Virus record (IMG/VR): IMGVR_UViG_3300027851_000021
Coordinates: 1-64,000 of that record
Length of the DNA: 64,000 nucleotides
Origin: a virus
Direction: 5' to 3' (one strand)
Shown here: positions 1 to 64,000 of the stretch, one piece after another
How positions within the stretch are numbered: position 1 is the stretch's first letter
How the letters are laid out: the number at the start of each line of letters is the position of its first letter
Notes under the pieces: generated by a model
Databases searched by the model: none
What the model saw: the letters and a program-made list of their open reading frames with translations, nothing else
Told to the model about the DNA's origin: nothing
Position numbers and translations under genes: made by a program

Positions 1-213
1 ATATAAGATTTAACTAGTAAACTAATATCGCCTAGAGTAATTAATAGTTGAGCGAGTCGGGGCGGACGCAGCGGCCCTACAGACCAACCAAGTCAAATAA
101 CATGTCTAAGACCGATCGACCTATGTCAACTAAGCCACGTTCGACGAGCATGCTGACCTTGTCAATGACTGAACCGGTAGCGAGACCAACTGAAGTACCA
201 CGTCATTATTATA

Positions 214-242
214 TTATATAGCAAAGTCCAAAAGAAATCAAT
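214..242 (-). promoter_or_regulatory. sigma70-type promoter, leftward
   Basis: Read on the minus strand, TTGATT (237-242) and TATAAT (214-219) are separated by 17 nt, the pattern repeated before many operons in this genome. It fires off the left edge of the window. Confidence 0.7.
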
Positions 243-328
243 AGTCAAAACGCTAGTCCGGTTTCGGTTACGGATTTCAAAGGGCAAATTAGGATTTGGA
301 AATCGAAAGGTCGACAGCGATTTTATCC

Positions 329-357
329 TTGCGATTAGTTTGACGTTTAGATATAAT
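329..357 (+). promoter_or_regulatory. promoter of the 401 HTH gene
   Basis: TTGCGA at 329-334 and a perfect TATAAT at 352-357 are separated by 17 nt and lie 44 nt upstream of the start codon. The TTGCGA -35 box recurs in the promoter at 1455-1484, so the left control region may use its own promoter subtype. Confidence 0.6.
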
Positions 358-400
358 TAAGTAGATGATGAGTTCAACGTTAACAACATAGGAGAATAAC

Positions 401-685
401 ATGAGCCAAGCACGTCGTAGTACAAGTAAAAAACAAGCTAAACAAGCTGTCGAGGTTACAGTCGACCAGATCAACGCCGTTAAAGAAGCACCTGTTGACC
501 GTGTCGGAGAAGCCAGAGCGGTCCTCTTAGCGCAACCTGAGAATATGAGCAAAAGTGCCAAGATCCGTTTATTACATGCAAAAGGGTATAGTCGTGTTGA
601 TATCGCAGCAGCGGTCGGCGTGATATACCAACATGTTCGTAATGTTCTGATAACAGAGTTGAAACGTCCTACAATCACTGAATAG
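401..685 (+). CDS. small helix-turn-helix protein A
   Basis: This is a 94-aa basic protein with an unstructured Lys/Ala/Val-rich N-terminal half and a compact C-terminal HTH of about 40 residues. The HTH holds KIRLL, then GYSR.DIA, then IYQHVRNV and LKRP. It is clearly paralogous to the 1782-2027 protein, which points toward it from the other side of the region. The family is found as small DNA-binding proteins; a role as early regulator is inference. The start follows AGGAGA and lies downstream of the promoter at 329. Confidence 0.8.
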   Translation: MSQARRSTSKKQAKQAVEVTVDQINAVKEAPVDRVGEARAVLLAQPENMSKSAKIRLLHAKGYSRVDIAAAVGVIYQHVRNVLITELKRPTITE

Positions 686-831
686 TACCTCGCGGGATTG
701 GGTTAGATGTCACTCACCATGATACTAGCCCATTCTTGTCGCGGTTTTGGACCAGGTACGTCAGTAGAGGGAGATGACGTGGGAGGTCGCGGCGACTATG
801 ACCGAACAGGTCCATTACAAGGCAAAGAAAA
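686..831. other. non-coding gap with half of an inverted repeat
   Basis: No gene is supported. It contains GGACCAGGTACGTCAGT at 749-765, which recurs in inverted orientation at 1574-1590 with one mismatch. Confidence 0.5.
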
Positions 832-846
832 AGGGCTATGCGCCCT
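832..846 (-). terminator. terminator of the 1431-836 operon
   Basis: On the minus strand, AGGGC-GCATA-GCCCT forms a 5-bp stem followed directly by TTTTTCTTT. It overlaps the stop codon of the upstream gene. Confidence 0.7.
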
Positions 847-1114
847 CTGTCTCCTGATCTTCTGTCATATTGTTGACTTGATCGACCATAAAGCCAATTG
901 TGTCTTGTTGACCATCTGTCATAAGGTCTTTGGTGATCCGGTAGAACTCGTCAGGATCGAATTCATTAACGACACAGTTAACCCACCATTTGTCTGCATA
1001 CTCTTTATGGACCTGGTAGTTCTTATTCATTTCAGCTGTCTCTTGGTCAGCGTGATTTGCTAGGTCTTCAGTTATTACCCAAAACGTTTGGACTGCTTCT
1101 AATACTGTTGTCAT
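836..1114 (-). CDS. small acidic protein, unknown
   Basis: This 92-aa, strongly acidic protein has no recognised domain. Its start follows AGAGGAA, and it is the second gene of a two-gene leftward operon begun by the promoter at 1455-1484 and closed by the terminator at 832-846. Its acidity and early-type position fit a host-takeover or DNA-mimic-like peptide, but that is speculation. The opposite-strand frame here has no comparable start signal. Confidence 0.65.
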   Translation of the reverse strand: MTTVLEAVQTFWVITEDLANHADQETAEMNKNYQVHKEYADKWWVNCVVNEFDPDEFYRITKDLMTDGQQDTIGFMVDQVNNMTEDQETEGA

Positions 1115-1119
1115 AATAT

Positions 1120-1431
1120 CTATTCCTCTTCTATAGATTGTAGTACTTCTTCAATTTCATCCTGAGACATTTCATCCAACATGGCCTCAGCCCAATCATC
1201 TTCATTACCATCTACCATGATGTCATATACTTCCTGCTGCTGTTCCTCAGTCAGTTTTGAATAAGCACTAGGTAACTTTTTGAATGGTTGGTCTATGGAC
1301 CAGTCTGCAGATTGATTAGTTATGACTTTTATCAGATCCTCATCTCTATCTGTAGTCAGACTATGATCGGTTAACTTAAATAACAGGTCTCTCAAATGAT
1401 TTGCTTGGTCTTGTGTCAATATTATTTTCAT
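1120..1431 (-). CDS. acidic protein, unknown
   Basis: This 103-aa protein has a charged N-terminal part (MKIILTQDQ) and a very acidic C-terminus (DEMSQDEIEEVLQ). The frame is open further upstream, but the start at 1431 is chosen because AAGGAG lies just before it and the promoter -10 box is immediately upstream. The next gene follows 5 nt after the stop. No family recognised. Confidence 0.7.
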   Translation of the reverse strand: MKIILTQDQANHLRDLLFKLTDHSLTTDRDEDLIKVITNQSADWSIDQPFKKLPSAYSKLTEEQQQEVYDIMVDGNEDDWAEAMLDEMSQDEIEEVLQSIEEE

Positions 1432-1454
1432 TTCTGTCTCCTTATTTATAATTA

Positions 1455-1484
1455 AGTATATCATAAAGGTCATGATGGTCGCAA
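1455..1484 (-). promoter_or_regulatory. promoter of the 1431-836 operon
   Basis: Minus-strand TTGCGA (1479-1484) and TATACT (1455-1460) are separated by 18 nt. The -10 region reads TATACTTAATTATAA, nearly identical to the promoter at 2085-2113. Confidence 0.6.
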
Positions 1485-1604
1485 GAGGTCAAATAGATGT
1501 CAAATGCAGGTCGCTTTCTTGGACTGGTTCGGTTTCGAGGGCATCGGCCCAGGGAGGTCCCCAGGCCCAAGTCACTGACGTACCAGGTCCTTAGACATAA
1601 AAGA

Positions 1605-1626
1605 AAATAGGACTCTCGTCCTATTT
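1605..1626 (-). terminator. rho-independent terminator
   Basis: On the minus strand, AAATAGGAC-GAGA-GTCCTATTT is a perfect 9-bp stem with a 4-nt loop followed by TCTTTT. It ends the operon made of the 2027-1782 and 1728-1633 genes. Confidence 0.85.
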
Positions 1627-1632
1627 CCATAA

Positions 1633-1728
1633 TTATTGAATGAAGTAGTCTAGTAGCATCCAATAGCCTTTGATGATCAATATCATAGCTACAGCCCCTA
1701 GACTGCAATATCCGAAAAACGTACCCAT
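1633..1728 (-). CDS. 31-aa membrane peptide
   Basis: A 31-residue open frame starts 7 nt after a perfect AGGAGGT site. The peptide (MGTFFGYCSLGAVAM...) is almost entirely hydrophobic, with a single transmembrane span around residues 4-19 and a Lys at 20. It follows the HTH gene and ends just before a strong terminator, so it is probably translated from the same message. Function unknown; small phage membrane peptides sometimes block superinfection or act on host enzymes. Confidence 0.65.
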   Translation of the reverse strand: MGTFFGYCSLGAVAMILIIKGYWMLLDYFIQ

Positions 1729-1749
1729 ACTTACCTCCTAGATAGGTGA

Positions 1750-1772
1750 GAGAGAGCTTTGTCTGCTCTCTC
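1750..1772 (-). promoter_or_regulatory. intergenic hairpin
   Basis: GAGAGAGC (1750-1757) and GCTCTCTC (1765-1772) form an 8-bp stem between the HTH gene and the 31-aa peptide. It lacks a T-run, so it may be an RNA-processing or stability hairpin rather than a terminator. Confidence 0.45.
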
Positions 1773-1781
1773 CCCGATTGA

Positions 1782-2027
1782 CTATTCAGCTACTGTAGCT
1801 TCTGGACGTTTAAGTACTTGCAGTTGTACATTGCGTACGTGTTGATAGATGATATTAAGTTCTGTCGCAATCTGTGACCGTGTCCAGCCCATAGATGTCA
1901 ACAATCTAATCTTACCAGACACTGTCTTGATGTGAGTCATATCTGGTGCTACTGGCTTCTCTTTAGATACTACTGCTGTCACTGTTGCTACTTCTTTAGT
2001 TACTTTAGCTTTGTTTGATTTAGTCAT
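1782..2027 (-). CDS. small helix-turn-helix protein B
   Basis: This 81-aa protein has a Lys/Thr/Val-rich N-terminal tail and a C-terminal HTH with KIRLL, GWTRSQIA, IIYQHVRNV and LKRP. The HTH matches that of the 401-685 protein nearly position by position, so the two are paralogues. It is transcribed leftward from the promoter at 2085-2113, next to the AGCCTA repeat array. It may bind that array; this is inference. AGAAGG precedes the start. Confidence 0.8.
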   Translation of the reverse strand: MTKSNKAKVTKEVATVTAVVSKEKPVAPDMTHIKTVSGKIRLLTSMGWTRSQIATELNIIYQHVRNVQLQVLKRPEATVAE

Positions 2028-2084
2028 AATATTTATTCCTTCTGTTTGTTGTTTGTTAAATGTTTATCATCTAACTTATAATTA

Positions 2085-2113
2085 AGTATAGCCTAAGCCT
2101 AAGAATTCATCAA
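2085..2113 (-). promoter_or_regulatory. promoter of HTH gene B
   Basis: Minus-strand TTGATG (2108-2113) and TATACT (2085-2090) are separated by 17 nt. The spacer overlaps two AGCCTA repeats, so a protein binding the repeats would occlude this promoter. Confidence 0.65.
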
Positions 2114-2256
2114 CTAAATAAAGCCTCATTATATTCTTTTGTTTAGCCTTTAATTAACCCTTTATGATAGCCTATCTAGCCTAGGCTACGTTTCCTATCA
2201 TAGGCTTATAGGGCGGACGTTAGGACGTTAAGCCTAGCGCTATTAATTTTAGCCTA
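2089..2256. repeat. AGCCTA repeat array
   Basis: Copies of the heptamer WAGCCTA or its reverse occur at 2089, 2095, 2168, 2177, 2182 (reverse half of the palindrome TAGCCTAGGCTA), 2201 (reverse), 2230 and 2250. Variants AAGCCTC at 2121 and TAGCCTT at 2144 also occur. The word is otherwise rare in the window. Iteron-like spacing is irregular. Confidence 0.7.
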
Positions 2257-2378
2257 CGGATTATGGCAACCCATATGACCGGCGTCAGCACCCAAAAATT
2301 TCTACGCATTTTTTACGTTCAAACCTCGGGCTAACATGACCCTTGCCAAATTTAAATCGAGGACCTACTAAATTTGTG

Positions 2379-2408
2379 TTGATTTTCCCATTGATGACCA
2401 TATATAAT
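2379..2408 (+). promoter_or_regulatory. promoter of the terminase operon
   Basis: TTGATT (2379-2384) and TATAAT (2403-2408) are separated by 18 nt. The downstream sequence ATATAAAG is shared with the promoter at 7615-7643. Confidence 0.7.
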
Positions 2409-2449
2409 ATAAAGAAGCTAAACGACTATCGAAACAGAGTAAGTACCCA

Positions 2450-3502
2450 ATGCAGAGCATTACGGCACAGATGAAGCAGCTAAACAGTAGGATCCAAGTG
2501 AATCACTTAGGTCTTCCTGAAGGTATCTACCGTCCTGATATGTTACCAGCTTATCCCACCCCACCATCTTTGGCTAATATAACATCCCAGTTCGGCATTG
2601 TAGATGTGATTGATAATGATCGTGCTGCGTTAGCGCCATCCAATGTCAATGAACCTAGTCAAGGGGATTTGTTTGCAGCCGAAGATGGTGTAGGTGAGCT
2701 TGTCTCAGAGAATGACGCGGAAGTAATATCAGCCTCAACTGCATTAGCTGTTCGTGAAGCAGAGGACAACTATCAGCGCGCTCTCACAAATTACGAACGT
2801 GATCTCTCCGCAGCATTTGTTCAATTGGATTATTCCGAAGGTTACCCAACAATTAATACAATGCCATTCTGGACTCAGTTCGAATTTGAATCCAGTGACG
2901 CTTACACCCTATTTCAATGTTACTTGAGCCAATATAAGCAAGGCGTAAGACAAGTAGCAGCAGTTCTTGAATCTCCACTCATAGCAGAGATGCCTATTCG
3001 TCCTAGCATGGATGAAGTAGCAAGTTACTTTCATATCTACTGCTGGGCATTCAGAGCTAAAGCTTTTGACATGTTCTTTACAGCACACCGTAGAAAAGAG
3101 CGTGAGCGTAGAGCAAATGAGACTGAAGATGAACATTATCTCATGGCAGCTAAGCTAATGTCACTTTGTGACGAGTACCTGACTACAAACGGTGAAGAAC
3201 TCAAAGAAACCTTAACACCTAAAGCATTCGTGGAGCTCTTGAAGACTGCAACAACCTTACAACGTATCAGCGTCGGACTTAGTGCCAATGGTGGCGGCTC
3301 CAAGGAAGATTCTCAGACAGCTGGACAATCTGCAGAGATCATTATGCGCAGTATTGCAGAGAAAAATACCGTTGTAAACCGTCAAGATACTGGTGAAAAT
3401 GGTGAAATAACTAAAGGATATGACGATAAACTCGCAGAAATCCTGAGAAGTCCAGAATTAACTAAAATGGCACAAGAAATTATCATTAGAGTGAACAATT
3501 AG
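2450..3502 (+). CDS. putative terminase small subunit
   Basis: This 350-aa protein is the first gene of the rightward late operon and lies three genes ahead of the large terminase. Its N-terminal third is low-complexity and acidic. The middle (about residues 130-270) is predominantly helical, with an aromatic stretch (FWTQFEFE) and a basic helix (RRKERERR). Position, size and helical content fit a DNA-recognition terminase subunit, but no family signature can be confirmed by eye. The Shine-Dalgarno site is weak (AGAGTAAG). Confidence 0.5.
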   Translation: MQSITAQMKQLNSRIQVNHLGLPEGIYRPDMLPAYPTPPSLANITSQFGIVDVIDNDRAALAPSNVNEPSQGDLFAAEDGVGELVSENDAEVISASTALAVREAEDNYQRALTNYERDLSAAFVQLDYSEGYPTINTMPFWTQFEFESSDAYTLFQCYLSQYKQGVRQVAAVLESPLIAEMPIRPSMDEVASYFHIYCWAFRAKAFDMFFTAHRRKERERRANETEDEHYLMAAKLMSLCDEYLTTNGEELKETLTPKAFVELLKTATTLQRISVGLSANGGGSKEDSQTAGQSAEIIMRSIAEKNTVVNRQDTGENGEITKGYDDKLAEILRSPELTKMAQEIIIRVNN

Positions 3503-3511
3503 GCTAAATTA

Positions 3512-4162
3512 ATGCTCCAAGTATATATGAATTGGCGAATCCCTAATCCAGCATACGAAGAAATTCGTAATGCTCGTAGAGTTTTGCCTATCAGAGCAAC
3601 ATCTGCATTAACTAGTGACCTTCCTAAGCCGGATCAAGAAATATCGCGGAAGATTACTCCACACCAATCAACACTGACCCGCTCTAAGCGCTGTAGCAAA
3701 TGTGGTGAGTCAAAAGCCTTAGGGGAGTTTCCTAAACATGACACATCATCTGACGGATTGGCAGCGTATTGTTCAGGATGCAAAAATGGCCTTGCAAAAG
3801 AGAGACGCCTCAAAGACCCAATTGCCAGGATTACCCATTATACAGTTACACGGATCAAGAATGAATGGCCTAAGGAAGAAATTCCGAAGGATATACAGAC
3901 GAACCTGGAACACTATTTGGGATATCGGCTTTGGGAGCTCAAACGAAAATTAACGGATGAAGTACAAGCAATGTACGGAATTACGCTCGTAGAAAGCTTT
4001 AAAAACGATTTCCACTTGGATCATATTCAGCCCCACTCTTCTTTCGACGCAAAGAGCATAGGTGATGGTGAGTTCCAGAAGTGCTGGGCGATTACAAACT
4101 TAAGAATGATACCTGCAAGAGAAAACCTACAAAAAGGAGCTAAGTTAGATTATTATGCCTAA
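3512..4162 (+). CDS. HNH endonuclease with zinc ribbon
   Basis: This 216-aa protein has an N-terminal zinc-binding CSKCGE...CSGCKN module around residues 63-95. Its C-terminal HNH nuclease domain carries LDHIQPHSSF and ITNLRMIPARENLQKG near residues 170-210. In such enzymes the DH and N residues bind metal and cut DNA. It sits between the small and large terminase genes. That is a common place for both packaging-associated HNH nucleases and homing endonucleases; which applies here cannot be told from sequence alone. The start lacks a strong ribosome-binding site. Confidence 0.8.
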   Translation: MLQVYMNWRIPNPAYEEIRNARRVLPIRATSALTSDLPKPDQEISRKITPHQSTLTRSKRCSKCGESKALGEFPKHDTSSDGLAAYCSGCKNGLAKERRLKDPIARITHYTVTRIKNEWPKEEIPKDIQTNLEHYLGYRLWELKRKLTDEVQAMYGITLVESFKNDFHLDHIQPHSSFDAKSIGDGEFQKCWAITNLRMIPARENLQKGAKLDYYA

Positions 4163-4526
4163 AGCCATATTAAGCGAAACTAATCCTACTCACGTAGGAT
4201 TTTATTGTGAGGGATGTAAGCATATGCATTATGTTAATACAGCTCCGCAACAATCAGGTCCCTTATGGGGCTTTAATGGTGATCTCGAATCTCCTACACT
4301 AACACCAAGCGTACTTAATCGTACAGGGCATTATTGTCAAGGACAAAAGCAACCTCCTGATTGTTGGAACTGTAATGATGCAGCAGCTAATGGTTATGAG
4401 GGTATGTGCAGTGTATGTCATATCTTTGTAACTGACGGTATGATTGAATATTTAAGTGATTGTACGCATCATATGGCTGGAAAGAAAGTACCTCTAAAAG
4501 ACCTGAGTGAAATTAAGGACGACTAA
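4155..4526 (+). CDS. zinc-binding DUF6527-like phage protein
   Basis: A 123-aa protein with an N-terminal FYCEGCKHMHYV zinc knuckle, a central GDLESPTLTPSV motif and a C-terminal half with CNDAAANG, CSVCHIFV and DCTHHMAGK. This arrangement is typical of small phage proteins of the DUF6527 kind, often next to terminase. It overlaps the HNH gene by 8 nt and the terminase start follows immediately, so translation is coupled. Function unknown. Compare the protein at 46764-47063, which has a related CPCGC...PTVTP...CG pattern. Confidence 0.6.
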   Translation: MPKAILSETNPTHVGFYCEGCKHMHYVNTAPQQSGPLWGFNGDLESPTLTPSVLNRTGHYCQGQKQPPDCWNCNDAAANGYEGMCSVCHIFVTDGMIEYLSDCTHHMAGKKVPLKDLSEIKDD

Positions 4527-6128
4527 ATGAATATAGAAACCCAAGTTAATGCTTCAATGGCAGCAGAATTGATGGATCTTAAGAACCATCATCCTGACAA
4601 AGATCGCCTTATGAATGGCGTTAACATGGAAGCTATGCAAGTCTTTCTAAGTGCTAATGCATGGAGACTTACTCCTGCAACATTAGCATCTAAGGTATCA
4701 CAAGGCGATTGGGTTCCAGCTCACCACCTCCTTTACATTAGCGCCAAGATTGCGGCAGCACTTGAAAAAGGAAATGCACGTTTAATCGTATCAATGCCTC
4801 CACGTCATGGTAAATCAGAGTTATGCTCTGTATGGTTACCTGTATGGATTCTGGATCGCTGGCCAACTAAGAAAGTTATGGCTCTATCTTATGGTGCTGA
4901 CTTAGCTGAAGAGTTTGGTCAACGTGTTCGTGATATTATTCAAGCAGACGAGGATCCAGATGAAGGAGCACATATACTTAATCCAAAATGTTACATCCGT
5001 AAAGACTCTGCACGTGTTAATAGGTTCCTTACTATTAGTGGCGGTGGTATGCGCTCTGTTGGTCTTGGTGGCGCTGTTTACGGTCGCGGGGCTGATGTAC
5101 TTCTATTGGATGACTATTACAAGAATCTTGAGGAAGCTTCTTCGGAAACTAAACGTCAGTCGGTTCTTCAGTGGTTTGCTACTGTAGCGATGTCACGTAT
5201 TCAAAAGAACGGATCTGCTATTATCGTAGCTACTCGTTGGGGTACGGAAGATCTCTCCGCTCAGATGCTTGCTTTAACTGGATCCAAATGGACTGAGATT
5301 AACTTACCTGCTTTCGCTAATGAGAATGATGTACTAGGAAGACAGCCTGGTGAAGCCTTATGGCCAGAGTTTTATGATGAAGAACGTCTGAATGAACTTA
5401 AACAGACAATGGGTACATTCCTCTTCAGTGCTATCTACCAACAAGCACCTAAGAAGACTGCATCAGAACTATTTAACCGAGATTGGGTTATTAAAGAGAA
5501 ATACCCACCTCCAAGAGAACTCCTACGTAGATTACGTTCGTGGGATATGGCAGGTACTGAATCTAAAGGTGACTGGACAGCTGGATATGAATTAGCAGTA
5601 GATCCTGCTACGAATCATTTCTGGATTCTAGGTCGTAAGAGAGTTCAGTTCTCCCCAGGTAGAGTCGAAGAACTGGTCAAGCAAACGGCTGAGGATGATG
5701 GGTATGATACACAGATCCTTATCGAGCAAGAACCTGGATCTTCTGGTAAGACAGTTATCGAGCATTACTTAGGTACTGTACTTAGTGGATATGCTGCACA
5801 CTCTGTAAGACATACAGGTGATAAGTTTATTCGAGCCCAGCCTTTCTTTGCTGCATGTGAGTTCGGAAGAGTACATATTATAGAGGGCGACTGGAATGAA
5901 GCTTTCTTAGACCAATGTACAGAGTTTCCGGAATGTAAGAATGATGATGACGTGGACTCAGTGGCCCAGGGTTATAATCATTTCTTCCAGAAAGTTGCAA
6001 TGGCAGGTATTTGGGGTCGTAAACAAAAACAACCTGCTAATGATGATCCAAGTATACCTGGATCAAGAATAGTAAATGCAAAGTCAAATAAACTAGTATT
6101 AGGAGCCACCTTCGGTAGGAGAAGATAA
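4527..6128 (+). CDS. terL: terminase large subunit
   Basis: The 533-aa packaging motor pumps DNA into the prohead and cuts it. The N-terminal ATPase has a Walker A-type MPPRHGKSE near residue 89 and a Walker B VLLLDDYY near 191. The C-terminal RNase-H-like nuclease begins around residue 335 (RSWDMAGT), with further acidic residues at LIEQEPGSSG and the late DDDVDS cluster. Its stop overlaps the portal start (TAATG). Full length, no sign of damage. Confidence 0.93.
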   Translation: MNIETQVNASMAAELMDLKNHHPDKDRLMNGVNMEAMQVFLSANAWRLTPATLASKVSQGDWVPAHHLLYISAKIAAALEKGNARLIVSMPPRHGKSELCSVWLPVWILDRWPTKKVMALSYGADLAEEFGQRVRDIIQADEDPDEGAHILNPKCYIRKDSARVNRFLTISGGGMRSVGLGGAVYGRGADVLLLDDYYKNLEEASSETKRQSVLQWFATVAMSRIQKNGSAIIVATRWGTEDLSAQMLALTGSKWTEINLPAFANENDVLGRQPGEALWPEFYDEERLNELKQTMGTFLFSAIYQQAPKKTASELFNRDWVIKEKYPPPRELLRRLRSWDMAGTESKGDWTAGYELAVDPATNHFWILGRKRVQFSPGRVEELVKQTAEDDGYDTQILIEQEPGSSGKTVIEHYLGTVLSGYAAHSVRHTGDKFIRAQPFFAACEFGRVHIIEGDWNEAFLDQCTEFPECKNDDDVDSVAQGYNHFFQKVAMAGIWGRKQKQPANDDPSIPGSRIVNAKSNKLVLGATFGRRR

Positions 6129-7540
6129 TGTCAAAGAAAACAATAAGCCCATTACGCGCACTCATAGGTGAACTAATGTCACGATCTGCTTTAGGTGCTG
6201 CTTTAGGTATGCAATTTGGTGGAGCACGCGACTTATATAAAGTATTCGGGTATACTAAGCAAATAGGATTTAAAGACTACTACGGTAAGTTTCGTCGTCA
6301 AGACATTGCTAAACGTATTGTGAATGCTCCTGCGTCTGCAACATGGAGAAATCCACCTATTCTTAAAACATCTGCATCTTATAAAAAGGAATGGGATGCT
6401 TTAGTACAAGAACATAAGATCTGGGGCGAGATTGAACGCGTAGATCGTTTAGCTGGCTTAGGTCAATATGCTGTACTTCTTTTAGGTATAGGTGATGGCC
6501 GTAAGATGAATCAAATGGTGTCTGGGGCTGCTGGTACCAAATTACTGTATCTACAGCCTTATGCACAACCTAACGCAAAGATTAAGACATTAAACAGTGA
6601 TCCTACATCTGAACGATTCGGATTACCTGAAATGTATACAATCTGCACTATGAAAGTAGAAGACATTATTGATGCTAGTAGCACTTCCACTGCGGTAAAG
6701 ACACAAGAGATGGAAGTACATTGGTCTCGTGTAGTACATATTGCAGAAGATTGTTTAGAAAGCAATTATCTAGGTACTCCTCGTTTAGAGAGTGTCTATA
6801 ACCTATTAGATGACCTTTTAAAGGTAGCTGGGGGTACCGCCGAAACCTACTGGTTAATCGGTAATCGTGGTATGCAATTAGATGTAGATCCAGATATGCA
6901 ACTCACAGAAGCAGACGCTGAAGCACTCTCGGATGAAGCAGACGAGTATCAACATGGACTTCGTCGTATTATGCGTACTAGAGGCGTTAAGGTTAATGCT
7001 TTAGGTTCTGATTCTCCAGATCCTAAAAATACGTTTGATATGATTATCTCCCTGATCTCAGGTGCTACAGGTATTCCTAAAAGAGTTCTTACAGGTTCTG
7101 AAGCAGGACAATTAGCTTCTGACCAAGATAGAGCTAACTGGGCAGATCGTATTAAAGAACGCCGTACAACTTTTGCTGAACCTAATGTTTTACTTCCTCT
7201 CTTATTGCATTTAATGAAAGCAGGAGTATTACCTAGCACTAAGCTTACTAAGCTGGATTACGAATGGCCACCTAACTTCCAACTTACACCTTTGGAAGAG
7301 GCACAATCTATGGCACAGAAAGCTAGAGCAGCGATCAACTTATCTAAGCAATACAATAAAGGTAATCAACCTCTTATGTCATTAGAAGAATGCCGTCTAG
7401 CAATTGGATTACCTGAGAAATGTGAAGTAGGAACTATTCCAGCTATGGTAGAGGATATTCCTCCAACTCCAGCAGTACCTACAGATCCTAATGCAACAGA
7501 TACTACTAAACCTGCAGTAACAGATATTCCGGCAACATAA
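6128..7540 (+). CDS. portal protein (DUF1073 type)
   Basis: The 470-aa dodecameric portal forms the DNA channel at the capsid vertex. It shows the phage DUF1073 portal pattern: an early GYTKQIGFKDYYGKFRRQDIA-type region, a long alpha/beta middle and the GATGIPKRVLTGSEAGQLASDQDR-type motif near residues 314-338 (given in part only). The C-terminus is a Pro/Thr-rich tail. Start follows GGAGAAGATA. It ends the terminase-portal transcript before the hairpin at 7579. Confidence 0.88.
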   Translation: MSKKTISPLRALIGELMSRSALGAALGMQFGGARDLYKVFGYTKQIGFKDYYGKFRRQDIAKRIVNAPASATWRNPPILKTSASYKKEWDALVQEHKIWGEIERVDRLAGLGQYAVLLLGIGDGRKMNQMVSGAAGTKLLYLQPYAQPNAKIKTLNSDPTSERFGLPEMYTICTMKVEDIIDASSTSTAVKTQEMEVHWSRVVHIAEDCLESNYLGTPRLESVYNLLDDLLKVAGGTAETYWLIGNRGMQLDVDPDMQLTEADAEALSDEADEYQHGLRRIMRTRGVKVNALGSDSPDPKNTFDMIISLISGATGIPKRVLTGSEAGQLASDQDRANWADRIKERRTTFAEPNVLLPLLLHLMKAGVLPSTKLTKLDYEWPPNFQLTPLEEAQSMAQKARAAINLSKQYNKGNQPLMSLEECRLAIGLPEKCEVGTIPAMVEDIPPTPAVPTDPNATDTTKPAVTDIPAT

Positions 7541-7586
7541 TTCGGCGGAATATCTATTACTCTAGCCCACTTACAGCCGGTGCCCT
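7541..7586. repeat. element copy 1 (TTCGGCGGAAT...CCCACTT...GCCGGTGCC)
   Basis: This element shares TTCGGCGGAAT, CCCACTT and GCCGGYGCC, in the same order, with 30990-31046. A third, partial relative lies at about 53661-53705. The GGCGG and GCCG parts could close a stem. Confidence 0.45.
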
Positions 7587-7602
7587 AATTATTTAGGACA
7601 CC
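7579..7602 (+). terminator. probable terminator after the portal gene
   Basis: GGTGCCCTAA (7579-7588) and TTAGGACACC (7593-7602) pair with one mismatch, followed by a T-rich stretch. A new promoter begins 13 nt further on. Confidence 0.55.
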
Positions 7603-7614
7603 TTAAGATTTTTG

Positions 7615-7643
7615 TTGATTTTGCTATTTTAGTCCTATATAAT
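7615..7643 (+). promoter_or_regulatory. promoter of the adhesin module
   Basis: TTGATT (7615-7620), a 17-nt spacer and TATAAT (7638-7643). The -10 context GTCCTATATAATATAAAG nearly repeats that at 13152 and 2403. Confidence 0.8.
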
Positions 7644-7679
7644 ATAAAGAGGTCGAAATTTCTCTTTTTGTAGGTAGAT

Positions 7680-10600
7680 ATGTCAAATAGCAGCACCTCT
7701 AATAATTATGATTTTACCATCAAACAAGGTGAGACATTTAATAAAGTAATTACCTGGAAAGATAACGCAGGTACTCCTGTTGATTTATCTAATTGGGCTG
7801 CTCGTATGCATCTCAAGATTCGTCTAGGAGAAGACGAAACAATCATACTAGCATTGACGACAGAAAACTCTCGTATTACCTTGGGTAGTGATGGTACTGT
7901 TGCTTTATTCATAGAAGCCAGTGTTACCTTACAATTAGAAAATGTCTTATATCATTATACCTTAGAATTAGTTAATGGTGATAATGTTAAACGTTTATTG
8001 CAAGGTAGAATAGACATAGATCCAGTAGTTACTATGCCTGGAGATTTTTTAGGTGATCTTACACCTCCTACAGGATTACCTCCATTAGCCACATTAGATG
8101 GTAGTGAATTACTTGCGGTATTAAAAAACCAAGTTGTCTACTCTGTTCGTGTAGATCAACTACCTGGTCAAGGATTTATTGATCCACATCTTTACGGTGC
8201 TAAGGGTGATGCTGTCTCTCTACCTAATGCTACTATTTCCATGGACTACTTAAGTGTTAGTCATGCAAAATACGCCTTTAAAGATAAAGACGTAGGTAAG
8301 ACTCTATATTGTGCAGGTAGCTGGCAAGATAATGGTAGCTCCAGTACTATTCAGAGTGTTGCCAATGGTATTGCATATCTATCAAGCCCTTTATTACGTA
8401 ACGGTCAGCGTTATGTTCTTTTTGGAACAGATGACACAGACGCACTTCAAGCTGCCTTTGATGCTGCAGAACGTATTATGATAGATACCCCAGGTAATAC
8501 TAATGATGGTACTGGTAATGGTATTCCAACATCAGGTGCAGTAGTACTTCGTCAAGGCGGATATATCGTAAAGAATACTCAAGCGCGTTTTGATGCAGGT
8601 AAAATTGCAGCACTTATGGTACCTAGACGTGTAGGATTGTATGGACAAGGACAAGGTTCTACTGCCATTTATACTGCCCCTGGTAACGTGGGACATTCAA
8701 TCGCAAATAAATACGCAAACACCGTGCCTGCAAATACCGCGGCTGATGAAAAAATCACACTTGCTGATTTCTCTCTTTACGGGTTGCGCGATATTCAGGG
8801 TGCTCAGTGCTTGAACGGTATTCACCTTGCTTTATCCATGGGTGGTTATTCAATGGTGGATGGTTATTGCCAGATGTACAACATCAACGTCCATGGAGCA
8901 AGAGGGCGCGGAATTTATCTTAAGGGGCGTGGGGAAAACTTCTTTACAAATGTGAATGTCAACTTTGCTTGTGATCATGGTTGGTACATGGACACCACGC
9001 AAGACAGTCGCTGGGTAAACTGTAACGCAGGTGGAAACTATTACGCAGGTTTCTTTATCTATGATAATGCTGCATCATCTTTCACTAACTGCAAATCATA
9101 TTATAACGGTTCCAACGGCGGCACAACGCCTGAACTTTGTTGTAACTGGTATATAAGTGATGCAAATCATTCTTACAATAAAGGTACTTGTATGTTTACC
9201 GCCTGCGAAGGGCAAGAAAGTCGCGGGTCAAGTATTGTTATTGATGGTGGTTTAAATCAGTTTGTAAACTGCCTTTTCTCTGACCCACGCAGAAATGCAG
9301 TTGGTGGAACAAGTCAACCAAGACCAACCATATGTGCCGGTATTCATATGCGTAAGAACGCTTCGAACAACGTCTTTGATGGCGTTTTCGTTCGCGCCTC
9401 ATTAGGCCTTGATTGGGGAGGGTCTACTGAAAATCATAATGGTGGTGATTACGCTCTTTATATTGAAGACAATTTAAGCGGCAACGCAAAACTTCGCGGG
9501 CCGCGCGGAAACAAAGGTCATATCTATACACTTGAACCTTCTGTGTACAACAATTCCAAAATTGGTGGTGTTGGTACAACCAACAAATTGAACTGTGGCC
9601 TTTATGTGGATGGTGATCCGTTACCGGGAGCATACCCAACTGCACCAACTATTAACCGTGCGGTAAGCTGGGACAACACAACTGCTGCAATAAACTTTAC
9701 TCTACCGTCCGACATGGGTGGTAGGGCTGTTCGTCATTATCAGATAGAAACAAAAACTGGCGGTGGTGAATGGGTTGCACAAAAAGGTGCTACTATTGTT
9801 ACTAATACACTTGCAAAAGTTACTGGACTAGCCCTTGGTACAACTTATCAAATAAGAGTGGCAGGAGTGAACGTTTTTGGCCTTGGTTCATATTCGGCTG
9901 AATACACCTATACCCACAATATTATTTATTCTATGAAGCGTCAGCTGTGTTCAAACAATCAGCGCATAACACCTTTCACTAACTCAATAACAGAACTTTA
10001 CATCAACACAACGCTTCATGCTAAGACGCCTTTTAATGCTAATTGGACAGGGATTCGCGTTCATTTTGATAACTTTGTCGCAAACTGGAACAATGGTTCT
10101 GAAATCACAACAGGCATGACAAGCGCAACTATGAAATGTTCCGTTCAGGTTGGCGATACGATTTATCCTTGCACTGGAACGGTTTCCATTGCTGCTGGGG
10201 GTCAAGGTTATTTAGATATTCCTAATCTGACTTTGCCAGCAGGAACTGATTTTTACGTGCATACCAAAGCAACCTTACCTGCTGGGACTAAAAACGTTCC
10301 GCAAAATACAGTACGTGACATGCCGATGTGGGATACTGGTCGTGTCAACACCAACGATAACTCTATTGACATAACTGTTTCTGGCGTTTCTCAAGGTGCG
10401 GTTGTTGGACGTACAGTCGCAGCTGGTGTAATTACTGCACTCTCATTCAATGCAACAACAGGTAAGGGGACACGCTTTACGGCAACAGCCCCTGATGTTT
10501 ATGCTTATGAGAAACAGGCGGGTGGCGTCATAGCCTTTAAGAAAATTGGTACAGCAACTACAGACGGTGCAGGAGGTGTTGCTTCAGTTACTCTGGTTGA

Positions 10601-11381
10601 CGGAACTCCCCCAACAGGCGTTACATGGGTAGCACCTTCCATAGTTGTAACTAACGGCTCACTCTATCCAGACAATGGTAACTCTTTGGGTTGGGCACCA
10701 AACATTATCACGGGTATTCCTGACGTCCCTGTCCGTACAGTGATGCTGTTGGGTGACACAATCATGAAGGGTGAACTTGTCAATACCACAGACGAACACG
10801 GTAACAATGGTCTTTATGAAGTTGGTATAGCAAGTCGTGTTGGACTTGGAAACGCTGGTATTGGTGGAGGGATTGGGGCATACCGTTTTACAACGTCTAC
10901 AATGACTAGAACAATGGGTTGTTACGCACCTTATTGTACTGACGCGATTGTGGACTTGGGGTATGGTGATTTCATTAACTCCAGAACAGCTGCCTCAACG
11001 GTTACAAATCTTCAAGCTATTAGAACTTCACTTGTGGCATTAGGGTTGAAGGTGAACTTTGCAACCATGCTGACACAAACAAGCTCAACTGACGGATATG
11101 TGACTGAGGGCAATCAAACTACAGGCTCAAACGGTCTGGGTGTAAACATTTCAACATTTACAGATACAGTTGTTGGTTCTATTCTTGATAACACCATCAT
11201 ATCCGATAATAATGTTATCAATGCTCGTGCTTTATTGTTGACAGGAAACGTCTTTAAACCTGGAACGACAAATGATGGTAACAGACCAAATGACGTTATT
11301 GGGGCAATCATGTTGAATGGTATCTCACGTGCTGGTATTGATGCTGCTTTCAAAGCATGTTTTAATTACCTTGTAAATTAG
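7680..11381 (+). CDS. tailspike/tail fibre with BppU-like base, beta-helix, FnIII and SGNH-like end
   Basis: A 1233-aa modular adhesin. Residues about 8-120 resemble the BppU-type baseplate-attachment domain (FTIKQGETF, WAARMHLK). Residues about 170-640 have a right-handed beta-helix/pectate-lyase look, with short repeated turns and many Asn/Gly. Residues about 653-740 form a fibronectin III domain (ending TYQIRVAGVN). The last ~210 residues look like an SGNH hydrolase: LLGDT near 1023, LGYGD near 1094 and DGNRPND near 1199. In active SGNH enzymes these blocks read GDS, GxND and DxxH, so Ser and His are both replaced. Codon style changes near 8690, suggesting that the receptor-binding part was exchanged. 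Confidence 0.75.
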   Translation: MSNSSTSNNYDFTIKQGETFNKVITWKDNAGTPVDLSNWAARMHLKIRLGEDETIILALTTENSRITLGSDGTVALFIEASVTLQLENVLYHYTLELVNGDNVKRLLQGRIDIDPVVTMPGDFLGDLTPPTGLPPLATLDGSELLAVLKNQVVYSVRVDQLPGQGFIDPHLYGAKGDAVSLPNATISMDYLSVSHAKYAFKDKDVGKTLYCAGSWQDNGSSSTIQSVANGIAYLSSPLLRNGQRYVLFGTDDTDALQAAFDAAERIMIDTPGNTNDGTGNGIPTSGAVVLRQGGYIVKNTQARFDAGKIAALMVPRRVGLYGQGQGSTAIYTAPGNVGHSIANKYANTVPANTAADEKITLADFSLYGLRDIQGAQCLNGIHLALSMGGYSMVDGYCQMYNINVHGARGRGIYLKGRGENFFTNVNVNFACDHGWYMDTTQDSRWVNCNAGGNYYAGFFIYDNAASSFTNCKSYYNGSNGGTTPELCCNWYISDANHSYNKGTCMFTACEGQESRGSSIVIDGGLNQFVNCLFSDPRRNAVGGTSQPRPTICAGIHMRKNASNNVFDGVFVRASLGLDWGGSTENHNGGDYALYIEDNLSGNAKLRGPRGNKGHIYTLEPSVYNNSKIGGVGTTNKLNCGLYVDGDPLPGAYPTAPTINRAVSWDNTTAAINFTLPSDMGGRAVRHYQIETKTGGGEWVAQKGATIVTNTLAKVTGLALGTTYQIRVAGVNVFGLGSYSAEYTYTHNIIYSMKRQLCSNNQRITPFTNSITELYINTTLHAKTPFNANWTGIRVHFDNFVANWNNGSEITTGMTSATMKCSVQVGDTIYPCTGTVSIAAGGQGYLDIPNLTLPAGTDFYVHTKATLPAGTKNVPQNTVRDMPMWDTGRVNTNDNSIDITVSGVSQGAVVGRTVAAGVITALSFNATTGKGTRFTATAPDVYAYEKQAGGVIAFKKIGTATTDGAGGVASVTLVDGTPPTGVTWVAPSIVVTNGSLYPDNGNSLGWAPNIITGIPDVPVRTVMLLGDTIMKGELVNTTDEHGNNGLYEVGIASRVGLGNAGIGGGIGAYRFTTSTMTRTMGCYAPYCTDAIVDLGYGDFINSRTAASTVTNLQAIRTSLVALGLKVNFATMLTQTSSTDGYVTEGNQTTGSNGLGVNISTFTDTVVGSILDNTIISDNNVINARALLLTGNVFKPGTTNDGNRPNDVIGAIMLNGISRAGIDAAFKACFNYLVN

Positions 11382-11389
11382 GAAACAAA

Positions 11390-12829
11390 ATGACTATCGA
11401 AATTATTGAAGATGGTACTACGGTAGAAATCCTTGAAGAAGGATCTTCTATTACTATTGAGGTAACAGAAGAGAGCATCGAAATCTCTGATGTAGGTCCT
11501 CAAGGACCTCCAGGTTCTCAAGGCCTCTTAGGTCCTATCGGTCCTCAGGGACCTATAGGTTTGACTGGAGCAACAGGTGCTACAGGTGCTACGGGATCCC
11601 AAGGCCCCGCAGGCCCTCAAGGTATTCAGGGTATCCAAGGAGTTAAAGGCGACACAGGAGATGTTGGACCTCAGGGTACGCAAGGACCTCAGGGTATTCC
11701 AGGAGAAGATGGTACAGACGGCCTTAATGGTATAGATGGGGCTGACGGACTTAATGGATGGTCGCCTGCTGTTGCAATTACTAATGATGGAGCGCGGAGG
11801 GTCTTACAAGTTGTTGATTGGATCGGCGGCACTGGCACGAAGCCAGCAACGGGATATATCGGCGCGACTGGTATCGTTGCTTTGATTGCTGATGCAGTTG
11901 ATATTCGTGGTCCTGCCGGTGTTGATGGTATAAATGGCACGAATGGCACAAACGGCCAAGGCGTACCAACAGGTGGTTCAACTGCTCAAATCTTAATGAA
12001 GAATAGCAGTACAGATTTTGACACGGTTTGGTCGGACACAAAATCAACAGCTTTAACCGCCGCCGCATTCATCCCGTCCGGTTCGACTGTACCGACAAAT
12101 GGGTTCTATCTTTCTGCAGCGAACACTCTGGCATGGGCCACAAATAGCGGCAACAAAATGACTATGGGTGCAACGGGTGATATTATCCTTGGCACAACAT
12201 CAATGGCATCGTCAATTACAGTCAACACAAATTTAAATGGTGGATTATCTCTTAATTCATCAAGTGCAAGCGGCCCTGCATTTAATCTTAATCAAACCAC
12301 AAATACATGGTGGCAATTTTTCAGTAATGGCGGCTCTTTCGGTGTTTGGAATAATACTTTAGGTATTACAACTTTTGCTATTTCTGGTGGGACAGCAGGA
12401 ACTGTATCAACAGTATCAGGGGGAAGAATCGGTTTTTCATCTTCTGCAAGCAATGCACGAGGTGGAATGGATACTGCCATATCGCGTGTTTCCGCGGGGG
12501 TTTTCGCCTTTGGAAATGGTATAACGGCCGGAGATACAACAGCGGAATTAAGAGCTGGGAACTTCAAAGCCATGCAGGCGGGTAAAGGCTTCTTTATCAA
12601 GGAAGGAACTAATGCTAAGATGGGACAAGCGACTCTTGTCGGCGGCACGATTTTAGTTAATAACACTTCGGTAAATGTGAACAGCCGAATTGAATTAACT
12701 AGGGTTACGCCCGGAGGTACTCAAGGTCATTTATCTTATTCAAAGGTTGATGGTGTTAGTTTCACCATAAATTCAACAGAGGCATCGGAAACAAGTTTAA
12801 TAAATTGGGTTATATGGGAGGCCGCATAA
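11390..12829 (+). CDS. collagen-like tail fibre protein
   Basis: This 479-aa fibre subunit has a short acidic N-terminus (MTIEIIEDGTTVEILEEG) and then about 30 Gly-X-Y collagen-like triplets from residue 35 to 125 (GPQGPPG, GATGATGATG, GPQGIQGIQG). The following globular part contains the WSPAVAITNDG motif common in phage fibres, and the C-terminal ~250 residues are beta-rich and Ser/Gly/Thr-rich. Such proteins form trimers and bind the host surface. AGGAAA precedes the start. Codon style shifts after the collagen region. Confidence 0.8.
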   Translation: MTIEIIEDGTTVEILEEGSSITIEVTEESIEISDVGPQGPPGSQGLLGPIGPQGPIGLTGATGATGATGSQGPAGPQGIQGIQGVKGDTGDVGPQGTQGPQGIPGEDGTDGLNGIDGADGLNGWSPAVAITNDGARRVLQVVDWIGGTGTKPATGYIGATGIVALIADAVDIRGPAGVDGINGTNGTNGQGVPTGGSTAQILMKNSSTDFDTVWSDTKSTALTAAAFIPSGSTVPTNGFYLSAANTLAWATNSGNKMTMGATGDIILGTTSMASSITVNTNLNGGLSLNSSSASGPAFNLNQTTNTWWQFFSNGGSFGVWNNTLGITTFAISGGTAGTVSTVSGGRIGFSSSASNARGGMDTAISRVSAGVFAFGNGITAGDTTAELRAGNFKAMQAGKGFFIKEGTNAKMGQATLVGGTILVNNTSVNVNSRIELTRVTPGGTQGHLSYSKVDGVSFTINSTEASETSLINWVIWEAA

Positions 12830-13098
12830 TGGCAATCAAGAAAGCAATTAAAAGTGATTACGGCGTATACGCAACATACTGGAATGTCGCATTCTTACAG
12901 AACAATTTTATTGATAAGGTTCTGTATGTAAAATTGTTTGGATATTCAGATGCGGCTGTGCGACAAGATTCTGCTACTCCTTTGATGGTCATCGAAATGA
13001 CTTGGCGCGAAGAAAATTATCCTGGGGATATAAATCGCCAAGAGTTGTATGCTCTGATTAAATTAATGTCCGAATTTACAGGGGCAGAAGATATTTAA
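12829..13098 (+). CDS. small protein following the tail fibre
   Basis: The start at 12829 is preferred because GGGAGG lies 7 nt upstream and it overlaps the fibre stop (TAATG), giving an 89-aa product. The sequence (MAIKKAIKSDYGVYATYW...) has no recognised domain. Its coupling to the fibre gene suggests a fibre-assembly chaperone or a small capping protein, which is inference. Confidence 0.65.
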   Translation: MAIKKAIKSDYGVYATYWNVAFLQNNFIDKVLYVKLFGYSDAAVRQDSATPLMVIEMTWREENYPGDINRQELYALIKLMSEFTGAEDI

Positions 13099-13128
13099 AA
13101 TTATTTTTAATTATTCCTAAGATTCTTG

Positions 13129-13157
13129 TTGATTTTTAAATAATGGTCCTATATAAT
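13129..13157 (+). promoter_or_regulatory. promoter of the capsid-tail operon
   Basis: TTGATT (13129-13134), a 17-nt spacer and TATAAT (13152-13157), with the same GTCCTATATAAT context as the adhesin promoter. Confidence 0.8.
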
Positions 13158-13187
13158 TAATATAGGTCAGTTATTTAAGAGAGCAAC

Positions 13188-14720
13188 ATGATTGAGAAAA
13201 CAGTAGCCACACGTACGATGAATCTTATGAATTGTTCAACTAACTTGGACAATGTACGCAGAGAAAACTTTCAAGGTGTTGAACATCTTGTAGTACCTAT
13301 TATTGCGTTAGTAGAAGGTGTAATTCATTCAGGAAACGCTCCTTATCCAGAATTAGCACTTTCAGAAGAATTCGGTCGTATTCCAGTTAGCTGGAACGGC
13401 CGTCCAGTTACTCTTAATCACCCTATGCGTGATGGTTTAAATGTTAGTGCATCTGAATCTCCTACAGTCTTTGAAGAAGAGGCTCTAGGATTTCTTTTTA
13501 ATACCACCTTAGATGGTACTAAATTAAAAACAGAAGCCTGGATTAATTTAGAAACAGTAGCTAATGCATCTCAAGAAGTTAAAGACACTATTGCAAGATT
13601 TGAAAATCCTGCTGCTAATGACGTAGTAGAAGTATCTACAGGATTATTTGTCAATTCAGAAGCCTCTAGAGGCAGATTCAATAATGAACAATTTCAAGGC
13701 ATTTGGCGAGATATCGTTCCTGATCATCTTGCTATTTTGCCTTTAGGTGTTATAGGCGCTTGTAGCGTCGCAGATGGCTGTGGAGGTCCTAGAATGAATG
13801 CACTCAAAGTTAATTGCGCCTGCCAAGAAAAACTAAACGACGTAAAAATCGAACCTACTACACCAGCACCCATTACAAATAAATTAGTGCTAGATCCGGA
13901 AAATGAATCTTTAGAGCGGAATCGCTTTTTGCGAGGGCTCAAAGAGAAATTTGCTGGACTATTTTTTACAGCGAATGCTGGTATGGAATTATCAGACAGA
14001 GATACACGTACAGCCATTGCTTCAGCATTAGCTGCTGAGAACGATGAAAAATGGTATGACATCGTAGCAGTATTCAAAAAAGAATTTATCTATTCGTCTT
14101 CCTGGGACGGCTCTCTCGACCAGCGAAGCTATAAAATCTCAACCGATGGCACGGTCGCCCTCGGCAGTGAGACGGTGAGGGTTCGTCCCGAAACCACATT
14201 TGTTCCCGTAACGTTCAAGGAGGACTCAAGGATGAACAAGAAAGCCCTGATCGACGGTCTCATCGCCAACTCAGCTACCCAGTTTGAGGAAAGTGACCGA
14301 GCAACCCTCGAAACAATGTCAGAAGAAGTTCTGGCGAAATTAGCACCGAAGGAAACTCCGGCTGTTAATAAAGAAGTACCAGCAGTAGTTGCTGAACCTG
14401 TAGCAGCACCTGCTGTAAACAAGGCTCCAGCTACACCAGAAGAATTCCTCGCGGCAGCTCCAAAAGAGATCCAAGCGGTATTGAATTCTGGCCTGGCAAT
14501 GCATCGTGAACGTAAAGACTCTTTGGTAAAAGGTCTTATGGCTAATAGCCGTAATACTTTCAAAGAAGATGCTCTTCGTGCAATGGAAATGTCAACTCTT
14601 GAAGGTCTTGCTAAATTGGCAGATGTTCCAAGTTTTGATGGTCGTCAAGGAGCTACATTCTCTACGAATGATTCCAATGCGGTTCCTGAAGCACCTAAAT
14701 TGTTCCCAACAAAACAATAA
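13188..14720 (+). CDS. prohead protease (DUF2213-type) with C-terminal scaffold
   Basis: A 510-aa head maturation protein. The first ~200 residues match the DUF2213 protease-like domain (IPVSWNGRPVTLNHP, DVVEVSTGLFV, DHLAILPLGVIGACSVADGCG). The C-terminal ~160 residues are Ala/Glu/Lys-rich and helical, as in scaffolds. They contain two copies of a similar unit (KKALIDGLIANSATQF... and KDSLVKGLMANSRNTF..., each followed by LAKLA). An in-frame ATG at 14232 with a perfect ribosome-binding site suggests that the scaffold is also made alone. A GC-rich patch at about 14095-14330 differs from its flanks. Confidence 0.8.
   Translation: MIEKTVATRTMNLMNCSTNLDNVRRENFQGVEHLVVPIIALVEGVIHSGNAPYPELALSEEFGRIPVSWNGRPVTLNHPMRDGLNVSASESPTVFEEEALGFLFNTTLDGTKLKTEAWINLETVANASQEVKDTIARFENPAANDVVEVSTGLFVNSEASRGRFNNEQFQGIWRDIVPDHLAILPLGVIGACSVADGCGGPRMNALKVNCACQEKLNDVKIEPTTPAPITNKLVLDPENESLERNRFLRGLKEKFAGLFFTANAGMELSDRDTRTAIASALAAENDEKWYDIVAVFKKEFIYSSSWDGSLDQRSYKISTDGTVALGSETVRVRPETTFVPVTFKEDSRMNKKALIDGLIANSATQFEESDRATLETMSEEVLAKLAPKETPAVNKEVPAVVAEPVAAPAVNKAPATPEEFLAAAPKEIQAVLNSGLAMHRERKDSLVKGLMANSRNTFKEDALRAMEMSTLEGLAKLADVPSFDGRQGATFSTNDSNAVPEAPKLFPTKQ
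14232..14720 (+). CDS. nested scaffold protein (internal start)
   Basis: AAGGAGG at 14217-14223 stands 8 nt before the in-frame ATG at 14232, far better than most start sites in this genome. It would give a 162-aa product identical to the C-terminus of the protease, starting MNKKALIDGL. This mirrors the lambda C/Nu3 arrangement, in which a scaffold is encoded inside the protease gene. The nested translation is inferred from the signal, not demonstrated. Confidence 0.6.
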   Translation: MNKKALIDGLIANSATQFEESDRATLETMSEEVLAKLAPKETPAVNKEVPAVVAEPVAAPAVNKAPATPEEFLAAAPKEIQAVLNSGLAMHRERKDSLVKGLMANSRNTFKEDALRAMEMSTLEGLAKLADVPSFDGRQGATFSTNDSNAVPEAPKLFPTKQ

Positions 14721-14732
14721 GGAGAATGGATT

Positions 14733-15218
14733 ATGGCAATTAAAACTATTACTGTAAAAGGTCGCGGTATCGGTAAAGAAGCACTTGCACAAGGTGCTAT
14801 CACTCCTGGTATGCTTCTGGTAATGAACTCCGCAGGTCGTGTGTTAGCACACAACGTTGCAGGAGGCGCAGGTGCACCTAACTTCGCACGTGAGAATGAG
14901 CTCGCAGGTAAAGGTATTGATGTTGCATACGCAACTGACGATACTGTTATGTACGAAACTCTCTTCTCCGGGTGTGAAGTTAATGCATTGGTTGCAGCTA
15001 ACGCCGCAGCTATCGCAGTTGGTGATGAACTTGTATCAAATGGTGCCGGTGGTTTGCGTAAGCGTACTACTACTCCTGATGCCGGAGCTTCCCCAAACCA
15101 AGCAACTATCAACGCCGCCGTCGCTGCTGCTCAACAAGTTACCATTGCACGTTCTTTGGTAGCCTTGGATAACAGCGCCGTAGGTACAGCAGCTCGTATT
15201 CTCGTGGAGATTGTATAA
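14733..15218 (+). CDS. head decoration protein
   Basis: This 161-aa, Ala/Gly/Val-rich protein lies between the protease/scaffold and the major capsid gene, where siphoviruses place the capsid decoration protein. The central ITPGMLLVMNSAGRVLAHNV and ELVSNGAGGLRKR patterns fit small beta-barrel decoration proteins that stabilise the capsid. AAGGAGAA precedes the start and the stop overlaps the capsid start (TAATG). Confidence 0.75.
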   Translation: MAIKTITVKGRGIGKEALAQGAITPGMLLVMNSAGRVLAHNVAGGAGAPNFARENELAGKGIDVAYATDDTVMYETLFSGCEVNALVAANAAAIAVGDELVSNGAGGLRKRTTTPDAGASPNQATINAAVAAAQQVTIARSLVALDNSAVGTAARILVEIV

Positions 15219-16210
15219 TGATTAAAGAAACAGCACTAGTCGATAATTCTAACTCCCTGTTTAAATCTTCGGGTTCAGCAGGCGTTAAATTACTTAACAA
15301 CAACTTTGATCATAACGTTCTTCGTACGAACGATGTTTTGATGAAAGATGAATGGTTGAAATTGGATCAAACCGTTATTGAAGTTGCTCGTCAACGTCTT
15401 ATCGGTGTTAATGATTTGATGAGCCGTGGTCTTACATATCCTATTGCAAATGCTCTTGGCGTTACACGCGTTGAATGGCAGACACAGTCTGATATGGATC
15501 CTGCGGAAATCTCTATGTCAGGTGTTACAGAAGGTCGTGGAGATCGTCTGGAATATGCATTGACTGGAGTTCCTCTTCCGATCGTCCATAAAGACTTCAC
15601 TATCAATATCCGTGCTTTGCAAGCATCACGTAACGGTGGTAATCCTATGGATACTACTCAAGCGCGTATTGCTTCCAAGCTGGTATCTGAGAAACTGGAA
15701 TCTATTCTGTTCAATGGCGCATCAAGCATTAAAATGCAAGGTTCGACAATTTACGGATACAAAACATTCCCTAATCGTAACACCGGTTCTTTGACCGCGG
15801 GTGCATGGGATGCTACTCCAGTGGGTGACTCTATTGTTGCTGACGTATTGGCAATGGTACAAAAAGCTTACGATGACCATATGTATGGTCCGTTTGTACT
15901 TTACGTACCTTTGAACATCATGACCTATATGGGTAATGACTTCAAAGCCAACAGTGACAAATCTATTATCCAACGTGTTAAAGAAATTGAAGGTATTGCA
16001 GATGTACGTCCATCTGAAAACCTTACAGCTGAAGCATTGTTGGTACAGATGTCCTCAGATGTTGTTGATATGGTTGATGGTATTCAACCTACTGTATTGT
16101 CATGGGAATCCCATGGTGGTATGGTTCTGAACTACAAAGTAATGGCCATTATGGTTCCACGCTTTAAGTCAGACTATTCAACACAATGTGGTATTGTTCA
16201 CTATACCTAA
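15218..16210 (+). CDS. major capsid protein (HK97 fold, encapsulin-like type)
   Basis: The 330-aa shell protein. It resembles the major capsid group related to encapsulins (linocin M18-like), with RLIGVNDLMSRGL near residue 62, a long central alpha/beta region and a C-terminal LVQMSSDVVDMVDGI stretch followed by LSWESHGG. It follows the decoration gene and precedes the connectors, the standard order. No cleaved delta-domain is obvious, which is consistent with a separate scaffold. Confidence 0.85.
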   Translation: MIKETALVDNSNSLFKSSGSAGVKLLNNNFDHNVLRTNDVLMKDEWLKLDQTVIEVARQRLIGVNDLMSRGLTYPIANALGVTRVEWQTQSDMDPAEISMSGVTEGRGDRLEYALTGVPLPIVHKDFTINIRALQASRNGGNPMDTTQARIASKLVSEKLESILFNGASSIKMQGSTIYGYKTFPNRNTGSLTAGAWDATPVGDSIVADVLAMVQKAYDDHMYGPFVLYVPLNIMTYMGNDFKANSDKSIIQRVKEIEGIADVRPSENLTAEALLVQMSSDVVDMVDGIQPTVLSWESHGGMVLNYKVMAIMVPRFKSDYSTQCGIVHYT

Positions 16211-16231
16211 TAGCATTTAAAGGAGACATAA

Positions 16232-16498
16232 ATGACTACAGCAACACCAGCTGCTCCAGCAGCTACTACACCAGCGAAAGCAGCTCCGGCTGCAACAGCT
16301 GCACCTACAGCAAAACCAGCTGCTCCTAAAAGAACTCCTTACCGCCTAATCGGTGGTAAGACTTTCTTGAGGGATGCAGAAGGTAATGAAGTAAAATATG
16401 TCAACGGCGATAAAGTACTACTTACTGCAGCGGAAGCAGCAGGACGTAAAGGCCAAATCGAACCATGGACTGAAGTAGTAACAGAAGCAGACGAGTAA
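16232..16498 (+). CDS. small structural protein with Ala/Pro-rich N-terminus
   Basis: This 88-aa protein starts with about 35 residues of Ala/Pro/Thr/Lys and ends in a compact domain (YRLIGGKTFLRDAEGNEVKY). It lies between capsid and connector genes after a strong AAAGGAG. A capsid-associated role is likely from position only. Confidence 0.65.
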   Translation: MTTATPAAPAATTPAKAAPAATAAPTAKPAAPKRTPYRLIGGKTFLRDAEGNEVKYVNGDKVLLTAAEAAGRKGQIEPWTEVVTEADE

Positions 16499-16502
16499 TA
16501 AC

Positions 16503-16859
16503 ATGATAAGAGTCACTGACAACGAGGTTAAGAAGATCATAGATACGAATAGAGATACGTCTATTTTTATCGATCAGGCACACCTCGTTGTCAATGAGGA
16601 ACTATTAAGTAAAGGTTTATCCGAGGATAGACTAAGATCAATTGAATTATATCTTGCAGCACATTTCACAGCCCTCACAGAAGAACGTGGTGGGCTAACA
16701 AAATTTAAAGTGGGCGATGCTACTGAAGAGTATATGTTAGTTAAGGGTTCTGGATTTGCTGGAACAAGATATGGTCAAATGGCTATGGACATGGATACAT
16801 CAGGTACATTAACCACTATTACAAACAACGCCAAGAGAGCTGAATTTAGGGTAGTATAA
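16503..16859 (+). CDS. head-tail connector protein
   Basis: A 118-aa mainly helical protein directly after the capsid genes. The pattern DRLRSIELYLAAHFTAL followed by the Gly-rich SGFAGTRYGQMAMDMD is typical of small DUF4054-like/gp6-like adaptors that dock under the portal. It overlaps the next start by one base. Confidence 0.7.
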   Translation: MIRVTDNEVKKIIDTNRDTSIFIDQAHLVVNEELLSKGLSEDRLRSIELYLAAHFTALTEERGGLTKFKVGDATEEYMLVKGSGFAGTRYGQMAMDMDTSGTLTTITNNAKRAEFRVV

Positions 16860-17506
16860 TGAAACAGATATTAGCAGCATTAGTACTTCTTTCAACCGCT
16901 TTAATTAGCGGTAATGCTTTAGCTGCACAAACTACCCGTACCGCTATTCAAACTGCAATCACAACTGATCTTGCAAGCGGAAGTAATATTACCGCAACTG
17001 AATTACGTACAATATTAACTAACGTAGCCGACAGCTGCTATGTTTTTAATACTGACACATTAAGTGTAGCTGAAGGTGGTACTAATTTAACTTCCTATAC
17101 TTCAGGTGATTTTCTATATGCTACAGGTTCTACTACTTTAGCTAAACGTACAATAGGTACTACAGGGCAAGTATTAACAGTAGTAGGCGGAGTTCCTACA
17201 TGGACAACTAGCATTACTCAACCTATCAGAGTAGTTACAGCATCTGGAGCCATTACGGTCGCATTAACGGATCGTACAGTAGTAGTTAATAAAACAACCG
17301 GAGCTGCCTCAGCAGTAAGTTTGCCTGCAAGTGTATTAGCTGGACAAACATTTATTATTAAAGACGGTAAAGCTGATGCAAATACAAACAATATTACTAT
17401 TACACCTAACTCGGGTACTATAGATGGATCGGCTACTTATGTTATTAATACTGCTAAAGGAGTAGTAAGATTACAATTTGATGGCACTAATTATTGGAGC
17501 TGGTAA
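16859..17506 (+). CDS. exported tail-fibre-like protein with signal peptide
   Basis: This 215-aa protein begins with a textbook Sec signal peptide: Lys2, a hydrophobic core (ILAALVLLSTALIS) and a GNALA-AQ cleavage site near residue 22. The mature part carries a motif common in phage tail fibres (AEGGTNLTSYTSGDFLYA, then GTTGQVL) and a C-terminal beta domain (ITITPNSGTIDGSATYVI, DGTNYW). It sits among head-tail joining genes, with start and stop coupled to both neighbours. A virion protein would not need export, so it may act in the periplasm or at the cell surface. Confidence 0.7.
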   Translation: MKQILAALVLLSTALISGNALAAQTTRTAIQTAITTDLASGSNITATELRTILTNVADSCYVFNTDTLSVAEGGTNLTSYTSGDFLYATGSTTLAKRTIGTTGQVLTVVGGVPTWTTSITQPIRVVTASGAITVALTDRTVVVNKTTGAASAVSLPASVLAGQTFIIKDGKADANTNNITITPNSGTIDGSATYVINTAKGVVRLQFDGTNYWSW

Positions 17507-17847
17507 TGACTGTAAGAAATTGTTCTCCTGCTAGATATTTTCCTCAAGAGATTACGTGGTGGGCTAGGAATGCTACAGATAAGTTCGGACAATATACTTA
17601 TAGTGCTCCAGTAGTAATTAAAGGGCGTTGGGAAGAAAAGAATGAACTATTTAGAAATCGTGCAGGTGATGAAGAAGTAAGTGCAGCAGTAGTTTATGTT
17701 GATAGGAATATTGAAGTAGGTGACTACTTAATGTTAGGCGTAAGTAAATCTATGAACGTAACCTTAGTAGATGCACAGGAAGTTAAAAAATTTATGAGTA
17801 CACCCGATATTAGAACTTTAAGCAATGTACGTAAGGCGATATTATAA
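17506..17847 (+). CDS. head closure/adaptor protein
   Basis: 113 aa from the ATG at 17506, which overlaps the preceding stop (TAATG) and has GGAG upstream. The ITWWARNATDKFGQYTYSAP and KGRWEEKNELFRN pattern fits small head-closure proteins that seal the connector and bind the tail. Position between adaptor and gp10-like genes supports this. Confidence 0.7.
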   Translation: MTVRNCSPARYFPQEITWWARNATDKFGQYTYSAPVVIKGRWEEKNELFRNRAGDEEVSAAVVYVDRNIEVGDYLMLGVSKSMNVTLVDAQEVKKFMSTPDIRTLSNVRKAIL

Positions 17848-18308
17848 TGTCAACACAGTTTCGCGCAAAAGTAGGTACACAAAGGATCTCTAGTTCATTA
17901 GATCCTTCGCAAGCCTCTTATACACGAAGCATACGTACACAAATGCAAGCAATTGAAAAAGAAGTTAATCGTTTATGCAATGTTTTTGAAGCAGTAACAC
18001 CTGAAGTCCTTATGGATGTATTAACACCTACTTTTGCTAAGGCTTTATTATATACACCATTGCTTACAGGAGCTTTACGCGGTAGTGGGTACTTAGTAAC
18101 AAGCATAAGCGGAAACAAAGTTAAAGCGGAAATTGGTTTTGGTAAAGGTGGATATCCATTTTATGCAGCTTACGTACATGAAATGACAGATATAAAACAC
18201 ACAGCACCTACTAGGGCTAAATTTCTGGAATCTGCTGTTATGGAAGACATGGGACAGATTGGCCCAAGACTTAGAAAAGCATTTAAGAACAGAGTAGGAT
18301 TTAAGTAA
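17847..18308 (+). CDS. HK97 gp10-like neck/tail-completion protein
   Basis: This 153-aa protein carries the family pattern TPLLTGALRGSGYL (residues ~72-85), then YAAYVHEM and APTRAKFLESA. Members act at the head-tail interface. Start and stop overlap the neighbours by one base. Confidence 0.85.
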   Translation: MSTQFRAKVGTQRISSSLDPSQASYTRSIRTQMQAIEKEVNRLCNVFEAVTPEVLMDVLTPTFAKALLYTPLLTGALRGSGYLVTSISGNKVKAEIGFGKGGYPFYAAYVHEMTDIKHTAPTRAKFLESAVMEDMGQIGPRLRKAFKNRVGFK

Positions 18309-18748
18309 TGTTAGATCTACTTACAGGAATACAAGAACTATTAGTTACAAAGGAAGTAGGAGTACTACCACCAATAACGGATCCAAATGCTTATGGAATT
18401 TTTGTCGGAAAAGCACCAGCAACTCCTTCAGGCTCCATTTCCGTCCGAAGAACCACTGGACTGGATTCCAATCCAAAATATTTATTAGACTATCCCTCAA
18501 TCCAAATCATGGTAAGAGGAAGGCCTAATGAATATGAGACTGCAAGTATAAAAGCGCAGTTGATCAAAGATACTTTGTTAGGACTACCAAGTCAAACGAT
18601 AAAGGATATAAGATGGGTATTGATTAATATGATAGGTGATATAAATGACTTAGGTACAGATGATAATGATTGTCCACTTATGTCGCTCAACTTTCAATTT
18701 ATTATAGAACCACCTGAATCCGTAGATAGCAACAGAATACCACTTTAA
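18308..18748 (+). CDS. tail terminator/minor capsid-like protein
   Basis: 146 aa, directly before the tail tube gene. It has an alpha/beta layout with ISVRRTTGLDSNP, IQIMVRGRPNEYETA and a late LNFQFIIEP strand, as in tail-terminator proteins that cap the tail tube. Assignment is from fold-like pattern and position. Confidence 0.7.
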   Translation: MLDLLTGIQELLVTKEVGVLPPITDPNAYGIFVGKAPATPSGSISVRRTTGLDSNPKYLLDYPSIQIMVRGRPNEYETASIKAQLIKDTLLGLPSQTIKDIRWVLINMIGDINDLGTDDNDCPLMSLNFQFIIEPPESVDSNRIPL

Positions 18749-18763
18749 ACATAGGAGATTACA

Positions 18764-19798
18764 ATGTCAAAATCAGTAGCAGTATCCGACGACGCCGGAT
18801 CTACATATTCTACACTTCCAGGTAATGCTGGGGAATTAAATAACGAAGCAGGTACCATGGATGATACCATCTTTGGTCAAACGTTTCAATCAAACGAATC
18901 CGGTCTTATTAACTGGGGCGTAAATGCACAAGCTTTCTATAAAGGCTTTGCAGGGTATCAAGCTAAATTGAAAAAGCAAGGTACGTCAACAACTATGACT
19001 ACTGAAGCTATGACACTAGTAGCAGGTAAAACTTACAAGATTACCGCAGCTACAAAGAACATCTGGGATCCTGCAGGTGTCTTTACTGTATTTGATGGTG
19101 GTGTAGATCATACTGCAGATGTTCTAAGTATTAATTACTTGTTTGGACAAGTTACTTTTAAAGCTGCTTATACTCCTACAGGTGCAATCACTGTAACAGG
19201 TAAATACTTCACTACCGTAGCTTTAGGTAATGCTCAAGCATTTACTTTGACACAGACTGCAGAAGCCGTTGATAACTCTGCCTTTGATACTGTACAAGCA
19301 AACGGTGGTTATAGAATCTTTACTTCAGGTCTACGTACTGTAGGCTTAGAGCTTTCAGGTTTCTATAATATCACCGCAGCTTATCGTGCAGCACTGCAAT
19401 CACGTAGTACTATTATTATCGAGATTGATCCTGCAGGTACTGGTGCTTCTGTTGCTAGAGGATTCTTTAAACCTGTAACAGATAACCAAAACGGAGATGT
19501 TGGAGCATTGGAAGAAGAAACTATTAGCTTCGTACTTCAAGTACCTTCTACAGATTATTTACCATTCTCATGGGATCATACATCAGGTACTACGTTGCAT
19601 GCTTCCATTAAGAAAGTAATTACTGCCTGGTTAACTCAAGTACCTATTATGGTTAAATACCTTTATGATGGTACTAATGGTGTTTCAGGTAACGCAATTG
19701 TTACTAATATGTCGTTATCCAGTGGCCTGGATAAGATGAACGAATTTGCACTTGAGTTCCAAGGAACTGGAGTACAAACCACGGTAGGTACGGGTTAA
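18764..19798 (+). CDS. major tail tube protein
   Basis: This 344-aa, beta-rich, Thr/Ala/Gly-rich protein follows AGGAGA. It has the usual order (after terminator, before chaperone and tape measure) and the repetitive beta pattern of siphovirus tube proteins (TVFDGGVDHTADVLSINY, GAITVTGKYFTT). The C-terminal part (KMNEFALEFQGTGVQTTV) also fits. Hexamers stack to form the tail tube. Confidence 0.85.
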   Translation: MSKSVAVSDDAGSTYSTLPGNAGELNNEAGTMDDTIFGQTFQSNESGLINWGVNAQAFYKGFAGYQAKLKKQGTSTTMTTEAMTLVAGKTYKITAATKNIWDPAGVFTVFDGGVDHTADVLSINYLFGQVTFKAAYTPTGAITVTGKYFTTVALGNAQAFTLTQTAEAVDNSAFDTVQANGGYRIFTSGLRTVGLELSGFYNITAAYRAALQSRSTIIIEIDPAGTGASVARGFFKPVTDNQNGDVGALEEETISFVLQVPSTDYLPFSWDHTSGTTLHASIKKVITAWLTQVPIMVKYLYDGTNGVSGNAIVTNMSLSSGLDKMNEFALEFQGTGVQTTVGTG

Positions 19799-19844
19799 TA
19801 GTATCTACTAAATTCAACCTGTCAACAAAGCTGAGGTATTACAA

Positions 19845-20231
19845 ATGACAGACCAAAACAAAGAAACTACCAGAGACGCTCTCCGTGCTAGCATTTTTAG
19901 CTCGGAGAATTCTCGTTATAAACGTACTCCACTTAATTTTAAAGGAACAGATCTTGAAATTAAGCAACCTACACTTACACAAGTGGCTGAAATGTGGACT
20001 AAGGAAACTAGCACTGAGCGTGCGCTTTACCTTCTAATTAATCTTGCCTATATTCCGGGTACAGATATCCTAGTCTTCGAAGAAGGAGATATTGCTGACA
20101 TTATTGCAATGCCTTATGGACCAGAGTTTACTCGGATTAATGAAATCCTTGCAGATTTCCTTAATGGCAATGCGAAGGAAGCAGAAAAAAACTCCGAAGC
20201 AACTCCTACTTCTACAACATCCACGCAGTAG
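19845..20231 (+). CDS. tail assembly chaperone, short form
   Basis: 128 aa, gpG-like. It is acidic and helical and stands between tube and tape measure. Near its end the 0-frame codons GAA AAA AAC contain the slippery heptamer A AAA AAC (20186-20192), which would redirect some ribosomes into the longer form. In lambda-like tails the chaperone coats the tape measure before the tube polymerises. Confidence 0.85.
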   Translation: MTDQNKETTRDALRASIFSSENSRYKRTPLNFKGTDLEIKQPTLTQVAEMWTKETSTERALYLLINLAYIPGTDILVFEEGDIADIIAMPYGPEFTRINEILADFLNGNAKEAEKNSEATPTSTTSTQ

Positions 20232-20362
20232 CTGAGTTGCTAGGTAAATTTGTACATGAGGTTATGGCTGAGTGTACAATGACGGATATCGATAATTGGG
20301 CGGCGTATGATAAGATCAAGACTGAACGAATCAAACGCAATTCCAAAAAGAATAAGAGATAA
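19845..20362 (+). CDS. tail assembly chaperone, -1 frameshift form
   Basis: A -1 slip at A AAA AAC (20186-20192) joins the first 116 residues to a 56-codon frame that starts at base 20192 and ends with TAA at 20360-20362. The extension begins LRSNSYFYNIHAV and ends in a basic KRNSKKNKR tail. It has no start codon of its own with a ribosome-binding site. The product, about 172 aa, is the counterpart of lambda gpGT. Confidence 0.8.
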
Positions 20363-20383
20363 ACTTAACCCGAAGGGCACATT

Positions 20384-23023
20384 ATGGCACAAATAAATGT
20401 TGGTGATGTAACCTTTGGGTTAGGAGCTGATATACGAGGTCTTGATAAGGCACGTACTGCTATGCAAGCTTTCGGTAAAGAAACCGATCGTATTGCAAGA
20501 CTACAAGCTCAAGGAGCTGAAGTATCTGTTGCTGCATATGCGAAGCAAGAAGCTGCTATGCGTAAGGCATTAAATACTACTGTTCTGCTGCAAAATCAAT
20601 TGCGTCAATCAGGCGGATCTGCTGCTATGATTGGCCAGACAACCAATTCTTTAAATGCACTTACAAAAGCATTAGGTTCAGGCGAACTTAATGCCTCTCA
20701 GTATTCTCGTGCAATGGATCGTTTTAAAGTTTCCACAGATAAGGTAAAATCTACTTTAAAAACCCTAGAAGGTACACATTCACAAGCTACCACTACAGGT
20801 AATCGTTTTAGTACTATGTTAAAGGATTTACAATCAGCGTCCGTTTTAGCTGTCGGCCCACTAAGCGGCGTAGGGACGCGTATCAGTGCCTTTAGCGCTA
20901 TTACTAGCCGCTCCACTTTAGCGCTTGGCGGCTTTGTATTAGGGGTTACTGCAGTAGGTGTTGCATTATTTAAAATGTCTTCGGCAGCTATTAAGACAGA
21001 ACTTGAAATTCAACGTATTAATTCAGCTTTATATGCTTCTGCTGGAACTACTACGGCCACTGCTAATGAATTCAATTATGTCGTAGGCGTATCTAAGAAA
21101 CTGGGTCTCGAACTTAGTTCTACTGCACAAGCTTATTCACAGTTTACTGCTTCTGTTAAAGGTACTAATATTGAGGGTGCTGAAGCCAAAAAGATTTTTG
21201 AAGGTACTGCTACTGCAGCTTCCGCTTTAAAATTGTCTGCAGCAGATACTGAAGGCGTCTTCCGTGCATTAACACAGATGATGTCTAAAGGTACAGTACA
21301 GGCTGAAGAACTTCGTGGACAGTTAGGTGATCGTATTCCTGGAGCATTTAGAGATGCTGCAGCTGCAATGGGTGTATCTGAACAGAAGCTCGGACAACTT
21401 ATGAAGAAGGGAGAAGTTCTCTCAGAAGATTTGCTACCTAAGCTGGCTGAAAGATGGAAAGCTGTTTACGGAGATGCTGCGGCTAAGTCAGCTGACGGGT
21501 TGCAAGCAGCTATGAATAATGCAGCAACAGCACAAACATTATTTAACGTAGCTTTTAATGAAACCTTCGGAATTTCTGAAGCTGTAACTAAGAGCTTAAA
21601 AGCCTATGCTAGTGTATTAGATTACCTTACAGGTAAGATGAATACCAGCGAAGCAGCTGTTATGAAATTTGGAGAGCAAGTATCTAAAGATACTGCCACT
21701 TTCTTAGATGACCAAAAGAAAGTAATTACTGCTTCACGTGATCGTGTAGAAGGATATATTGCTGACGTTGCTGATATGAAATATCAGTCTACTATGCTGA
21801 CTAATAAACTGAAAGATGATCTTGCAACACAAATTGAAATGCAAAAAGAGCTGTCTTCAGGATTTACAGGTAAATTAGCTCAGTGGGGTGGTGGTACTGA
21901 TAAACGTGATGCAGAAATTAAAGCAACACAAGAAAAAATTGCACAACAAGAAGCATTAGTAGCTAAGGCAAAAGAACAATTAGATCTATTGAATAAGCTT
22001 AAGACTAAAACAAATGAAAAAGGTGCCACTGGAACTAAACCTACAGCTAATGATAATACGGGTTCACCGAAGTTGGATAAACTTACGGAGATTAATGATG
22101 CTTTGAAAGTAACCCAAGAACGCACTGCAGCTATTAATGCAATGCCAGATTATTGGTTACAAGGTTCTGATTCTTTGAGACTGTTCAATAAGCAACTTGA
22201 ACGCGGTAAACAATTAGAGGCTTTCAAAGATAAACTTATTCTAGCAGGCGTATCTCAGGATGTCTTTAACCAGAAAGTTAAAGCATTTAATGAAACTATG
22301 GCAGCTAATGATGTAGCAGAGCTTCGGCTGAAAAAGATTGAAGATCGTGCCAAAGCCTTAGATGAAATCGGAGGTACAGCATTAGATCATTTTGGTGGAT
22401 TCCTAGAAGACTTAAATGATGAGACTAAATCCTTTGGAGATGCTTGGAGTAGTATGGTTGATGGTATTATTAAAGACCTTCAACGTTGGGCTATTCAGCA
22501 ATCAGTTATTCAACCGTTGAAAGATCTTATTGGAGGATCTTCAGGTACTGGAGCTGACGGAATTTTTGGAAGCGTACTTGGGGCGGTAGCTGGAGCATTT
22601 GGTTCTTCTTTCGGATCCAGTAGCAGTAGCTATGGTGGCGTATTCCAAGCAGCTAATGCTAACGTTAATCCACAATTAACTTCGACATTGGACTCTTTAT
22701 ATAATAGTTCAGTAATACTTCCTGGACGCGCAAGAGGTGGTAATGTTAATGCAGGTAAACCATATATGGTAGGAGAAAACGGTCCAGAGCCATTTATTCC
22801 TAACTCTTCAGGTAAAATACTTCCTACAGACTTTATGTCAGGTACACAAGTTAATATTACCATTAACAACAATAACGGTTCTAAAGTTACGCAGTCACAA
22901 GATAGTAGCGGACGTAATATAGAAATCAGCATTGATGAAATGGTAGCAAAACAAATTAGCACTGTAGGTACACGCTCTAATAAAGCTGTACGTACAAGTG
23001 GCAATAGAATAGCAGGTAGATAA
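20384..23023 (+). CDS. tape measure protein
   Basis: This 879-aa protein sets tail length and is probably ejected to help DNA cross the envelope. The N-terminus begins with the DVTFGLGADIRGLDKARTAM pattern of tape measures. A hydrophobic stretch lies near residues 180-205 (LALGGFVLGVTAVGVALF), with coiled-coil Lys/Glu/Gln segments around 500-560. The C-terminal MVGENGPEPFIPNSSGKILP motif is common in this family. Short for a siphovirus, predicting a modest tail. Confidence 0.9.
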   Translation: MAQINVGDVTFGLGADIRGLDKARTAMQAFGKETDRIARLQAQGAEVSVAAYAKQEAAMRKALNTTVLLQNQLRQSGGSAAMIGQTTNSLNALTKALGSGELNASQYSRAMDRFKVSTDKVKSTLKTLEGTHSQATTTGNRFSTMLKDLQSASVLAVGPLSGVGTRISAFSAITSRSTLALGGFVLGVTAVGVALFKMSSAAIKTELEIQRINSALYASAGTTTATANEFNYVVGVSKKLGLELSSTAQAYSQFTASVKGTNIEGAEAKKIFEGTATAASALKLSAADTEGVFRALTQMMSKGTVQAEELRGQLGDRIPGAFRDAAAAMGVSEQKLGQLMKKGEVLSEDLLPKLAERWKAVYGDAAAKSADGLQAAMNNAATAQTLFNVAFNETFGISEAVTKSLKAYASVLDYLTGKMNTSEAAVMKFGEQVSKDTATFLDDQKKVITASRDRVEGYIADVADMKYQSTMLTNKLKDDLATQIEMQKELSSGFTGKLAQWGGGTDKRDAEIKATQEKIAQQEALVAKAKEQLDLLNKLKTKTNEKGATGTKPTANDNTGSPKLDKLTEINDALKVTQERTAAINAMPDYWLQGSDSLRLFNKQLERGKQLEAFKDKLILAGVSQDVFNQKVKAFNETMAANDVAELRLKKIEDRAKALDEIGGTALDHFGGFLEDLNDETKSFGDAWSSMVDGIIKDLQRWAIQQSVIQPLKDLIGGSSGTGADGIFGSVLGAVAGAFGSSFGSSSSSYGGVFQAANANVNPQLTSTLDSLYNSSVILPGRARGGNVNAGKPYMVGENGPEPFIPNSSGKILPTDFMSGTQVNITINNNNGSKVTQSQDSSGRNIEISIDEMVAKQISTVGTRSNKAVRTSGNRIAGR

Positions 23024-23388
23024 TGGCAATATCAGGAATATATTGGGTTAATACTTTACCACAACAACCTCTAATTGATGGATATACTGAAGAGGCAGCT
23101 GGTAAGAAAATCCGCACTACAATGGATGCGGCAGTAGCAAAACAACGGAATCGCTACTCCACTACAACTATCCCATTTACATGCGTATTTTTGTTTACTA
23201 TGGACGAATATATTGTCTTCAAAAATTTCTTTAACGTCACCTTAGTTAATGGATCTTTAGAGTTCAATATGCAGGTAGTAGGAGACCCAACAACTACACA
23301 GGTAGTGAGATTTACGGAAAGAAATTATAGTCCTGAATTTTTAGGACTACACGTAAGAGTAACATGTAATTTGGAAGTAATGCCATGA
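23023..23388 (+). CDS. minor tail protein (gpM-like position)
   Basis: 121 aa, directly after the tape measure and overlapping both neighbours. The beta-rich sequence with YSTTTIPFTCVFLF and VRFTERNYSPEF fits the small distal-tail proteins at this place. No family signature is certain. Confidence 0.65.
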   Translation: MAISGIYWVNTLPQQPLIDGYTEEAAGKKIRTTMDAAVAKQRNRYSTTTIPFTCVFLFTMDEYIVFKNFFNVTLVNGSLEFNMQVVGDPTTTQVVRFTERNYSPEFLGLHVRVTCNLEVMP

Positions 23389-23951
23389 GTGATTTTAGTG
23401 CCTTAGATTTTGAGGATGAAGATTTCAATACCTCTACTATTTCATCAGATATGTCTGCAGCAATGCATGCAAGATCTACTGAAGAGGTATTTTTAATTTT
23501 AGTAACTATTACACATCCTAATCTGGCACAACCAATATACATAGTCAACGATACTAAGGATGAATTATCTACAGGGCAAAGAGGTGTAATATCTAACGGA
23601 CATGAATTTGTATATTTGCCGTTTGAATTTATTCTTCCTACCTTAGAAAGAGATTCTATTCCCAAGTCTAGGATTAGTATGGATAATACCAGTAGGGAGA
23701 TTGTAGCAACAGTATTATCTATTAGTGATCCACCTGATGTACAAATACAAATTGCACTATCTTCTAATCCAGACTTAATTGAATATGACATACAAGGTTT
23801 TAAATTAGCATCGGTAACATATGATGCATTAACAATTGAAGGAGACTTAACTTTTGAACAGTTCTTTAGCGAACCATATCCAAGCGTAAGATTTACCCCT
23901 TCACGTTTTCCAGGTTTATTTAGAGGACGTTCAAGTCAAGTAGGAGCATAA
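23385..23951 (+). CDS. minor tail protein, DUF1833-like
   Basis: This 188-aa protein resembles DUF1833 proteins, which occupy the lambda gpL position. It has FLILVTITHP, IYIVND, FVYLPFEFILPT and a C-terminal EPYPSVRFTPSRFPGLF motif. It overlaps the previous gene by 4 nt (ATGA) and leads into the NlpC-type gene. Confidence 0.75.
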   Translation: MSDFSALDFEDEDFNTSTISSDMSAAMHARSTEEVFLILVTITHPNLAQPIYIVNDTKDELSTGQRGVISNGHEFVYLPFEFILPTLERDSIPKSRISMDNTSREIVATVLSISDPPDVQIQIALSSNPDLIEYDIQGFKLASVTYDALTIEGDLTFEQFFSEPYPSVRFTPSRFPGLFRGRSSQVGA

Positions 23952-24376
23952 TGGTTTGGTCTAATAAATATATAGAGATTCCTTTCGTAGATCATGGACG
24001 TGATTGGACTGGGTGTGACTGTTATGGATTAGGCAGGTTAGCTTTAAAAGAAGAATGCGGAATTGAATTACCAAGCTTATTAGACGTGTATAAGAACATT
24101 AAAGATGTAGATACCTTAACTGCAAGAATTAATGAAGTATCTGCACAAGAGGAAGTTTGGATACCAATACCAAAAGGACAAGAAAAAGAATTTGATATAA
24201 TAGTATTGCGTATTTTAGGCTTACCTATTCATATGGGTATAGTAACTACTAAAGGAAATATGCTACATATTATTGACGGCAGTAACGCACAGGAAGTACC
24301 ATATACTAAAGGCGAGTGGGCTAATCCACATAAGTTAATAGGCTTTTATAGGCACAAGGAATTATGCAAGACTTAG
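23951..24376 (+). CDS. tail-tip NlpC/P60 peptidase
   Basis: A 141-aa cysteine peptidase of the tail tip. The catalytic Cys lies in the DWTGCDCYGLGRLAL motif near residues 18-32, and the catalytic His in IHMGIV near residue 97. Such gpK-like enzymes cleave peptidoglycan stem peptides during DNA entry. It overlaps the hub gene by 13 nt. Confidence 0.85.
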   Translation: MVWSNKYIEIPFVDHGRDWTGCDCYGLGRLALKEECGIELPSLLDVYKNIKDVDTLTARINEVSAQEEVWIPIPKGQEKEFDIIVLRILGLPIHMGIVTTKGNMLHIIDGSNAQEVPYTKGEWANPHKLIGFYRHKELCKT

Positions 24377-27300
24377 TACAATATAAAGATACATCTCTAT
24401 TGGTACCCGCTCGTTTAGCTACTGAGCCGGGTATTAACGTATCTGCTTGTGCTTATCCTTTTACTGCAGGCATGTCTTCTTATGTAGTTGCTGAAGGCTA
24501 TAATATCGCGGAAATACTGAACACCATCACCACGCACCCATTTATGCAGTTGCAAGCTCACGTGTACATTAATGAGACATATGTACCTAGAGCATATTGG
24601 GAACGCGTATATCCTAAAACAGGATCAAGCTTAACGGTCAAAATCATTCCTGGTAAGGGAAAGAAAAATCCATTAGCTACCATTCTTATGGTTGCAGTTA
24701 TCGCTGCGGGCGCTTGGGCAGGTGCTCTTATTGCTAACGGAGCACTTGCCGGATCTTTGGGTGCAGGCTTTGCTGCAGGTACTACTGGTGCTACTATTGC
24801 TGGAGCATTTGCTTCTGCAGTTGTTAATGCTGTAGGATCGTTGCTTGTAAATGCTTTAGCGCCTCCTGCAAAACAACGTACATCTGGAGGAGGTACTGAT
24901 GCAGCAGACTCTCCGACATTATTTATTGAAGGTGCTAGAAACTCACCCGATTATTACGGTGTAGTACCTGTTATCTTTGGACGTCACTTAGTTGTACCTA
25001 AATTAGCCTCTAATAATTATACCGAAACAGTTGGTAACAACCAATATGTAAGGCAATTATTTTGTTTAGGTTTAGGTAAGTACAATGTATACAATCCAGC
25101 TATTGGTGCAACTGCTTTATCACAATTCACTGACGTACAAATTAATCAATATACTGATGGTGAAGGTGCTGATGCAGACTTACAAATATACCCTGAGTCT
25201 ATTTTTCAGGAGAACTTTCAAGTACAATTGACAGATGCTGCCGGATGGATTACGCGTACAACACAACCTGCATGTGATGAATTTATTTTTGATATTTCCT
25301 ATCCTAGAGGTATTGTAAAATATAACGATCAAGGTAAAAAGACAGCTATTAACGTACAAGTAGAGATGCAATATGCACCTACTGGTACTGGAACTTGGTC
25401 TGCATCAACATTTTATACCCTTAATAATGCTACTACTTCTGCAGTATTAAATTCTCCTAAAATTACTGCCGGCGGTGGACAGTATGATGTACGTGTACGT
25501 AAAGTAGTTTTATATACTCCTAGTGATAGTCTTTTGGATGATACTTGGTGGGTAGGTATTAAAACCATTACACACGAAAATCCTGTTGCTATGAAAGGTG
25601 TTTCTTTAGCTGAAATGCGTATTAAGGCTACTGACCAATTAAACGGAGCTGTAGACCAATTTCAGGAAGAACTCTTTTCTGTATTACCAGATTATGACGT
25701 TACTACTAATACCTGGATTGAACGTGAAACACGTAACCCAGCATCATTCTTTAGATATGTCTGCCTTAATTCCGCTTTATTCGAAGACGGTAGTGGTAAT
25801 CCTTTGGTTGATGCACCTAATGCACGCCCATTAACTATTGCACGTATGATTGATGATGATCTAAAGGATTTTCATGATCATTGCCGTATCAACGGTTTTG
25901 AATATAACGCCGTAATTGACTTCGAAGCTTCTGTACAAGATATGTTAGCTGAGATTGCAGCAGCAGGACGTGCAGCACCTACATTGGTAGACGGTAAATG
26001 GACAGTAGTTATTGATAGACTGCAAACTGTTATAGCGCAGCATTTTACTCCAGCTAATACCTGGGGTTATTCTGCTACCAAAGTATTTCCAGAAATTCCT
26101 CATGCATTCCGTATTCAGTTTCTCAACGAAGAAGCCGGATTCTTGCAGGATGAAATGTTGGTATATGCTGATGGATACAATAAGACTAATGCACGTAAAA
26201 TTGAAGGCTTGCAACTTCCAGGTATTACAAAGCCTAGCTTAATTTACAGACATGCAAGAGAGCATATGGCTGTAATTAAACTGCGCCCTATTGAACATAG
26301 CTTTTACTGTGACGTAGAACACTTAGTTGCAACTCGTGGACGCTTAATTAAATTTGCACATGATGTACCTTTAATTGGTGTAGGTCAAGGATATATTACA
26401 GGAGTTACTACTGATGGTGGTAGCCCTGCTAATATTATTTCCATTCAATTGGATCGTCCTATGGAAATGCAACCAGGTAAATCTTACAGCGTACGCGTAA
26501 GAGATGCCGAGACACGTAAAAGCACTTATAAGGCGGTTACAACAGTTGTCGGAAATAACAACACCACACTTACCTTCACTACCCCATTTCCACGCACAGA
26601 AGGTATGTATATAGATGACTTGTTCATGTTTGGAGAAACAGGAAGAGAAAGTATTGATCTGATCGTCAAAGATATTTATCCTGATAATGATTTCGTAGCT
26701 AAAATTGTCTGCGTAGATGCTTCGCCTGCAATTTTTTCTGCTGGTACTGGGACTATTCCATCTTTTGATTCTGTTGTTACATTACCTGCAATCTTACAAC
26801 GTACATTAGCTCCGGTAATTAAGCAAATTCAAACTGGTGCAGAAGTACAAGTATATAATACAGATGGATCTATTTCCACTCGTATGGTTATTACATTAGA
26901 AAATCCTAACGGATTTGATGTAGTACCATCGATCAAAATAAGACAGTCAGGTACAGATACTTATGAAGATGCTAATACATTGGCACTTAGTTCTGAACGC
27001 ATTATTATTGATGGATTAGATCAAGACGTACTTTATGATATCCAGATCCTTTATAGAAAAGCCGGTTCAGGTGTAATTACCTCTACCGTACATTCACCTA
27101 TAACTGAACGTACATTTATTCGCTTTGAAGGTATTAGTGATAATCCACCTAGTGTAACGAACTTTAAGATTCAACTGGTTAACACCTTAGCATTACTTAC
27201 ATGGGATGCTATGCGTCTTATTGACTTTGCATATTACGAAATTCGTTATAGTCCTAATCTTGTAGGCGCTACTTGGGCTTCTGCACAAGTAATTAAAACA

Positions 27301-28122
27301 GGATTGACTAATAATGAAACTACCTTAGCAGCTGCTTCTGGTACTTTCATGATTAAGGCAGTTGATACAGGTAATAGATATTCTAACGACGAAACTACTG
27401 CAAGCTTGTCAGTGGTTATTGAAGGTACTAATGCTGTAGAAACTGTCACAGAAGATCCAGGCTTTACAGGTACACATACTAATACTATAGTTGCTTCAGG
27501 TAATCTAGAATTAGATGTACTTACCTTAGGTGAAGGTTTATACGAATTTGATAACATCATTGACTTATCTGAAATATATCCTTGTACATTAATTCCACAT
27601 ATTATTGCTACAGGACGTAATATTGGCAATACAATGGATCAATGGCCTGTATTATCTTTATTAGATTCCTTAGCAGGATCTACTCCAGCTTCATGGTATG
27701 TAGTATTAGAAGAGTCGCATACTGATGATGATCCTTCTGGTACACCTACATGGTCTCCATGGGCAGGGATAAATTTGGGTAATTATATTTTCCGTGCAAT
27801 TAAGTTCCGCCTTAAGTTGTTTGGTAATGGTATTAACGTAACCCCTTCCATTGAAGAACTTGGTGTATTGATAGATATGCCAGATAGGGTAGAAAAATTA
27901 CTTAACCATGAAATAACTGCAGGCGGTGTTACAGTTACATATACGCCAGCATACAAAGCAACTCCGGTAATGACTTATTCTTTAACGAATGGTGTTGATG
28001 GAGACAAAGTCGAAGTAACTAGCGAAACGGTTAATGGGTTTAATATTAAAGTTACTAATGCAGGTTTAGATGTTACACGACATGCAAATATTCATATTAT
28101 AGGTTACGGAAGGGTACAATAA
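24364..28122 (+). CDS. central tail hub/host-specificity protein (gpI-gpJ-like)
   Basis: 1252 aa. The first ~90 residues look like the ubiquitin-like gpI domain. A Gly/Ala-rich hydrophobic stretch follows near 97-165 (ILMVAVIAAGAWAGALI), as in gpI-type proteins. The next ~650 residues have the gpJ hub pattern (PVIFGRHLVVPKL, DDLKDFHDHCRINGF, then VIDFEASVQDMLAEIAAAGRA in part). FnIII-like strands occupy the 800-1050 region. The ATG overlaps the NlpC gene. A fusion of the I and J functions into one chain is likely. Confidence 0.85.
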   Translation: MQDLVQYKDTSLLVPARLATEPGINVSACAYPFTAGMSSYVVAEGYNIAEILNTITTHPFMQLQAHVYINETYVPRAYWERVYPKTGSSLTVKIIPGKGKKNPLATILMVAVIAAGAWAGALIANGALAGSLGAGFAAGTTGATIAGAFASAVVNAVGSLLVNALAPPAKQRTSGGGTDAADSPTLFIEGARNSPDYYGVVPVIFGRHLVVPKLASNNYTETVGNNQYVRQLFCLGLGKYNVYNPAIGATALSQFTDVQINQYTDGEGADADLQIYPESIFQENFQVQLTDAAGWITRTTQPACDEFIFDISYPRGIVKYNDQGKKTAINVQVEMQYAPTGTGTWSASTFYTLNNATTSAVLNSPKITAGGGQYDVRVRKVVLYTPSDSLLDDTWWVGIKTITHENPVAMKGVSLAEMRIKATDQLNGAVDQFQEELFSVLPDYDVTTNTWIERETRNPASFFRYVCLNSALFEDGSGNPLVDAPNARPLTIARMIDDDLKDFHDHCRINGFEYNAVIDFEASVQDMLAEIAAAGRAAPTLVDGKWTVVIDRLQTVIAQHFTPANTWGYSATKVFPEIPHAFRIQFLNEEAGFLQDEMLVYADGYNKTNARKIEGLQLPGITKPSLIYRHAREHMAVIKLRPIEHSFYCDVEHLVATRGRLIKFAHDVPLIGVGQGYITGVTTDGGSPANIISIQLDRPMEMQPGKSYSVRVRDAETRKSTYKAVTTVVGNNNTTLTFTTPFPRTEGMYIDDLFMFGETGRESIDLIVKDIYPDNDFVAKIVCVDASPAIFSAGTGTIPSFDSVVTLPAILQRTLAPVIKQIQTGAEVQVYNTDGSISTRMVITLENPNGFDVVPSIKIRQSGTDTYEDANTLALSSERIIIDGLDQDVLYDIQILYRKAGSGVITSTVHSPITERTFIRFEGISDNPPSVTNFKIQLVNTLALLTWDAMRLIDFAYYEIRYSPNLVGATWASAQVIKTGLTNNETTLAAASGTFMIKAVDTGNRYSNDETTASLSVVIEGTNAVETVTEDPGFTGTHTNTIVASGNLELDVLTLGEGLYEFDNIIDLSEIYPCTLIPHIIATGRNIGNTMDQWPVLSLLDSLAGSTPASWYVVLEESHTDDDPSGTPTWSPWAGINLGNYIFRAIKFRLKLFGNGINVTPSIEELGVLIDMPDRVEKLLNHEITAGGVTVTYTPAYKATPVMTYSLTNGVDGDKVEVTSETVNGFNIKVTNAGLDVTRHANIHIIGYGRVQ

Positions 28123-29198
28123 TGTCACAGTTTAGTTTTGGAAATATCAACGAGGCTACTACCGATGGATTTGGTTTAGCTACTATGTTGGAAAACTTTG
28201 AAGCTGCAGTCAATAGCGCACACGCAGGCGCTACAGCTCCTTCATACAAAATTACAGGTACTACATGGAGAGATACATCTGTAACACCTCACCTGATTAA
28301 GCAATATGACGGTGCTAACTGGCTTGTTATAGGTAGTTTAAATACTACTACCCATGAATATGCTTTATACCATAAAGGAGCTGTCTTAACAGGTAATGCT
28401 ACAGCTACTACAGGTGATGGATTAGAAATTAGTTCTAATGCTCTACGTGTTAAATTAGATGGAACTACTATCATAAGATCCGCAGCAGGTATTAAAGTAG
28501 ATACCACACAGTTTGCTACCGCTGCACAAGGTGCTCTAGCTGACACTGCATTACAACCTGGAAGTGTATCTTCAGGTATTATTATTAACCGTTATGTACT
28601 TAATTCAAGTACTACTTACACTAAACCTGCTAACTTATTGTATATAGACGTAGAATGTGTAGGTGGTGGGGGTAATGGTGGAGGCGGTACAAACTACGGT
28701 AGTGGAGGTGGTGGAGGAGGCGGTGGATATACTAAAAAAATGATTGTTGCTTCTGCTATTGGTGTCACCGAAACTGTAACAGTTGGCGGGGTAAGTGGAA
28801 CTTCTTCCTTCGGCACACATTGTTCTGCGACTGGTGGGGGTACGGGAGGAAATAGTGCTGCTGGCGGAGGAATTAGCGCGGGTGGGGGTGCTGGCTTAGG
28901 TGTTGGTGGTGATATAGTCATACATGGTACAACAGGTCGCAGTGGTTTAAATGGTGGACCAAATCCTGCAACATCAACTGGGCAAACAGTTGTTGGTGGC
29001 GATGGTGGAGGCTCAATATGGGGTGGCGGTGGCAATGGTGCAAAATGTTCTGTAGGAGGTACTACAGTAGCGAGTGGTACAGCAGGTTCAACTTATGGCG
29101 GTGGAGGAGGCGGTGGAGCCAGCTTAAGTGGGGGTACTAGAAATGGTGGCGCAGGTATTCAAGGCGTTGTAATTGTTACAGAATATATCAGCACATAA
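28122..29198 (+). CDS. glycine-rich tail-tip adhesin
   Basis: A 358-aa protein following the hub gene. The N-terminal half carries tail-fibre-type sequence (YKITGTTWRDTSVTP). From residue ~180 onward it is dominated by Gly runs (GGGGNGGGG, YGSGGGGGGGGY) alternating with short hydrophobic loops. This is the pattern of polyglycine-rich adhesins, where Gly helices display variable receptor-binding loops. The C-terminus is GIQGVVIVTEY. Codon use changes near 28790, inside the Gly-rich part. Confidence 0.8.
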   Translation: MSQFSFGNINEATTDGFGLATMLENFEAAVNSAHAGATAPSYKITGTTWRDTSVTPHLIKQYDGANWLVIGSLNTTTHEYALYHKGAVLTGNATATTGDGLEISSNALRVKLDGTTIIRSAAGIKVDTTQFATAAQGALADTALQPGSVSSGIIINRYVLNSSTTYTKPANLLYIDVECVGGGGNGGGGTNYGSGGGGGGGGYTKKMIVASAIGVTETVTVGGVSGTSSFGTHCSATGGGTGGNSAAGGGISAGGGAGLGVGGDIVIHGTTGRSGLNGGPNPATSTGQTVVGGDGGGSIWGGGGNGAKCSVGGTTVASGTAGSTYGGGGGGGASLSGGTRNGGAGIQGVVIVTEYIST

Positions 29199-29208
29199 GG
29201 AGTTTGAA

Positions 29209-29589
29209 ATGTCAAATAAAGCAAAACCAACTAATGTCTTAAAGGGGAAGATAAATATGGAGGAACTTATAGTACAACACTTAACACGTATTGAGGTCAA
29301 AGTAGATCAACATGCAGAAGCTTTAAATCGCTTTACACGTACAGAAGAACGCGTTGTAATGCTTTTGGAAAGCTTTAAAGAAATGAATACTGCCTCTAAT
29401 GCATTAGAAGCTCGTATAGCTACCTTAGAAAAAGCTTTAGCGGAAGCACGTACTACAGGTAAAACTATTGGATGGATTCTTACATGCTTAGCAAGTATTG
29501 TAATTTTTCTGTTCGGAGTAAATTGGGACGAAATTATGGTTTCTTTAAAAACCTTTCTTATGAGTATGGAGAAGCCAAATGTCGAATAA
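29209..29589 (+). CDS. XhlA-like coiled-coil membrane protein (lysis accessory)
   Basis: 126 aa from the ATG at 29209, which follows AAGGAG. A second in-frame ATG at 29257 also has a site (AAAGGGG). The protein is a coiled coil (residues ~17-90, LTRIEVKVDQHAEAL) followed by one transmembrane helix (GWILTCLASIVIFLFGV). This layout resembles XhlA/hemolysin-type phage proteins next to lysis genes. The two starts could give forms of different lysis activity. It overlaps the endolysin start by 11 nt. Confidence 0.7.
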   Translation: MSNKAKPTNVLKGKINMEELIVQHLTRIEVKVDQHAEALNRFTRTEERVVMLLESFKEMNTASNALEARIATLEKALAEARTTGKTIGWILTCLASIVIFLFGVNWDEIMVSLKTFLMSMEKPNVE

Positions 29590-30112
29590 TGCTTTCTTTG
29601 AAGAATGTCTTAAGGCTGTTTTATTTTGGGAAAAGACAGTATATACCAACAATCCAGGGGATTTAGGGGGCCCTACGAAATATGGTATCACGCAAAGGAC
29701 CTTGGCAAGTTATAGAGGTAAGCCTGTCACCGCAGAAGATGTACGTAATCTTACATACGAGGAAGCCGCAGACATCTACAAGAAGTACTTTTGGGATGCA
29801 AATAATTGCGATTTACTCCCGAAGCCAATTGCCTTACTCCTGTTTGACGGCTGTGTAAATCAATCAGGCGTAGCAATTCGTAAAGCATTACAATCTGCTA
29901 TAGGTAAAATTGTAGTGGATGGAAATATTGGTCCCAGAACAGCGCTTGCAGCGGAGAACAGAAATGTTATTGATCTGGTAAATAGATTTATGACTTTGAG
30001 GGCACTGAGGTACGCCGACTCTAGTACCTTTGGACTTCATGGTCGTGGATGGTTTAATCGTATGTTTGACATGCATACTCGTGCGATTAAATTAAGTACA
30101 TTAAACAACTAA
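29579..30112 (+). CDS. endolysin, glycoside hydrolase 108
   Basis: A 177-aa peptidoglycan hydrolase. The catalytic Glu lies in FWEKTVYTNNPGDLGG near residue 18, followed by TKYGIT, as in GH108 muramidases. The C-terminal part (IGKIVVDGNIGPRTALAA) matches the peptidoglycan-binding domain that accompanies this fold. No signal peptide, so release depends on the holin downstream. Confidence 0.9.
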   Translation: MSNNAFFEECLKAVLFWEKTVYTNNPGDLGGPTKYGITQRTLASYRGKPVTAEDVRNLTYEEAADIYKKYFWDANNCDLLPKPIALLLFDGCVNQSGVAIRKALQSAIGKIVVDGNIGPRTALAAENRNVIDLVNRFMTLRALRYADSSTFGLHGRGWFNRMFDMHTRAIKLSTLNN

Positions 30113-30130
30113 CCCATAAGGAGATAAATT

Positions 30131-30334
30131 ATGGACACTACAATGTTAAACAGTATCCTCAGGCATATTATTACTGGGGTAGGTGCGGTACTTGTAACCA
30201 AGGGCTACACTGATCAAGCAGGATTAGAACTTATTGCGGGTGGTGTTACAACCGTAGTAGGTTTAGTACTGTCATACTTTGATAAGAGAAAAGCTGCTGC
30301 CACTTTGGAAGCAACTAAAGCAAACAAACAATAG
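30131..30334 (+). CDS. holin (two-helix type)
   Basis: A 67-aa protein with two hydrophobic helices (about residues 9-24 and 31-48) joined by a short KGYTDQAG turn, and a charged C-terminal tail (DKRKAAATLEATKANK). This fits small class II holins that follow GH108 lysozymes. AAGGAGAT precedes the start. Confidence 0.8.
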   Translation: MDTTMLNSILRHIITGVGAVLVTKGYTDQAGLELIAGGVTTVVGLVLSYFDKRKAAATLEATKANKQ

Positions 30335-30343
30335 GAGAATACA

Positions 30344-30499
30344 ATGGCATTATTTCTTTTTATTACTACACTCATCGTCGGTGGTGGACTTGTTAATGAA
30401 GGCTACGACAAATGTGTTGAGACTAAAGGCGTCAAAGCATGTTATGAGAAGTTCGTTGACTCTAAACAACCTGCTGATTTCTCTAAACTGAACAAGTAA
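30344..30499 (+). CDS. 51-aa protein with N-terminal membrane span
   Basis: ATAGGAGAATACAATG starts a 51-codon frame between holin and spanin genes. Residues 2-16 are hydrophobic (ALFLFITTLIVGGGL); the rest is soluble with Cys23 and Cys33. It may be a signal-anchored lysis accessory or antiholin. No family recognised. Confidence 0.7.
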   Translation: MALFLFITTLIVGGGLVNEGYDKCVETKGVKACYEKFVDSKQPADFSKLNK

Positions 30500-30507
30500 G
30501 GATTATT

Positions 30508-30726
30508 ATGGATTTTGCAACTATAATAGGTTTGGTATTTGGAGGTTCTACAATCCTCGGGTTCATTGCGTTAATTTATTTTGCTTACCGTAATGGAAAG
30601 ATAACACAACAAGGAGAACAGGATAAACATGATACGGAAGTTATTAAGCAGTTGCAATTTGAATTTAATAAGCCTAAGTCTAGTTCTAATGATGATCGTG
30701 ACAGCTTGCACAACGGTGACTTCTAG
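30508..30726 (+). CDS. putative i-spanin (Rz-like)
   Basis: This 72-aa protein has one N-terminal transmembrane helix (residues ~4-27) and a charged soluble tail. It is short for an i-spanin. The next gene begins inside it in another frame and encodes an outer-membrane lipoprotein, the classic Rz/Rz1 arrangement. Confidence 0.65.
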   Translation: MDFATIIGLVFGGSTILGFIALIYFAYRNGKITQQGEQDKHDTEVIKQLQFEFNKPKSSSNDDRDSLHNGDF

Positions 30727-30916
30727 CGTTACACCCGGAGTACAAGAGTACACGAAAGAAGAGCAAAGAACATTGGAGACGGAACTGAACGCTAAATGCC
30801 CTCTATCGAAAGATCAGTTCGGCAACGAAGTACATTCATGTCCTATGATAGATCGTGTAATAAGCGACTATCGCAAACTTAGACAACTCAACCGAGTGGC
30901 TAGGGGCGGTACCTAG
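30629..30916 (+). CDS. putative o-spanin lipoprotein (Rz1-like)
   Basis: 95 aa with a signal peptide ending in the lipobox VTAC (Cys27), so the mature 69-residue protein would be lipid-anchored in the outer membrane. It overlaps the i-spanin gene by 98 nt. The mature part carries two further Cys and a charged helix (DRVISDYRKLRQLNRV). Together the pair would fuse the membranes at lysis. It is the last rightward gene. Confidence 0.75.
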   Translation: MIRKLLSSCNLNLISLSLVLMMIVTACTTVTSSVTPGVQEYTKEEQRTLETELNAKCPLSKDQFGNEVHSCPMIDRVISDYRKLRQLNRVARGGT

Positions 30917-30955
30917 GACATACAAAGTTACTGCAAGTCTCCTGTAGTAAAAGAG

Positions 30956-30983
30956 CCCCTAACAGTCCTCAGCCTGTTAGGGG
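30956..30983. terminator. bidirectional rho-independent terminator
   Basis: CCCCTAACAG (30956-30965) and CTGTTAGGGG (30974-30983) form a perfect 10-bp stem followed by TTTCTTTT on the plus strand and CTCTTTTAC on the minus strand. It separates the two convergent transcription units. Confidence 0.9.
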
Positions 30984-30989
30984 TTTCTT

Positions 30990-31046
30990 TTCGGCGGAAT
31001 CTGTAACACCACATAACACTCACCCACTTTTACCGCCGGCGCCGGA
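30990..31046. repeat. element copy 2
   Basis: It carries TTCGGCGGAAT...CACCACATAACACTCACCC...ACTTTTACCGCCGGCGCCGG (given in part). CGGCGG and CCGCCG can close a stem. It shares blocks with 7541-7586 and about 53661-53705. Confidence 0.5.
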
Positions 31047-31084
31047 ATTTCTTTGCATCGATTTAGTCCTTGTAAAACACCAAA

Positions 31085-31102
31085 GGAATCCCTAAGGATT
31101 CC
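31085..31102 (-). terminator. leftward terminator
   Basis: On the minus strand, GGAATCC-TTAG-GGATTCC is followed by TTTGGTGTTTT. It lies downstream of the last leftward gene. Confidence 0.6.
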
Positions 31103-31225
31103 AATGAGTTAACTTATATGCTTTTGGCATGATGATTAAAATAATAGGTTATATTAGTAATAGGTATCATCCTTAATGGAATGCCGCAAGAGGCACGCAT
31201 ATAATGATACATTATGTAATATAGC

Positions 31226-31597
31226 TTATGCTGCTCGAGGTCCGTCATCATCTGGATCACTCCCAAAGGCAGCTTTATAAGAAGCTATACGTGTGGCTTG
31301 TGTAGGTGTATATCCACGTAAACGAGTTTTAGATAAACCTTCTTCTAGTTGCATTTTAGCCTGCTCTTTCTGGATCCCAACGATCTGGTTAATCAGGTCG
31401 CCAACATGCCACCTGAGCGGAAGAGAATCATCTAAACCGGCTTCAATGCCAGTTAACAATACAAGTGCTCTTTCAGTATTAATACCTTTAAGAGGTCCCA
31501 TATGCCTTCTTGCTAAAGATAGCTCCCAGTACATTTTAGACTTTTGTGCCAAAGTGCTAAGTTTCACCAAATCATATTCAGTAGGTTTCTTTGCCAT
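31226..31597 (-). CDS. small helical protein downstream of DNA polymerase
   Basis: 123 aa from MAKKPTEYDLVKL. The frame is open upstream, but this start is chosen because it lies downstream of the promoter at 31631-31660 with a GGA site. It is mostly helical and charged, with a late RLRGYTPTQATRIASYKAAFG segment. No family recognised. Confidence 0.65.
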   Translation of the reverse strand: MAKKPTEYDLVKLSTLAQKSKMYWELSLARRHMGPLKGINTERALVLLTGIEAGLDDSLPLRWHVGDLINQIVGIQKEQAKMQLEEGLSKTRLRGYTPTQATRIASYKAAFGSDPDDDGPRAA

Positions 31598-31630
31598 ATT
31601 ATATTCCATAATTGTTGTATCACTCTTCTT

Positions 31631-31660
31631 ATTATATAGGCATTTAATTGGAACTATCAA
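31631..31660 (-). promoter_or_regulatory. promoter inside the end of the polymerase gene
   Basis: Minus-strand TTGATA (31655-31660) and TATAAT (31631-31636) with an 18-nt spacer, ahead of the 123-aa gene. Confidence 0.6.
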
Positions 31661-33986
31661 CGGTTTTATTTGGTTGACCATTATTTAATTCTTTTACAGG
31701 AGTTCCCCATAAATAACACATTTTAGCTTCAGCCACAAAAGGAACTTTAGTTAACTTCCAATCAACTGCCACTTGTGCAAATGTATCAATACCTATACGC
31801 TTAACCATTGCAACGATAGTTGGATCATTAGGCACCTCGATAACAATGGAGTCATGTACTAGATCCACGATCTTCGCACCCAGCTTAGCTATGATAGGAC
31901 GAATACGTATTGCTGTATGCGCCGTAATATCGGAAGCAGTAGATTGGTGTGGGAAGTTAGCAAATTCGTTTTGTACTCCATTCAAGTTTTCTTTTGTTAC
32001 CAGTCCAGGACGACATTTACGACCGAAGCAAGTAGTTAATGTCTGACGCTTTCTAGGTGCATTACGGCATTTATCTTGGAATGCTTTAGCAACAGGAAAC
32101 TGCTCCCAGAATGAATCAATTTCTTTCTGTGCTTGCTTTTCTGATATACCAAATTCTTCTGCCAATGAATGTGCAGATCTTCCATAGATAACACCGAAGT
32201 TAACGGCCTTAGCACGAACATATTGATCCTCGGTATAGGAATCACCATATCGATACGCAGCAGTCTCTTTATGCAAAGAACGATCAGTAGAATTATAAAT
32301 GGCCAATAAAGCAGGGTCTCCTGATTGAATAGCCAATGATCGTAATTCTGCCTGTGACGCATCCAAGTCTAATAATACATAACCTGGAGAAGCCATAAAC
32401 ATTGCCTTAAGGAGTGGATCTCTAGGAATATTCTGCAGGTTAGGATCTCTACAAGATAAACGACCTGTGCGAGTTCCATGGATTAAGAATGTAGGATGAA
32501 TCCTTCCATCATCGTGTACGTGTTTAGCCATACCAATAACATAAGTACTCAATGCCTTATTAGCTACACGCCATTTAGACAAAGCATGCTTAAATGGAAA
32601 TTCTGGCCATAAAGCAACTGTCTTAGCATCGGAACTTCTCTTAGCACGTCCTTTAACCCGAATACGAAGTTCATCGTACACATAAGCACACACTTGTTGC
32701 GAGCTACCTGGATTAAGTTCTCTTCCTACAAGCGTATTAATAGCCTCTTTAAGATCCTTAACTTCCTGTTCCAGCCTTATTTTATTTTCTTCCCATGCAG
32801 TCCAGTTAAATGCAAAACCATTAAGCTCCACATGATATAACAATTCCGACAAAGGAATAAAGGTTTGTGTATACAGTTTCTCCAGCTTAACGTCATCACG
32901 TACTCTTTGACGCAATACATTATAGATCTGAAGGGTTTTACTTAAGTCTTTACCTTGGTAACTAAAAAGCACATCGAATGGAATAGTAGAGTAATCCCGT
33001 TTAGATTTTGGAATACCTTGCTCTTCAAACCAGTTATCCACAATATGCTTATGCGTAGGTGCAGACAATACATCTGACGCTACTGTATCCAAGTCATGAA
33101 CACCGCGAGTTTCATCCAATGCATAATTAAGCAGCATTGTATCTTCGTCAACACGCGCATTATAACCATCACGTCTTAAAAATGCAATATCGAATTTACC
33201 GTTATGCCAGATCCATTTAATTTCAGGATCTTCCATTACATCCTTGAACATAGGAATTAATTCTGGAGGACAAATCCAAGCCACTCTAGGATCAAAACAG
33301 AAACCTGTAGTAAGGATTTTATCTTTACGGCGATTTAATCCTCCAGTCTCAATATCCGATGCTACTATACCAGCACGTTTAATTTCTCCCGCTAACCACT
33401 TAGCATTATCCTTTGTAATCAATCGTGTAACAGGTTCTATATAATGCTTTGTAGGGGTACCTTTGTAGATGTTGACTGCCATATCCAAATCTTCTTGGAA
33501 CTTCTTATACGATCCCATTCCACGTAAAAGAAATGCTGGATGTACTGCAGCAATAATACCATGCTTAGCCAATGGAGTCTCAAAGCGATGACCACGACAT
33601 TGGGTAATCTTTAAATTGTAATCTCCTGTTAATCCCCATAAAGCACCATTACCTAAAGCAACGATAACATCTCTAGGATGTTTCATCAATTCTGTATGCA
33701 GCCTGTTAGAGCAACATTGAACAGCGTTAGCCAGAATATCTGGATCCTTCTTAGTAGGAAAGCAAGATAAAGCTGTCATATATAATGGCTCTACGTCTAA
33801 TGGAAGGTTATCCATTAACATTTTACCGTTAGGACCCATAAAAGGCATCCCGGTAGCAAGTTCATTTGCCCCGGGACTTTCTCCTACTATAACGAACCTT
33901 GAATCCTCTGGACCACGATTACCAATTTTCCTACTATTGAAGGGGCAGTTATCGCACCCCTTCGCCTTCACATCACATGTATCCAT
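31644..33986 (-). CDS. uracil-DNA-glycosylase-like / DNA polymerase A fusion
   Basis: A 780-aa replicative polymerase. Residues 1-175 form a family 4 UDG-like domain with likely Fe-S cysteines (C11, C14, C75, C91), GESPGANE (35-42), MGPNGKML and HPAFLLRG (149-156). Residues ~200-380 form a 3'-5' exonuclease (DIETGG 211-216; HNGKFD 261-266). Family A polymerase follows: motif A DLDASQAEL (540-548), motif B RAKAVNFGVIYG (591-602), motif C VHDS (710-713), where the usual VHDE has Ser. The 5' nuclease domain is absent. It is the last gene of the preQ0 cluster transcript and touches dpdA. Confidence 0.92.
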   Translation of the reverse strand: MDTCDVKAKGCDNCPFNSRKIGNRGPEDSRFVIVGESPGANELATGMPFMGPNGKMLMDNLPLDVEPLYMTALSCFPTKKDPDILANAVQCCSNRLHTELMKHPRDVIVALGNGALWGLTGDYNLKITQCRGHRFETPLAKHGIIAAVHPAFLLRGMGSYKKFQEDLDMAVNIYKGTPTKHYIEPVTRLITKDNAKWLAGEIKRAGIVASDIETGGLNRRKDKILTTGFCFDPRVAWICPPELIPMFKDVMEDPEIKWIWHNGKFDIAFLRRDGYNARVDEDTMLLNYALDETRGVHDLDTVASDVLSAPTHKHIVDNWFEEQGIPKSKRDYSTIPFDVLFSYQGKDLSKTLQIYNVLRQRVRDDVKLEKLYTQTFIPLSELLYHVELNGFAFNWTAWEENKIRLEQEVKDLKEAINTLVGRELNPGSSQQVCAYVYDELRIRVKGRAKRSSDAKTVALWPEFPFKHALSKWRVANKALSTYVIGMAKHVHDDGRIHPTFLIHGTRTGRLSCRDPNLQNIPRDPLLKAMFMASPGYVLLDLDASQAELRSLAIQSGDPALLAIYNSTDRSLHKETAAYRYGDSYTEDQYVRAKAVNFGVIYGRSAHSLAEEFGISEKQAQKEIDSFWEQFPVAKAFQDKCRNAPRKRQTLTTCFGRKCRPGLVTKENLNGVQNEFANFPHQSTASDITAHTAIRIRPIIAKLGAKIVDLVHDSIVIEVPNDPTIVAMVKRIGIDTFAQVAVDWKLTKVPFVAEAKMCYLWGTPVKELNNGQPNKTVDSSN

Positions 33987-34735
33987 TATTTATATGCCCC
34001 AATTAATCCTTCAATCATACCAACGTTATAAGCCATATCAACATTATAACCACGACATAGTTCAAAGTATTCATTCCGAGGACGTAATGTACTTGTATCC
34101 CCATTATACTTTTTACCTTCCCATCCAGCTCTTAATGGTGAAGCTGAATCGATACCTTTAACGCCATACATCTTAGTACATGCAATATCATCTGAAAGGT
34201 TATTAGACATTCCTAAAAGATGTACTTGGAAATTACGTAAGGTTAAACGATTAACTAATGGAATCCTTGAACCTTGACGATTAGTAACTTCTCTTGGAAC
34301 ACCTACCATGAATGGAACATCTTTATGCATAGTTGTAATTTGTTCTACACACCATAAAGCTTCATCTGGATCTTTACCTTGAGCTGCTATCATATAACCT
34401 ACATTGCTCAAGAATTTCTTGCCATACTGCTGAATAGATTCTTTAGCCATTGCAATAGTTACTTCGGCTTCATTCAATTTATCTGGCAATACAATGAAAG
34501 TAGGATTAACGATAGAAGCTGCCATTACCATAGTATCCATAGGAACTGGAACTCCTAATTCGATAAGGCTATTGTCTAGAATAATAGTACCATCGAAACC
34601 TTCCAGCAATTGTTTATATAGATGCGGCTTAGCAATAATCTCGTGGGCAAGTAAAAGAAGGTAATTATTTAAAAACCCTCTTTCCTTCATTTGTAATAAA
34701 ACCTCAACAGGTGCGATTGGTGAATAACGTGCCAT
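33986..34735 (-). CDS. dpdA: DNA preQ0 transglycosylase (phage DpdA, TGT family)
   Basis: 249 aa from MARYSPIAPVEVL, chosen because AAAGGAG stands 11 nt upstream; an ATG at 34759 is also in frame. It is a compact tRNA-guanine-transglycosylase relative of the phage DpdA type, with LLLLAHEII, IILDNSLIELG and MVGVPREVTNRQG motifs, MSNNLSDDI and GIDSASPLRAGW. Such enzymes swap guanine in DNA for a 7-deazaguanine base. It follows queE by 30 nt and abuts the polymerase. With queC, queD, queE and folE nearby, the substrate is probably preQ0. Confidence 0.88.
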   Translation of the reverse strand: MARYSPIAPVEVLLQMKERGFLNNYLLLLAHEIIAKPHLYKQLLEGFDGTIILDNSLIELGVPVPMDTMVMAASIVNPTFIVLPDKLNEAEVTIAMAKESIQQYGKKFLSNVGYMIAAQGKDPDEALWCVEQITTMHKDVPFMVGVPREVTNRQGSRIPLVNRLTLRNFQVHLLGMSNNLSDDIACTKMYGVKGIDSASPLRAGWEGKKYNGDTSTLRPRNEYFELCRGYNVDMAYNVGMIEGLIGAYK

Positions 34736-34765
34736 TTCTCTTCTAACTCCTTTAACCATTGTTTA

Positions 34766-35536
34766 TTAGCGACCTTTATCATTGCTCCATACCAAAGCAT
34801 GAAGCTGTGGAAGGAATCTTGCTTTATTTAATACCGGATGTTTGTAAAGTTTCTCTGCGGTGTTACGATAATGTTCTAACAGCAACTTAACATGTTCATC
34901 ACCACTAATCTCTCCTTCAGGTAACCATTTATTTCCTAAGGACAAAAATAAAGGTGCATCAGGTGTTAACTGCCAGATATCACATGCAAAGTCAAAATCC
35001 TCTTCATCGAAGACTACTACCTTAACACATACTTCTGGATGAAATGTACTAGGCTGTTCTTTACGCATGTATTCAGCCTGATTAATAAACTGAATCCAAG
35101 GCTCATAAAGACTTTCATTAAACATTTCTCCCATACCTGGACCTTTAGGAGATACTGTAACTAAGTTACATTTCATAAGCCATTTAGGGAAGAATGTACC
35201 TTGTGTCTCGATTGCAACTTTCATTCCACCCATTTGGATAAGAGTAACTAACTCCTCCAAATTATGTACACAAGGATTACCTCCTGTAATAGTTACCCAA
35301 GGTGTATTATATTCAGCATTCATAGCTAATAGTTCTTCAGCTATTTCTGCTGCGGTCTTATATTTAGCCCAGGCTTTAATTTGTACTGGGTCTACTGCAT
35401 GCTTGGAATCACACATAGTACATTTAGAATCACATACTCCTAAACGAAGGAAGAATGTTTGTTTTCCACACATAGAACCTTCGCCCTGAATTGTAGGACC
35501 AAATAATTCTATTAATGGCAATGTTTTTGATTTCAT
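34766..35536 (-). CDS. queE: 7-carboxy-7-deazaguanine synthase
   Basis: A 256-aa radical-SAM enzyme that converts carboxy-tetrahydropterin to 7-carboxy-7-deazaguanine. The opening GPTIQGEGSMCGKQTFFLRL and the CDSKCTMC cluster motif (residues ~34-41, CxxxCxxC) are diagnostic, followed by TITGGNPCVHN. It is read from the promoter at 35560-35588 with AAGGAG before the start. Length is normal for the family. Confidence 0.95.
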   Translation of the reverse strand: MKSKTLPLIELFGPTIQGEGSMCGKQTFFLRLGVCDSKCTMCDSKHAVDPVQIKAWAKYKTAAEIAEELLAMNAEYNTPWVTITGGNPCVHNLEELVTLIQMGGMKVAIETQGTFFPKWLMKCNLVTVSPKGPGMGEMFNESLYEPWIQFINQAEYMRKEQPSTFHPEVCVKVVVFDEEDFDFACDIWQLTPDAPLFLSLGNKWLPEGEISGDEHVKLLLEHYRNTAEKLYKHPVLNKARFLPQLHALVWSNDKGR

Positions 35537-35559
35537 AGGAGAGCTCCTTAAGTTAATTT

Positions 35560-35588
35560 ATAATAGCATATTTCTTCGGAAATATCAA
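35560..35588 (-). promoter_or_regulatory. promoter of queE-dpdA-polymerase
   Basis: Minus-strand TTGATA (35583-35588), a 17-nt spacer and TATTAT (35560-35565). The -35 box lies just inside the end of the upstream exonuclease region. Confidence 0.6.
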
Positions 35589-35595
35589 GCGCATT

Positions 35596-36237
35596 CTATT
35601 TGTCTTTCCCACTAAATGCCGATTCCCGTACGGACAATGGCAGTTTGAAAAATACCTTACCAACTGCACGAACGTCTTCTAACGCATTGTGAGCACCTTC
35701 AAAACCTTCACCGAACAAGAATTCATGTACTTCTGTAAGTGTAGGGTTCTTATAAGGACCAAAGCCATAACGTAACATCTTTTCTGTAGCAGGTAATTTA
35801 CAAATAGGCATGTAAGTCTGCATAGTACAGAAATATTTCTTATAACGGTAAGACTGTTTGATATCATTGTATGTTCGACGCATATTAATATCTAACAATT
35901 GCTTATCAAACCAATTATTATGTGCTACCATAAGCTTAGCAGGTCTTACAAAATCTTTCCATGCATCTAAAACGATCTTACGGTCAACGCCTTCATCCAT
36001 AGCGCGTTCGAAGGTGATTCCGTGTGCTTCAAAGGCTTTAATCGGCATTTCAGTATAACCATCTGGCTTAATGATCATATCAAATGTACCTAATTCAGTT
36101 CCATCCGATTTATATAATACAGTCGCAAGCTGTACTATATGAGGTTGTTCTTTGTGCGTCATAGGTAATTTTTTATTAGGTAAGCCAGTAGTCTCAGTAT
36201 CGTAGGCTGCCATAATAGCTTGTGGTATCATTTCCAT
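35596..36237 (-). CDS. DEDDh 3'-5' exonuclease (DnaQ-like)
   Basis: 213 aa with AYDTETTGLP near residue 11 (Asp and Glu of motif I), VAHNNWFDKQLL near 103 (motif II) and the late HNALEDVRAVGK near 184 (motif III, His and Asp). This is the epsilon/RNase T-like fold and could proofread or trim DNA ends. It lies between queD and queE in the modification operon. Confidence 0.9.
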   Translation of the reverse strand: MEMIPQAIMAAYDTETTGLPNKKLPMTHKEQPHIVQLATVLYKSDGTELGTFDMIIKPDGYTEMPIKAFEAHGITFERAMDEGVDRKIVLDAWKDFVRPAKLMVAHNNWFDKQLLDINMRRTYNDIKQSYRYKKYFCTMQTYMPICKLPATEKMLRYGFGPYKNPTLTEVHEFLFGEGFEGAHNALEDVRAVGKVFFKLPLSVRESAFSGKDK

Positions 36238-36240
36238 TTA

Positions 36241-36744
36241 TTACCTCGATTGTGCTGGATATGTTGCAATCCCATTAGGTGTTTCCCATACCTTGATATA
36301 AGCTAATTCTCCCATACCTTCACAACGTTTTGCTATAGGTACTAAAAGACGCTCAAACCAGTGTTTAGCCATATTCTCTGCAGTAGGTACAAAAGGTACT
36401 AAGTATAGTTTACCCCCAGAACCTTCTCCAAGCCAATATCCTTGTTCATCAATTACTTTCTGTGCATTAGTAAGGTTATCATAAAATAAACTTGCTAATG
36501 GATCTTGGATCCACAATGTCATTCCATGATCACAAGGTGCATCGATATATTCCATCATAAGTTCTTTTAAGAACCCAAAATCTAATACCATACCTTCTTG
36601 TTCTCCGGTTTCAAACAATTTACCTCTTACACAGGCTTGAACAGTATATCGATGTCCATGTAGGTTTTTACATTTCGATCCATGATGCGTCACTCTATGT
36701 CCCGCATCTATTCCGATCTCTCGGATAATTTCAAATGCACTCAT
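36241..36744 (-). CDS. queD: 6-carboxy-tetrahydropterin synthase
   Basis: The 167-aa second enzyme of preQ0 synthesis. Zinc-binding histidines and the catalytic Cys appear in DAGHRVTHHGSKCKNLHGHRY (given in part), followed by GMVLDFGFLKELM and CDHGMTLW. It lies 9 nt after the folE stop. Length and motifs are normal. Confidence 0.95.
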   Translation of the reverse strand: MSAFEIIREIGIDAGHRVTHHGSKCKNLHGHRYTVQACVRGKLFETGEQEGMVLDFGFLKELMMEYIDAPCDHGMTLWIQDPLASLFYDNLTNAQKVIDEQGYWLGEGSGGKLYLVPFVPTAENMAKHWFERLLVPIAKRCEGMGELAYIKVWETPNGIATYPAQSR

Positions 36745-36753
36745 TTAATACTC

Positions 36754-37512
36754 CTAAAATTTATGTCCAGCTATTAAGGTCAAGAATTCAGACTTTGCGG
36801 AGGGATTCATAGCAAATACGCCACGCATAACTGAAGTTGTAGTCTCAGAATCATCCTTAACGCCTCTCCAGCACATACAGAAGTGTGATGCTTTAAGAAC
36901 TACCGCTAATCCTACAGGTTCTAATTCTTTTTCCAAGTAGTCGGCTAATTGTACAGTAGCTTCTTCTTGAATTGTCGGACGAGAATTAATCCAATGTGCT
37001 AAACGATTGAATTTCGAAAGTCCAATTAGTTTTGATCCAGGGATAACACCGATCCAAACATTACCGATAATTGGTGCCATATGATGTGCACACATTGAAC
37101 GAATTTTGATTGGACCTACAACCATCATTTCATTCAGTTTCTTAACGTTAGGAAAGCTTGTAAGTTCTGGCGCTTTATTAAAACGACCCATCATTACTTC
37201 CTGGATGTACATCTTAGCAACACGCTTACCAGTCTCTTTAGTATTATGATCATTTTCACGATCAATAACTAAGGTATCTAGTAAGTTCTCAATATGTACT
37301 TGGGCTTCTTTTACAAGTTCGTCCAATTCACCTTCTTGAATAAAGTCGGCAATACAGTCGTTAGCAAAGAAAGGCATTTCTGCCTCTCTTAAGCGTTGAC
37401 GAATACGTTCGGATACTTTTAACAAAGGTGCTTTTTTAGACATTTCATTCATCAGTGACATATTCTCTAAATTTTTATTGGCTTGTACTTCTATTGGGTA
37501 ATCTTCACTCAT
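36754..37512 (-). CDS. folE: GTP cyclohydrolase I
   Basis: This 252-aa enzyme makes dihydroneopterin triphosphate, the first step toward preQ0. The N-terminal ~75 residues are an extension; the core has MCAHHMAPIIGNVWIGVIP (zinc Cys and His), LIGLSKFNR and RPTIQEEATVQLA. The late SHFCMCWRGVK supplies the second Cys. It starts 3 nt after queC and leads into queD. Confidence 0.95.
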   Translation of the reverse strand: MSEDYPIEVQANKNLENMSLMNEMSKKAPLLKVSERIRQRLREAEMPFFANDCIADFIQEGELDELVKEAQVHIENLLDTLVIDRENDHNTKETGKRVAKMYIQEVMMGRFNKAPELTSFPNVKKLNEMMVVGPIKIRSMCAHHMAPIIGNVWIGVIPGSKLIGLSKFNRLAHWINSRPTIQEEATVQLADYLEKELEPVGLAVVLKASHFCMCWRGVKDDSETTTSVMRGVFAMNPSAKSEFLTLIAGHKF

Positions 37513-37515
37513 ATT

Positions 37516-38181
37516 CTACTCCGCATATTTAGTTGGGTCAACAATGCCTGCTTTAGCAAAGGCTTCTTTTCTTGCACGACATGTTGGACAAGTACCACAA
37601 TGATCTTCATCACCTTTATAACAAGACCAGGTATACTTCAAAAGGGATTCATCAAGGCTTGCACCTTTATTAACGATATCCGCTTTAGATGACCATTGGA
37701 ATGGTGTAAGCAAACGAGTCTTTTGATAAGTACCAATAAAGATCGCATTCGCCATAGCACCATTGAATTCTGGTGTACAATCCGGATAAGCCCAGTTAGC
37801 GGCATCTTCAGCATGGGCACCATAATAAATGAAATCATAACCTTCATGTTGTGCTTTAGAAGCAATGACAGAGAGCATCAGACCATTACGAAATGGAACA
37901 TATGTAGGAGAAATGCCTTCAATTTGATCGTAGCTAATGTTCGGAATTTCTACTGCGCGATCTGTGAGCATAACCCCTTCGATCTTCGGTAATACTACGA
38001 TTTCACGTTCAACACCAAGCTCTTTACAAAGTGTTAATGCGTACTCTAATTCTTTAATATGTCTTTGTCCATAATCGATACCGAGGGACTTGACATTCTT
38101 TGCGCCATGTTCAGCTACAGCCATCATTAATGTAACTGAACTGTCTAAACCGCCACTGTGTAATACTAATGCTCTTGACAT
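37516..38181 (-). CDS. queC: 7-cyano-7-deazaguanine (preQ0) synthase
   Basis: A 221-aa ATP-dependent enzyme that converts carboxy-deazaguanine to preQ0. The PP-loop LHSGGLDSSV lies near residues 7-16 and the zinc site CYKGDEDHCGTCPTC near 186-200. The protein ends soon after the zinc site. No glutamine-amidotransferase domain is fused, unlike the Gat-QueC of phage 9g, so archaeosine-type bases are not expected from this gene. First gene of the cluster, after the terminator at 38219. Confidence 0.95.
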   Translation of the reverse strand: MSRALVLHSGGLDSSVTLMMAVAEHGAKNVKSLGIDYGQRHIKELEYALTLCKELGVEREIVVLPKIEGVMLTDRAVEIPNISYDQIEGISPTYVPFRNGLMLSVIASKAQHEGYDFIYYGAHAEDAANWAYPDCTPEFNGAMANAIFIGTYQKTRLLTPFQWSSKADIVNKGASLDESLLKYTWSCYKGDEDHCGTCPTCRARKEAFAKAGIVDPTKYAE

Positions 38182-38218
38182 GATTTCATCTTTCTGTGCA
38201 GGATTTTAAGGTAAAGAA

Positions 38219-38242
38219 GATGAGGGGAATTAACCCCTCATC
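38219..38242 (-). terminator. terminator between SSB and queC
   Basis: GATGAGGGG (38219-38227) and CCCCTCATC (38234-38242) form a perfect 9-bp stem with an AATTAA loop, followed on the minus strand by TTCTTT. It may attenuate rather than fully stop, since no promoter is obvious before queC. Confidence 0.8.
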
Positions 38243-38260
38243 CTTTAGTATAGTCTTAGA

Positions 38261-38722
38261 TTAGCCTAGGAAAGAATCAGACTCGCCGGCTGGGGCAAGA
38301 AGATTCTTAACAGTATTGCGATCTTCATCGTTATACTTTTGGAATCCGACTACTGCACGAGCACGTTTACCAATAAACAAGTCGGCAGTATCTTGATTGC
38401 ATTTGAATGGACCTTCCAACAACTCAGGAAGTCCCAAACGATTAATAGTACGTTTAGCTTGGCCCATAGTTTTAGGTGAGAACACAACGTGTGTAAACAA
38501 CTTACGTCCAGCAAGCTCTCCTGCAGAATCTTCAAGAACAAGTGTCAAAGAGATCATTGGATTACCTGAAGAACTTTTCTTGGCTTCAGCTTCGTCAATA
38601 ATGACATCATAAGTGCCTTTAGGGAGCAGCTCAAAACCGGCATCTTCCTGTACGTCACTAAGATCGATTGCTACATCGTCGCCATCATTTTCAAATTCTA
38701 CGCCTTCATTTTCGTCTGACAT
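38261..38722 (-). CDS. single-stranded DNA-binding-like protein (DUF669)
   Basis: This 153-aa protein has an acidic N-terminal tail (residues 1-30) and then an OB-like domain, FELLPKGTYDVIIDEAEAK...SGNPMISLTLVLED, typical of DUF669 proteins. These accompany Sak4-type ATPases in phage genomes and are thought to bind single-stranded DNA. It lies directly after the Sak4-like gene. Confidence 0.8.
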   Translation of the reverse strand: MSDENEGVEFENDGDDVAIDLSDVQEDAGFELLPKGTYDVIIDEAEAKKSSSGNPMISLTLVLEDSAGELAGRKLFTHVVFSPKTMGQAKRTINRLGLPELLEGPFKCNQDTADLFIGKRARAVVGFQKYNDEDRNTVKNLLAPAGESDSFLG

Positions 38723-38768
38723 AATTTATTCCTTTTCTTTTGGTTTGGTTTGTTTTGGTTGTTTGATG

Positions 38769-39800
38769 TTATTTAGTCTTGAGCATACCCACATCTTTTA
38801 GTATACCTGCCATTGAAGGATTATCCCAATACGGTTTACGGAAGTTAGACAGCCTACATTTAGCTGCAAACTTACCCGTAGGTTGAACCATTAGTCGACG
38901 AGTCAAAGATTTCCCATCTTCTGCAGGTACCGTAATCAGATAACCAACAATATCCATAAAGCCTTGAATCTGGCTTGAAAGTTTTCCTGTCATTGCAGGA
39001 GAATATAAAAAGCGTTTTGTCTCGTCCTGTACGTAGGTCCGGGAACAAACAAAAATAACATGCATTGGTAAGTCTCTATACGCACGTACGAGTCGCTGCA
39101 CCATAGTATGTTGCTTCTTATATTCAGCCCATTCTGCAGTTTGAGATTCATCCGACAAAGAAGTCTTATCGGTAATATTCAATAGCTGCATCATACAATA
39201 TGTCTCTACCTCAGTTAAGGAATCGATAATACAAGTACGATATCTTTTAGGCTCTTTAATTTCTTCTACAGGTACTCCTGTGAACTTAGATTGTAGATCA
39301 ATAAGCTTTGCAACTGCCTCTGGAGAAGGATCATCACGATATAAGCAGTGTAATTTAAGAAAGTCAAATACCTTAACAACTGTCTTATAATCATAAACCT
39401 GTACAGAATCAATATTTTCAAAGTTATTTTGTCCGGAATCATCTGTATCCCATGTTAAATCCCCACTCTCAGCCGCGATCGCTAGGACATCATTCATTTG
39501 TGGGACGTTAGCAGCTGTACCAGCAAAATAAGTCTTACCAATACCAAAATCGGCATATACTAAAACTTTAACATACCTTGCAGCTTCACGATCTTCCTTG
39601 GACTTAATCTTAAACGCAGGAGCTGCTGTAGGTTTAATAACTACTCCAGGCTGTACAGCTCTTCCAGCTACTGCTGAAGCAGGTTTAGCTACAGCTGTCG
39701 CAGGTTTATTACCTACAGGTAAAGGCTTAGCTAATGAAGTAGTAGGTACAACAGCTTTAACTTCTGGCTTAACTTCAGTGGGTTTAGTTACATCATTCAT
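38769..39800 (-). CDS. RecA-fold ATPase (Sak4-like)
   Basis: A 343-aa recombination ATPase. Residues 1-65 form a long Ala/Pro/Val/Lys linker, unusual for the family. The core has Walker A ADFGIGKT near residue 85 and Walker B RTCIIDSL near 190. MTGKLSSQIQGFMDIVGYL and the late KCRLSNFRKP fit phage Sak4-like proteins, which help annealing of single strands with a partner SSB (the next gene). It overlaps the nuclease gene by 4 nt (ATGA). Confidence 0.85.
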   Translation of the reverse strand: MNDVTKPTEVKPEVKAVVPTTSLAKPLPVGNKPATAVAKPASAVAGRAVQPGVVIKPTAAPAFKIKSKEDREAARYVKVLVYADFGIGKTYFAGTAANVPQMNDVLAIAAESGDLTWDTDDSGQNNFENIDSVQVYDYKTVVKVFDFLKLHCLYRDDPSPEAVAKLIDLQSKFTGVPVEEIKEPKRYRTCIIDSLTEVETYCMMQLLNITDKTSLSDESQTAEWAEYKKQHTMVQRLVRAYRDLPMHVIFVCSRTYVQDETKRFLYSPAMTGKLSSQIQGFMDIVGYLITVPAEDGKSLTRRLMVQPTGKFAAKCRLSNFRKPYWDNPSMAGILKDVGMLKTK

Positions 39801-40876
39801 TTTAAAAATTTCCTCCAGTTTTCTTTTTCATCATTACGTGGTATAGTACTTGACATCAAGTCAGCTTCCCAATCAGACCCGTCATCCATCATTACACAAG
39901 TCATCTTTTGTGTACAGTCGAAAGAACAATCTCTTGTAGGATTAGGATACATTGGAAGATCAGGATTAATCATATCCATAGCTTCTAACATAATCTTTTC
40001 GCCTTCAGACTGAATCTGAACTTCATTTCTATATTCCCAATCCCTACGAATTAATGCATCATAGTTAGGATCTTCCATAGTAGCCAAGTAATTCAAATAT
40101 TCTACTTCTCCTGCAGAGGCTGCTTGAACACTACCATAAAGATTAATAAGAGCATTCTTATATATCCTATGGGTGGTCGCCTGATTTTTGGCAGTAGAGA
40201 AAGATTTCTTCGAAGCCAAGAATTTTGGAGGTTCAAGAATTTTTTTAAGATGCTGCTGATATACAAATCCTGTAACAGGTTGTCCTGGATATAAAACAGA
40301 ACCAGCCCAAAGATATGCACCAATTTGTGGATCAGTATCCAAATGTTGTGTAGCAAACAATTTAGCTGACTTATAATCCAGAATCCATATACGATCATGT
40401 TCATCTTGAATAACTCTATCTAATGTTCCTTGGTATACAACTTTACTGTAACCGCATGCACGTACATAATCAGGATCGATAGGAATCGGAATTTCAAACT
40501 CCACCTCTATCTGTTGCTTCCCTTCAAATACGAAGGTCTTAAGAGCATCTCTATTGCCTAACCATTCAACATAATAGTCACACATAGCACAAATCAATTC
40601 GATCTGTTCTTCTACGTCATGAGGTACACGTTTAGATTCAGTCTGATTGATAGCATCTACATATGCCATAAAAGCCAATCGAGGATGTTTATATTTATTT
40701 TCCCCATGATAGTCTTCCATTGCGAAGTGAAATCCTGAACCAGACCATAAAGGAGCTCTGGCTTGATCTTCAGTTCTATTCATACGCATATGACTACTCC
40801 AACCCCATTTACGGCGGCAGCGTTTAAATGCAATTCTATCACTGGTGCGGATTCTAGCTACAGGTAAGTCTGACAA
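39797..40876 (-). CDS. PD-(D/E)XK nuclease with Fe-S cluster (Cas4/RecB-like)
   Basis: 359 aa. A Cys at residue 20 (FKRCRRKW) and three near residues 320-332 (CSFDCTQKMTC) match the four-cysteine Fe-S arrangement of Cas4/AddB-like nucleases. The catalytic Lys lies in IWILDYKSAK, after the Asp. The start is TTG (40874-40876) with GGGGAG 8 nt upstream, and no better ATG exists nearby. It precedes the Sak4-like ATPase, a common phage recombination module. Confidence 0.85.
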   Translation of the reverse strand: MSDLPVARIRTSDRIAFKRCRRKWGWSSHMRMNRTEDQARAPLWSGSGFHFAMEDYHGENKYKHPRLAFMAYVDAINQTESKRVPHDVEEQIELICAMCDYYVEWLGNRDALKTFVFEGKQQIEVEFEIPIPIDPDYVRACGYSKVVYQGTLDRVIQDEHDRIWILDYKSAKLFATQHLDTDPQIGAYLWAGSVLYPGQPVTGFVYQQHLKKILEPPKFLASKKSFSTAKNQATTHRIYKNALINLYGSVQAASAGEVEYLNYLATMEDPNYDALIRRDWEYRNEVQIQSEGEKIMLEAMDMINPDLPMYPNPTRDCSFDCTQKMTCVMMDDGSDWEADLMSSTIPRNDEKENWRKFLK

Positions 40877-40972
40877 AATTTAATCTCCCCGATCAATTTA
40901 TTTATGTTTTATTATCACTTATTTTTAAGGAACTAACAAGAGGAATCTCTGTGTCCCAATAATTTATTTTAG

Positions 40973-40993
40973 AATGGCCTTGGCTACGCCATT
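40973..40993 (-). terminator. hairpin after the SNF2 helicase
   Basis: AATGGC and GCCATT pair around a 9-nt loop, 17 nt after the stop codon; the T-run is poor. It may be a weak terminator or processing site. Confidence 0.4.
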
Positions 40994-41009
40994 TAGTGGG
41001 CCAGTGTAA

Positions 41010-42473
41010 TCACGTTGGTGGCGCATCGCCTAATACTTCCCTACTACGATCAACGTTGCCACTCATAATTTCTAACTGCCTTTTCATAAGCACGTTATCA
41101 TGAATGACATAATAGATCATAACATCCTCAGTAATACCTAAACGATGCAAACGATCTTCAGCTTGGTAATTATGATCTTGATCCCATTCGAAACCGATCA
41201 TAAAGCCATAAGATGCTTTGGTCAGATTAAATGAAGTAGCGAATTGCGTTGAACACAATATAATGCCTTTATCTGCACATTTCCATGAATCAATTACCTT
41301 TTGGACCTTAACAGAATCCATACCTCCACGAAGCTCGAAGACAGTATGCTTTAACTCAGACTGAATGAACTCCTTGAAGAAAGGAAATGCAGCTGGAAAC
41401 GGACAGAATATAACAGTGTGCTTAACTTCTTGGTCTTCTATAAATTCAGTAACCGCGCGGAGACTAGAACCCACATCCAAAGTAGGATCAAGCAGCTTAG
41501 GACATACAAAAAGTTGCCTACAACGGAGCTGATTTGTTGCTTGAATGGCTGAAAGTAAAAAAGAACCATCAGCGCGCCCAAGGATACCAGTAGTATCAAT
41601 CTGTTCATAAACTCTTCGTTCGTCATCAGACATCTCCACATAAAACTTAATACGGTGCTTAGCAGGCATATCTCCAGACTTTAAACGCCGAATCATTATA
41701 GTGGACAAAATCTCTTTGAGTTCATCCATATTCTTATTACCCATATTTTCTTTACCATACGAACCATCTTCGATAATACAGAAATGGTTAAGAAACTGCC
41801 AATATGAAGGGAATCTATCAGGATATAATAAGAACAAATAACCATACATATGCTCCACACCTTTAGAGACTGGAGTTCCTGTAATAATATACATGTCTGT
41901 CGATTGAAATTCCGTGAGCAGATTGAACACTAGCGTTTTACGATTCCTGGCTACTTTATGAGCTTCGTCAGGCATTATTAAATCCCAATTGCGTGGGATT
42001 ATATCTTGATCTTCAAGTAATACCTTATAGGTACAAACGTAGATACATTCTTGGCTTTTAACCTTTTTCCAAAGCTCTGCACGTTTCTTCTTATTACCTT
42101 CAACGATAACAAGCCGATCAAATAGTTCTGGGAACCATAATTTAACTTCTTTGCGCCAAATAGATAATGCGGATTTTGTACAAGGAATAAAAGTACGTTT
42201 TAAAAGAGAACCTCGCAGATAAGCTGAAGCTAAGGCAGTAAGAGTTTTACCTAGCCCCATCTTATCCGCAAGCAACACACGATGATGAGTTGTTAGAAAT
42301 TTTATGCCTTCAATTTGCGTTGGCTGTACTGATGCTTTGGGATCCGTCAACTGAATTATTTCGTTGAGCCTCAATACGAGATTTGCAATCTGGGCATCGT
42401 CTACAGAGTTCAGCAAGGTTAGTCTCCACGTTAATGCAGGATGGAATATGTTTCCACTGTTCTGCGTATGCAA
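41010..42473 (-). CDS. SNF2/DEAD-type helicase
   Basis: A 487-aa SF2 ATPase with a Q-like motif (QPTQIEGIKFL), Walker A KMGLGKT (71-77), DEAH (169-172), TGTPVSKG and QAEDRLHRLG in motif VI. Such proteins remodel DNA in phage replication. The frame overlaps the upstream glycosylase-like gene by 164 nt. The only start that far up is TTG (42473) without a clear ribosome-binding site, so the true N-terminus may lie later, at a TTG between residues 33 and 41. Confidence 0.85.
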   Translation of the reverse strand: MHTQNSGNIFHPALTWRLTLLNSVDDAQIANLVLRLNEIIQLTDPKASVQPTQIEGIKFLTTHHRVLLADKMGLGKTLTALASAYLRGSLLKRTFIPCTKSALSIWRKEVKLWFPELFDRLVIVEGNKKKRAELWKKVKSQECIYVCTYKVLLEDQDIIPRNWDLIMPDEAHKVARNRKTLVFNLLTEFQSTDMYIITGTPVSKGVEHMYGYLFLLYPDRFPSYWQFLNHFCIIEDGSYGKENMGNKNMDELKEILSTIMIRRLKSGDMPAKHRIKFYVEMSDDERRVYEQIDTTGILGRADGSFLLSAIQATNQLRCRQLFVCPKLLDPTLDVGSSLRAVTEFIEDQEVKHTVIFCPFPAAFPFFKEFIQSELKHTVFELRGGMDSVKVQKVIDSWKCADKGIILCSTQFATSFNLTKASYGFMIGFEWDQDHNYQAEDRLHRLGITEDVMIYYVIHDNVLMKRQLEIMSGNVDRSREVLGDAPPT

Positions 42474-42711
42474 TTAATTGTTCGTTAGTTGTTTCGGTAG
42501 CAGAATGATGTCTATATCCTCTAGATATCATTTCCGCTACTAAGGCATCATGACGAGTCTTTAAACTGAGAATGTCTAATAAACCATCACGTAGATAACC
42601 TCCGACGCTAATATTCTTTTTTAATGTACCTAAGAACATATGATGTTCTACATGCTCTCCCAAAAGGTGCTTACGGCATAGTAATTTAGGCTCTACCATC
42701 CACTGTCTCAT
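42310..42711 (-). CDS. pyrimidine-dimer DNA glycosylase-like protein
   Basis: 133 aa from the ATG at 42711 (AAGGAA upstream). The first ~85 residues resemble the T4 endonuclease V family: MRQWMVEPKLLCRKHLLGEHVE... then HDALVAEMISRGYRHHS. The last ~45 residues add a CRRCPDCKSR knuckle. In T4 the family removes UV-induced dimers; here the N-terminal Thr2 catalyst is replaced by Arg2, so the activity may differ. It overlaps genes on both sides. Confidence 0.7.
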   Translation of the reverse strand: MRQWMVEPKLLCRKHLLGEHVEHHMFLGTLKKNISVGGYLRDGLLDILSLKTRHDALVAEMISRGYRHHSATETTNEQLIAYAEQWKHIPSCINVETNLAELCRRCPDCKSRIEAQRNNSVDGSQSISTANAN

Positions 42712-43024
42712 TTTGTGTTTCCTTTGCAATGCGTTGAAAACATTCTTGTAACGCTTCAATCGGTGTGTCATGCTCTTCTGTCCATACACGTCTAGGATTC
42801 TTAGATCTACCAGATCCTCCAAAAGCATCATCTGTATTAACCATATGGCAGAACCATAAAAGATGTACAGGTGATTGGCCCATTTCTAATACAAACCATC
42901 CTTCCGGAATAATCGGAAAATGTGGACCTAATTCTGGTGCTATCTGAACCTTCGGAACATCAGCCACACCAACATGATTCTTCCCATTCTTACAGCTGTA
43001 CCATAATTTTTTAATACAGTTCAT
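42686..43024 (-). CDS. unknown small protein
   Basis: 112 aa, starting after AGGAGA. It has an aromatic-rich middle (WFVLEMGQSPVHLLWFCHMVN) and a C-terminal helix (TPIEALQECFQRIAKET). No family recognised; it lies between the HAD and glycosylase-like genes. Confidence 0.65.
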   Translation of the reverse strand: MNCIKKLWYSCKNGKNHVGVADVPKVQIAPELGPHFPIIPEGWFVLEMGQSPVHLLWFCHMVNTDDAFGGSGRSKNPRRVWTEEHDTPIEALQECFQRIAKETQNETVDGRA

Positions 43025-43025
43025 A

Positions 43026-43466
43026 TTAGAAATCTCCTGGAGCTACTTGTAAGCATGTATAACCTTCTTTACGCCACATATTTACTACCTTTTGACGATC
43101 CTCAAAGATAGCAATTACCTTATCACCAGGATACATAGATTCAACAGCACGTAACATTTCCAATTTAATAATGCAATCATCTCGATGATCCATTCCTGGA
43201 CGCATCATTAATGTGCCAAATGGAATATTATGCTTTTTAAGCCATAAAACAGTTTGTTTACGTACTACAGCACTACGCCCAGTAATGATATGACATTTTT
43301 GTCCTGCCATACTTAAAGCATGCATAATTTCTACAACACCGTGATGAATTGTATCATCAACACATGCCTTATTCCAAGCTACCCAATCTTTCTTACCTTC
43401 TTTAGGTAAATAATGCTGGCGATGCTCATTTAATGCAATAGTACCGTCTAAATCAAATATATACAT
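43026..43466 (-). CDS. HAD-family phosphatase (polynucleotide 3'-phosphatase-like)
   Basis: 146 aa with motif I FDLDGTIAL at residues 4-12, motif II IITGRS near 60 and an acidic motif FEDRQKVVNMW near 125. The size and pattern resemble the phosphatase half of T4 polynucleotide kinase. Its place next to ligase and an endonuclease gene suggests end-healing of DNA or RNA; this is inference. Confidence 0.8.
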   Translation of the reverse strand: MYIFDLDGTIALNEHRQHYLPKEGKKDWVAWNKACVDDTIHHGVVEIMHALSMAGQKCHIITGRSAVVRKQTVLWLKKHNIPFGTLMMRPGMDHRDDCIIKLEMLRAVESMYPGDKVIAIFEDRQKVVNMWRKEGYTCLQVAPGDF

Positions 43467-43474
43467 GTTGTCTC

Positions 43475-44143
43475 CTATTTAATGTCTGCTTCTTTAGGTC
43501 TTGCTACAGGCTTTTGCCATTCGCCAGAATCAATCATTTGCGCACGAAGCTTTTGGTATGACATTCCCATCTCCTCCGCCAAGGCCGCCGCCTGAATAGA
43601 CTTTCCAGTTTTAGGGTGGGTAACCCATTTGGTATCTTTCTTATTACGAGCCTGAGTCTTATCATCTGCCCACCTGACATTACTCGGCTCATAATGGCCA
43701 AACGGATCGACGCGATCAAGAGAGTGCTCTTTAGGTCTAGGCCCCATATCGGCAAAGAAGTTTTCGAAGCAGGCTCGCCAAGATTCACACATAGTGATTC
43801 CTTTAGCTCCGTATGAACCATATGAAGGATGGTCTGGATTGTGACACCTATTTTTTGCATCCCACCATGTATGATATTCCCTAGGGAATTTAGTTCCGAG
43901 TGTAACTTCACGTTGACATCCACAATGTTTCTTAGGATTAGTCTTATTTATTAAACTGTTATGACCTACTTTGATTTCCTTATTGCAAGGCTTACCATCT
44001 ACTAATCCAGTACAGCGACAATGCCATTTTGGACGTTTACCTTTTGGAGTATAGTTTTCCTTTTTGAGGACATATAAGAATCCTACAAATGTACCTCTTA
44101 GATTAGTCAGTCCACTTTTTAAAGTGCGTGTCTTTACTTCCAT
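43475..44143 (-). CDS. HNH-type (homing-like) endonuclease
   Basis: 222 aa from the ATG at 44143 (GGGGAA upstream). The N-terminal zinc-finger-like part holds CRCTGLVDGKPCNKE and CGCQ. The core carries the well-known pattern YHTWWDAKNRCHN, YGAKGITMCESWRACFENF, SLDRVDPFGHYEPSNVRWAD. A C-terminal HTH (AAALAEEMGMSYQKLRAQM) likely binds DNA. Free-standing enzymes of this type invade phage genes. It stands between ligase and phosphatase, with a structured leader upstream. Confidence 0.85.
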   Translation of the reverse strand: MEVKTRTLKSGLTNLRGTFVGFLYVLKKENYTPKGKRPKWHCRCTGLVDGKPCNKEIKVGHNSLINKTNPKKHCGCQREVTLGTKFPREYHTWWDAKNRCHNPDHPSYGSYGAKGITMCESWRACFENFFADMGPRPKEHSLDRVDPFGHYEPSNVRWADDKTQARNKKDTKWVTHPKTGKSIQAAALAEEMGMSYQKLRAQMIDSGEWQKPVARPKEADIK

Positions 44144-44161
44144 CGTATTCCCCAATTAGTA

Positions 44162-44257
44162 CGCTCCACAGATGGGCTTAAAGGCGCTGCATCCTGTTTA
44201 TTCAGGTATGGTTTACTTCTAGAAGGGGGAGATTCCTATAAAGTAAGAGCCGGAGCG
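44162..44257 (-). promoter_or_regulatory. structured RNA leader 1 (upstream of HNH gene)
   Basis: CGCTCC (44162-44167) and GGAGCG (44252-44257) close a 96-nt element. Inside are a CCTG/CAGG hairpin (44193-44206) and a TTACTT/AAGTAA stem (44213-44218 with 44241-44246), which gives a three-branched fold. It is not a tRNA (no T-loop motif). It lies between the ligase stop and the HNH start. Confidence 0.45.
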
Positions 44258-44267
44258 AAACTTGTTC

Positions 44268-45197
44268 TTATGTTGTAATATCCTCTGGAGCACGTTTCCC
44301 TACGTACTTTGGAAATCTCGGTAAAGTATACCCACCGTAATCAAACCATTGATAGCGGATAGTTACACCTAACCAGGCTTCTTTATTTTCCCAGACAGAT
44401 TTCCTAAATGCATCATCCATAGTACCTTCGATACCACCACCAACTGAAAATTCTCTGCCGTCTTCATCCCTAACAAGGAAAGCACCGAGAGTATTCTTTG
44501 GCACCATAAACTCCTTGTTCGAAGCCCTTTGTTGAAGACCCCGTTCATTGATATATGGCGGATTATTATTCTGCATTTGTTCGGAAAATCCAACCACTAC
44601 AGCATCATCCCGTTTTTCGTGGCCGCGTTTTAACTTAAGAAGGATCTGCTCATTTAAAGTACTACGATCCCATTTATATCTTCCCATTGGACTACGCAAC
44701 ATCGCGCCTTCGAAGCCACGTTGTAAGATGTCCTTTTCGTACTCTAGTAACTCATTGATATTATTGATCAATTCATGAGGAACTAGACGCACATACGGAA
44801 GATTACAATTTTCGATACGTCTTTTAAGTTCCGCATAACGTTCTTTAAAAGGTATTTCATGTGGAATATCTTGGAGATCAAATGCCTGCAAGATAATATC
44901 ATAAACACCTTCTCTAGCTTGTACAGCAGAAGTAGCCTTAGAGAATCCAGTAGCACTAGCCCCATCACCAACTACAAGCTCTTGGTCAAAACCTATTAAA
45001 GCTGGATGGCTAATAAGTTTATTGGAGTGCAGGTTATTAACGGGCTTAAGAGATGATGTTACAGCTTTTCCGCCTCTATTTAGAATGCGGAAGCCATCAT
45101 ACTTAGGCGATACATATAAAGGGAACTTAAGCTTAGGTAGAAAGCTATCAGGAATCCCCTTAGAAGGAGCCTTACAAGGTCTAAAGGTTGTCGCCAT
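44268..45197 (-). CDS. ATP-dependent DNA ligase
   Basis: 309 aa. The adenylation Lys lies in SPKYDGFRI near residues 32-40 (KxDG motif). FDQELVVG near 69 and the later EGAMLRSP and ILLKLKRG (motif V) complete the nucleotidyl-transferase core; the OB-fold domain fills the last ~100 residues. It seals nicks during replication. It overlaps the upstream gene by 17 nt. Confidence 0.9.
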   Translation of the reverse strand: MATTFRPCKAPSKGIPDSFLPKLKFPLYVSPKYDGFRILNRGGKAVTSSLKPVNNLHSNKLISHPALIGFDQELVVGDGASATGFSKATSAVQAREGVYDIILQAFDLQDIPHEIPFKERYAELKRRIENCNLPYVRLVPHELINNINELLEYEKDILQRGFEGAMLRSPMGRYKWDRSTLNEQILLKLKRGHEKRDDAVVVGFSEQMQNNNPPYINERGLQQRASNKEFMVPKNTLGAFLVRDEDGREFSVGGGIEGTMDDAFRKSVWENKEAWLGVTIRYQWFDYGGYTLPRFPKYVGKRAPEDITT

Positions 45198-45453
45198 TGA
45201 TTTCAGCCTCGCTTAGTGCTAGAGGAATTGTATCTACATTATCCACTTTAGTTACCTTCTGTGGATTAGGACTTACTGTAAACTTAGACGTATCCACAAA
45301 AGCATATGGACCATCGATCAAAGCAAAACCACCGAATTTATCTACAGCGTTCTTAGCCATCTGTAAGATTATTTCTTTAGTCTTTTGTCTTTCTGATGTG
45401 GGCTTATTATTTACCGTATTAATTCCTTTTAGATTTACCGTTTTATGTTGCAT
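45181..45453 (-). CDS. unknown small protein upstream of ligase
   Basis: 90 aa from the ATG at 45453 (GGGAGA upstream). It is charged with a middle TKEIILQMAKNAVDKFG helix. It overlaps the ligase start, so the two are probably co-translated. No family recognised. Confidence 0.6.
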   Translation of the reverse strand: MQHKTVNLKGINTVNNKPTSERQKTKEIILQMAKNAVDKFGGFALIDGPYAFVDTSKFTVSPNPQKVTKVDNVDTIPLALSEAEINGDNL

Positions 45454-45695
45454 TATTTTCTCCCGCAAGCATTAGTTAGTTTATCAAATTCCTTCGCTTC
45501 AGCCTCTGTACGAAATAAATAACAATGTCCGATATTTAAAGGTACATAACGAAACTCAAAATGTAATTGTTCTTGAATAACATGTGCTTTCGCATTATGC
45601 TCTTCACGCTGTTCTTTAGTTAAAATACGTATGAACGTAAATTCTTTAACGTATTCTAAATATAACGATTGCATTGTTCCTTGTTCAGCACTCAT
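45453..45695 (-). CDS. unknown small protein
   Basis: 80 aa after GGGGAG. It has a helical centre (LTKEQREEHNAKAHVIQEQL) and a C-terminal FRTEAEAKEFDKL pattern of the kind seen in small phage regulators. Coupled to both neighbours by short overlaps. Confidence 0.6.
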   Translation of the reverse strand: MSAEQGTMQSLYLEYVKEFTFIRILTKEQREEHNAKAHVIQEQLHFEFRYVPLNIGHCYLFRTEAEAKEFDKLTNACGRK

Positions 45696-45946
45696 TTTAA
45701 AATCTCCCCTGTAGCTGATATTTGTCCACCACGTTTTAAAGCTCCCAGATAATTATCTACCTGACAGACAGAAGCGCGATTACATTTATATCTTACCAGC
45801 CAATCTTTTAAAAGTTCCAATTTAGCAGCAGTAGAAGTACCTTTCAGTACATTTATTCTAAATTGCTGCCAATCATAATTATTCACGCAATACTTAATAA
45901 CCTCGTATCGCGAGACATAACATATTTCTCGTTCCCATTTTTGCAT
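45692..45946 (-). CDS. unknown small protein
   Basis: 84 aa from MQKWEREICYVSRYEV, downstream of the promoter at 45972-46000 and an AAAGGGAG site. First gene of the transcript that includes ligase. The CNNYDWQQFRINVLKG and WLVRYKCNRASVCQVDNYL patterns do not match a family I know. Confidence 0.65.
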   Translation of the reverse strand: MQKWEREICYVSRYEVIKYCVNNYDWQQFRINVLKGTSTAAKLELLKDWLVRYKCNRASVCQVDNYLGALKRGGQISATGEILK

Positions 45947-45971
45947 ATTAATCTCCCTTTGCAATATAAAT

Positions 45972-46000
45972 ATTATAGTGGAAATCAAAAGGGAAATCAA
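45972..46000 (-). promoter_or_regulatory. promoter of the ligase block
   Basis: Minus-strand TTGATT (45995-46000), a 17-nt spacer and TATAAT (45972-45977). Confidence 0.8.
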
Positions 46001-46008
46001 GAAGAATC

Positions 46009-46299
46009 TTATGGTCTTTTAATCGGCATTGAATGGGGAATAAACATAGTGGTGAAACAATGGTTCCGTCGTTCCCAATCGGACAGATTCCTTACAGCAT
46101 AGTTAAATGCATTGGAAGTGATTCTACTCCATTCGGTATTAGGATGTTGATATGCGACTGCATAATGTACTTGTTGATCATGAAATGCCTTCTCGATACT
46201 TACGTATGCATCTAAGATGTAGTTGCGGGCTTCTAATTCAACTTTGGTGCGTTCGGGTCTAGTTCTAGTTGCATTATGCCATATAACAATTAGCTGCAT
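46009..46299 (-). CDS. unknown protein with structured leader
   Basis: 96 aa, starting after GGGGGAA. The sequence (MQLIVIWHNATRTRP...) has alternating strands and helices and a late SDWERRNHCF segment. It is preceded by the 113-nt inverted-repeat leader at 46321-46433, which suggests regulation at the RNA level. No family recognised. Confidence 0.65.
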   Translation of the reverse strand: MQLIVIWHNATRTRPERTKVELEARNYILDAYVSIEKAFHDQQVHYAVAYQHPNTEWSRITSNAFNYAVRNLSDWERRNHCFTTMFIPHSMPIKRP

Positions 46300-46320
46300 G
46301 ATTCCCCCAAAATGAAAATT

Positions 46321-46433
46321 CCGACAGACGGATACTACACAAATCTAAACCGGTGAGCCTATAAATGTTTCCAGGGTGAAGCCTAAGGCTGTGCTGGATA
46401 CAATGTGTAATGACTCATCGCGGCGTCTGTCGG
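46321..46433 (-). promoter_or_regulatory. structured RNA leader 2
   Basis: CCGACAGACG (46321-46330) and CGTCTGTCGG (46424-46433) are perfect 10-bp complements enclosing 93 nt. Inside, TACACA (46336-46341) pairs with TGTGTA (46404-46409). CCAG (46371-46374) pairs with CTGG (46394-46397) around an AGCC-TAA-GGCT hairpin (46380-46390). The element ends 21 nt before a start codon. Nested pairing at several levels makes a folded RNA likely; its class is unknown. Confidence 0.55.
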
Positions 46434-46436
46434 CTA

Positions 46437-46469
46437 GATAACCCCCTTGTTCTGATGGAGGAGGTTATC
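46437..46469 (-). promoter_or_regulatory. hairpin upstream of leader 2
   Basis: GATAACC and GGTTATC pair around C-rich and G-rich stretches. There is no T-run after it. It may end the acidic-protein gene or be part of the leader. Confidence 0.4.
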
Positions 46470-46489
46470 AGGTCGAAAGACTTTAGCGA

Positions 46490-46699
46490 TTACTCGCCTT
46501 CAGTACCATCGTCTTCTTCGTCATCGCCTTCTGGCTCAACACCATCGTCGTCTTCGGAAGGTTCATCAAGTTCAACTTCAGAAGGAACTTCAGGATTTTC
46601 ATCAACAGCGACAGTACCTTCTGGTAAGTCAACCGCAACATCAGTTACAGTAGCTTCTACAGATGTGTTAACTGGCAGTTCTTGTGTTTGGTCGTTCAT
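46490..46699 (-). CDS. very acidic small protein
   Basis: 69 aa with almost no basic residues (none in the mature tail) and a C-terminus of Asp/Glu/Gly. It follows AAAGGAAA. Such strongly acidic phage peptides may mimic DNA or coat nucleic-acid-binding proteins; this is inference. A Ser-rich frame on the other strand is its mirror image and lacks a start signal. Confidence 0.65.
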   Translation of the reverse strand: MNDQTQELPVNTSVEATVTDVAVDLPEGTVAVDENPEVPSEVELDEPSEDDDGVEPEGDDEEDDGTEGE

Positions 46700-46763
46700 T
46701 TTAATTTCCTTTGTTAGTAGGTTACATTGAGTAGGTTAGTTTACGCAGTACACCCTTTCGGGA

Positions 46764-47063
46764 TTAGTATTCAGTAACATTCGTGAACTCACCATTCGTG
46801 AGCCAATAAGCGTTACCGCAATTTGCTTTAGGAGTAGCCGGAGTGACTGTGGGCGTCACCTTGTTACCGTCCCACACATACATGGGATTAGCATCGCTTT
46901 TAAAAGATAATCGGGTAAGATCTCCACAACCACAAGGACACATAAAGACCATCCCAGTATTAACATAACCAACGTGGTTGTCTTCATCTCTTACGCGTTC
47001 CTCTATAAAGTGAAATTGGCCAGCTTCTTTTAAAGGTGGTGTTTTATAGCTAGCTATCGTCAT
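46764..47063 (-). CDS. zinc-binding DUF6527-like protein
   Basis: 99 aa with GMVFMCPCGCGDLTRL, TPTVTPATPKANCG and YWLTNG. The order of CxCxC, PT.TP and a late CG is the hallmark of DUF6527-like proteins and recalls the 4155-4526 gene. GGAG precedes the start, and it overlaps the previous gene by 14 nt. Confidence 0.6.
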   Translation of the reverse strand: MTIASYKTPPLKEAGQFHFIEERVRDEDNHVGYVNTGMVFMCPCGCGDLTRLSFKSDANPMYVWDGNKVTPTVTPATPKANCGNAYWLTNGEFTNVTEY

Positions 47064-47397
47064 GTTTCTTTACTCCGCCTTCAATAGTAGCTGTCATACC
47101 ATCAGCTACAAGCTTTTCTACCTTAGCAATTTCTTCATCCAAATAGAACCTGGATTTCTTAAGTTCTTGCAGATAGCTATTGTCAGCTTTCTTTCCTCCA
47201 CGTAGAAGGTATTTAAGAATATTAAACAGGTATGCATTAACTTCAAAGCCCCAAGCTTTAATAACCGCTAAGGCATCAATATACATTTCACCGGTTTTTT
47301 CATCACGGTATACAATGGATAAAGGATATGTACATAAATAATGTCTTGGACTATTTACTACATCATTCGGTGGTAATGTTTTTACTATTGTTCCCAT
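47050..47397 (-). CDS. DUF3310-like protein
   Basis: 115 aa from the ATG at 47397, which has AAAGGAGA just upstream; the frame is open for 74 more codons but without signals. NDVVNSPRHYL near the start and NILKYLLRGGKKAD followed by LKKSRFYLDEEI are the DUF3310 pattern, common next to phage replication genes. Function unknown. Confidence 0.75.
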   Translation of the reverse strand: MGTIVKTLPPNDVVNSPRHYLCTYPLSIVYRDEKTGEMYIDALAVIKAWGFEVNAYLFNILKYLLRGGKKADNSYLQELKKSRFYLDEEIAKVEKLVADGMTATIEGGVKKHDDS

Positions 47398-47941
47398 TTG
47401 GGTCTCCTTTAGGTTGATATGAACAGGTTTTAGGATTGAAATACGTGAACAGCATCCAATAGATTCCATGTCGGATAGCATCGCGTGCGTGTTTTTGACC
47501 ACGTATCCATAAGTTCCATGCTTTGAGCTTTTCATCGTCACAAAAGCCTTTAGCTTGACTAGCCATTTGTTTGTCATAGTTAAGTTTCCTTTGTTTACAT
47601 AGAACCTTAATAACCCCAATTACTTGTGCTGTCACTAATTCGGAATTACTATGATCAGTTGCTTTATGTGCATAGACTAAGTAATTTTCGAATATTACGT
47701 GATCTGGACTATAATCAGTTAAAGCTTGGTTAATTATATCGAAAGCAGTCTCTGCATCCTTTGTATTTAATTGTCCTGCTACGACCATCGAAGGAGCTCT
47801 TCCAAGCCCCTCTCCACGGAAGACGGCGAATCCAGTAGTTTGTCCTGGATCGAGACATAAAACGGTATCTGCAAAATAAGTTCTACCTTTCTTTACACGA
47901 GTAGGATCACTGAAGAGTTGTTCTAGGGATGGAATTAGCAT
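47363..47941 (-). CDS. RuvC-like Holliday-junction resolvase
   Basis: 192 aa from MLIPSLEQL; an ATG at 47983 is also possible. The RNase-H fold acidic residues appear in VLCLDPGQTTG near residue 28, VIFENYL near 83 and ARDAIRHGIYWML near 152. This is the compact phage RuvC-like layout and would resolve branched DNA before packaging. Overlaps genes on both sides. Confidence 0.8.
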   Translation of the reverse strand: MLIPSLEQLFSDPTRVKKGRTYFADTVLCLDPGQTTGFAVFRGEGLGRAPSMVVAGQLNTKDAETAFDIINQALTDYSPDHVIFENYLVYAHKATDHSNSELVTAQVIGVIKVLCKQRKLNYDKQMASQAKGFCDDEKLKAWNLWIRGQKHARDAIRHGIYWMLFTYFNPKTCSYQPKGDPNGNNSKNITTE

Positions 47942-48260
47942 TAAAGAACACCGCTTTCGGTTCGACGTTAGTACGATAGTCATCTAGTATGTTCTGCATG
48001 TTACTAAAAATAGTATTCTGCTGTTCTTCTAGCTCTTCCATTAATTCTTCAAGGCTTTGTACTTCAATGAATCCTATAGGTGTACGATTTATATGATATA
48101 CACATTCCTCTAACGGAATAAAATCTTTTAAGGTATCTTGCTTAATATGGTGATTATACCAGTTTGTAATTTCTTCTAAGGTCTTACAATAACCTACTAA
48201 TTCTGTTTCGTTATTCCCTGCAATTACTTCACGGCGTTTTAAAAATAATCCAACTAACAT
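47907..48260 (-). CDS. unknown coiled-coil protein
   Basis: 117 aa after a strong GGGAGGT. The first part holds LEEITNWYNHHIKQ, and the second has a Glu-rich helix (QSLEELMEELEEQQNTIF). No family recognised. Confidence 0.65.
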   Translation of the reverse strand: MLVGLFLKRREVIAGNNETELVGYCKTLEEITNWYNHHIKQDTLKDFIPLEECVYHINRTPIGFIEVQSLEELMEELEEQQNTIFSNMQNILDDYRTNVEPKAVFFNANSIPRTTLQ

Positions 48261-48286
48261 GTTACCTCCCGAAATTAAAGAATAAA

Positions 48287-48314
48287 GAAGAGGTTGACTT
48301 TACTCAACCCCTTC
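48287..48314 (-). terminator. rho-independent terminator
   Basis: GAAGAGGTTGA (48287-48297) and TCAACCCCTTC (48304-48314) pair over 11 bp with one wobble, and the minus strand continues TTTATTCTTT. It ends the one-gene transcript of 48359-48676. Confidence 0.85.
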
Positions 48315-48358
48315 TTCTTACTCTTTAGACGATGCGCTGTGCACCATCTATAAGTAAC

Positions 48359-48676
48359 CTACTCAGCAGCTACGTCTTCTGCAGGAGCTTCAGCAACAGC
48401 TTCAACAGCGGCTGGAACTTCTTTAGGAGTTTTGGTAGCAGCGAATACGATTTGGTATGGAACTACGTGACCGAATTGTTCAGCGAGTTCTTTTACGATT
48501 GTTGAACGGGATTGTGGACCGAGTTCAATAAAGCGTGCTTTAATGAAATCTGCACGAGCGATTGTTTCGCCAGTAGAGATATTGGTGATCATAATTTTTT
48601 TACCGCGAGCCGCTGGAGCTGCAACAGCACCTTCAGTTACTTCAGTAGATACTTCTGCGTTTTGTTTCTTAGCCAT
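48359..48676 (-). CDS. abundant-type small HTH-like protein
   Basis: 105 aa with Ala/Glu/Val-rich tails on both sides of a central domain (ADFIKARFIELGPQSRSTIVKEL given in part, then VVPYQIVFAATK). The SRSTI...VPYQIV pattern recalls the SRVDIA...IYQHV core of the two left-end HTH proteins. It has its own promoter (48735-48763), a strong AAAAGGAG site and its own terminator, so it is probably made in quantity. Confidence 0.65.
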   Translation of the reverse strand: MAKKQNAEVSTEVTEGAVAAPAARGKKIMITNISTGETIARADFIKARFIELGPQSRSTIVKELAEQFGHVVPYQIVFAATKTPKEVPAAVEAVAEAPAEDVAAE

Positions 48677-48734
48677 GGTATAGTCTCCTTTTAAATGTTG
48701 AAATCGTAATCCTTATTAATCAGCTTACTTATAT

Positions 48735-48763
48735 AGTATAATACAACCAAAAGCAGAAATCAA
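48735..48763 (-). promoter_or_regulatory. promoter of the 48676 gene
   Basis: Minus-strand TTGATT (48758-48763), a 17-nt spacer and TATACT (48735-48740). Confidence 0.75.
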
Positions 48764-48793
48764 GAGGAATTTTATGGTCGTCTCGATTTATTT

Positions 48794-51226
48794 TTAAGTT
48801 TCTCTGGGTCCAAGCTTCTTTTTACCATTACCATGAATGATAAAGATCTTCTTATTGTTACGTGTACTCATATCGTCAAACTTAAGAATACCTTTCAACA
48901 TGGTAGCATGAGACGTTAGATAACGACCGAGACTACGTGAATTGATCAACTGTTGGTTATGATAATGCTCTTCGTTACCTTCAGCCCATGATGAAATATC
49001 TCCAGCACTGAACGAGAAGCCTTCAGGTTTCGCAATACGCATCATTTCAACGTATTCCTTAATCGCTTCTAGAGTCCAGTCAGCATCAGACATATTACGT
49101 TGCATACGTTGAATAAGTTTCTCTGCAACATCTACTCCATCTAATCCAATTACTTCAGCCATCAATGATAAGCACTGTTCATAGTTAGCTAAACGGTGTC
49201 CAGCTTTATAATGCGGATTCCATTTTGTTTTTACTGCTACCAAGAACCTGTGTAATACTACCAGTTGATGAGCAAGCCAAGCTGTTCTACCACCATATTC
49301 ATCAAGCTGATCATTAACCCAGTTTGCGTTATGTCCAGTCCCAACAGCAGCCATTTCAAACACGGCAGCACGCTGCATAATATCATTATTGTAGAAAGGT
49401 TGCTGAACGGCCGTAAACGCGAAGACAGTATGAACCGGAATGGTGTTTTGTTCAGACGTTGTATATAGGCGTCTAAGTTCGATAGCAGGATACGGCTCCG
49501 TGACAAGCCTACAAAGCTCGTCGGACATCCTTTGACGGAGTTCCTTGTTTGTGAATTGCAAGTTATCAATAACATGCACTCCTCCAGCATTAGTAATCGA
49601 AGCATACCAATCGCGTAAGTCAGATGGGACATTTCGTAACTTAGGGTTCCCCGTGAGTATCCCAAGGCGCAATTCGTAAAGAGATGACTTACCACTTCCA
49701 GGTTCTCCTATTGTTACTTCGATCGGTAATTGTGTACCCTTCCAACGCAATAAGAATGGGCTAATGTAATAGAGGAGGGAAGCTAGCTTCGCGGATTCGT
49801 CGCCACCTACCATATTTACCTTTTTGGAAATGATTTCATACCACCAAGGAACAGTCTTCCTTCGTAGCTGTACTTCCAATTCTTTAGCAAGATCCTCGTT
49901 TGATGTTGGCTCTACTTGTCCTTGTTCGAAGAGAAGTCCATAAGATCCATTCGACATAATCTTGATAGGATTATTCTCGTCAGCAGTTACAACGGCAAAA
50001 TGACTATCAGAGATCTGAACAGCCACTTCATCTTTATTCTTTCCAGCTAGAGCGGTAACTCTTCTGGGCTCAACCATATGTACTGGCTCTTCGCCCGTAA
50101 ACTGCGTTGCCAACCATTGAATAACTCTTGTGTCAGCTGCACCGATTCCATAATTGCGATAAAGATGATTACCAAAAAGACTTTCATGCTGTGCTTCTCC
50201 GCTTTTGCTTAATAATGATGCTGGCATTAACGAAAGAGTCTTGTCGTTAAAGTAATATGGACTTCCATCCGATGATGATCTAAAACGTTTACCACCTGAA
50301 TCCAAGTCAGCCAGAATACTTAAAGAAACTTCCTGAGTCTCTCTACGGTTTAAACGTTTTTGTAGTGACTGCGAAATCAACTGTCTAGCATTAGGATGCT
50401 TTGGAAATGCATTACCCTGCTGCAAATTGACGGAAATCAACTTACACAATTTCTCTACCCCATTTTTAAGGAGGTAGTCATCAATTCCAACTTTACCCTC
50501 AGCATCAAATGGCAAGATCAACTGTCTAATAGAAGAGGTTTTCATTCCATTATAAAGTAGTTCATATCCTAGAGTACTAGCTGCACGCTGTACATCGAAT
50601 TTAAGTCCGGAAGTTAAATCGGTATCGTAACAAATTAAAATATCCATACCTTGTTGAAGTAGGAAATCAATAAGTTCTTTTAGTCCTACTGCAAGACTCT
50701 TTTCATCAAAGCTTTCAGATCCTGGAGGAAGCTTAACACGTACTCCACCAGTCTCTTTAGCTCCGGCATAAACTTTTTCTAGTTTGGCTTCTGTAGGTAA
50801 TAATAGCGTACGATTCAGCCATGAATATACTCCACCGACAGCTACACAAGGTAAACCAGCTTTACATACTGCAGAGGCTTTCTTTTCACCTTCAGTCAGA
50901 ATGACAAAAGGCCTTACGAAAGTATCCGTAGGCATTGCTTTTAGATCTGCTACCGCTTTTTGAAAATTAGGCGGAAAGTATATATGATTTACAGTACCAT
51001 GGATCTGCTTATATTTTACAGACTTACCTTCCATCATGTAATTAAACATGCGGAGCCTATAAAAAGGAATCCTATTACCTTCTAGGTTATAATATGGAAT
51101 TACATATCCAGTACTCGATACAGGAACCTTAGCTGCAGAGAACTCTGGAGGGCCTGCTTGGCGAACTCCCATGTCCTCTGTAGTCAGTCCTGAACGAGCC
51201 AGATCGTCTATTACGATTTGGTCCAT
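48794..51226 (-). CDS. primase-helicase (TOPRIM-like plus AAA ATPase)
   Basis: This 810-aa protein has a TOPRIM-like domain at residues ~105-255 (FVILTEGEKKASAV 107-120, ILICYDTD 196-203, GIDDYLL). This is followed by a linker and an SF3/AAA-type ATPase with Walker A GEPGSGKSS (507-515) and Walker B-like HVIDNLQ (551-557). It resembles DUF3854-containing phage replication proteins that prime and unwind DNA. AGGAG precedes the start. Central replication gene of the phage. Confidence 0.85.
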   Translation of the reverse strand: MDQIVIDDLARSGLTTEDMGVRQAGPPEFSAAKVPVSSTGYVIPYYNLEGNRIPFYRLRMFNYMMEGKSVKYKQIHGTVNHIYFPPNFQKAVADLKAMPTDTFVRPFVILTEGEKKASAVCKAGLPCVAVGGVYSWLNRTLLLPTEAKLEKVYAGAKETGGVRVKLPPGSESFDEKSLAVGLKELIDFLLQQGMDILICYDTDLTSGLKFDVQRAASTLGYELLYNGMKTSSIRQLILPFDAEGKVGIDDYLLKNGVEKLCKLISVNLQQGNAFPKHPNARQLISQSLQKRLNRRETQEVSLSILADLDSGGKRFRSSSDGSPYYFNDKTLSLMPASLLSKSGEAQHESLFGNHLYRNYGIGAADTRVIQWLATQFTGEEPVHMVEPRRVTALAGKNKDEVAVQISDSHFAVVTADENNPIKIMSNGSYGLLFEQGQVEPTSNEDLAKELEVQLRRKTVPWWYEIISKKVNMVGGDESAKLASLLYYISPFLLRWKGTQLPIEVTIGEPGSGKSSLYELRLGILTGNPKLRNVPSDLRDWYASITNAGGVHVIDNLQFTNKELRQRMSDELCRLVTEPYPAIELRRLYTTSEQNTIPVHTVFAFTAVQQPFYNNDIMQRAAVFEMAAVGTGHNANWVNDQLDEYGGRTAWLAHQLVVLHRFLVAVKTKWNPHYKAGHRLANYEQCLSLMAEVIGLDGVDVAEKLIQRMQRNMSDADWTLEAIKEYVEMMRIAKPEGFSFSAGDISSWAEGNEEHYHNQQLINSRSLGRYLTSHATMLKGILKFDDMSTRNNKKIFIIHGNGKKKLGPRET

Positions 51227-51240
51227 TAAGAACTCCTGTA

Positions 51241-51504
51241 CTAAGTTGATGTGGTTAAGGAAACAATCTGATAATCGTTATATCGTCCAGCGGGACTCTT
51301 GCTTGTATGTGTTTGCTGCATGACTACCCCATTTGCAACCATATCTTCTAAAACAGGTCTCCAGAACTCTGGCTTAACTTGTGGTCCAAGTCCAGCTTGT
51401 AACATAGTAGGCGAAATCCGCGGATAGATTTCTAGGATATGCTTTATACGGATTGCAATGGCTTCGAACTCATCGCTGTCAATTTCGTCTACTGTATCTG
51501 TCAT
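51241..51504 (-). CDS. small winged-helix-like protein
   Basis: 87 aa with HILEIYPRISPTMLQAGL, WRPVLEDMVANGVV and YNDYQIVSL, reading like a winged-helix of the kind that binds DNA. It lies directly upstream of the primase gene after the promoter near 51541-51569, and could assist origin binding or regulate the operon. Confidence 0.65.
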   Translation of the reverse strand: MTDTVDEIDSDEFEAIAIRIKHILEIYPRISPTMLQAGLGPQVKPEFWRPVLEDMVANGVVMQQTHTSKSPAGRYNDYQIVSLTTST

Positions 51505-51540
51505 TTGTTTCCTGCTTTAATGTTCTTAGTGTATTTAACT

Positions 51541-51569
51541 ATATTATAGGATTTCTAAGAAGAAATCAA
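51541..51569 (-). promoter_or_regulatory. promoter of the primase-helicase block
   Basis: Minus-strand TTGATT (51564-51569) with TAATAT (51541-51546) at 17 nt; a TATAAT at 15 nt overlaps it. Confidence 0.6.
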
Positions 51570-51586
51570 CAAATATTTTTAATTAC

Positions 51587-52462
51587 CTATGAAGTTTGCC
51601 AAAATTCCTGAGGTTCGCCTACTTCAATATACTTCCTGAATTGCCCCCAGTATTTGTCAAAGTTACCTGACATGTTTCTGCCATTTATTTCTTCTTCACG
51701 CACAAGGGCTTTCGCTTGATGCTCAACAGGTGAGGCATGCATTGGGGCCGACCCCACCAAACGTTCATACAGCTCCAAATCCTTTTCGATCACAGGGTTC
51801 TCACCATCATGAGTAAGGTACGAGACCCTCGCACATCGAGCAGCTGATATTTTGGCCAAGACACTAACTGTAAGTTGTTCACGTTCTTCAGTAGAGACAT
51901 ATGGTAAATGGAATAAAGCGTTTCTTGTGTCATCGAAAGCAACCCTTCTTGGTTCATGTTCTTCCATAGCACGTTTCATATGCTTAGCTAAATGGCAGAT
52001 ATTAGGATCAGCATCTGGATGATCCCGTAACTCAAAGAAATTAGTCCATTTAGATGACGTTACAATAACGTTCATAAATTGGAATGGCTCAAGAATACGA
52101 TTAGCAACTTGTTTATGTAAACCGAGGTTCATCATTTCTGTAGCTGTCTTAGCTGCATCTTTAGCTGCAATATTCCAGAGATCCATTGCATGTAAACAAT
52201 CTACCGGAGATAACTCTTCCTTAGCTTGCATACCACTAACATTCTTTCCCCAATGAATAGGCATTGCAGGTTTACTAAGTACTTGTTCGATAATCTTCTT
52301 AACCGGGATAGCGCGACTGCTTGATGCATTACGAGAAAAGACCCGATGGGTCATAAACTCAGAATGGATCAAACGGGGATAGCGTAGTTGTAGAGTGGTG
52401 AGTCTACTTTCACCCCATCTGGTATCTTCGATAACCTTAGCTTCAAATCCGTGTATGTCCAT
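51587..52462 (-). CDS. thyX: FAD-dependent thymidylate synthase
   Basis: A 291-aa flavoenzyme that makes dTMP from dUMP. The ThyX signature appears as THRVFSRNASSSRAIPV (residues 38-54), a variant in which the usual NExS reads NASSS; this variant is common in phage ThyX. HPDADPNICHLAK and ISAARCARVSY fit the substrate site. It follows the ACP gene with a TAATG overlap. Confidence 0.93.
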   Translation of the reverse strand: MDIHGFEAKVIEDTRWGESRLTTLQLRYPRLIHSEFMTHRVFSRNASSSRAIPVKKIIEQVLSKPAMPIHWGKNVSGMQAKEELSPVDCLHAMDLWNIAAKDAAKTATEMMNLGLHKQVANRILEPFQFMNVIVTSSKWTNFFELRDHPDADPNICHLAKHMKRAMEEHEPRRVAFDDTRNALFHLPYVSTEEREQLTVSVLAKISAARCARVSYLTHDGENPVIEKDLELYERLVGSAPMHASPVEHQAKALVREEEINGRNMSGNFDKYWGQFRKYIEVGEPQEFWQTS

Positions 52463-52704
52463 TATTCTTGTGCCTCCAGCATTTGTACGATTTCTCCTAA
52501 TGTCTTATCAGAAGATAGTTGTTCGTCTTTAATTTCAATTTCAAATTCCTCTTCCAACATCATGATTATTTCCATGCAGTCTAAAGAATCTGCACCTAAT
52601 GATGACAATGTTGTATCATCTTCGATGTCGTCAGCATTTTCGATTAGCATTTGGTCTATAAAAACTTTAACCACTACGGATTTAATGTCGGGTACTTGTT
52701 TCAT
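52462..52704 (-). CDS. acyl carrier protein
   Basis: This 80-aa four-helix protein has the phosphopantetheine motif GADSLDCMEIIMMLEEEF, with Ser40 as attachment site, and a strongly acidic surface. Length and spacing match bacterial AcpP. It is coupled to thyX (TAATG) and to the gene upstream (ATGA). An ACP in a phage nucleotide-metabolism operon is unusual; it might recruit host acyl or holo-ACP enzymes or be a host-takeover factor. Confidence 0.92.
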   Translation of the reverse strand: MKQVPDIKSVVVKVFIDQMLIENADDIEDDTTLSSLGADSLDCMEIIMMLEEEFEIEIKDEQLSSDKTLGEIVQMLEAQE

Positions 52705-52946
52705 ACTTCTAATGCTCCTACACTCATATCAGCGTCATCAAGTTCTTTTTCAATACCGTCAAAGTCAAGATTCTTGGCGCGCATTTCATCGTTCCATTTA
52801 CCTTGTGAAAGTCTGGTATCTTGATCTTTACAGATATGTAATAATGCTCCATATACTGCGTCTTCCTTAGTATTTGCACCAATTCGTACCATATGCATAA
52901 TACCATCGAAGGCACTTAGAATAGATACTACCCATGACTTAATCAT
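52701..52946 (-). CDS. unknown protein upstream of ACP
   Basis: 81 aa after AGGAG. The first half is hydrophobic-helical (SWVVSILSAFDGIMHMVRIG), the second half acidic (DFDGIEKELDDADMS). It overlaps the ACP start by 4 nt (ATGA), so it may work with ACP. No family recognised. Confidence 0.65.
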   Translation of the reverse strand: MIKSWVVSILSAFDGIMHMVRIGANTKEDAVYGALLHICKDQDTRLSQGKWNDEMRAKNLDFDGIEKELDDADMSVGALEV

Positions 52947-53022
52947 TTAAATACTCCTATGTAATGAAAAAAGTTTGTTGCTATGCTCCCTATTAAAGAG
53001 CCCCAAAACATCCCAGAATGAA

Positions 53023-53040
53023 AGGGGTCGTTAAACCCCT
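53023..53040 (-). terminator. terminator after the MazG-like gene
   Basis: AGGGG and CCCCT pair around an 8-nt loop downstream of the 53070 stop; the T-run (TTTCATT) is short. Confidence 0.55.
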
Positions 53041-53069
53041 CTCTAATCCTAAAATATATAACGTACCAA

Positions 53070-53543
53070 TTAAATCTTTTTCCCATCATCCGCCATACGA
53101 TTTTCGATCTTATGGTCTGCACGATTAGTATTGAACTGAAGCTTCTCTTGTACTGCTCCCGCCAAATCTAATCCTAAACCACCTGCCATATCACAGATAC
53201 GAATCAATGCATCGGCTAGTTCAACTTCAAGCATAGGGCGATGTGGGAGTTTATCATCCTGTAAATTACGACGGTAACCTTCAAGACCTTCTGAAATCTC
53301 AGAATGGATCAGACAAAGCATTTCAGGTACGTTACGATTTGGATTAGGATTCAAAGTACCATCTTTAACATGATGCCACCATCCCGCTGTAAGACCTAAA
53401 CCATAACACACATTAACCAATTGGTCAACTGCGGATGAAGTTTGTTCAATCCCAGTTAAGCATAATGTACGCGCGTCTGCTTGTAATGGATGCTCATTGA
53501 ATTTAGAAACCGAAATTTCCTTTAGTACGTCTTTTAATTGCAT
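53070..53543 (-). CDS. MazG-like nucleotide pyrophosphohydrolase
   Basis: 157 aa with LIHSEISEGLEGYR (Glu residues of the metal site), EVELADALIRICDMAGGLGLDL given in part, and LQFNTNRADHK. This all-alpha NTP-PPase type hydrolyses nucleotides, perhaps (p)ppGpp or non-canonical dNTPs. Starts after AAGGAG behind two hairpins. Confidence 0.85.
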   Translation of the reverse strand: MQLKDVLKEISVSKFNEHPLQADARTLCLTGIEQTSSAVDQLVNVCYGLGLTAGWWHHVKDGTLNPNPNRNVPEMLCLIHSEISEGLEGYRRNLQDDKLPHRPMLEVELADALIRICDMAGGLGLDLAGAVQEKLQFNTNRADHKIENRMADDGKKI

Positions 53544-53561
53544 TTAGTTCTCCTTAGGGTT

Positions 53562-53641
53562 ATTGGAATACCTCATTCCAAAGAGATACTGTGCGACCTA
53601 TGCAAAGACTTCACAGGCGGAACAAATCCATGCACAGTATC
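53562..53641 (-). promoter_or_regulatory. structured RNA leader 3 (upstream of the MazG-like gene)
   Basis: GATACTGTGC (53585-53594) and GCACAGTATC (53632-53641) are perfect 10-bp complements. Between them and the start codon, TTGGAAT and ATTCCAA form a 7-bp hairpin (53563-53581) just before the ribosome-binding site. Two stacked hairpins in a 5' leader suggest translational control. Confidence 0.5.
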
Positions 53642-53660
53642 CATTAAGAATGAGCCCGAT

Positions 53661-53705
53661 TTCTCGGAACTCAATCCACCACCTATAACATTCGCCCACT
53701 TTTAG
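53661..53705. repeat. element copy 3 (partial)
   Basis: CACCACCTATAACATTCGCCC followed by ACTTTTAGCG matches the CACCACATAACACTCACCC-ACTTTTACCG block of 30990-31046 with few changes. It covers the last codons of the 53683-54060 gene. Confidence 0.4.
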
Positions 53706-54060
53706 CGATTTGATCCTTAGGTAGATTTCTTTTAAGGAAAACATTCTCGAGCCAAGTAACTTTGCCTCCTAGGGCGGTAACCTGCGTTTTCGTACGGCGT
53801 AAATCATCTCTACGGTTAATTTCTCTAGTAACCTTAGCTTTGTATTCTTTAGCACGTTCCAAGTAAGATAGTAGGGAATCATACATATCATTCCAATCTT
53901 GAACCATAGCTACTTGTTCATCAGTAGGTTGGATATCGATATAAGGACGTAAATCCATATGAATGTCAAAATCACTCTGTGCATCAATAACATCGCTTCG
54001 AGCATTTTTACTTTCGACCAATAGTTCCCCATTGGACATTAAACGCATATCTTCTGACAT
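53683..54060 (-). CDS. unknown charged helical protein
   Basis: 125 aa with a coiled-coil middle (MYDSLLSYLERAKEYKAKVTRE) and basic C-terminus. AAGGGG precedes the start, and the 29-aa membrane peptide ends 2 nt upstream. No family recognised. Confidence 0.65.
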   Translation of the reverse strand: MSEDMRLMSNGELLVESKNARSDVIDAQSDFDIHMDLRPYIDIQPTDEQVAMVQDWNDMYDSLLSYLERAKEYKAKVTREINRRDDLRRTKTQVTALGGKVTWLENVFLKRNLPKDQIAKSGRML

Positions 54061-54062
54061 AA

Positions 54063-54152
54063 TTACCCCTTATACATGACTACGATAAACAGAGTAACCA
54101 TTGCAGCTACTCCTAATATAAACCCACACACTACTATACCAAACGTTTTCAT
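54063..54152 (-). CDS. 29-aa membrane peptide
   Basis: An open frame MKTFGIVVCGFILGVAAMV... ending MYKG. Its start overlaps the stop of the gene upstream (ATGA) and has AAGGAA 6 nt before it. One transmembrane helix fills residues 4-26. The coupled start and clean frame make it real; function unknown. Confidence 0.65.
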   Translation of the reverse strand: MKTFGIVVCGFILGVAAMVTLFIVVMYKG

Positions 54153-54463
54153 TCTATTTCCTTAATATTCAACTGTGTATATGCAGTTATAACCGTATTT
54201 TCTTCTTGCCATTCTTTAGTAGTATGTGCACGAACAGCTTCAATAGGAATGCCACTGCGTTCCATATCGACATATTCGCCAACATACTTTTCACCTGTAA
54301 TGGTAGTAACGTTAAGTTCTTTAGCTCTTGCCTTTAAACCAGCTTTATAGAAATCCTGTAAGTCTGTACGTTCTTTAATTTCATCACGCAGTCTTCCCAG
54401 TTCATCTATAAGAAACTCTGGCGTAGCATTAGCCGGCATTACTAGTTTAGGTTTCTTAGCCAT
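54149..54463 (-). CDS. unknown small protein
   Basis: 104 aa with a helical middle (PEFLIDELGRLRDEIKERTDLQ) and VTTITGEKYVGEY. This pattern is seen in phage proteins that accompany replication, but I cannot name a family. Coupled to the 29-aa peptide. Confidence 0.6.
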   Translation of the reverse strand: MAKKPKLVMPANATPEFLIDELGRLRDEIKERTDLQDFYKAGLKARAKELNVTTITGEKYVGEYVDMERSGIPIEAVRAHTTKEWQEENTVITAYTQLNIKEIE

Positions 54464-54464
54464 A

Positions 54465-54779
54465 TTATTCTGCCTTTGATTTATTATGTTCCTGTGCTCT
54501 ACGGATTACTCCCCAGAAATTATTCCACATAGCTTGACGGTTCATAGAGGATAAAAGGTTTTGGATATTCTTACGACGATATCCTTTTGTAGGATGTAAT
54601 TGTACTACATGCGTTGCATTAGGATCGTTGTAACATTCATTAGCCAGGTTTTCATTAAGACGATCAAGTTTAGATACGATCTTAGGTTGGATCTTATTTA
54701 ATGGATCATCAAACATACCTGAGGAATCTACTACGATTTGTTTTGCGTCTTGCGGAAATGGAGTTTTAAAGTCGATCAT
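54465..54779 (-). CDS. unknown small basic protein
   Basis: 104 aa with TKGYRRKNIQNLLSSMNRQAMW in the C-terminal half, possibly nucleic-acid binding. AAGGAAA precedes the start and the promoter at 54813-54841 lies just upstream. Confidence 0.6.
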   Translation of the reverse strand: MIDFKTPFPQDAKQIVVDSSGMFDDPLNKIQPKIVSKLDRLNENLANECYNDPNATHVVQLHPTKGYRRKNIQNLLSSMNRQAMWNNFWGVIRRAQEHNKSKAE

Positions 54780-54812
54780 TTTATGTGCTTTCCTTTTATA
54801 TGCTTATTGTTT

Positions 54813-54841
54813 ATTATATAATGAATTTCTAAGAACTTCAA
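54813..54841 (-). promoter_or_regulatory. promoter of the 54779 block
   Basis: Minus-strand TTGAAG (54836-54841), a 17-nt spacer and TATAAT (54813-54818). Confidence 0.7.
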
Positions 54842-54990
54842 GAAGAATCTTTTGGTACTTTTAAATTATTGTTAGTTGCTCTAACGCGTTTAGACGTTTG
54901 CATTGGAAGAGAACGTTTCTCCACTAAGACTGTTCCATTATGGTAAGTCTCAATACGTTGACGTTTATTGGTGGGTTTTGAATCCTTCAT
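54838..54990 (-). CDS. 50-aa basic protein
   Basis: An open frame MKDSKPTNKRQRIETYHNG..., ending KVPKDSS, starting 7 nt after AAGGAA and overlapping the gene upstream by 26 nt. It is highly basic (net positive about 9) and may bind nucleic acid. Its end overlaps the promoter at 54813-54841. Confidence 0.65.
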   Translation of the reverse strand: MKDSKPTNKRQRIETYHNGTVLVEKRSLPMQTSKRVRATNNNLKVPKDSS

Positions 54991-55189
54991 CGTAGTATTC
55001 CTTAATCATATCATTAACCATTTGTGACAAATCAATTCCTGTAGTTCTTTCCATCTGTCTTAAACGTTCATCTCCACGCGGAGTTAGGTATACAACTCGT
55101 TTCCGCATGGATTTAACTTTTAATTGATGAAGGAAATCTAAGAATTGCTTGGTCGTTGTTCGCGTTATTACTATTCTCCCCTGACTCAT
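54965..55189 (-). CDS. ribbon-helix-helix-like protein
   Basis: 74 aa with a strand-helix-helix pattern, RKRVVYLTPRGDERLRQMERTT then IDLSQMVNDMIKEYY, which fits a small RHH DNA-binding regulator. Starts after AGGTGA. Confidence 0.65.
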   Translation of the reverse strand: MSQGRIVITRTTTKQFLDFLHQLKVKSMRKRVVYLTPRGDERLRQMERTTGIDLSQMVNDMIKEYYDEGFKTHQ

Positions 55190-55197
55190 GATATCAC

Positions 55198-55692
55198 CTA
55201 ATCAGGAAGTGTGAATTTAGAATCTGGACCACCTGTACGCTTACGAACTACCGGAGCTTCGTTAGGTGCATTAAGTCCCTTATCAACAAACTTAAGTTCT
55301 GCTCCCCATGCAGTATATGTTTGTTCTTTACCTTCTTTATTAAGCTTACCTTCAATGGTGTAGATGGTACACTTATTAACATAAACAGTTCTACAGGTTA
55401 CAATACCTACAAAACCGTTAATGCGATGTTCACATCTATCTCCGGTTTCAAATTCAAATTCATGTTCCCAAGGAGTAAGTACATCAGTAGAACCTTCAGG
55501 TAAGACTAAAGAATCTTCATCCATAAAGGTAGCATCAGGTTTATAACTGGAATCTTCCTTAGATGGAGGTTGAACAGCTACTTGAATACTACCGTTAATA
55601 CGTTGAGCCATAGCTGTAGCATATCCCTTAAGTCCGGAATATTTATCTTGAACCATAATACCGATAGGTATTTTAAATTGTACTACTGTCAT
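55198..55692 (-). CDS. unknown protein with repeated beta motif
   Basis: 164 aa starting after AGGAGAG. Two similar segments (DKYSGLKGYATAMAQRINGSIQVAV and DRCEHRINGFVGIVTCRTVY, in part) suggest a pair of small beta-barrels of KOW/SH3 kind. The late ELKFVDKGL is shared with other phage proteins. Function unknown. Confidence 0.65.
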   Translation of the reverse strand: MTVVQFKIPIGIMVQDKYSGLKGYATAMAQRINGSIQVAVQPPSKEDSSYKPDATFMDEDSLVLPEGSTDVLTPWEHEFEFETGDRCEHRINGFVGIVTCRTVYVNKCTIYTIEGKLNKEGKEQTYTAWGAELKFVDKGLNAPNEAPVVRKRTGGPDSKFTLPD

Positions 55693-55704
55693 TTATCTCT
55701 CCTG

Positions 55705-56754
55705 TTAAAATGGTATATCGTCGGGTTGATCTTCGTAAGAAAGGTCTGGATGATATTCTTTGAGAGCCTTCTCAATAATATCCGCCATAGCTTCCATATC
55801 TATACCTTCTGGTAATGTTACTACGATAGTAAACTTACCATCACGTTTCTTCTTTAAGGCTCTAGTGGCTTTAACTAAGTTCTCGTACATTCGGATAACT
55901 GTCGGATTGACTTTATCCTTACTTTTCTTAATTAACCGTTTTACGACCGATAAGAAGGTATCGCTAGCAGAATCACGACCTATAAAGTTAAGTGTACTTT
56001 CATAATGTGTTTCAGGTGCAGTAACAATCTTCTCAATCAGTTCGGAATCATTAGAAGCTACAATGCCTTTAACAAGTTTGTCGGTAAAGCTACTTGTACT
56101 GTAAAGAGTCCTATCCTCTGTAAGATAAGCATAACCTGTCATATCATAACTATGGAGTAGAGGTTTCTCGAAAGCTGCTACACGTATTCCTTTATTGAAA
56201 ACCGCATTACTTTCGCCTTCATGAATATCCAAATCTCCATCTACCGTTTTAACAGCCTTTGAAGACAAGAAAACGTCTGACTTTTCAATTAAGACTTGAA
56301 CCATTTCATCACCCTCGACGATAATCTGTGTCACATCCTCAATTGGTGTAGGATCCATGTTATCTGGAAATACGTCTCCGCCTTCATCGATGGTATTGGA
56401 ATAGAGTTCTCTGAATGCCATCCATAGTTCCCAATTCTTCCCGAGATCGGTTGTAAATGGGAGATCTAAGATGGTGTGGATTGAATCATCCGTGCGATTA
56501 ATTCCTGTCATCTGGATAAAGTTAAATGATTTGCCGCGAACGTCATCTGGTTTGAGTTCGAAAGTGTATTCGATCATACCTATCCAAACAGTTATTTTTT
56601 GATTGTTCCTTAGACATACAGCGATGGCATACTTTAGTCCTGTACCGAATTGACCAATGGGAGACTTATTATCTCCTTTAGCCGATACACCGAAGGTTGT
56701 AATACCTCGAATATCTAATAGACCCCTATTTCGGAATATTACTTTATTTTCCAT
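55705..56754 (-). CDS. GHKL (Bergerat-fold) ATPase with permuted motif order
   Basis: This 349-aa protein holds Hsp90/MutL-type ATP-binding motifs. A DIRGI box (residues 14-18, like DxGxG) is followed by a lid and by IGQFGTGLKYAIAV (33-46), close to the Hsp90 IGQFGVGFYSAFLV box. The N-box comes afterwards: RELYSNTIDEGG (115-126) with Glu116, Asn120 and Asp123. In normal GHKL proteins the N-box precedes both G-boxes, so the fold seems circularly permuted. The C-terminal 150 residues are of unknown type. It is coupled (TAATG) to the Gly-rich 206-aa gene. Confidence 0.7.
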   Translation of the reverse strand: MENKVIFRNRGLLDIRGITTFGVSAKGDNKSPIGQFGTGLKYAIAVCLRNNQKITVWIGMIEYTFELKPDDVRGKSFNFIQMTGINRTDDSIHTILDLPFTTDLGKNWELWMAFRELYSNTIDEGGDVFPDNMDPTPIEDVTQIIVEGDEMVQVLIEKSDVFLSSKAVKTVDGDLDIHEGESNAVFNKGIRVAAFEKPLLHSYDMTGYAYLTEDRTLYSTSSFTDKLVKGIVASNDSELIEKIVTAPETHYESTLNFIGRDSASDTFLSVVKRLIKKSKDKVNPTVIRMYENLVKATRALKKKRDGKFTIVVTLPEGIDMEAMADIIEKALKEYHPDLSYEDQPDDIPF

Positions 56755-57374
56755 TAGCGTACATTCCTACGTTTGAGTTCTGCTTCGAATTTATCTTCCC
56801 AGTCGCGCCAGTATTGAAGTACAGCATCTCCATCATATTCTTCTGTACTACAACGGTTAACATAACTCATTTCTTTATGAATATTCTGTCTACGCTTTTT
56901 GAGCCATGCAATTGTATTCTCGATATGTTCAGTATCCATCTCTGGAAGAGGTAACTCTCTTTTACGGGACGCTTTCCATACTGGAGCATTACGAGTACCG
57001 ACTGGCCATTCAGCTTCAAGAATACCTATACGTTTAAATAAACCTTGAATAAAGCTGGTAGATACAATAACTTCAGGATCTCCAGCACCTCCTCCACCTC
57101 CTCCACCTCCACAACAGAATAACTCCGCTTGAGTACTTACTCCTCCAGACCCACCAGTAGCGTAACCTGGTTTTGGTTTATTACTATGCTCACTGAAAGT
57201 AGAACCTGCAAATGCAGTATTTGGAGATGCTTTAAACCGGGTAATAGTATCAAAGATCTTTTCGGTAATTTCTGGTTGGATTAATACGATATTATCATCA
57301 GGGGTAAGTAAGAATAGACCTTCTTTTGTCAGCGAAATGATGCGACATTTGTCTACATAGATTTTTTGTGTCAT
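56754..57374 (-). CDS. unknown protein with CC-Gly8 linker
   Basis: 206 aa from the ATG at 57374 (GGAGA upstream). A beta-rich N-terminal half (residues 1-60) is joined by a Gly/Ser linker with CCGGGGGGGGAG near residue 95 to a helical C-terminal half with IENTIAWLKKRRQNIHKEM. It is the first gene after the promoter at 57402-57430 and directly precedes the GHKL ATPase, so the two may form a pair. No family recognised. Confidence 0.65.
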   Translation of the reverse strand: MTQKIYVDKCRIISLTKEGLFLLTPDDNIVLIQPEITEKIFDTITRFKASPNTAFAGSTFSEHSNKPKPGYATGGSGGVSTQAELFCCGGGGGGGGAGDPEVIVSTSFIQGLFKRIGILEAEWPVGTRNAPVWKASRKRELPLPEMDTEHIENTIAWLKKRRQNIHKEMSYVNRCSTEEYDGDAVLQYWRDWEDKFEAELKRRNVR

Positions 57375-57401
57375 TGGAATCTCCATTGGAATATTAAGAA
57401 T

Positions 57402-57430
57402 ATTATAGCTGAAAACTTATGGACTATCAA
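57402..57430 (-). promoter_or_regulatory. promoter of the GHKL pair
   Basis: Minus-strand TTGATA (57425-57430), a 17-nt spacer and TATAAT (57402-57407). It lies within the gap ahead of 57374. Confidence 0.75.
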
Positions 57431-57441
57431 TAAGGAATTTA

Positions 57442-57702
57442 TTAGTCGACCATTAAAATATTTTGTACAGGATATTTGGTATAAAAATTGTTCTGTACTA
57501 ATAATGTACCTCCCATACCAATATGAAAGCTTGCACCCAATACTTGCATTAGATGCCATAGTTGACAAGATTGATAGCCACTTGCGTCTATCTTTAATTC
57601 CTCAACTGACATCTCGCGTATTAGGTGCCATTTCTTCCAAGTAGCTTCGCCTTCTGGCGTAAGACGGAAATAGACTGTATCGTTGATATTTATCTTTGAC
57701 AT
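57442..57702 (-). CDS. unknown small protein
   Basis: 86 aa after AAGGAG. The sequence has an N-terminal strand pair (NDTVYFRLTPEGEATW) like a small SH3 or HTH-associated module and a Gly-rich FHIGMGGTLLVQ. No family recognised. Confidence 0.6.
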   Translation of the reverse strand: MSKININDTVYFRLTPEGEATWKKWHLIREMSVEELKIDASGYQSCQLWHLMQVLGASFHIGMGGTLLVQNNFYTKYPVQNILMVD

Positions 57703-58097
57703 TTATTACTCCTTATCTTTTTTGTGAGGCTTAAATTACGTTTTACTTCCTGTATCATCTTACGTCTTGCTTCTAGTTCCTCAACAGTTAGTTGCATAGA
57801 CTTACCTTCCATAGAAGGAATATTATTCTCAATAACGACGTTAGCAAACGTAGCACCAGGAGGACAAGTACGCATTCTTAAAGGTACATCTTCCCACATA
57901 TGTTCTAATGCATTATTAGTGTTTGCGTCATCATCAGTCCAGCCACAACAATCGCATTCTAAATATGCATTAGTACAATTAGAACACGGAGCATTACCTG
58001 CATTACAATAACAGGGATGTTGGGTTAGCTTAAGCCATCCCATACACTCTGGACCTCGTTTAGGGCACATATCTCCTTCTTCTATGTCTTTACGCAT
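57690..58097 (-). CDS. zinc-ribbon protein
   Basis: 135 aa from the ATG at 58097, chosen for the GGAG 9 nt upstream. MCPKRGPECMGW, CYCNAGNAPCSNC and LECDCCGW give up to nine Cys that probably bind two zinc ions, followed by a helical C-terminus. Overlaps the next gene by 8 nt. Confidence 0.65.
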   Translation of the reverse strand: MRKDIEEGDMCPKRGPECMGWLKLTQHPCYCNAGNAPCSNCTNAYLECDCCGWTDDDANTNNALEHMWEDVPLRMRTCPPGATFANVVIENNIPSMEGKSMQLTVEELEARRKMIQEVKRNLSLTKKIRSNKCQR

Positions 58098-58305
58098 GGG
58101 CCGACTCCAGCTGAGCATAGTCTCGATTCATTACACGCCCTTTAAGATCACAACGTTGAATGGTTTTATAACCCTTAATGATTTTCATGGACTCTACGCG
58201 ACATGTTAACGCTGCTTCAATTAGATTACCGTCAGCTATATAGAAATAACCGCGATGTAACATGATTTTGTCATCTAAGACTGGTTCGTTAAGTTCTACT
58301 GGCAT
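58090..58305 (-). CDS. unknown small protein
   Basis: 71 aa after GAGGT. The middle GYFYIADGNLIEAAL and CRVESMKIIKGYKTIQRCD strands look like a small beta protein. No family recognised. Confidence 0.6.
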   Translation of the reverse strand: MPVELNEPVLDDKIMLHRGYFYIADGNLIEAALTCRVESMKIIKGYKTIQRCDLKGRVMNRDYAQLESAHA

Positions 58306-58461
58306 TTATACCTCGGCGATATGAAAAGTTGAAGGGAGTTCGATTGAAGGAGCGTAACAACTAGGAACATCACGTTGATGCAGATACACATCAAATGCCT
58401 GTATACCTATTGTAAAGAGTACTACACCAATAGTAAGTGCTAACATAAGCTTTTCATACAT
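58306..58461 (-). CDS. 51-aa single-span membrane protein
   Basis: From the ATG at 58461 (AAGGGA upstream). One N-terminal transmembrane helix (residues ~6-24, MLALTIGVVLFTIGIQ) and a short outside tail with one Cys. The first of three neighbouring tiny membrane genes. Confidence 0.65.
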   Translation of the reverse strand: MYEKLMLALTIGVVLFTIGIQAFDVYLHQRDVPSCYAPSIELPSTFHIAEV

Positions 58462-58462
58462 A

Positions 58463-58579
58463 TTAATATCCCTTATAACGTAATACAATTGAAGTGATAG
58501 CCAATATCATACTCAGTATTGCAAAACCCATAGAATATCGAGCATAACGTTTAGCTTCTTTATTATAGTCCTTTGACAT
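58463..58579 (-). CDS. 38-aa membrane peptide
   Basis: An open frame MSKDYNKEAKRYARYSMGF..., starting after AAGGGAG and ending 1 nt before the 51-aa gene. A basic N-terminus is followed by a hydrophobic helix (residues 17-33). Its start overlaps the 56-aa gene upstream by 17 nt. Function unknown. Confidence 0.65.
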   Translation of the reverse strand: MSKDYNKEAKRYARYSMGFAILSMILAITSIVLRYKGY

Positions 58580-58733
58580 TATCCACTCCCTTAGGTGTAA
58601 ATATAAGTTTCAATAATAAAATGAACATACATATTACGGTTATTATAATAGTAATAGGCGTTAAAAATATCATACCAATAACCCAAAAGATGAACAAGAA
58701 CAGACTTAATATAAAAATCATTATTCCGCGCAT
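58563..58733 (-). CDS. 56-aa two-span membrane protein
   Basis: An open frame MRGIMIFILSLFLFIFW..., ending DNVKGL. Its ATG overlaps the RNase H stop (TAATG), and GAGGT precedes it. It is almost entirely hydrophobic, probably two transmembrane helices (3-24 and 27-46). Function unknown. Confidence 0.65.
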   Translation of the reverse strand: MRGIMIFILSLFLFIFWVIGMIFLTPITIIITVICMFILLLKLIFTPKGVDNVKGL

Positions 58734-59227
58734 TATTTACCTCGTAATTGTTGACGTTGTTCTAGCATATGTTTTCTGGCCATTTTATCACATTGGTCAT
58801 TAACCCAAGTTCTAGGTTTTCCAGTACCAGAATGTGCCTTAACTTTATTGGCTTTCCAGTCTAACTTATACTTACCTAAAATTTGTCTTAATTCCAGCAA
58901 AGCTTTTCGTTCCCAATCAACGGCTGTGTTGGATCCGTTGAGAAGATCAACCACGCGCTGATTATCACAAACAAATACCACGTAATGGACACGAGACAAG
59001 AGATCATCCTCCTCTGCATGTATGAGAGCTCGTAACACAGCCAAAAATTCACCCATGTTAGAGCTAATAATTTTTTGATCATAAGTACCTCCATAGAGTT
59101 TACCTGGTTGCGAATCCCTCATCCATACACCATAACCAGCAGCACCAGTTTCATGACATAATGAAGTATCCGAAAAGACTGTTAAGATATTACGCTCGTT
59201 ACGCAGATCAACTACAACATCAGTCAT
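58733..59227 (-). CDS. ribonuclease HI
   Basis: 164 aa from the ATG at 59227. The four-acid RNase HI site appears as FSDTSLCHETGAAGYG (Asp), MGEFLAVLRAL (Glu), FVCDNQRVVDLL (Asp) and WVNDQCDKMAR (Asp), and KAHSGTGKP supplies the basic patch. It removes RNA primers, which the polymerase here cannot do because it lacks a 5' nuclease domain. Confidence 0.9.
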   Translation of the reverse strand: MTDVVVDLRNERNILTVFSDTSLCHETGAAGYGVWMRDSQPGKLYGGTYDQKIISSNMGEFLAVLRALIHAEEDDLLSRVHYVVFVCDNQRVVDLLNGSNTAVDWERKALLELRQILGKYKLDWKANKVKAHSGTGKPRTWVNDQCDKMARKHMLEQRQQLRGK

Positions 59228-59672
59228 CAAGACCGTCCATTTCTTCTACCATGTCTTCAAATGTGCTACCCATAACATTAAGGTATCTAGGCTTCTTACT
59301 TACTTTAACCTTAGATACAGTTGATTCTATAATAGGTTCACCCTTTTCAGGCGTCGGCGTTGAATGGGAAAGAATAATATTGCGCAGGTAACGATTAAAC
59401 TGTTTATTTAAAGCTGTTACTACCTCAATCCGTGCATCGGTATTGTCAGTACGAGTAATGATCTCTGCAAGCATCCATTTAATAGCCTGAATACGATACT
59501 CAGGAGTATAAAACGGTGTGAATGAATAAGTCTTATATGTGCTTACATGATATTGCTTCTCCATAGAGTTATGGTAGACCATCATTAAGGCATTATATAG
59601 ATAACTGGTATCCATATCTTTGACATTGTGGAAGGACCCATAACGATCCCTCCATTCGAACGTTGTAATCAT
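59220..59672 (-). CDS. unknown protein
   Basis: 150 aa after GGAGAAC. Aromatic-rich N-terminal half (YLYNALMMVYHNSMEKQYHV) and a basic Ser/Thr/Lys-rich C-terminus ending in EDMVEEMDGLDD. Overlaps RNase H by 8 nt. No family recognised. Confidence 0.6.
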   Translation of the reverse strand: MITTFEWRDRYGSFHNVKDMDTSYLYNALMMVYHNSMEKQYHVSTYKTYSFTPFYTPEYRIQAIKWMLAEIITRTDNTDARIEVVTALNKQFNRYLRNIILSHSTPTPEKGEPIIESTVSKVKVSKKPRYLNVMGSTFEDMVEEMDGLDD

Positions 59673-59684
59673 TTTAGTTCTCCA

Positions 59685-59837
59685 TTAAAGTAAGTCAGGA
59701 AGAAGTTGCAGTGAATACGTACCTTTATGTTCTTCTGCAAGGGTCTTAGCATTTTCCTCCAAAACCCTGAGTCCAATCAAATAGCCCTGTGGACATAAGA
59801 TTACAAAAACCGCATTATAGATTTTACCTTTTACCAT
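59685..59837 (-). CDS. 50-aa protein
   Basis: An open frame MVKGKIYNAVFVILCPQGY..., ending LLPDLL, starting 6 nt after AGGAGTT. A beta strand is followed by an amphipathic helix (LRVLEENAKTLAEEHKG). Lies between two clear genes with small gaps; function unknown. Confidence 0.65.
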   Translation of the reverse strand: MVKGKIYNAVFVILCPQGYLIGLRVLEENAKTLAEEHKGTYSLQLLPDLL

Positions 59838-59845
59838 ATCAACTC

Positions 59846-60298
59846 CTACAAGCTTTTGTATTCTTTGTACATTTCGGCAAAAGTCTCATCTTGATCAGCG
59901 TACGCTTTAAGTTTCGCTTCTTGATCCAATTTGGCCACTGCTGCGTCCAACATTGTTTTCAGTACACGTTTCTTCTCAGCACGTTCCTTACGGATATTGT
60001 GCTGTGTAATATCCAACTTACCTACGATGTAGTCTTTGGCAGATGGATTGTATTGAGCCATTTCAGTTACGGTTACAACAACGAAACCTTCCATATCATT
60101 TTCGACAATGACCTTATTACCAATTTCGACACCTTCAATGTCACACAAGAATGGGTAGACTTCATCAATGATACCTTGACGATTACTTACAAGATAACCG
60201 CGATCATAGATAACACCCACAGTGAATGGAATATTAACAGTTGAGATTGATGTACCTGTAGCTCCTACAAGTTCATCTTTATTTACGACTTCATTCAT
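59846..60298 (-). CDS. unknown protein with N-terminal beta domain
   Basis: 150 aa starting after AAGGAGAA. A beta-rich first half (VIYDRGYLVSNRQG, GNKVIVENDMEGFVVVTV) is followed by a basic coiled coil (KERAEKKRVLKTMLDAAVAK). First gene after the promoter at 60339-60367. Confidence 0.65.
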   Translation of the reverse strand: MNEVVNKDELVGATGTSISTVNIPFTVGVIYDRGYLVSNRQGIIDEVYPFLCDIEGVEIGNKVIVENDMEGFVVVTVTEMAQYNPSAKDYIVGKLDITQHNIRKERAEKKRVLKTMLDAAVAKLDQEAKLKAYADQDETFAEMYKEYKSL

Positions 60299-60338
60299 TT
60301 AGTTCTCCTTGGTTATTGAAAGGTTTAATTCATTATTT

Positions 60339-60367
60339 AATATACGCTATTTATCTATGACATTCAA
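60339..60367 (-). promoter_or_regulatory. promoter of the 60298 block
   Basis: Minus-strand TTGAAT (60362-60367), a 17-nt spacer and TATATT (60339-60344). Confidence 0.6.
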
Positions 60368-60382
60368 GGTGTCAAATAACTG

Positions 60383-60586
60383 TCAAAGCTTTGTTGCTAA
60401 TGCCCATCTATACCATTGTTGAAACATTGCTTGTGTCTTAAACTGTAAGAACACCTGAGGTAAAGCATTCGGAGCTAAAGCTACATATCCTCCACCAAAC
60501 TTAGGATCATCGTTGATATCAATAGCCATATCACGTAACTCTTCCGCACGTTTAAGGGAGCTTGCCAAAGTTCTAAATCTTACCAT
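60383..60586 (-). CDS. unknown 67-aa protein
   Basis: From the ATG at 60586, which overlaps the stop upstream (TAATG) and has AGAGGAG before it. Ends with a helix rich in Gln and Trp (AMFQQWYRWALATKL). No family recognised. Confidence 0.6.
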   Translation of the reverse strand: MVRFRTLASSLKRAEELRDMAIDINDDPKFGGGYVALAPNALPQVFLQFKTQAMFQQWYRWALATKL

Positions 60587-60861
60587 TAATCTTTGATCTC
60601 CTCTACGTTGCATGAGTGTACTTCAACAAACTTTCCATCATAATTTCTGACTTCGGTATGTGTTTCGGTTACACGATATTTCTTACCATTCATGTTCTTC
60701 CACTTTTCGATTGCTTCCGGAACCCATTTTTCGGTAGTAAAATAATTACCTGCAGTAACATGAAAGATATGCCCAATAACTGGCATAAAATGAACGTAGA
60801 ATAGAGTATCACCAGTATCCCAATCAAGTACACTGACGTCTAGATCATATTTTGTGCTCAT
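60586..60861 (-). CDS. unknown small beta protein
   Basis: 91 aa after AAGGAA. Alternating strands (FYVHFMPVIGHIFHV, KYRVTETHTEVRNYDG) suggest a small beta-barrel. Function unknown. Confidence 0.6.
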   Translation of the reverse strand: MSTKYDLDVSVLDWDTGDTLFYVHFMPVIGHIFHVTAGNYFTTEKWVPEAIEKWKNMNGKKYRVTETHTEVRNYDGKFVEVHSCNVEEIKD

Positions 60862-60868
60862 TTAGTTT

Positions 60869-61111
60869 TCATTCCTTATCTGGTAATGTGTTTAATTTAA
60901 TCCAAACATAAGCAGGAGTCTTGGCTTTACCCTTCTTCCATATACGTAGCATATCACTACTTGTACCTAAAAATTCAGCTGTACGTGTATGTATACCATA
61001 TGCATCGCCGAACTTTAACTTACAAAGGTCTATAAGTTTTTGTGCTTGACCATCATCATGCCATACAGCTTTTACTTTACCTTGTGCATTGGTAATTGTT
61101 TTATAAGGCAC
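60869..61111 (-). CDS. small HTH regulator (GTG start)
   Basis: 80 aa from GTG at 61109-61111, which overlaps the previous stop (TAGTG), with AAGGAA upstream. AQKLIDLCKLKFGDAYGIHTRTAEFLGTSSDMLRIWKKG (shown in part) reads as a Cro-like HTH. It may regulate the early genes. Confidence 0.65.
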   Translation of the reverse strand: MPYKTITNAQGKVKAVWHDDGQAQKLIDLCKLKFGDAYGIHTRTAEFLGTSSDMLRIWKKGKAKTPAYVWIKLNTLPDKE

Positions 61112-61596
61112 TATTCTGGTTCCTTTTGATCTGTGATGCCTAGTTCAGCCATTAAGATTCCCATAGCATTCTGGTATACGTTATGATCTGCATCACTACC
61201 TTTGAAGCTAGGATATCCTTCAGAATCCTCTAAAAGACCACGAATATCGTTAATGCAGGTAGCTATAATATCAGGGCGAGCCTGTTGTAAAGGTAAAAGA
61301 GCATCAAAGCTTTTGATATTGCGACGTAATTCCATAGAGAATGCAGACTTATACATCTGTGAGTCCATCTCAGCTACTCTGCATCTTTCCACTAACATAG
61401 AGTTGGCTTTCAGGAGTTCGGTTACTCTTTTATCATGGGCAGCTTGTAATTCCGCTATAGAAGCATCTATACGTTTTGTTGCTACCTGTAATATCGCCTT
61501 AATGGTGGCGGATACTATAGTAGGTGAGGTTATATCAGTATCTACAGCTTTTAATGTCAGGCCGATGATATTGAGGTTCTTAAGTGCTTGCTGCAT
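61111..61596 (-). CDS. unknown helical protein
   Basis: 161 aa after GGAG. Two coiled-coil segments (KRIDASIAELQAAHDKRVTELL; later SMELRRNIKSFDALLPLQQ) and a C-terminal YQNAMGILMAELG. Resembles small ead/Ea22-like early proteins only in composition. Confidence 0.6.
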   Translation of the reverse strand: MQQALKNLNIIGLTLKAVDTDITSPTIVSATIKAILQVATKRIDASIAELQAAHDKRVTELLKANSMLVERCRVAEMDSQMYKSAFSMELRRNIKSFDALLPLQQARPDIIATCINDIRGLLEDSEGYPSFKGSDADHNVYQNAMGILMAELGITDQKEPE

Positions 61597-61784
61597 TATA
61601 ATTCTACTCCTGTTCTTGTGGATAAATACCCTACTAAATACCCATAGTCTTCAGGACTGAAGGTTACTGTAATAGGTTTATGATTGTTACCTTTAAGAAT
61701 CTCTTCCCTTAAACGGTTTGTCATTACTCTTGTTACACGTAACAAAATTATGTCACGTCTTTCTTTCCTAAACCAATTAAACAT
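61596..61784 (-). CDS. 62-aa basic protein
   Basis: From the ATG at 61784, with AGGAG 5 nt upstream. Basic N-terminus (FNWFRKERRDIILLRV) and a beta/helix C-terminus. Function unknown. Confidence 0.6.
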   Translation of the reverse strand: MFNWFRKERRDIILLRVTRVMTNRLREEILKGNNHKPITVTFSPEDYGYLVGYLSTRTGVEL

Positions 61785-61792
61785 TGTAGCTC

Positions 61793-61912
61793 CTATGGGT
61801 GATGCCATGTTGATGTGAATATAGGTATACCAAGAAAGTAATATGTTGTTACATTCTTTCCTTTAGTATTACCTACAGATAGTATCGTTTTACGTGTCTT
61901 ACAAAAGATCAT
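61793..61912 (-). CDS. possible 39-aa peptide
   Basis: An open frame MIFCKTRKTILSV..., ending TSTWHHP, starting 11 nt after AAAGGAG and overlapping the upstream stop by 14 nt. Coding status is less certain than for the other short genes because the spacer is long. Confidence 0.45.
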   Translation of the reverse strand: MIFCKTRKTILSVGNTKGKNVTTYYFLGIPIFTSTWHHP

Positions 61913-62159
61913 GGAGCATTACTCCTTTGTTAATACATTCGTCATCTTTATAAATGTCGTATCCACCATTACCATCATCCATTCCATCGAGAACTACTAA
62001 TATGGAATGTAGGCAGCCTTCGATACGATCCCTAGTAGAGGTTTCTGTTGGTACATTCTTACTTGCCCAATATAAAGCCCTACTACGTAACCTACTTACT
62101 AATTCTTTAGCTTTAACTTTGTCGGAAGGTTTAACACCCTCACCATGATTCTCTCCCAT
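61899..62159 (-). CDS. unknown protein
   Basis: 86 aa after GGAGC. Helical (KAKELVSRLRSRALYWASKN) with a Gly/Asp-rich MDDGNGGYDIYKDDECI loop that could bind metal. No family recognised. Confidence 0.6.
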   Translation of the reverse strand: MGENHGEGVKPSDKVKAKELVSRLRSRALYWASKNVPTETSTRDRIEGCLHSILVVLDGMDDGNGGYDIYKDDECINKGVMLHDLL

Positions 62160-62160
62160 T

Positions 62161-62424
62161 TTACTGCTCCGTCATTAATTGATGGAAATCCTCTAAAGGA
62201 ATGTTGATCCAATAAGCCGCTTTATGTGTACGGTGATCAATACAAAATACCGTACCTGTAGTATCTTTAAAATGTGCCGTACCATTACCAAACATATCAG
62301 GTTTCATAGCAGTTGCTGTAATAACATATTCGATATTTATATCTCGTTGATGCCAATTATGTATAGCTACCTTAGCTTCTTTAGGTAGATCAGTTACTAA
62401 GGCACATTCAATTAGCTTGTGCAT
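62161..62424 (-). CDS. unknown small protein
   Basis: 87 aa from the ATG at 62424 (AAAGG upstream). It contains a beta region (GTAHFKDTTGTVFCIDHRTH) and a C-terminal WINIPLEDFHQLM, like small enzymes or binding proteins, but no family is clear. Confidence 0.6.
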   Translation of the reverse strand: MHKLIECALVTDLPKEAKVAIHNWHQRDINIEYVITATAMKPDMFGNGTAHFKDTTGTVFCIDHRTHKAAYWINIPLEDFHQLMTEQ

Positions 62425-62791
62425 GTTTAGCATCCTTTACTTGTTCGTTGATAACACATTGATCTATGTACTTTGTAAACAGTTCACGTCCATGTTTTGC
62501 TTGGTCATCATTATCCATAACTTTCTCTTTGTCTTGTAATGTCCAGAAGTTAACAGTAATGTGTCGATACCCATTAGCATCTGCTGGAGTTCCATCATGA
62601 CGTTCGAATCCAGCCCATCCCATAACGGTTATTCTAGCTGACTTCATTAATGCACGATAGCGTTCAGCATCTATTTGATCCTGATTATTTCTATCTCCCG
62701 TAGGATCATCATTACAGTTATTACAGAGACCATCGTCATCGAGCTCTGTGTGCATATGGCATTTAAGACAGTTAGCTATGATTGTTTTCAT
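62408..62791 (-). CDS. zinc-knuckle phage protein
   Basis: 127 aa with CLKCHMHTELDDDGLCNNC as zinc site, then the pattern DAERYRALMKSARI...MGWAGF...HITVNFWT seen in small early proteins of enterobacterial phages. Function unknown. Overlaps neighbours by up to 20 nt. Confidence 0.65.
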   Translation of the reverse strand: MKTIIANCLKCHMHTELDDDGLCNNCNDDPTGDRNNQDQIDAERYRALMKSARITVMGWAGFERHDGTPADANGYRHITVNFWTLQDKEKVMDNDDQAKHGRELFTKYIDQCVINEQVKDAKHAQAN

Positions 62792-62930
62792 TGTACGAAT
62801 CCTTTTCTTTACAGTGTAGACATCTAACAGGTTTCTTTAAGGCAGCTAAAACGATGTTCGCTTCTTCTCTGACGAGTTCTCTACGCGAAACATGTTCTAG
62901 AATACGTAATAATGCTTCTTCAGGTGTCAT
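62772..62930 (-). CDS. 52-aa protein with CxxC
   Basis: From the ATG at 62930 (GGAAAG upstream). Helix (EEALLRILEHVSRRELVREE) followed by RCLHCKEKD. Probably a small zinc-binding regulator; unknown. Confidence 0.55.
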   Translation of the reverse strand: MTPEEALLRILEHVSRRELVREEANIVLAALKKPVRCLHCKEKDSYNENNHS

Positions 62931-63232
62931 ACTGTCTTTCCTAATATATGCCAAGGATCATTTTCTGTTACCAATACTGGATCCACCACAGTACATTCTA
63001 TATTATGTTCTTTCATATACCTAAGAGCACCTAAGCAAGGTTTAGTTGGATTAGAATGACAAGCCCAAGTCTTATTATGGTTAACACGCATATTAATAAT
63101 TTCGCCTATACAAGGCAGACAACCATAATTAACTACCATTTCCGAATATTCATTATACGCAAATGGACAAGCACCAGTAGTACAACATTCTTCGCAAGTC
63201 TCTTGCTTAACGACGTTTGCCTGTTGAGTCAT
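62927..63232 (-). CDS. cysteine-rich protein
   Basis: 101 aa with nine Cys, including CEECCTTGACPF, GCLPCIGEII and CHSNPTKPCLG, arranged as paired zinc knuckles. Starts after AAGGGA. Function unknown. Confidence 0.6.
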   Translation of the reverse strand: MTQQANVVKQETCEECCTTGACPFAYNEYSEMVVNYGCLPCIGEIINMRVNHNKTWACHSNPTKPCLGALRYMKEHNIECTVVDPVLVTENDPWHILGKTV

Positions 63233-63554
63233 CTTTTTCTTCCCTTTTACTTAATACCTGAAAGTTGGACTTATTATATGCTTGGCCAATAACATATTTG
63301 CTACTGACCTCTTGTTTGTACCTTTCGTCCTCTAATCGAGTACCTTGATGGTGTTGAGTGTCTAAAGATGGATATACCTCTCTGGACTTCAACTCTTGAG
63401 GCTCAGGTGTATATGGGCGCCGCCTCGACTTACTCCCGCTTTGGCTTTTTATCCCATTGGATGTCTTCGAGACCCCAAGTCGTTCAAGAAGCTTTGCGTG
63501 TAGTCGCTTCTCTTCGAGCTCTTTGGACGTCAGCTTTCTTTTCTTTCTTGACAC
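63207..63554 (-). CDS. conserved phage protein (GTG start)
   Basis: 115 aa from GTG (63552-63554), chosen because AAGGAG lies 8 nt upstream; the frame is open further but without a site. A basic N-terminus (SRKKRKLTSKELEEKRLHAK), a Ser/Pro-rich middle and a C-terminal KYVIGQAYNKSNFQVLSK motif recur in many siphovirus hypothetical proteins. It overlaps the gene upstream by 71 nt. Confidence 0.7.
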   Translation of the reverse strand: MSRKKRKLTSKELEEKRLHAKLLERLGVSKTSNGIKSQSGSKSRRRPYTPEPQELKSREVYPSLDTQHHQGTRLEDERYKQEVSSKYVIGQAYNKSNFQVLSKREEKDDSTGKRR

Positions 63555-63741
63555 GATCTTTCTCCTTATTATATTCCAGATAAGCAACCAGACGATTAGC
63601 CCAATCTTGAAGGCGTTTAGCCTCACCTAAAGTAAAGAACGTAGGAAACAACTTAGTAACAAGCATCTCTCCAGGATATACTTCGGATTTCTTGGAATGT
63701 GTAAACGTAAACGGAATACGACATATCTTAGGTTTAAGCAT
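63484..63741 (-). CDS. unknown basic protein
   Basis: 85 aa from the ATG at 63741, overlapping the previous stop. Beta start (KICRIPFTFTHSKKSE) and a basic coiled-coil C-terminus (NKEKDRVKKEKKADVQRARRE). Its last codons share DNA with the next gene. Confidence 0.6.
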   Translation of the reverse strand: MLKPKICRIPFTFTHSKKSEVYPGEMLVTKLFPTFFTLGEAKRLQDWANRLVAYLEYNKEKDRVKKEKKADVQRARREATTRKAS

Positions 63742-63982
63742 TTTCGATCTCACATTCTGCATCCTCTTGGATTTCCTGTACAGATATACGTGACATAGGA
63801 AAACAAGTGATACGGGCTATTTCTTTATTGTTTAACGGATCTTGAACTATAATAGCATCATGTTCTTGTCCAGAGAAAGGCATTCCTTCATATGGAAACA
63901 CTTCCGCTTTAGGATCTTTGTCAGCAAGAAACTCTAAGAGTCTACCTACCGTTAATACCGGAGCAAATCTTAACTTAGTCAT
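63734..63982 (-). CDS. DUF-type small acidic protein
   Basis: 82 aa after AAGAGGT. The VGRLLEFLADKDPKAEVFPYEG pattern is typical of a small phage family whose function is unknown. It is the first leftward gene at the right edge; its promoter is not inside the window on that side. Confidence 0.65.
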   Translation of the reverse strand: MTKLRFAPVLTVGRLLEFLADKDPKAEVFPYEGMPFSGQEHDAIIVQDPLNNKEIARITCFPMSRISVQEIQEDAECEIENA

Positions 63983-64000
63983 GATTGACCTCTTTCTTAA

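Follow-up and report, generated by a model that had tools for sequence, protein, structure and literature searches.

Acyl carrier proteins (ACPs) have been reported in several phages. The one in Erythrobacter phage R6L has a function that "remains unclear" (PMC5463345), another was described in Vibrio phage R16F (PMC10152775), and cyanophages P-HM1 and P-HM2 were found to carry an ACP together with an ACP synthase (PMC3037559); we confirmed the AcpS match in Prochlorococcus phage P-HM2. Roseobacter prophages carry fabG-acpP-fabF sets (PMC8224337). An ACP (gp30) was also reported in Alteromonas phage R22Y (PMC11705849); its deposited sequence (PP212876.1; L179, L180) matches neither the phage-ACP profile nor ThyX. 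Literature searches returned no functional test of a phage ACP.

The ACP gene analysed here, from a siphovirus, resembles these systems to different degrees. The roseobacter acpP is viral too, but lies with fabG and fabF, which the gene studied here does not. P-HM1 and P-HM2 share with our phage an ACP without a ketoacyl synthase, but have an AcpS-like gene of their own, whereas our phage has none. The ACPs of Erythrobacter phages R6L and ZS04 and of Brevundimonas phage Bajun stand alone in genomes lacking a ketoacyl synthase, as ours does, and so do those of Xanthomonas phages phiXF1 and PhiXhv-12, Pseudomonas phage pf16 and Olleya phage Harreka_1 (compare phrog_5934 and phrog_4154). Yet these proteins are just 22-36% identical to ours and have other neighbours, and none is encoded beside thyX. 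Stand-alone phage ACPs are therefore already described, and the present one is a further, new member.

Results

An AcpP-type protein encoded by a siphovirus

The window, that is, the whole stretch of DNA analysed, covers 64,000 of the 66,307 bases of viral record IMGVR_UViG_3300027851_000021. The record has siphovirus genes for terminase, portal, tape measure, DNA polymerase, a DUF3854 primase-like protein and a 7-deazaguanine pathway. Immediately downstream of the portal gene, a 1233-aa protein with an SGNH-esterase-like C-terminal part is encoded (window 7680-11381), and the replication region includes a polynucleotide kinase phosphatase domain (HAD_PNKP, E 3.4e-29; 43026-43466) near an ATP-dependent DNA ligase gene. 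The features around the ACP gene are listed in Table 1.

Table 1. Genes at and around the ACP locus, in window coordinates
Feature	Position	Strand	Remarks
DUF3854 primase-like protein, 810 aa	48794..51226	-	Used as query to find relatives
87-aa gene	51241..51504	-	Downstream border of cargo site; conserved beside primase in most relatives
ThyX, FAD-dependent thymidylate synthase, 291 aa	51587..52462	-	Motif THRVFSRNASS
ACP, 80 aa	52462..52704	-	ATG start, TAA stop, AGGAG-type ribosome-binding site
Orphan ORF, 81 aa	52701..52946	-	Acidic; helical by weak prediction
Possible ORF, 48 aa	52943..53089	-	Hydrophobic stretch; overlaps end of MazG-like gene
MazG-like nucleotide pyrophosphatase, 157 aa	53070..53543	-	phrog_5658 E 3.4e-61; phrog_3301 E 3.7e-23
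125-aa ORF	53683..54060	-	Outer gene of variable cargo segment
104-aa gene	54149..54463	-	Upstream border of cargo site; adjoins 87-aa gene in relatives

The translated ACP is MKQVPDIKSVVVKVFIDQMLIENADDIEDDTTLSSLGADSLDCMEIIMMLEEEFEIEIKDEQLSSDKTLGEIVQMLEAQE. Its Ser40 (codon 52585-52587) belongs to the DSL motif, within GADSLD, and occupies the phosphopantetheine-attachment position. The protein matches Pfam PP-binding (PF00550; E 1.2e-13, 51.5 bits for a cut-off of 20.8) and phrog_5934 "acyl carrier protein" (E 2.4e-13), and among solved structures bacterial ACPs come closest (B. subtilis ACP 2x2b, E 1.2e-9), which bears out the description in the earlier note of a full ACP with the DSL motif and Ser40. 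The residues by which E. coli AcpP is recognised by AcpS and fatty-acid synthesis (FAS) enzymes (D35, D38, E41 and E47) are all found. A single-sequence structure model has its helices in ACP order, at a pLDDT of only 61; its best Foldseek matches are ACPs, but weak ones (E 0.07 or worse).

On profile comparison, Pfam, PHROG and NCBIfam group the protein with AcpP-type ACPs. It is like bacterial AcpP (PF00550; TIGR00517) in its length, DSL motif, acidic AcpP-type helix II and pI of about 4 (4.05), and unlike it in being phage-encoded, in lying outside a fab operon and in scoring below the cut-offs of the housekeeping equivalog models (TIGR00517, 49.0 vs 70.45 bits; PRK00982, 52.4 vs 71). Identity to bacterial ACPs is 30-34%, with the serine and helix II kept. 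Recent capture from a host, or contamination, is unlikely, since the gene scores below the NCBIfam AcpP equivalog cut-offs and has the composition of its genome (GC3 0.32 for a genome mean of 0.29, sd 0.06). No second copy of this ACP was present in the data searched. The sole match in a bacterial genome, Acidobacteria L121, was rejected as the source because it is only ~33% identical and lies beside a beta-ketoacyl synthase-like gene.

No fatty-acid synthesis genes accompany the ACP

Neither a ketoacyl synthase nor a holo-ACP synthase (AcpS) was found on the 66-kb record. A fragment of a fatty-acid synthesis operon would have fabF, fabG or fabD beside acpP; the neighbours are instead ThyX, a MazG-like protein and orphans. 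The earlier observation that no fatty-acid gene surrounds the ACP thus holds, and for the ketoacyl synthase it extends to the entire record. Genes for adenylation, ketosynthase or acyltransferase enzymes were also absent among the proteins scanned, and nothing among the genes examined would supply an enzyme for the proposed acyl signal. The same absence speaks against a dedicated carrier for some phage-specific acylation, such as that of a surface molecule, a signal molecule or a hypermodified base. The phage does modify small molecules, as its 7-deazaguanine pathway (FolE, QueD, QueE, QueC and a DpdA-like protein) indicates, but a related Brevundimonas phage with annotated QueC, QueD and QueE has no ACP, and we consider a dedicated carrier very unlikely. 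The pathway genes form an apparently complete DNA-modification set at window 33986-38181, with a weak DpdA-like match (26 bits).

ThyX is not a recurrent companion of the ACP

Two overlaps flank the ACP gene: ATGA with the 81-aa ORF (52701-52704) and TAATG with thyX (at 52462). Both are real, and the earlier note had taken them as a three-gene coupling that suggested a shared role. If so, the ACP, the 81-aa protein and ThyX would act jointly, probably from a single transcript. But such overlaps are frequent in this genome: 24 of the 86 same-strand neighbour pairs in the window, as delimited by a simple ORF caller, overlap by 1 bp (18 pairs) or 4 bp (6 pairs). The chain also runs on upstream, from the 81-aa ORF into the 48-aa ORF by ATGA and from there into the end of the MazG-like gene. 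Since this is the ordinary gene spacing of the genome, the overlaps indicate only probable co-transcription. Promoter and terminator scans returned about as many sites as in shuffled sequences.

ThyX is recognised by Thy1 (PF02511; E 3.7e-11, 43.6 bits for a cut-off of 24.8) and phrog_85 (E 1.6e-81), and has the [RT]HRx7S motif, although it falls below the TIGR02170 equivalog cut-off (45.6 vs 87.9). ThyX chemistry involves FAD, NADPH and methylene-tetrahydrofolate and has no acyl step. The 81-aa ORF has no relatives in Pfam, PHROG, NCBIfam, PDB or the phage collection, and its predicted structure is weak (pLDDT 49). Matches to it in two contigs (L004, L005) were dismissed as chance: they cover 28 residues within a longer, unrelated reading frame.

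The pairing is also absent elsewhere. PF00550 was sought across the whole of 66 thyX-bearing viral contigs (47 + 19) and found in none, the phage-ACP profile matched nothing in the regions flanking any of 80 ThyX loci, and none of the 19 viral relatives sharing the primase has an ACP. Conversely, ThyX was missing from the flanks examined around all 80 ACP-bearing viral loci, and among 50 ACP-bearing viral contigs searched whole it occurred in one, about 120 kb from the ACP; many contigs in these counts are fragments, so that single absences are not proof. Judged from these genomes, ThyX and ACP clearly do not recur together. The shared role deduced from the overlaps is therefore unsupported, and joint action of the three proteins seems to us highly improbable. 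Thymidylate synthase looks like a chance companion, with no demonstrable link to the ACP beyond a common cargo segment and, probably, a common transcript. The Brevundimonas phages StAshley and MaInes lack the ACP. Their annotated thymidylate synthase is located elsewhere and has no Thy1 match (StAshley: L107 45337-46167), and this phage group thus appears to swap types and positions of thymidylate synthase.

A probable variable cargo site in the early region

In primase-sharing relatives the gene order is 104-aa gene, 87-aa gene, primase, 105-aa gene and RuvC-like gene. The first two are separated by 126 bp (L131) or 24 bp (L146) in relatives and by 2.6 kb in the window, where the interval holds the 125-aa ORF, the MazG-like gene, the 48-aa and 81-aa ORFs, the ACP gene and thyX. 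An interval of this size filled with extra genes looks like a variable cargo site. In a further relative (L128) the same two genes are 1.7 kb apart, with other ORFs between them, one of them MazG-like by eye. Comparison of gene order thus places the ACP gene at a variable site of the early region, between two conserved genes; the border on the side of the 104-aa gene is less certain because homology of that gene is weak (E 1e-4 to 1e-7). The genus-level relatives give no sequence here, since the sequence of one (G001) stops near window 32 kb and the other (G002) is broken across 44-56 kb.

Genes at such a site might be passengers with little or no effect, kept only briefly. The variable contents of the site among relatives would fit this, as would the lack of the ACP in all 19 primase-sharing records and in both Brevundimonas phages. 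Yet the ORF is intact and has a ribosome-binding site, its serine and helix II are preserved despite the low identity to bacterial ACPs, and phages of many lineages carry ACPs. We therefore find a passenger gene doubtful.

Phage ACPs usually stand alone

A tblastn search with E. coli ACP matched 39 of 50,697 phage records, a lower bound that takes in unannotated and prophage-like fragments; the rarity of ACPs noted earlier is thus borne out for cultured phages. The window ACP itself returned nothing useful from the phage collection, probably because the low-complexity filter masks the query, and E. coli and phage ACPs were used as queries instead. At least 321 IMG/VR stretches encode an ACP relative by an alignment-based scan, although some may be host contamination; a pattern scan built on a single protein found none in viral contigs, compared with the more than 300 found by alignment.

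No common neighbour and no annotated fatty-acid synthesis gene was seen at the ACP loci that we read, in Erythrobacter, Brevundimonas, Xanthomonas, Pseudomonas, Olleya, Vibrio, Erwinia, Prochlorococcus and Flavobacterium phages. A ketoacyl synthase was absent from 16 other ACP-bearing phage records and from 48 of 50 ACP-bearing viral contigs (present in two). Stand-alone ACPs are thus the rule, and would require host enzymes if active. In Xanthomonas phages phiXF1 (L114 781-5489) and PhiXhv-12 (L115 1-3743) the ACP gene has DNA gyrase/topoisomerase subunit genes on both sides or close by.

Aligning 18 phage ACPs showed invariant D35, D38, E41 and E47 in helix II (E. coli positions), and S36 and M44 retained in 17 of the 18; this conservation is partly built in, because the set was collected with ACP queries. 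These residues are contacted by AcpS and FAS enzymes. The exception at S36 is Vibrio phage 277E43-1 (L119 3495-4028), whose ACP domain carries Asn where the phosphopantetheine serine would be, in an otherwise intact helix II, so that at least one phage ACP cannot be modified. Vibrio phage ACPs and that of Pseudomonas phage pf16 are extended at the C-terminus by a segment with an FQQM(L) motif (L119, L122, L123, L116; L181 21711-22259); Vibrio phage R16F has an extension of this type without a recognisable ACP domain.

Some viral contigs place the ACP among Fe-S assembly genes. NifU_N, Fe-S_biosyn and ACP (IscU-like, IscA-like and carrier) are consecutive in IMGVR_UViG_3300032326_000791 (L220 2983-3908), an ACP is followed by IscA in another contig (L246 4974-5597), and IscA and/or IscU lie within about 3 kb of the ACP in six more (L204, L210, L213, L219, L224, L247). 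ACP is a known partner of IscS, and these neighbourhoods may hint at the role of stand-alone phage ACPs.

Discussion

The features assembled here lead us to give about an even chance to the following reading: an AcpP-type ACP carried as a siphovirus cargo gene, modified by host AcpS and acting in trans on host acyl-ACP enzymes. The host holo-ACP synthase would most likely attach 4'-phosphopantetheine to Ser40. The product would then serve as an extra or competing holo-ACP for those host enzymes that dock on AcpP through its acidic helix II, with the acyl transfers of fatty-acid, phospholipid, lipoate or lipid A metabolism as candidate processes, and the phage would thereby influence the host acyl-ACP pool during infection. 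It is from the conservation of helix II, the face for AcpS and AcpP partners, in the 18 phage ACPs that we infer a holo-ACP mimic acting on the host acyl-ACP machinery; modification by host AcpS, binding of host enzymes and a benefit to the phage are likewise what we infer. The AcpS-like gene of P-HM2 fits a role that requires the modified form, whereas the serine-less ACP of Vibrio phage 277E43-1 would be unfavourable to it. The earlier suggestion that the phage recruits host ACP-binding enzymes is possible in this light, as phage ACPs in general keep the helix that partners recognise.

Binding might also matter more than acyl transfer. A regulatory decoy would bind SpoT, IscS or MukB and alter the stringent response, Fe-S assembly or chromosome organisation, and acylation may then be dispensable. 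The recognition helix is indeed conserved without FAS genes, Vibrio phage 277E43-1 offers a natural S36N variant, and the ACP follows IscU and IscA genes directly in one contig (L220) or lies beside IscA in another (L246). Nevertheless, 17 of the 18 phage ACPs compared retain the serine, and the window genome has no tblastn match to IscU or IscA; we see a decoy as possible but rather unlikely. For stand-alone phage ACPs in general, the present one among them, the IscU-IscA-ACP runs of other contigs and the serine-less variant hint at takeover factors that dock onto non-lipid host partners (IscS and Fe-S assembly, SpoT, MukB) and do not feed fatty-acid synthesis, a broader idea that we hold to be improbable.

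Annotations repeatedly present phage ACPs as auxiliary metabolic genes serving fatty-acid synthesis, but almost all that we examined stand alone, with no ketoacyl synthase. The present locus is one more such case, from which the coupling to thyX has been removed as a misleading clue. The comparison points to two simple questions for phage ACPs in general: do they carry the modification, and what are their binding partners in the host?

Follow-up and report, generated by a model that had tools for sequence, protein, structure and literature searches.

A phage protein family with a very probable circular permutation of the GHKL ATPase fold

To our knowledge, the GHKL ATPases (gyrase, Hsp90, histidine kinases, MutL and MORC) share one fold, and the order of the segments within it has been treated as fixed: an N-box, then a half comprising D-box, lid, G-box and sheet, then the transducer. 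The Asp of the D-box (DxGxG) binds adenine, Hsp90, GyrB and MutL have a free N-terminal arm ahead of the N-box, and the canonical order is, on general knowledge of GHKL proteins, the ancestral one. No circularly permuted GHKL, Bergerat, HATPase or Hsp90-like protein was found in the literature searched.

The closest relatives with canonical order are the phage proteins of PHROG 6077. The members read (4MG, Ro1, A7_1, Vibrio phages, a Moorella phage, an Exiguobacterium phage, Ab18 and PaMx11) carry, in order, an N-box, a D-box (DDGPGI in the Moorella phage), a lid with STK or SSK, the G-box IGxFGEGxK and a transducer-like part with NRDR or LDRDR. The group spans Vequintavirinae, Abidjanvirus and the Moorella phage (MTATph1), Vibrio phage 1.158.O being among its members, and in some records its proteins are named 'histidine kinase-like ATPase', 'sacsin-beta sandwich' or 'RIIA lysis inhibitor'. 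One of these canonical sisters passes the gathering score of Pfam HATPase_c_3 (27.0 bits vs a cut-off of 25), and the Moorella phage sister matches Pfam HATPase_c at 4.8e-5.

The window analyzed here is a stretch of 64,000 nucleotides from an IMG/VR virus record that totals 66,307 bases, and it contains a real open reading frame (ORF) of 349 aa at 55705..56754 on the minus strand. A profile search matched the product to PHROG 8203 (E 9.1e-61, residues 3-277), whose function is unannotated; the product also matched PHROG 6077, best over residues 9-77, and a Pfam search with the native protein gave no match. The segments of the protein, as read from alignment, profiles and a structural model, are as follows.

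55705..56754, minus: predicted circularly permuted GHKL ATPase-family protein, 349 aa (PHROG 8203, E 9e-61; conserved boxes, model, hhalign)
56722..56745, minus: residues 4-11, strand ending in the D-box position F-x-N-x-G, with Asn for Asp (N 37/47, T 10/47)
56659..56721, minus: residues 12-32, ATP-lid region (TTFGVSAK; G22 and K26 invariant in the alignment), modeled with low confidence, as a mobile lid would be
56608..56658, minus: residues 33-49, G-box IGQFGTGLKYAIAV..R and helix (alignment, model; hhalign to the canonical G-box)
56452..56598, minus: residues 53-101, GHKL-sheet strands, the last now leading into the N-box helix (model secondary structure)
56377..56433, minus: residues 108-126, N-box helix WELWMAFRELYSNTIDEGG, apparently displaced from the N-terminus (profile columns 105-139 = canonical 4-38, E 1.6e-6)
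56314..56334, minus: residues 141-147, strand after the N-box and probable permutation point, which precedes the D-box strand in canonical sisters (model, hhalign)
56050..56256, minus: residues 167-235, transducer-like domain with LTEDR at 211-215, NRDR or LDRDR in canonical sisters (collinear hhalign)
55843..56046, minus: residues 237-304, helical region, not followed by the minigluzincin-like C-terminal domain that YuA-type relatives have (alignment, models)
55708..55734, minus: residues 341-349, EDQPDDIPF, acidic C-terminal tip resembling that of SSB (sequence)

A tblastn search with the 349-aa protein matched 73 phage records. Most belong to Yuavirus (YuA gp29) and to Bordetella phages; Dinoroseobacter phage R26L and Brevundimonas phages are represented as well. 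At least 296 relatives were confirmed in IMG/VR, and bacterial species genomes hold relatives at only 14 loci. The PHROG 8203 proteins (YuA gp29 and relatives, Mesyanzhinovviridae/Rabinowitzvirinae) are of the same family and the same permuted order, at 30-53% identity to the window protein, the nearest being L010 (53%). YuA-type members differ in having a minigluzincin-like C-terminal domain (with EExxH) and mostly a GEPL end, whereas the window protein lacks the domain and ends in DDIPF. The matched records are nearly all named 'hypothetical protein', single ones 'HATPase', 'ATP-binding protein' or 'hydrolase, metallopeptidase'; the GHKL nature of the family is partly known to annotators. 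Huge uncultured phages carry permuted members too (L124:2480-3739, in the 462-kb phage LR756500, and L125:2456-3913, in the 595-kb phage LR756511); these members form the deepest branches of the permuted group in the tree described below, where branches are long. An artefact or misassembly of a single genome as the source of the permuted order is ruled out by the many independent contigs and isolates.

The original prediction placed the G-box ahead of the N-box, and the two lie exactly where it put them: IGQFGTGL at residues 33-40 and RELYSNTIDEGG at 115-126. The order is the same in all of the roughly 70 PHROG 8203-family members scanned in which both boxes could be read, with the G-box falling within residues 30-52 and the N-box within 100-133. 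A canonical N-box upstream of residue 14, which would have spoken against the prediction, was looked for and not found; no scanned member starts far enough upstream to contain one. An N-box hidden ahead of the annotated start was also rejected, the open frame being only 353 codons and the relatives starting at about the same place.

In an alignment of 47 members, G22, K26, G34, F36, G37, T38, G39, K41, R49, W108, R115, E116, L117, N120, D123, E124 and R215 are invariant. The G-box, GxFGTGxKYA after the lid, is unchanged throughout and has the GHKL pattern GxxGxG, and the N-box helix has the expected ExxxN and D (E116, N120 and D123, 47/47). The D-box is the exception: the first strand ends in its position, F7-x-N9-x-G11, with Asn (37/47) or Thr (10/47) for the usual Asp, so that the motif reads F-x-N/T-x-G in place of DxGxG. 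Most PHROG 6077 sisters likewise lack this Asp. The DxxGI box that had been proposed at residues 14-18 (DIRGI) is not conserved, position 14 being D, N, P or A and position 17 mostly A or S. All members examined run D-box position, G-box, N-box, against the canonical N-box, D-box, G-box. With Hsp90/HtpG, MutL and GyrB, the GHKL ATPases that have a transducer domain, the family shares the N-box E/N/D and the G-box GxxGxG; it differs from them in segment order and in the replaced D-box Asp, and no significant direct sequence match to them was found.

The order was compared with that of the canonical sisters by profile alignment. PHROG 6077 positions 3-40 match the later part of permuted genes and positions 42-100 the earlier part, in two independent records, and no collinear full-length match to PHROG 6077 was seen, the ATPase domain matching only as blocks in reversed order. 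Aligned in native order by hhalign, the permuted family gives two alignments to the canonical one with block order reversed: query columns 21-84 pair with canonical columns 46-110 (probability 97.3%, E 2e-11) and query columns 105-139 with canonical columns 4-38 (probability 90.1%, E 1.6e-6). When residues 93-149 are put before 1-92, a single alignment spans canonical 3-109 (probability 98.9%, E 2e-17) and the score rises from 79.0 to 115.7; a doubled profile, with no cut site supplied, crosses the junction by itself (score 117). When the cut was placed at 30, 120 or 135 as a control, the alignment stayed in two pieces; placed at 50 or 70 it gave one, as expected because both of these also restore the N-box ahead of the G-box. 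Outside the ATPase domain the families are collinear (full native profile 20-254 = canonical 46-243), and the reversed blocks together with this collinearity indicate that the N-box segment was relocated and the transducer stayed in place. Because homology to the canonical sisters marks the order as a permutation, the protein is classed, as far as its sequence goes, as a permuted GHKL variant and not as an ordinary member.

Searches against Pfam were not significant in either order (best HATPase_c_3, E 0.17 in 1 of 47 native sequences; E 0.07 in 1 of 14 un-permuted ones), and PDB sequence searches with the permuted family gave no significant match. Un-permuted sequences joined by a GSG linker did match Hsp90 in the PDB, but the linker imitated the Hsp90 motif DTGIGM and the matches disappeared with a KPET linker; direct PDB sequence searches were therefore excluded from the evidence.

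An AF2 model of the 349-aa protein, built from 47 family sequences, has a mean pLDDT of 90 and a pTM of 0.80; confidence drops only in the lid (21-40) and at the C-terminus. Its first strand is followed by the lid, the G-box helix, four strands, the N-box helix and two further strands, then by the transducer strands and helices, an order that fits the proposed fold. A sequential Foldseek search of BFVD returned several proteins at prob 1.00. The identifiable ones (from Erwinia phage pEp_SNUABM_01, Edwardsiella phage IW-1 and Pseudoalteromonas phage H101) belong by sequence to the canonical sisters, and their superposition is broken (rmsd 13-14 A), the pattern that a permutation produces when the search is sequential. 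Against the PDB, Foldseek gave no match below 1e-3, which is likewise to be expected when a permutant is searched sequentially; the top match was to Hsp90, and the Hsp90 matches were weak (E 3e-3 to 6e-3). Sister homology, model and BFVD matches together support the circularly permuted Bergerat/GHKL fold that had been predicted, and in the permutation itself our confidence is very high.

In the YuA-type model the extra C-terminal domain has a minigluzincin/selecase fold (Foldseek prob 0.99), with EExxH in place of the catalytic HExxH; the metallopeptidase motif is thus missing from these relatives, and the whole domain from the window protein. The canonical sisters of Moorella phage MTATph1 (L123:2330-3670) and Exiguobacterium phage vB_EalM-132 (L129:1989-3302) have a zincin-like C-terminus that keeps HETLH or HETIH. 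This reads as a GHKL-metallopeptidase fusion whose active site appears to have been lost in the permuted line.

In a tree of 62 rows placed in common order, one branch parts 49 permuted from 13 canonical proteins with support of 100/100; the tree is unrooted and its branches are long. The split is what one event would give, and the permutation may have arisen once in phages, probably via in-frame duplication and trimming. YuA, with the permuted form, is placed in Rabinowitzvirinae and Ab18, with the canonical form, in Bradleyvirinae, both within one virus family, and their ATPase genes have homologous genes directly upstream (E 1e-14), for which reasons the two forms are placed, by gene order, at the same position in sister subfamilies. 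PHROG 6077 proteins are alike in lid, G-box, sheet, N-box and transducer, all homologous, and in the slot that the Ab18 copy shares with YuA, and unlike in having the N-box first. The upstream pair (YuA gp28, L007:5602-5967; Ab18 ORF33, L128:5707-5925) encodes a small probable membrane protein.

The reading that best accounts for these observations, to which we give a probability of about 0.6 as a whole, is a permuted GHKL fold that works as an ATP-driven switch in a DNA-metabolism module and docks through an SSB-like tail. Alignments, profiles and tree demonstrate the block order, its conservation, the homology to canonical sisters and the clean split directly; the functional parts are of lower confidence. 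In the proposed arrangement the N-terminal ATPase segment (strand, N-box helix, next strand) would have moved behind the D-box/lid/G-box half, giving D-box, lid, G-box and sheet, then N-box, then transducer. ATP would be bound via the usual N-box Glu and Asn and the G-box, and the dimer would close through the transducer domain, as in MutL- and Hsp90-type switches. The permutation would also place the pre-N-box arm inside the chain, so that closure could not use a free N-terminal strap. A putative nucleotide-driven switch of this kind is probable, and the invariance of the N-box Glu and Asn, of the lid Lys and of the G-box speaks for a nucleotide site that works. The Asn or Thr at the D-box position in 47/47 may mean altered nucleotide recognition, with adenine binding altered or lost.

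That substitution is also the main ground for supposing that the permuted fold does not hydrolyze ATP and serves as a nucleotide sensor or a purely structural scaffold. The absence of the Asp from most canonical sisters fits this proposal, as does the EExxH of the YuA-type minigluzincin domain, which indicates that the family tolerates dead domains; a dead site, however, would not need the N-box, lid and G-box residues that are invariant in 47/47, and we regard a non-hydrolyzing protein as unlikely. That the short boxes are alike by chance in an unrelated fold would agree with the lack of a Pfam match and of a significant PDB match for the 349-aa protein, but this is scarcely credible: the boxes are conserved in about 70 members, two blocks are homologous to the canonical GHKL sisters (E 2e-11 and 1.6e-6) and un-permuting yields a single alignment, and the hhalign result contradicts it. 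The original prediction had likewise judged chance improbable, a view strengthened by the at least 296 IMG/VR relatives and the reversed-order homology. Little more can be said for the dedicated two-component machine that the original prediction saw in the protein and the product of the upstream ORF, whose features are as follows.

56754..57374, minus: upstream ORF of 206 aa with a CC-Gly8 stretch; an orphan, probably co-transcribed (TAATG overlap with the 349-aa ORF)
57402..57430, minus: promoter-like site upstream of the 206-aa ORF, TTGATA-17-TATAAT (11/12, sigma-70-like consensus match only)

The ORF and its TAATG overlap are as predicted, and one promoter-like site lies upstream of both genes. 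Neither phage records nor viral contigs nor any of the retrieved loci yielded a relative of the 206-aa product, no neighbor gene is common to PHROG 8203-family loci in general, and family members evidently live without such a partner; a dedicated partner is therefore not supported, and we consider the two-component machine very unlikely. The promoter claimed for the pair corresponds to one 11/12 sigma-70-like site, where about 0.2 are expected per 3.5 kb, and this consensus match is not proof of a promoter. The Gly8 after CysCys is encoded by a GGT/GGA repeat at window 57090-57110, possibly a tract of variable length.

A further alternative likens the protein to T4 rIIA, as a chaperone-like or anti-defence factor whose targets would be host proteins and not DNA; rIIA, which has a GHKL domain, is listed among counter-defence systems (PMC7824862). 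It draws on the 'RIIA lysis inhibitor' label of some canonical sisters, on a weak match of the Moorella sister to PHROG 2979 RIIA (E 0.03) and on Hsp90 being the top, weak, PDB fold match. No significant PHROG match to RIIA exists, however, and none at all for the 349-aa protein, nor was a conserved rIIB-like partner or other conserved neighbor seen; a role of this type is rather improbable. For the preferred reading, of a switch acting in the phage DNA-replication/repair module, the surroundings are more favorable. The 349-aa gene sits among DNA-metabolism genes: those for an 810-aa DUF3854 protein, ThyX and RNase H are close by, and UDG-DNA polymerase A, a ligase and the SNF2 helicase are encoded at a greater distance. 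The canonical copy of Ab18 adjoins a ligase and precedes an exonuclease. Gene neighborhood and SSB-like tail together favor DNA metabolism, a role that is plausible at slightly less than even odds.

Within the window, the DNA polymerase A gene (31644-33986, minus) has a 3'-5' exonuclease and is fused to an N-terminal uracil-DNA-glycosylase-family domain (Pfam), and the SNF2-family helicase gene of the replication module lies at 41010-42473, minus. A preQ0/queuosine-type cluster at 34766-38181, minus, comprises QueC (37516-38181), GTP cyclohydrolase I (36754-37512), QueD/PTPS (36241-36744) and a radical-SAM QueE-like gene (34766-35536); a 257-aa ORF that adjoins it (33986-34759) may be a DNA-modifying transglycosylase. 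The set suggests, as a guess, 7-deazaguanine DNA modification.

The bacterial SSB tip, DDDIPF, recruits repair and restart proteins (PMC5872125). The window protein shares the terminal DDIPF, although it is by its sequence a GHKL protein and not an SSB. Such tips end 6 of 53 family members (about five lineages) and 9 of 614 neighbor ORFs (p 5e-4, only a guide, as family rows are not independent), and some of the nine look like true SSB tails. In the family they occur in forms without the C-terminal zincin-like domain. The other ends of this kind, in family proteins of L008, L054, L057, L059 and L088, are DDEVPF, EEVPF, DDVPF, VEIPF and PDMPF, and none of these proteins is an SSB. As a lead, the DDIPF tip suggests docking of the 349-aa protein to host proteins that recognize the SSB tail; we hold this putative mimicry as tentative. 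More speculative, and unlikely as a whole, is the fuller picture of a natural GHKL permutant of one origin in phages that would close without a free N-terminal strap, be tethered by its SSB-tail mimic to host repair and replication-restart proteins, and let its ATP state gate access to the phage fork.

Within the literature searched, there appears to be no earlier account of the permutation, of the canonical sisters or of the slot that the two forms share. The permutation explains why Pfam profile searches miss a family found in hundreds of viral genomes. A permutant and canonical sisters at one slot in related phage subfamilies form a matched pair, which would test the need for a free N-terminal arm in ATP-gated dimerization and also the wiring between ATP site and transducer, which such a rearrangement should change in an ATP switch of this kind.
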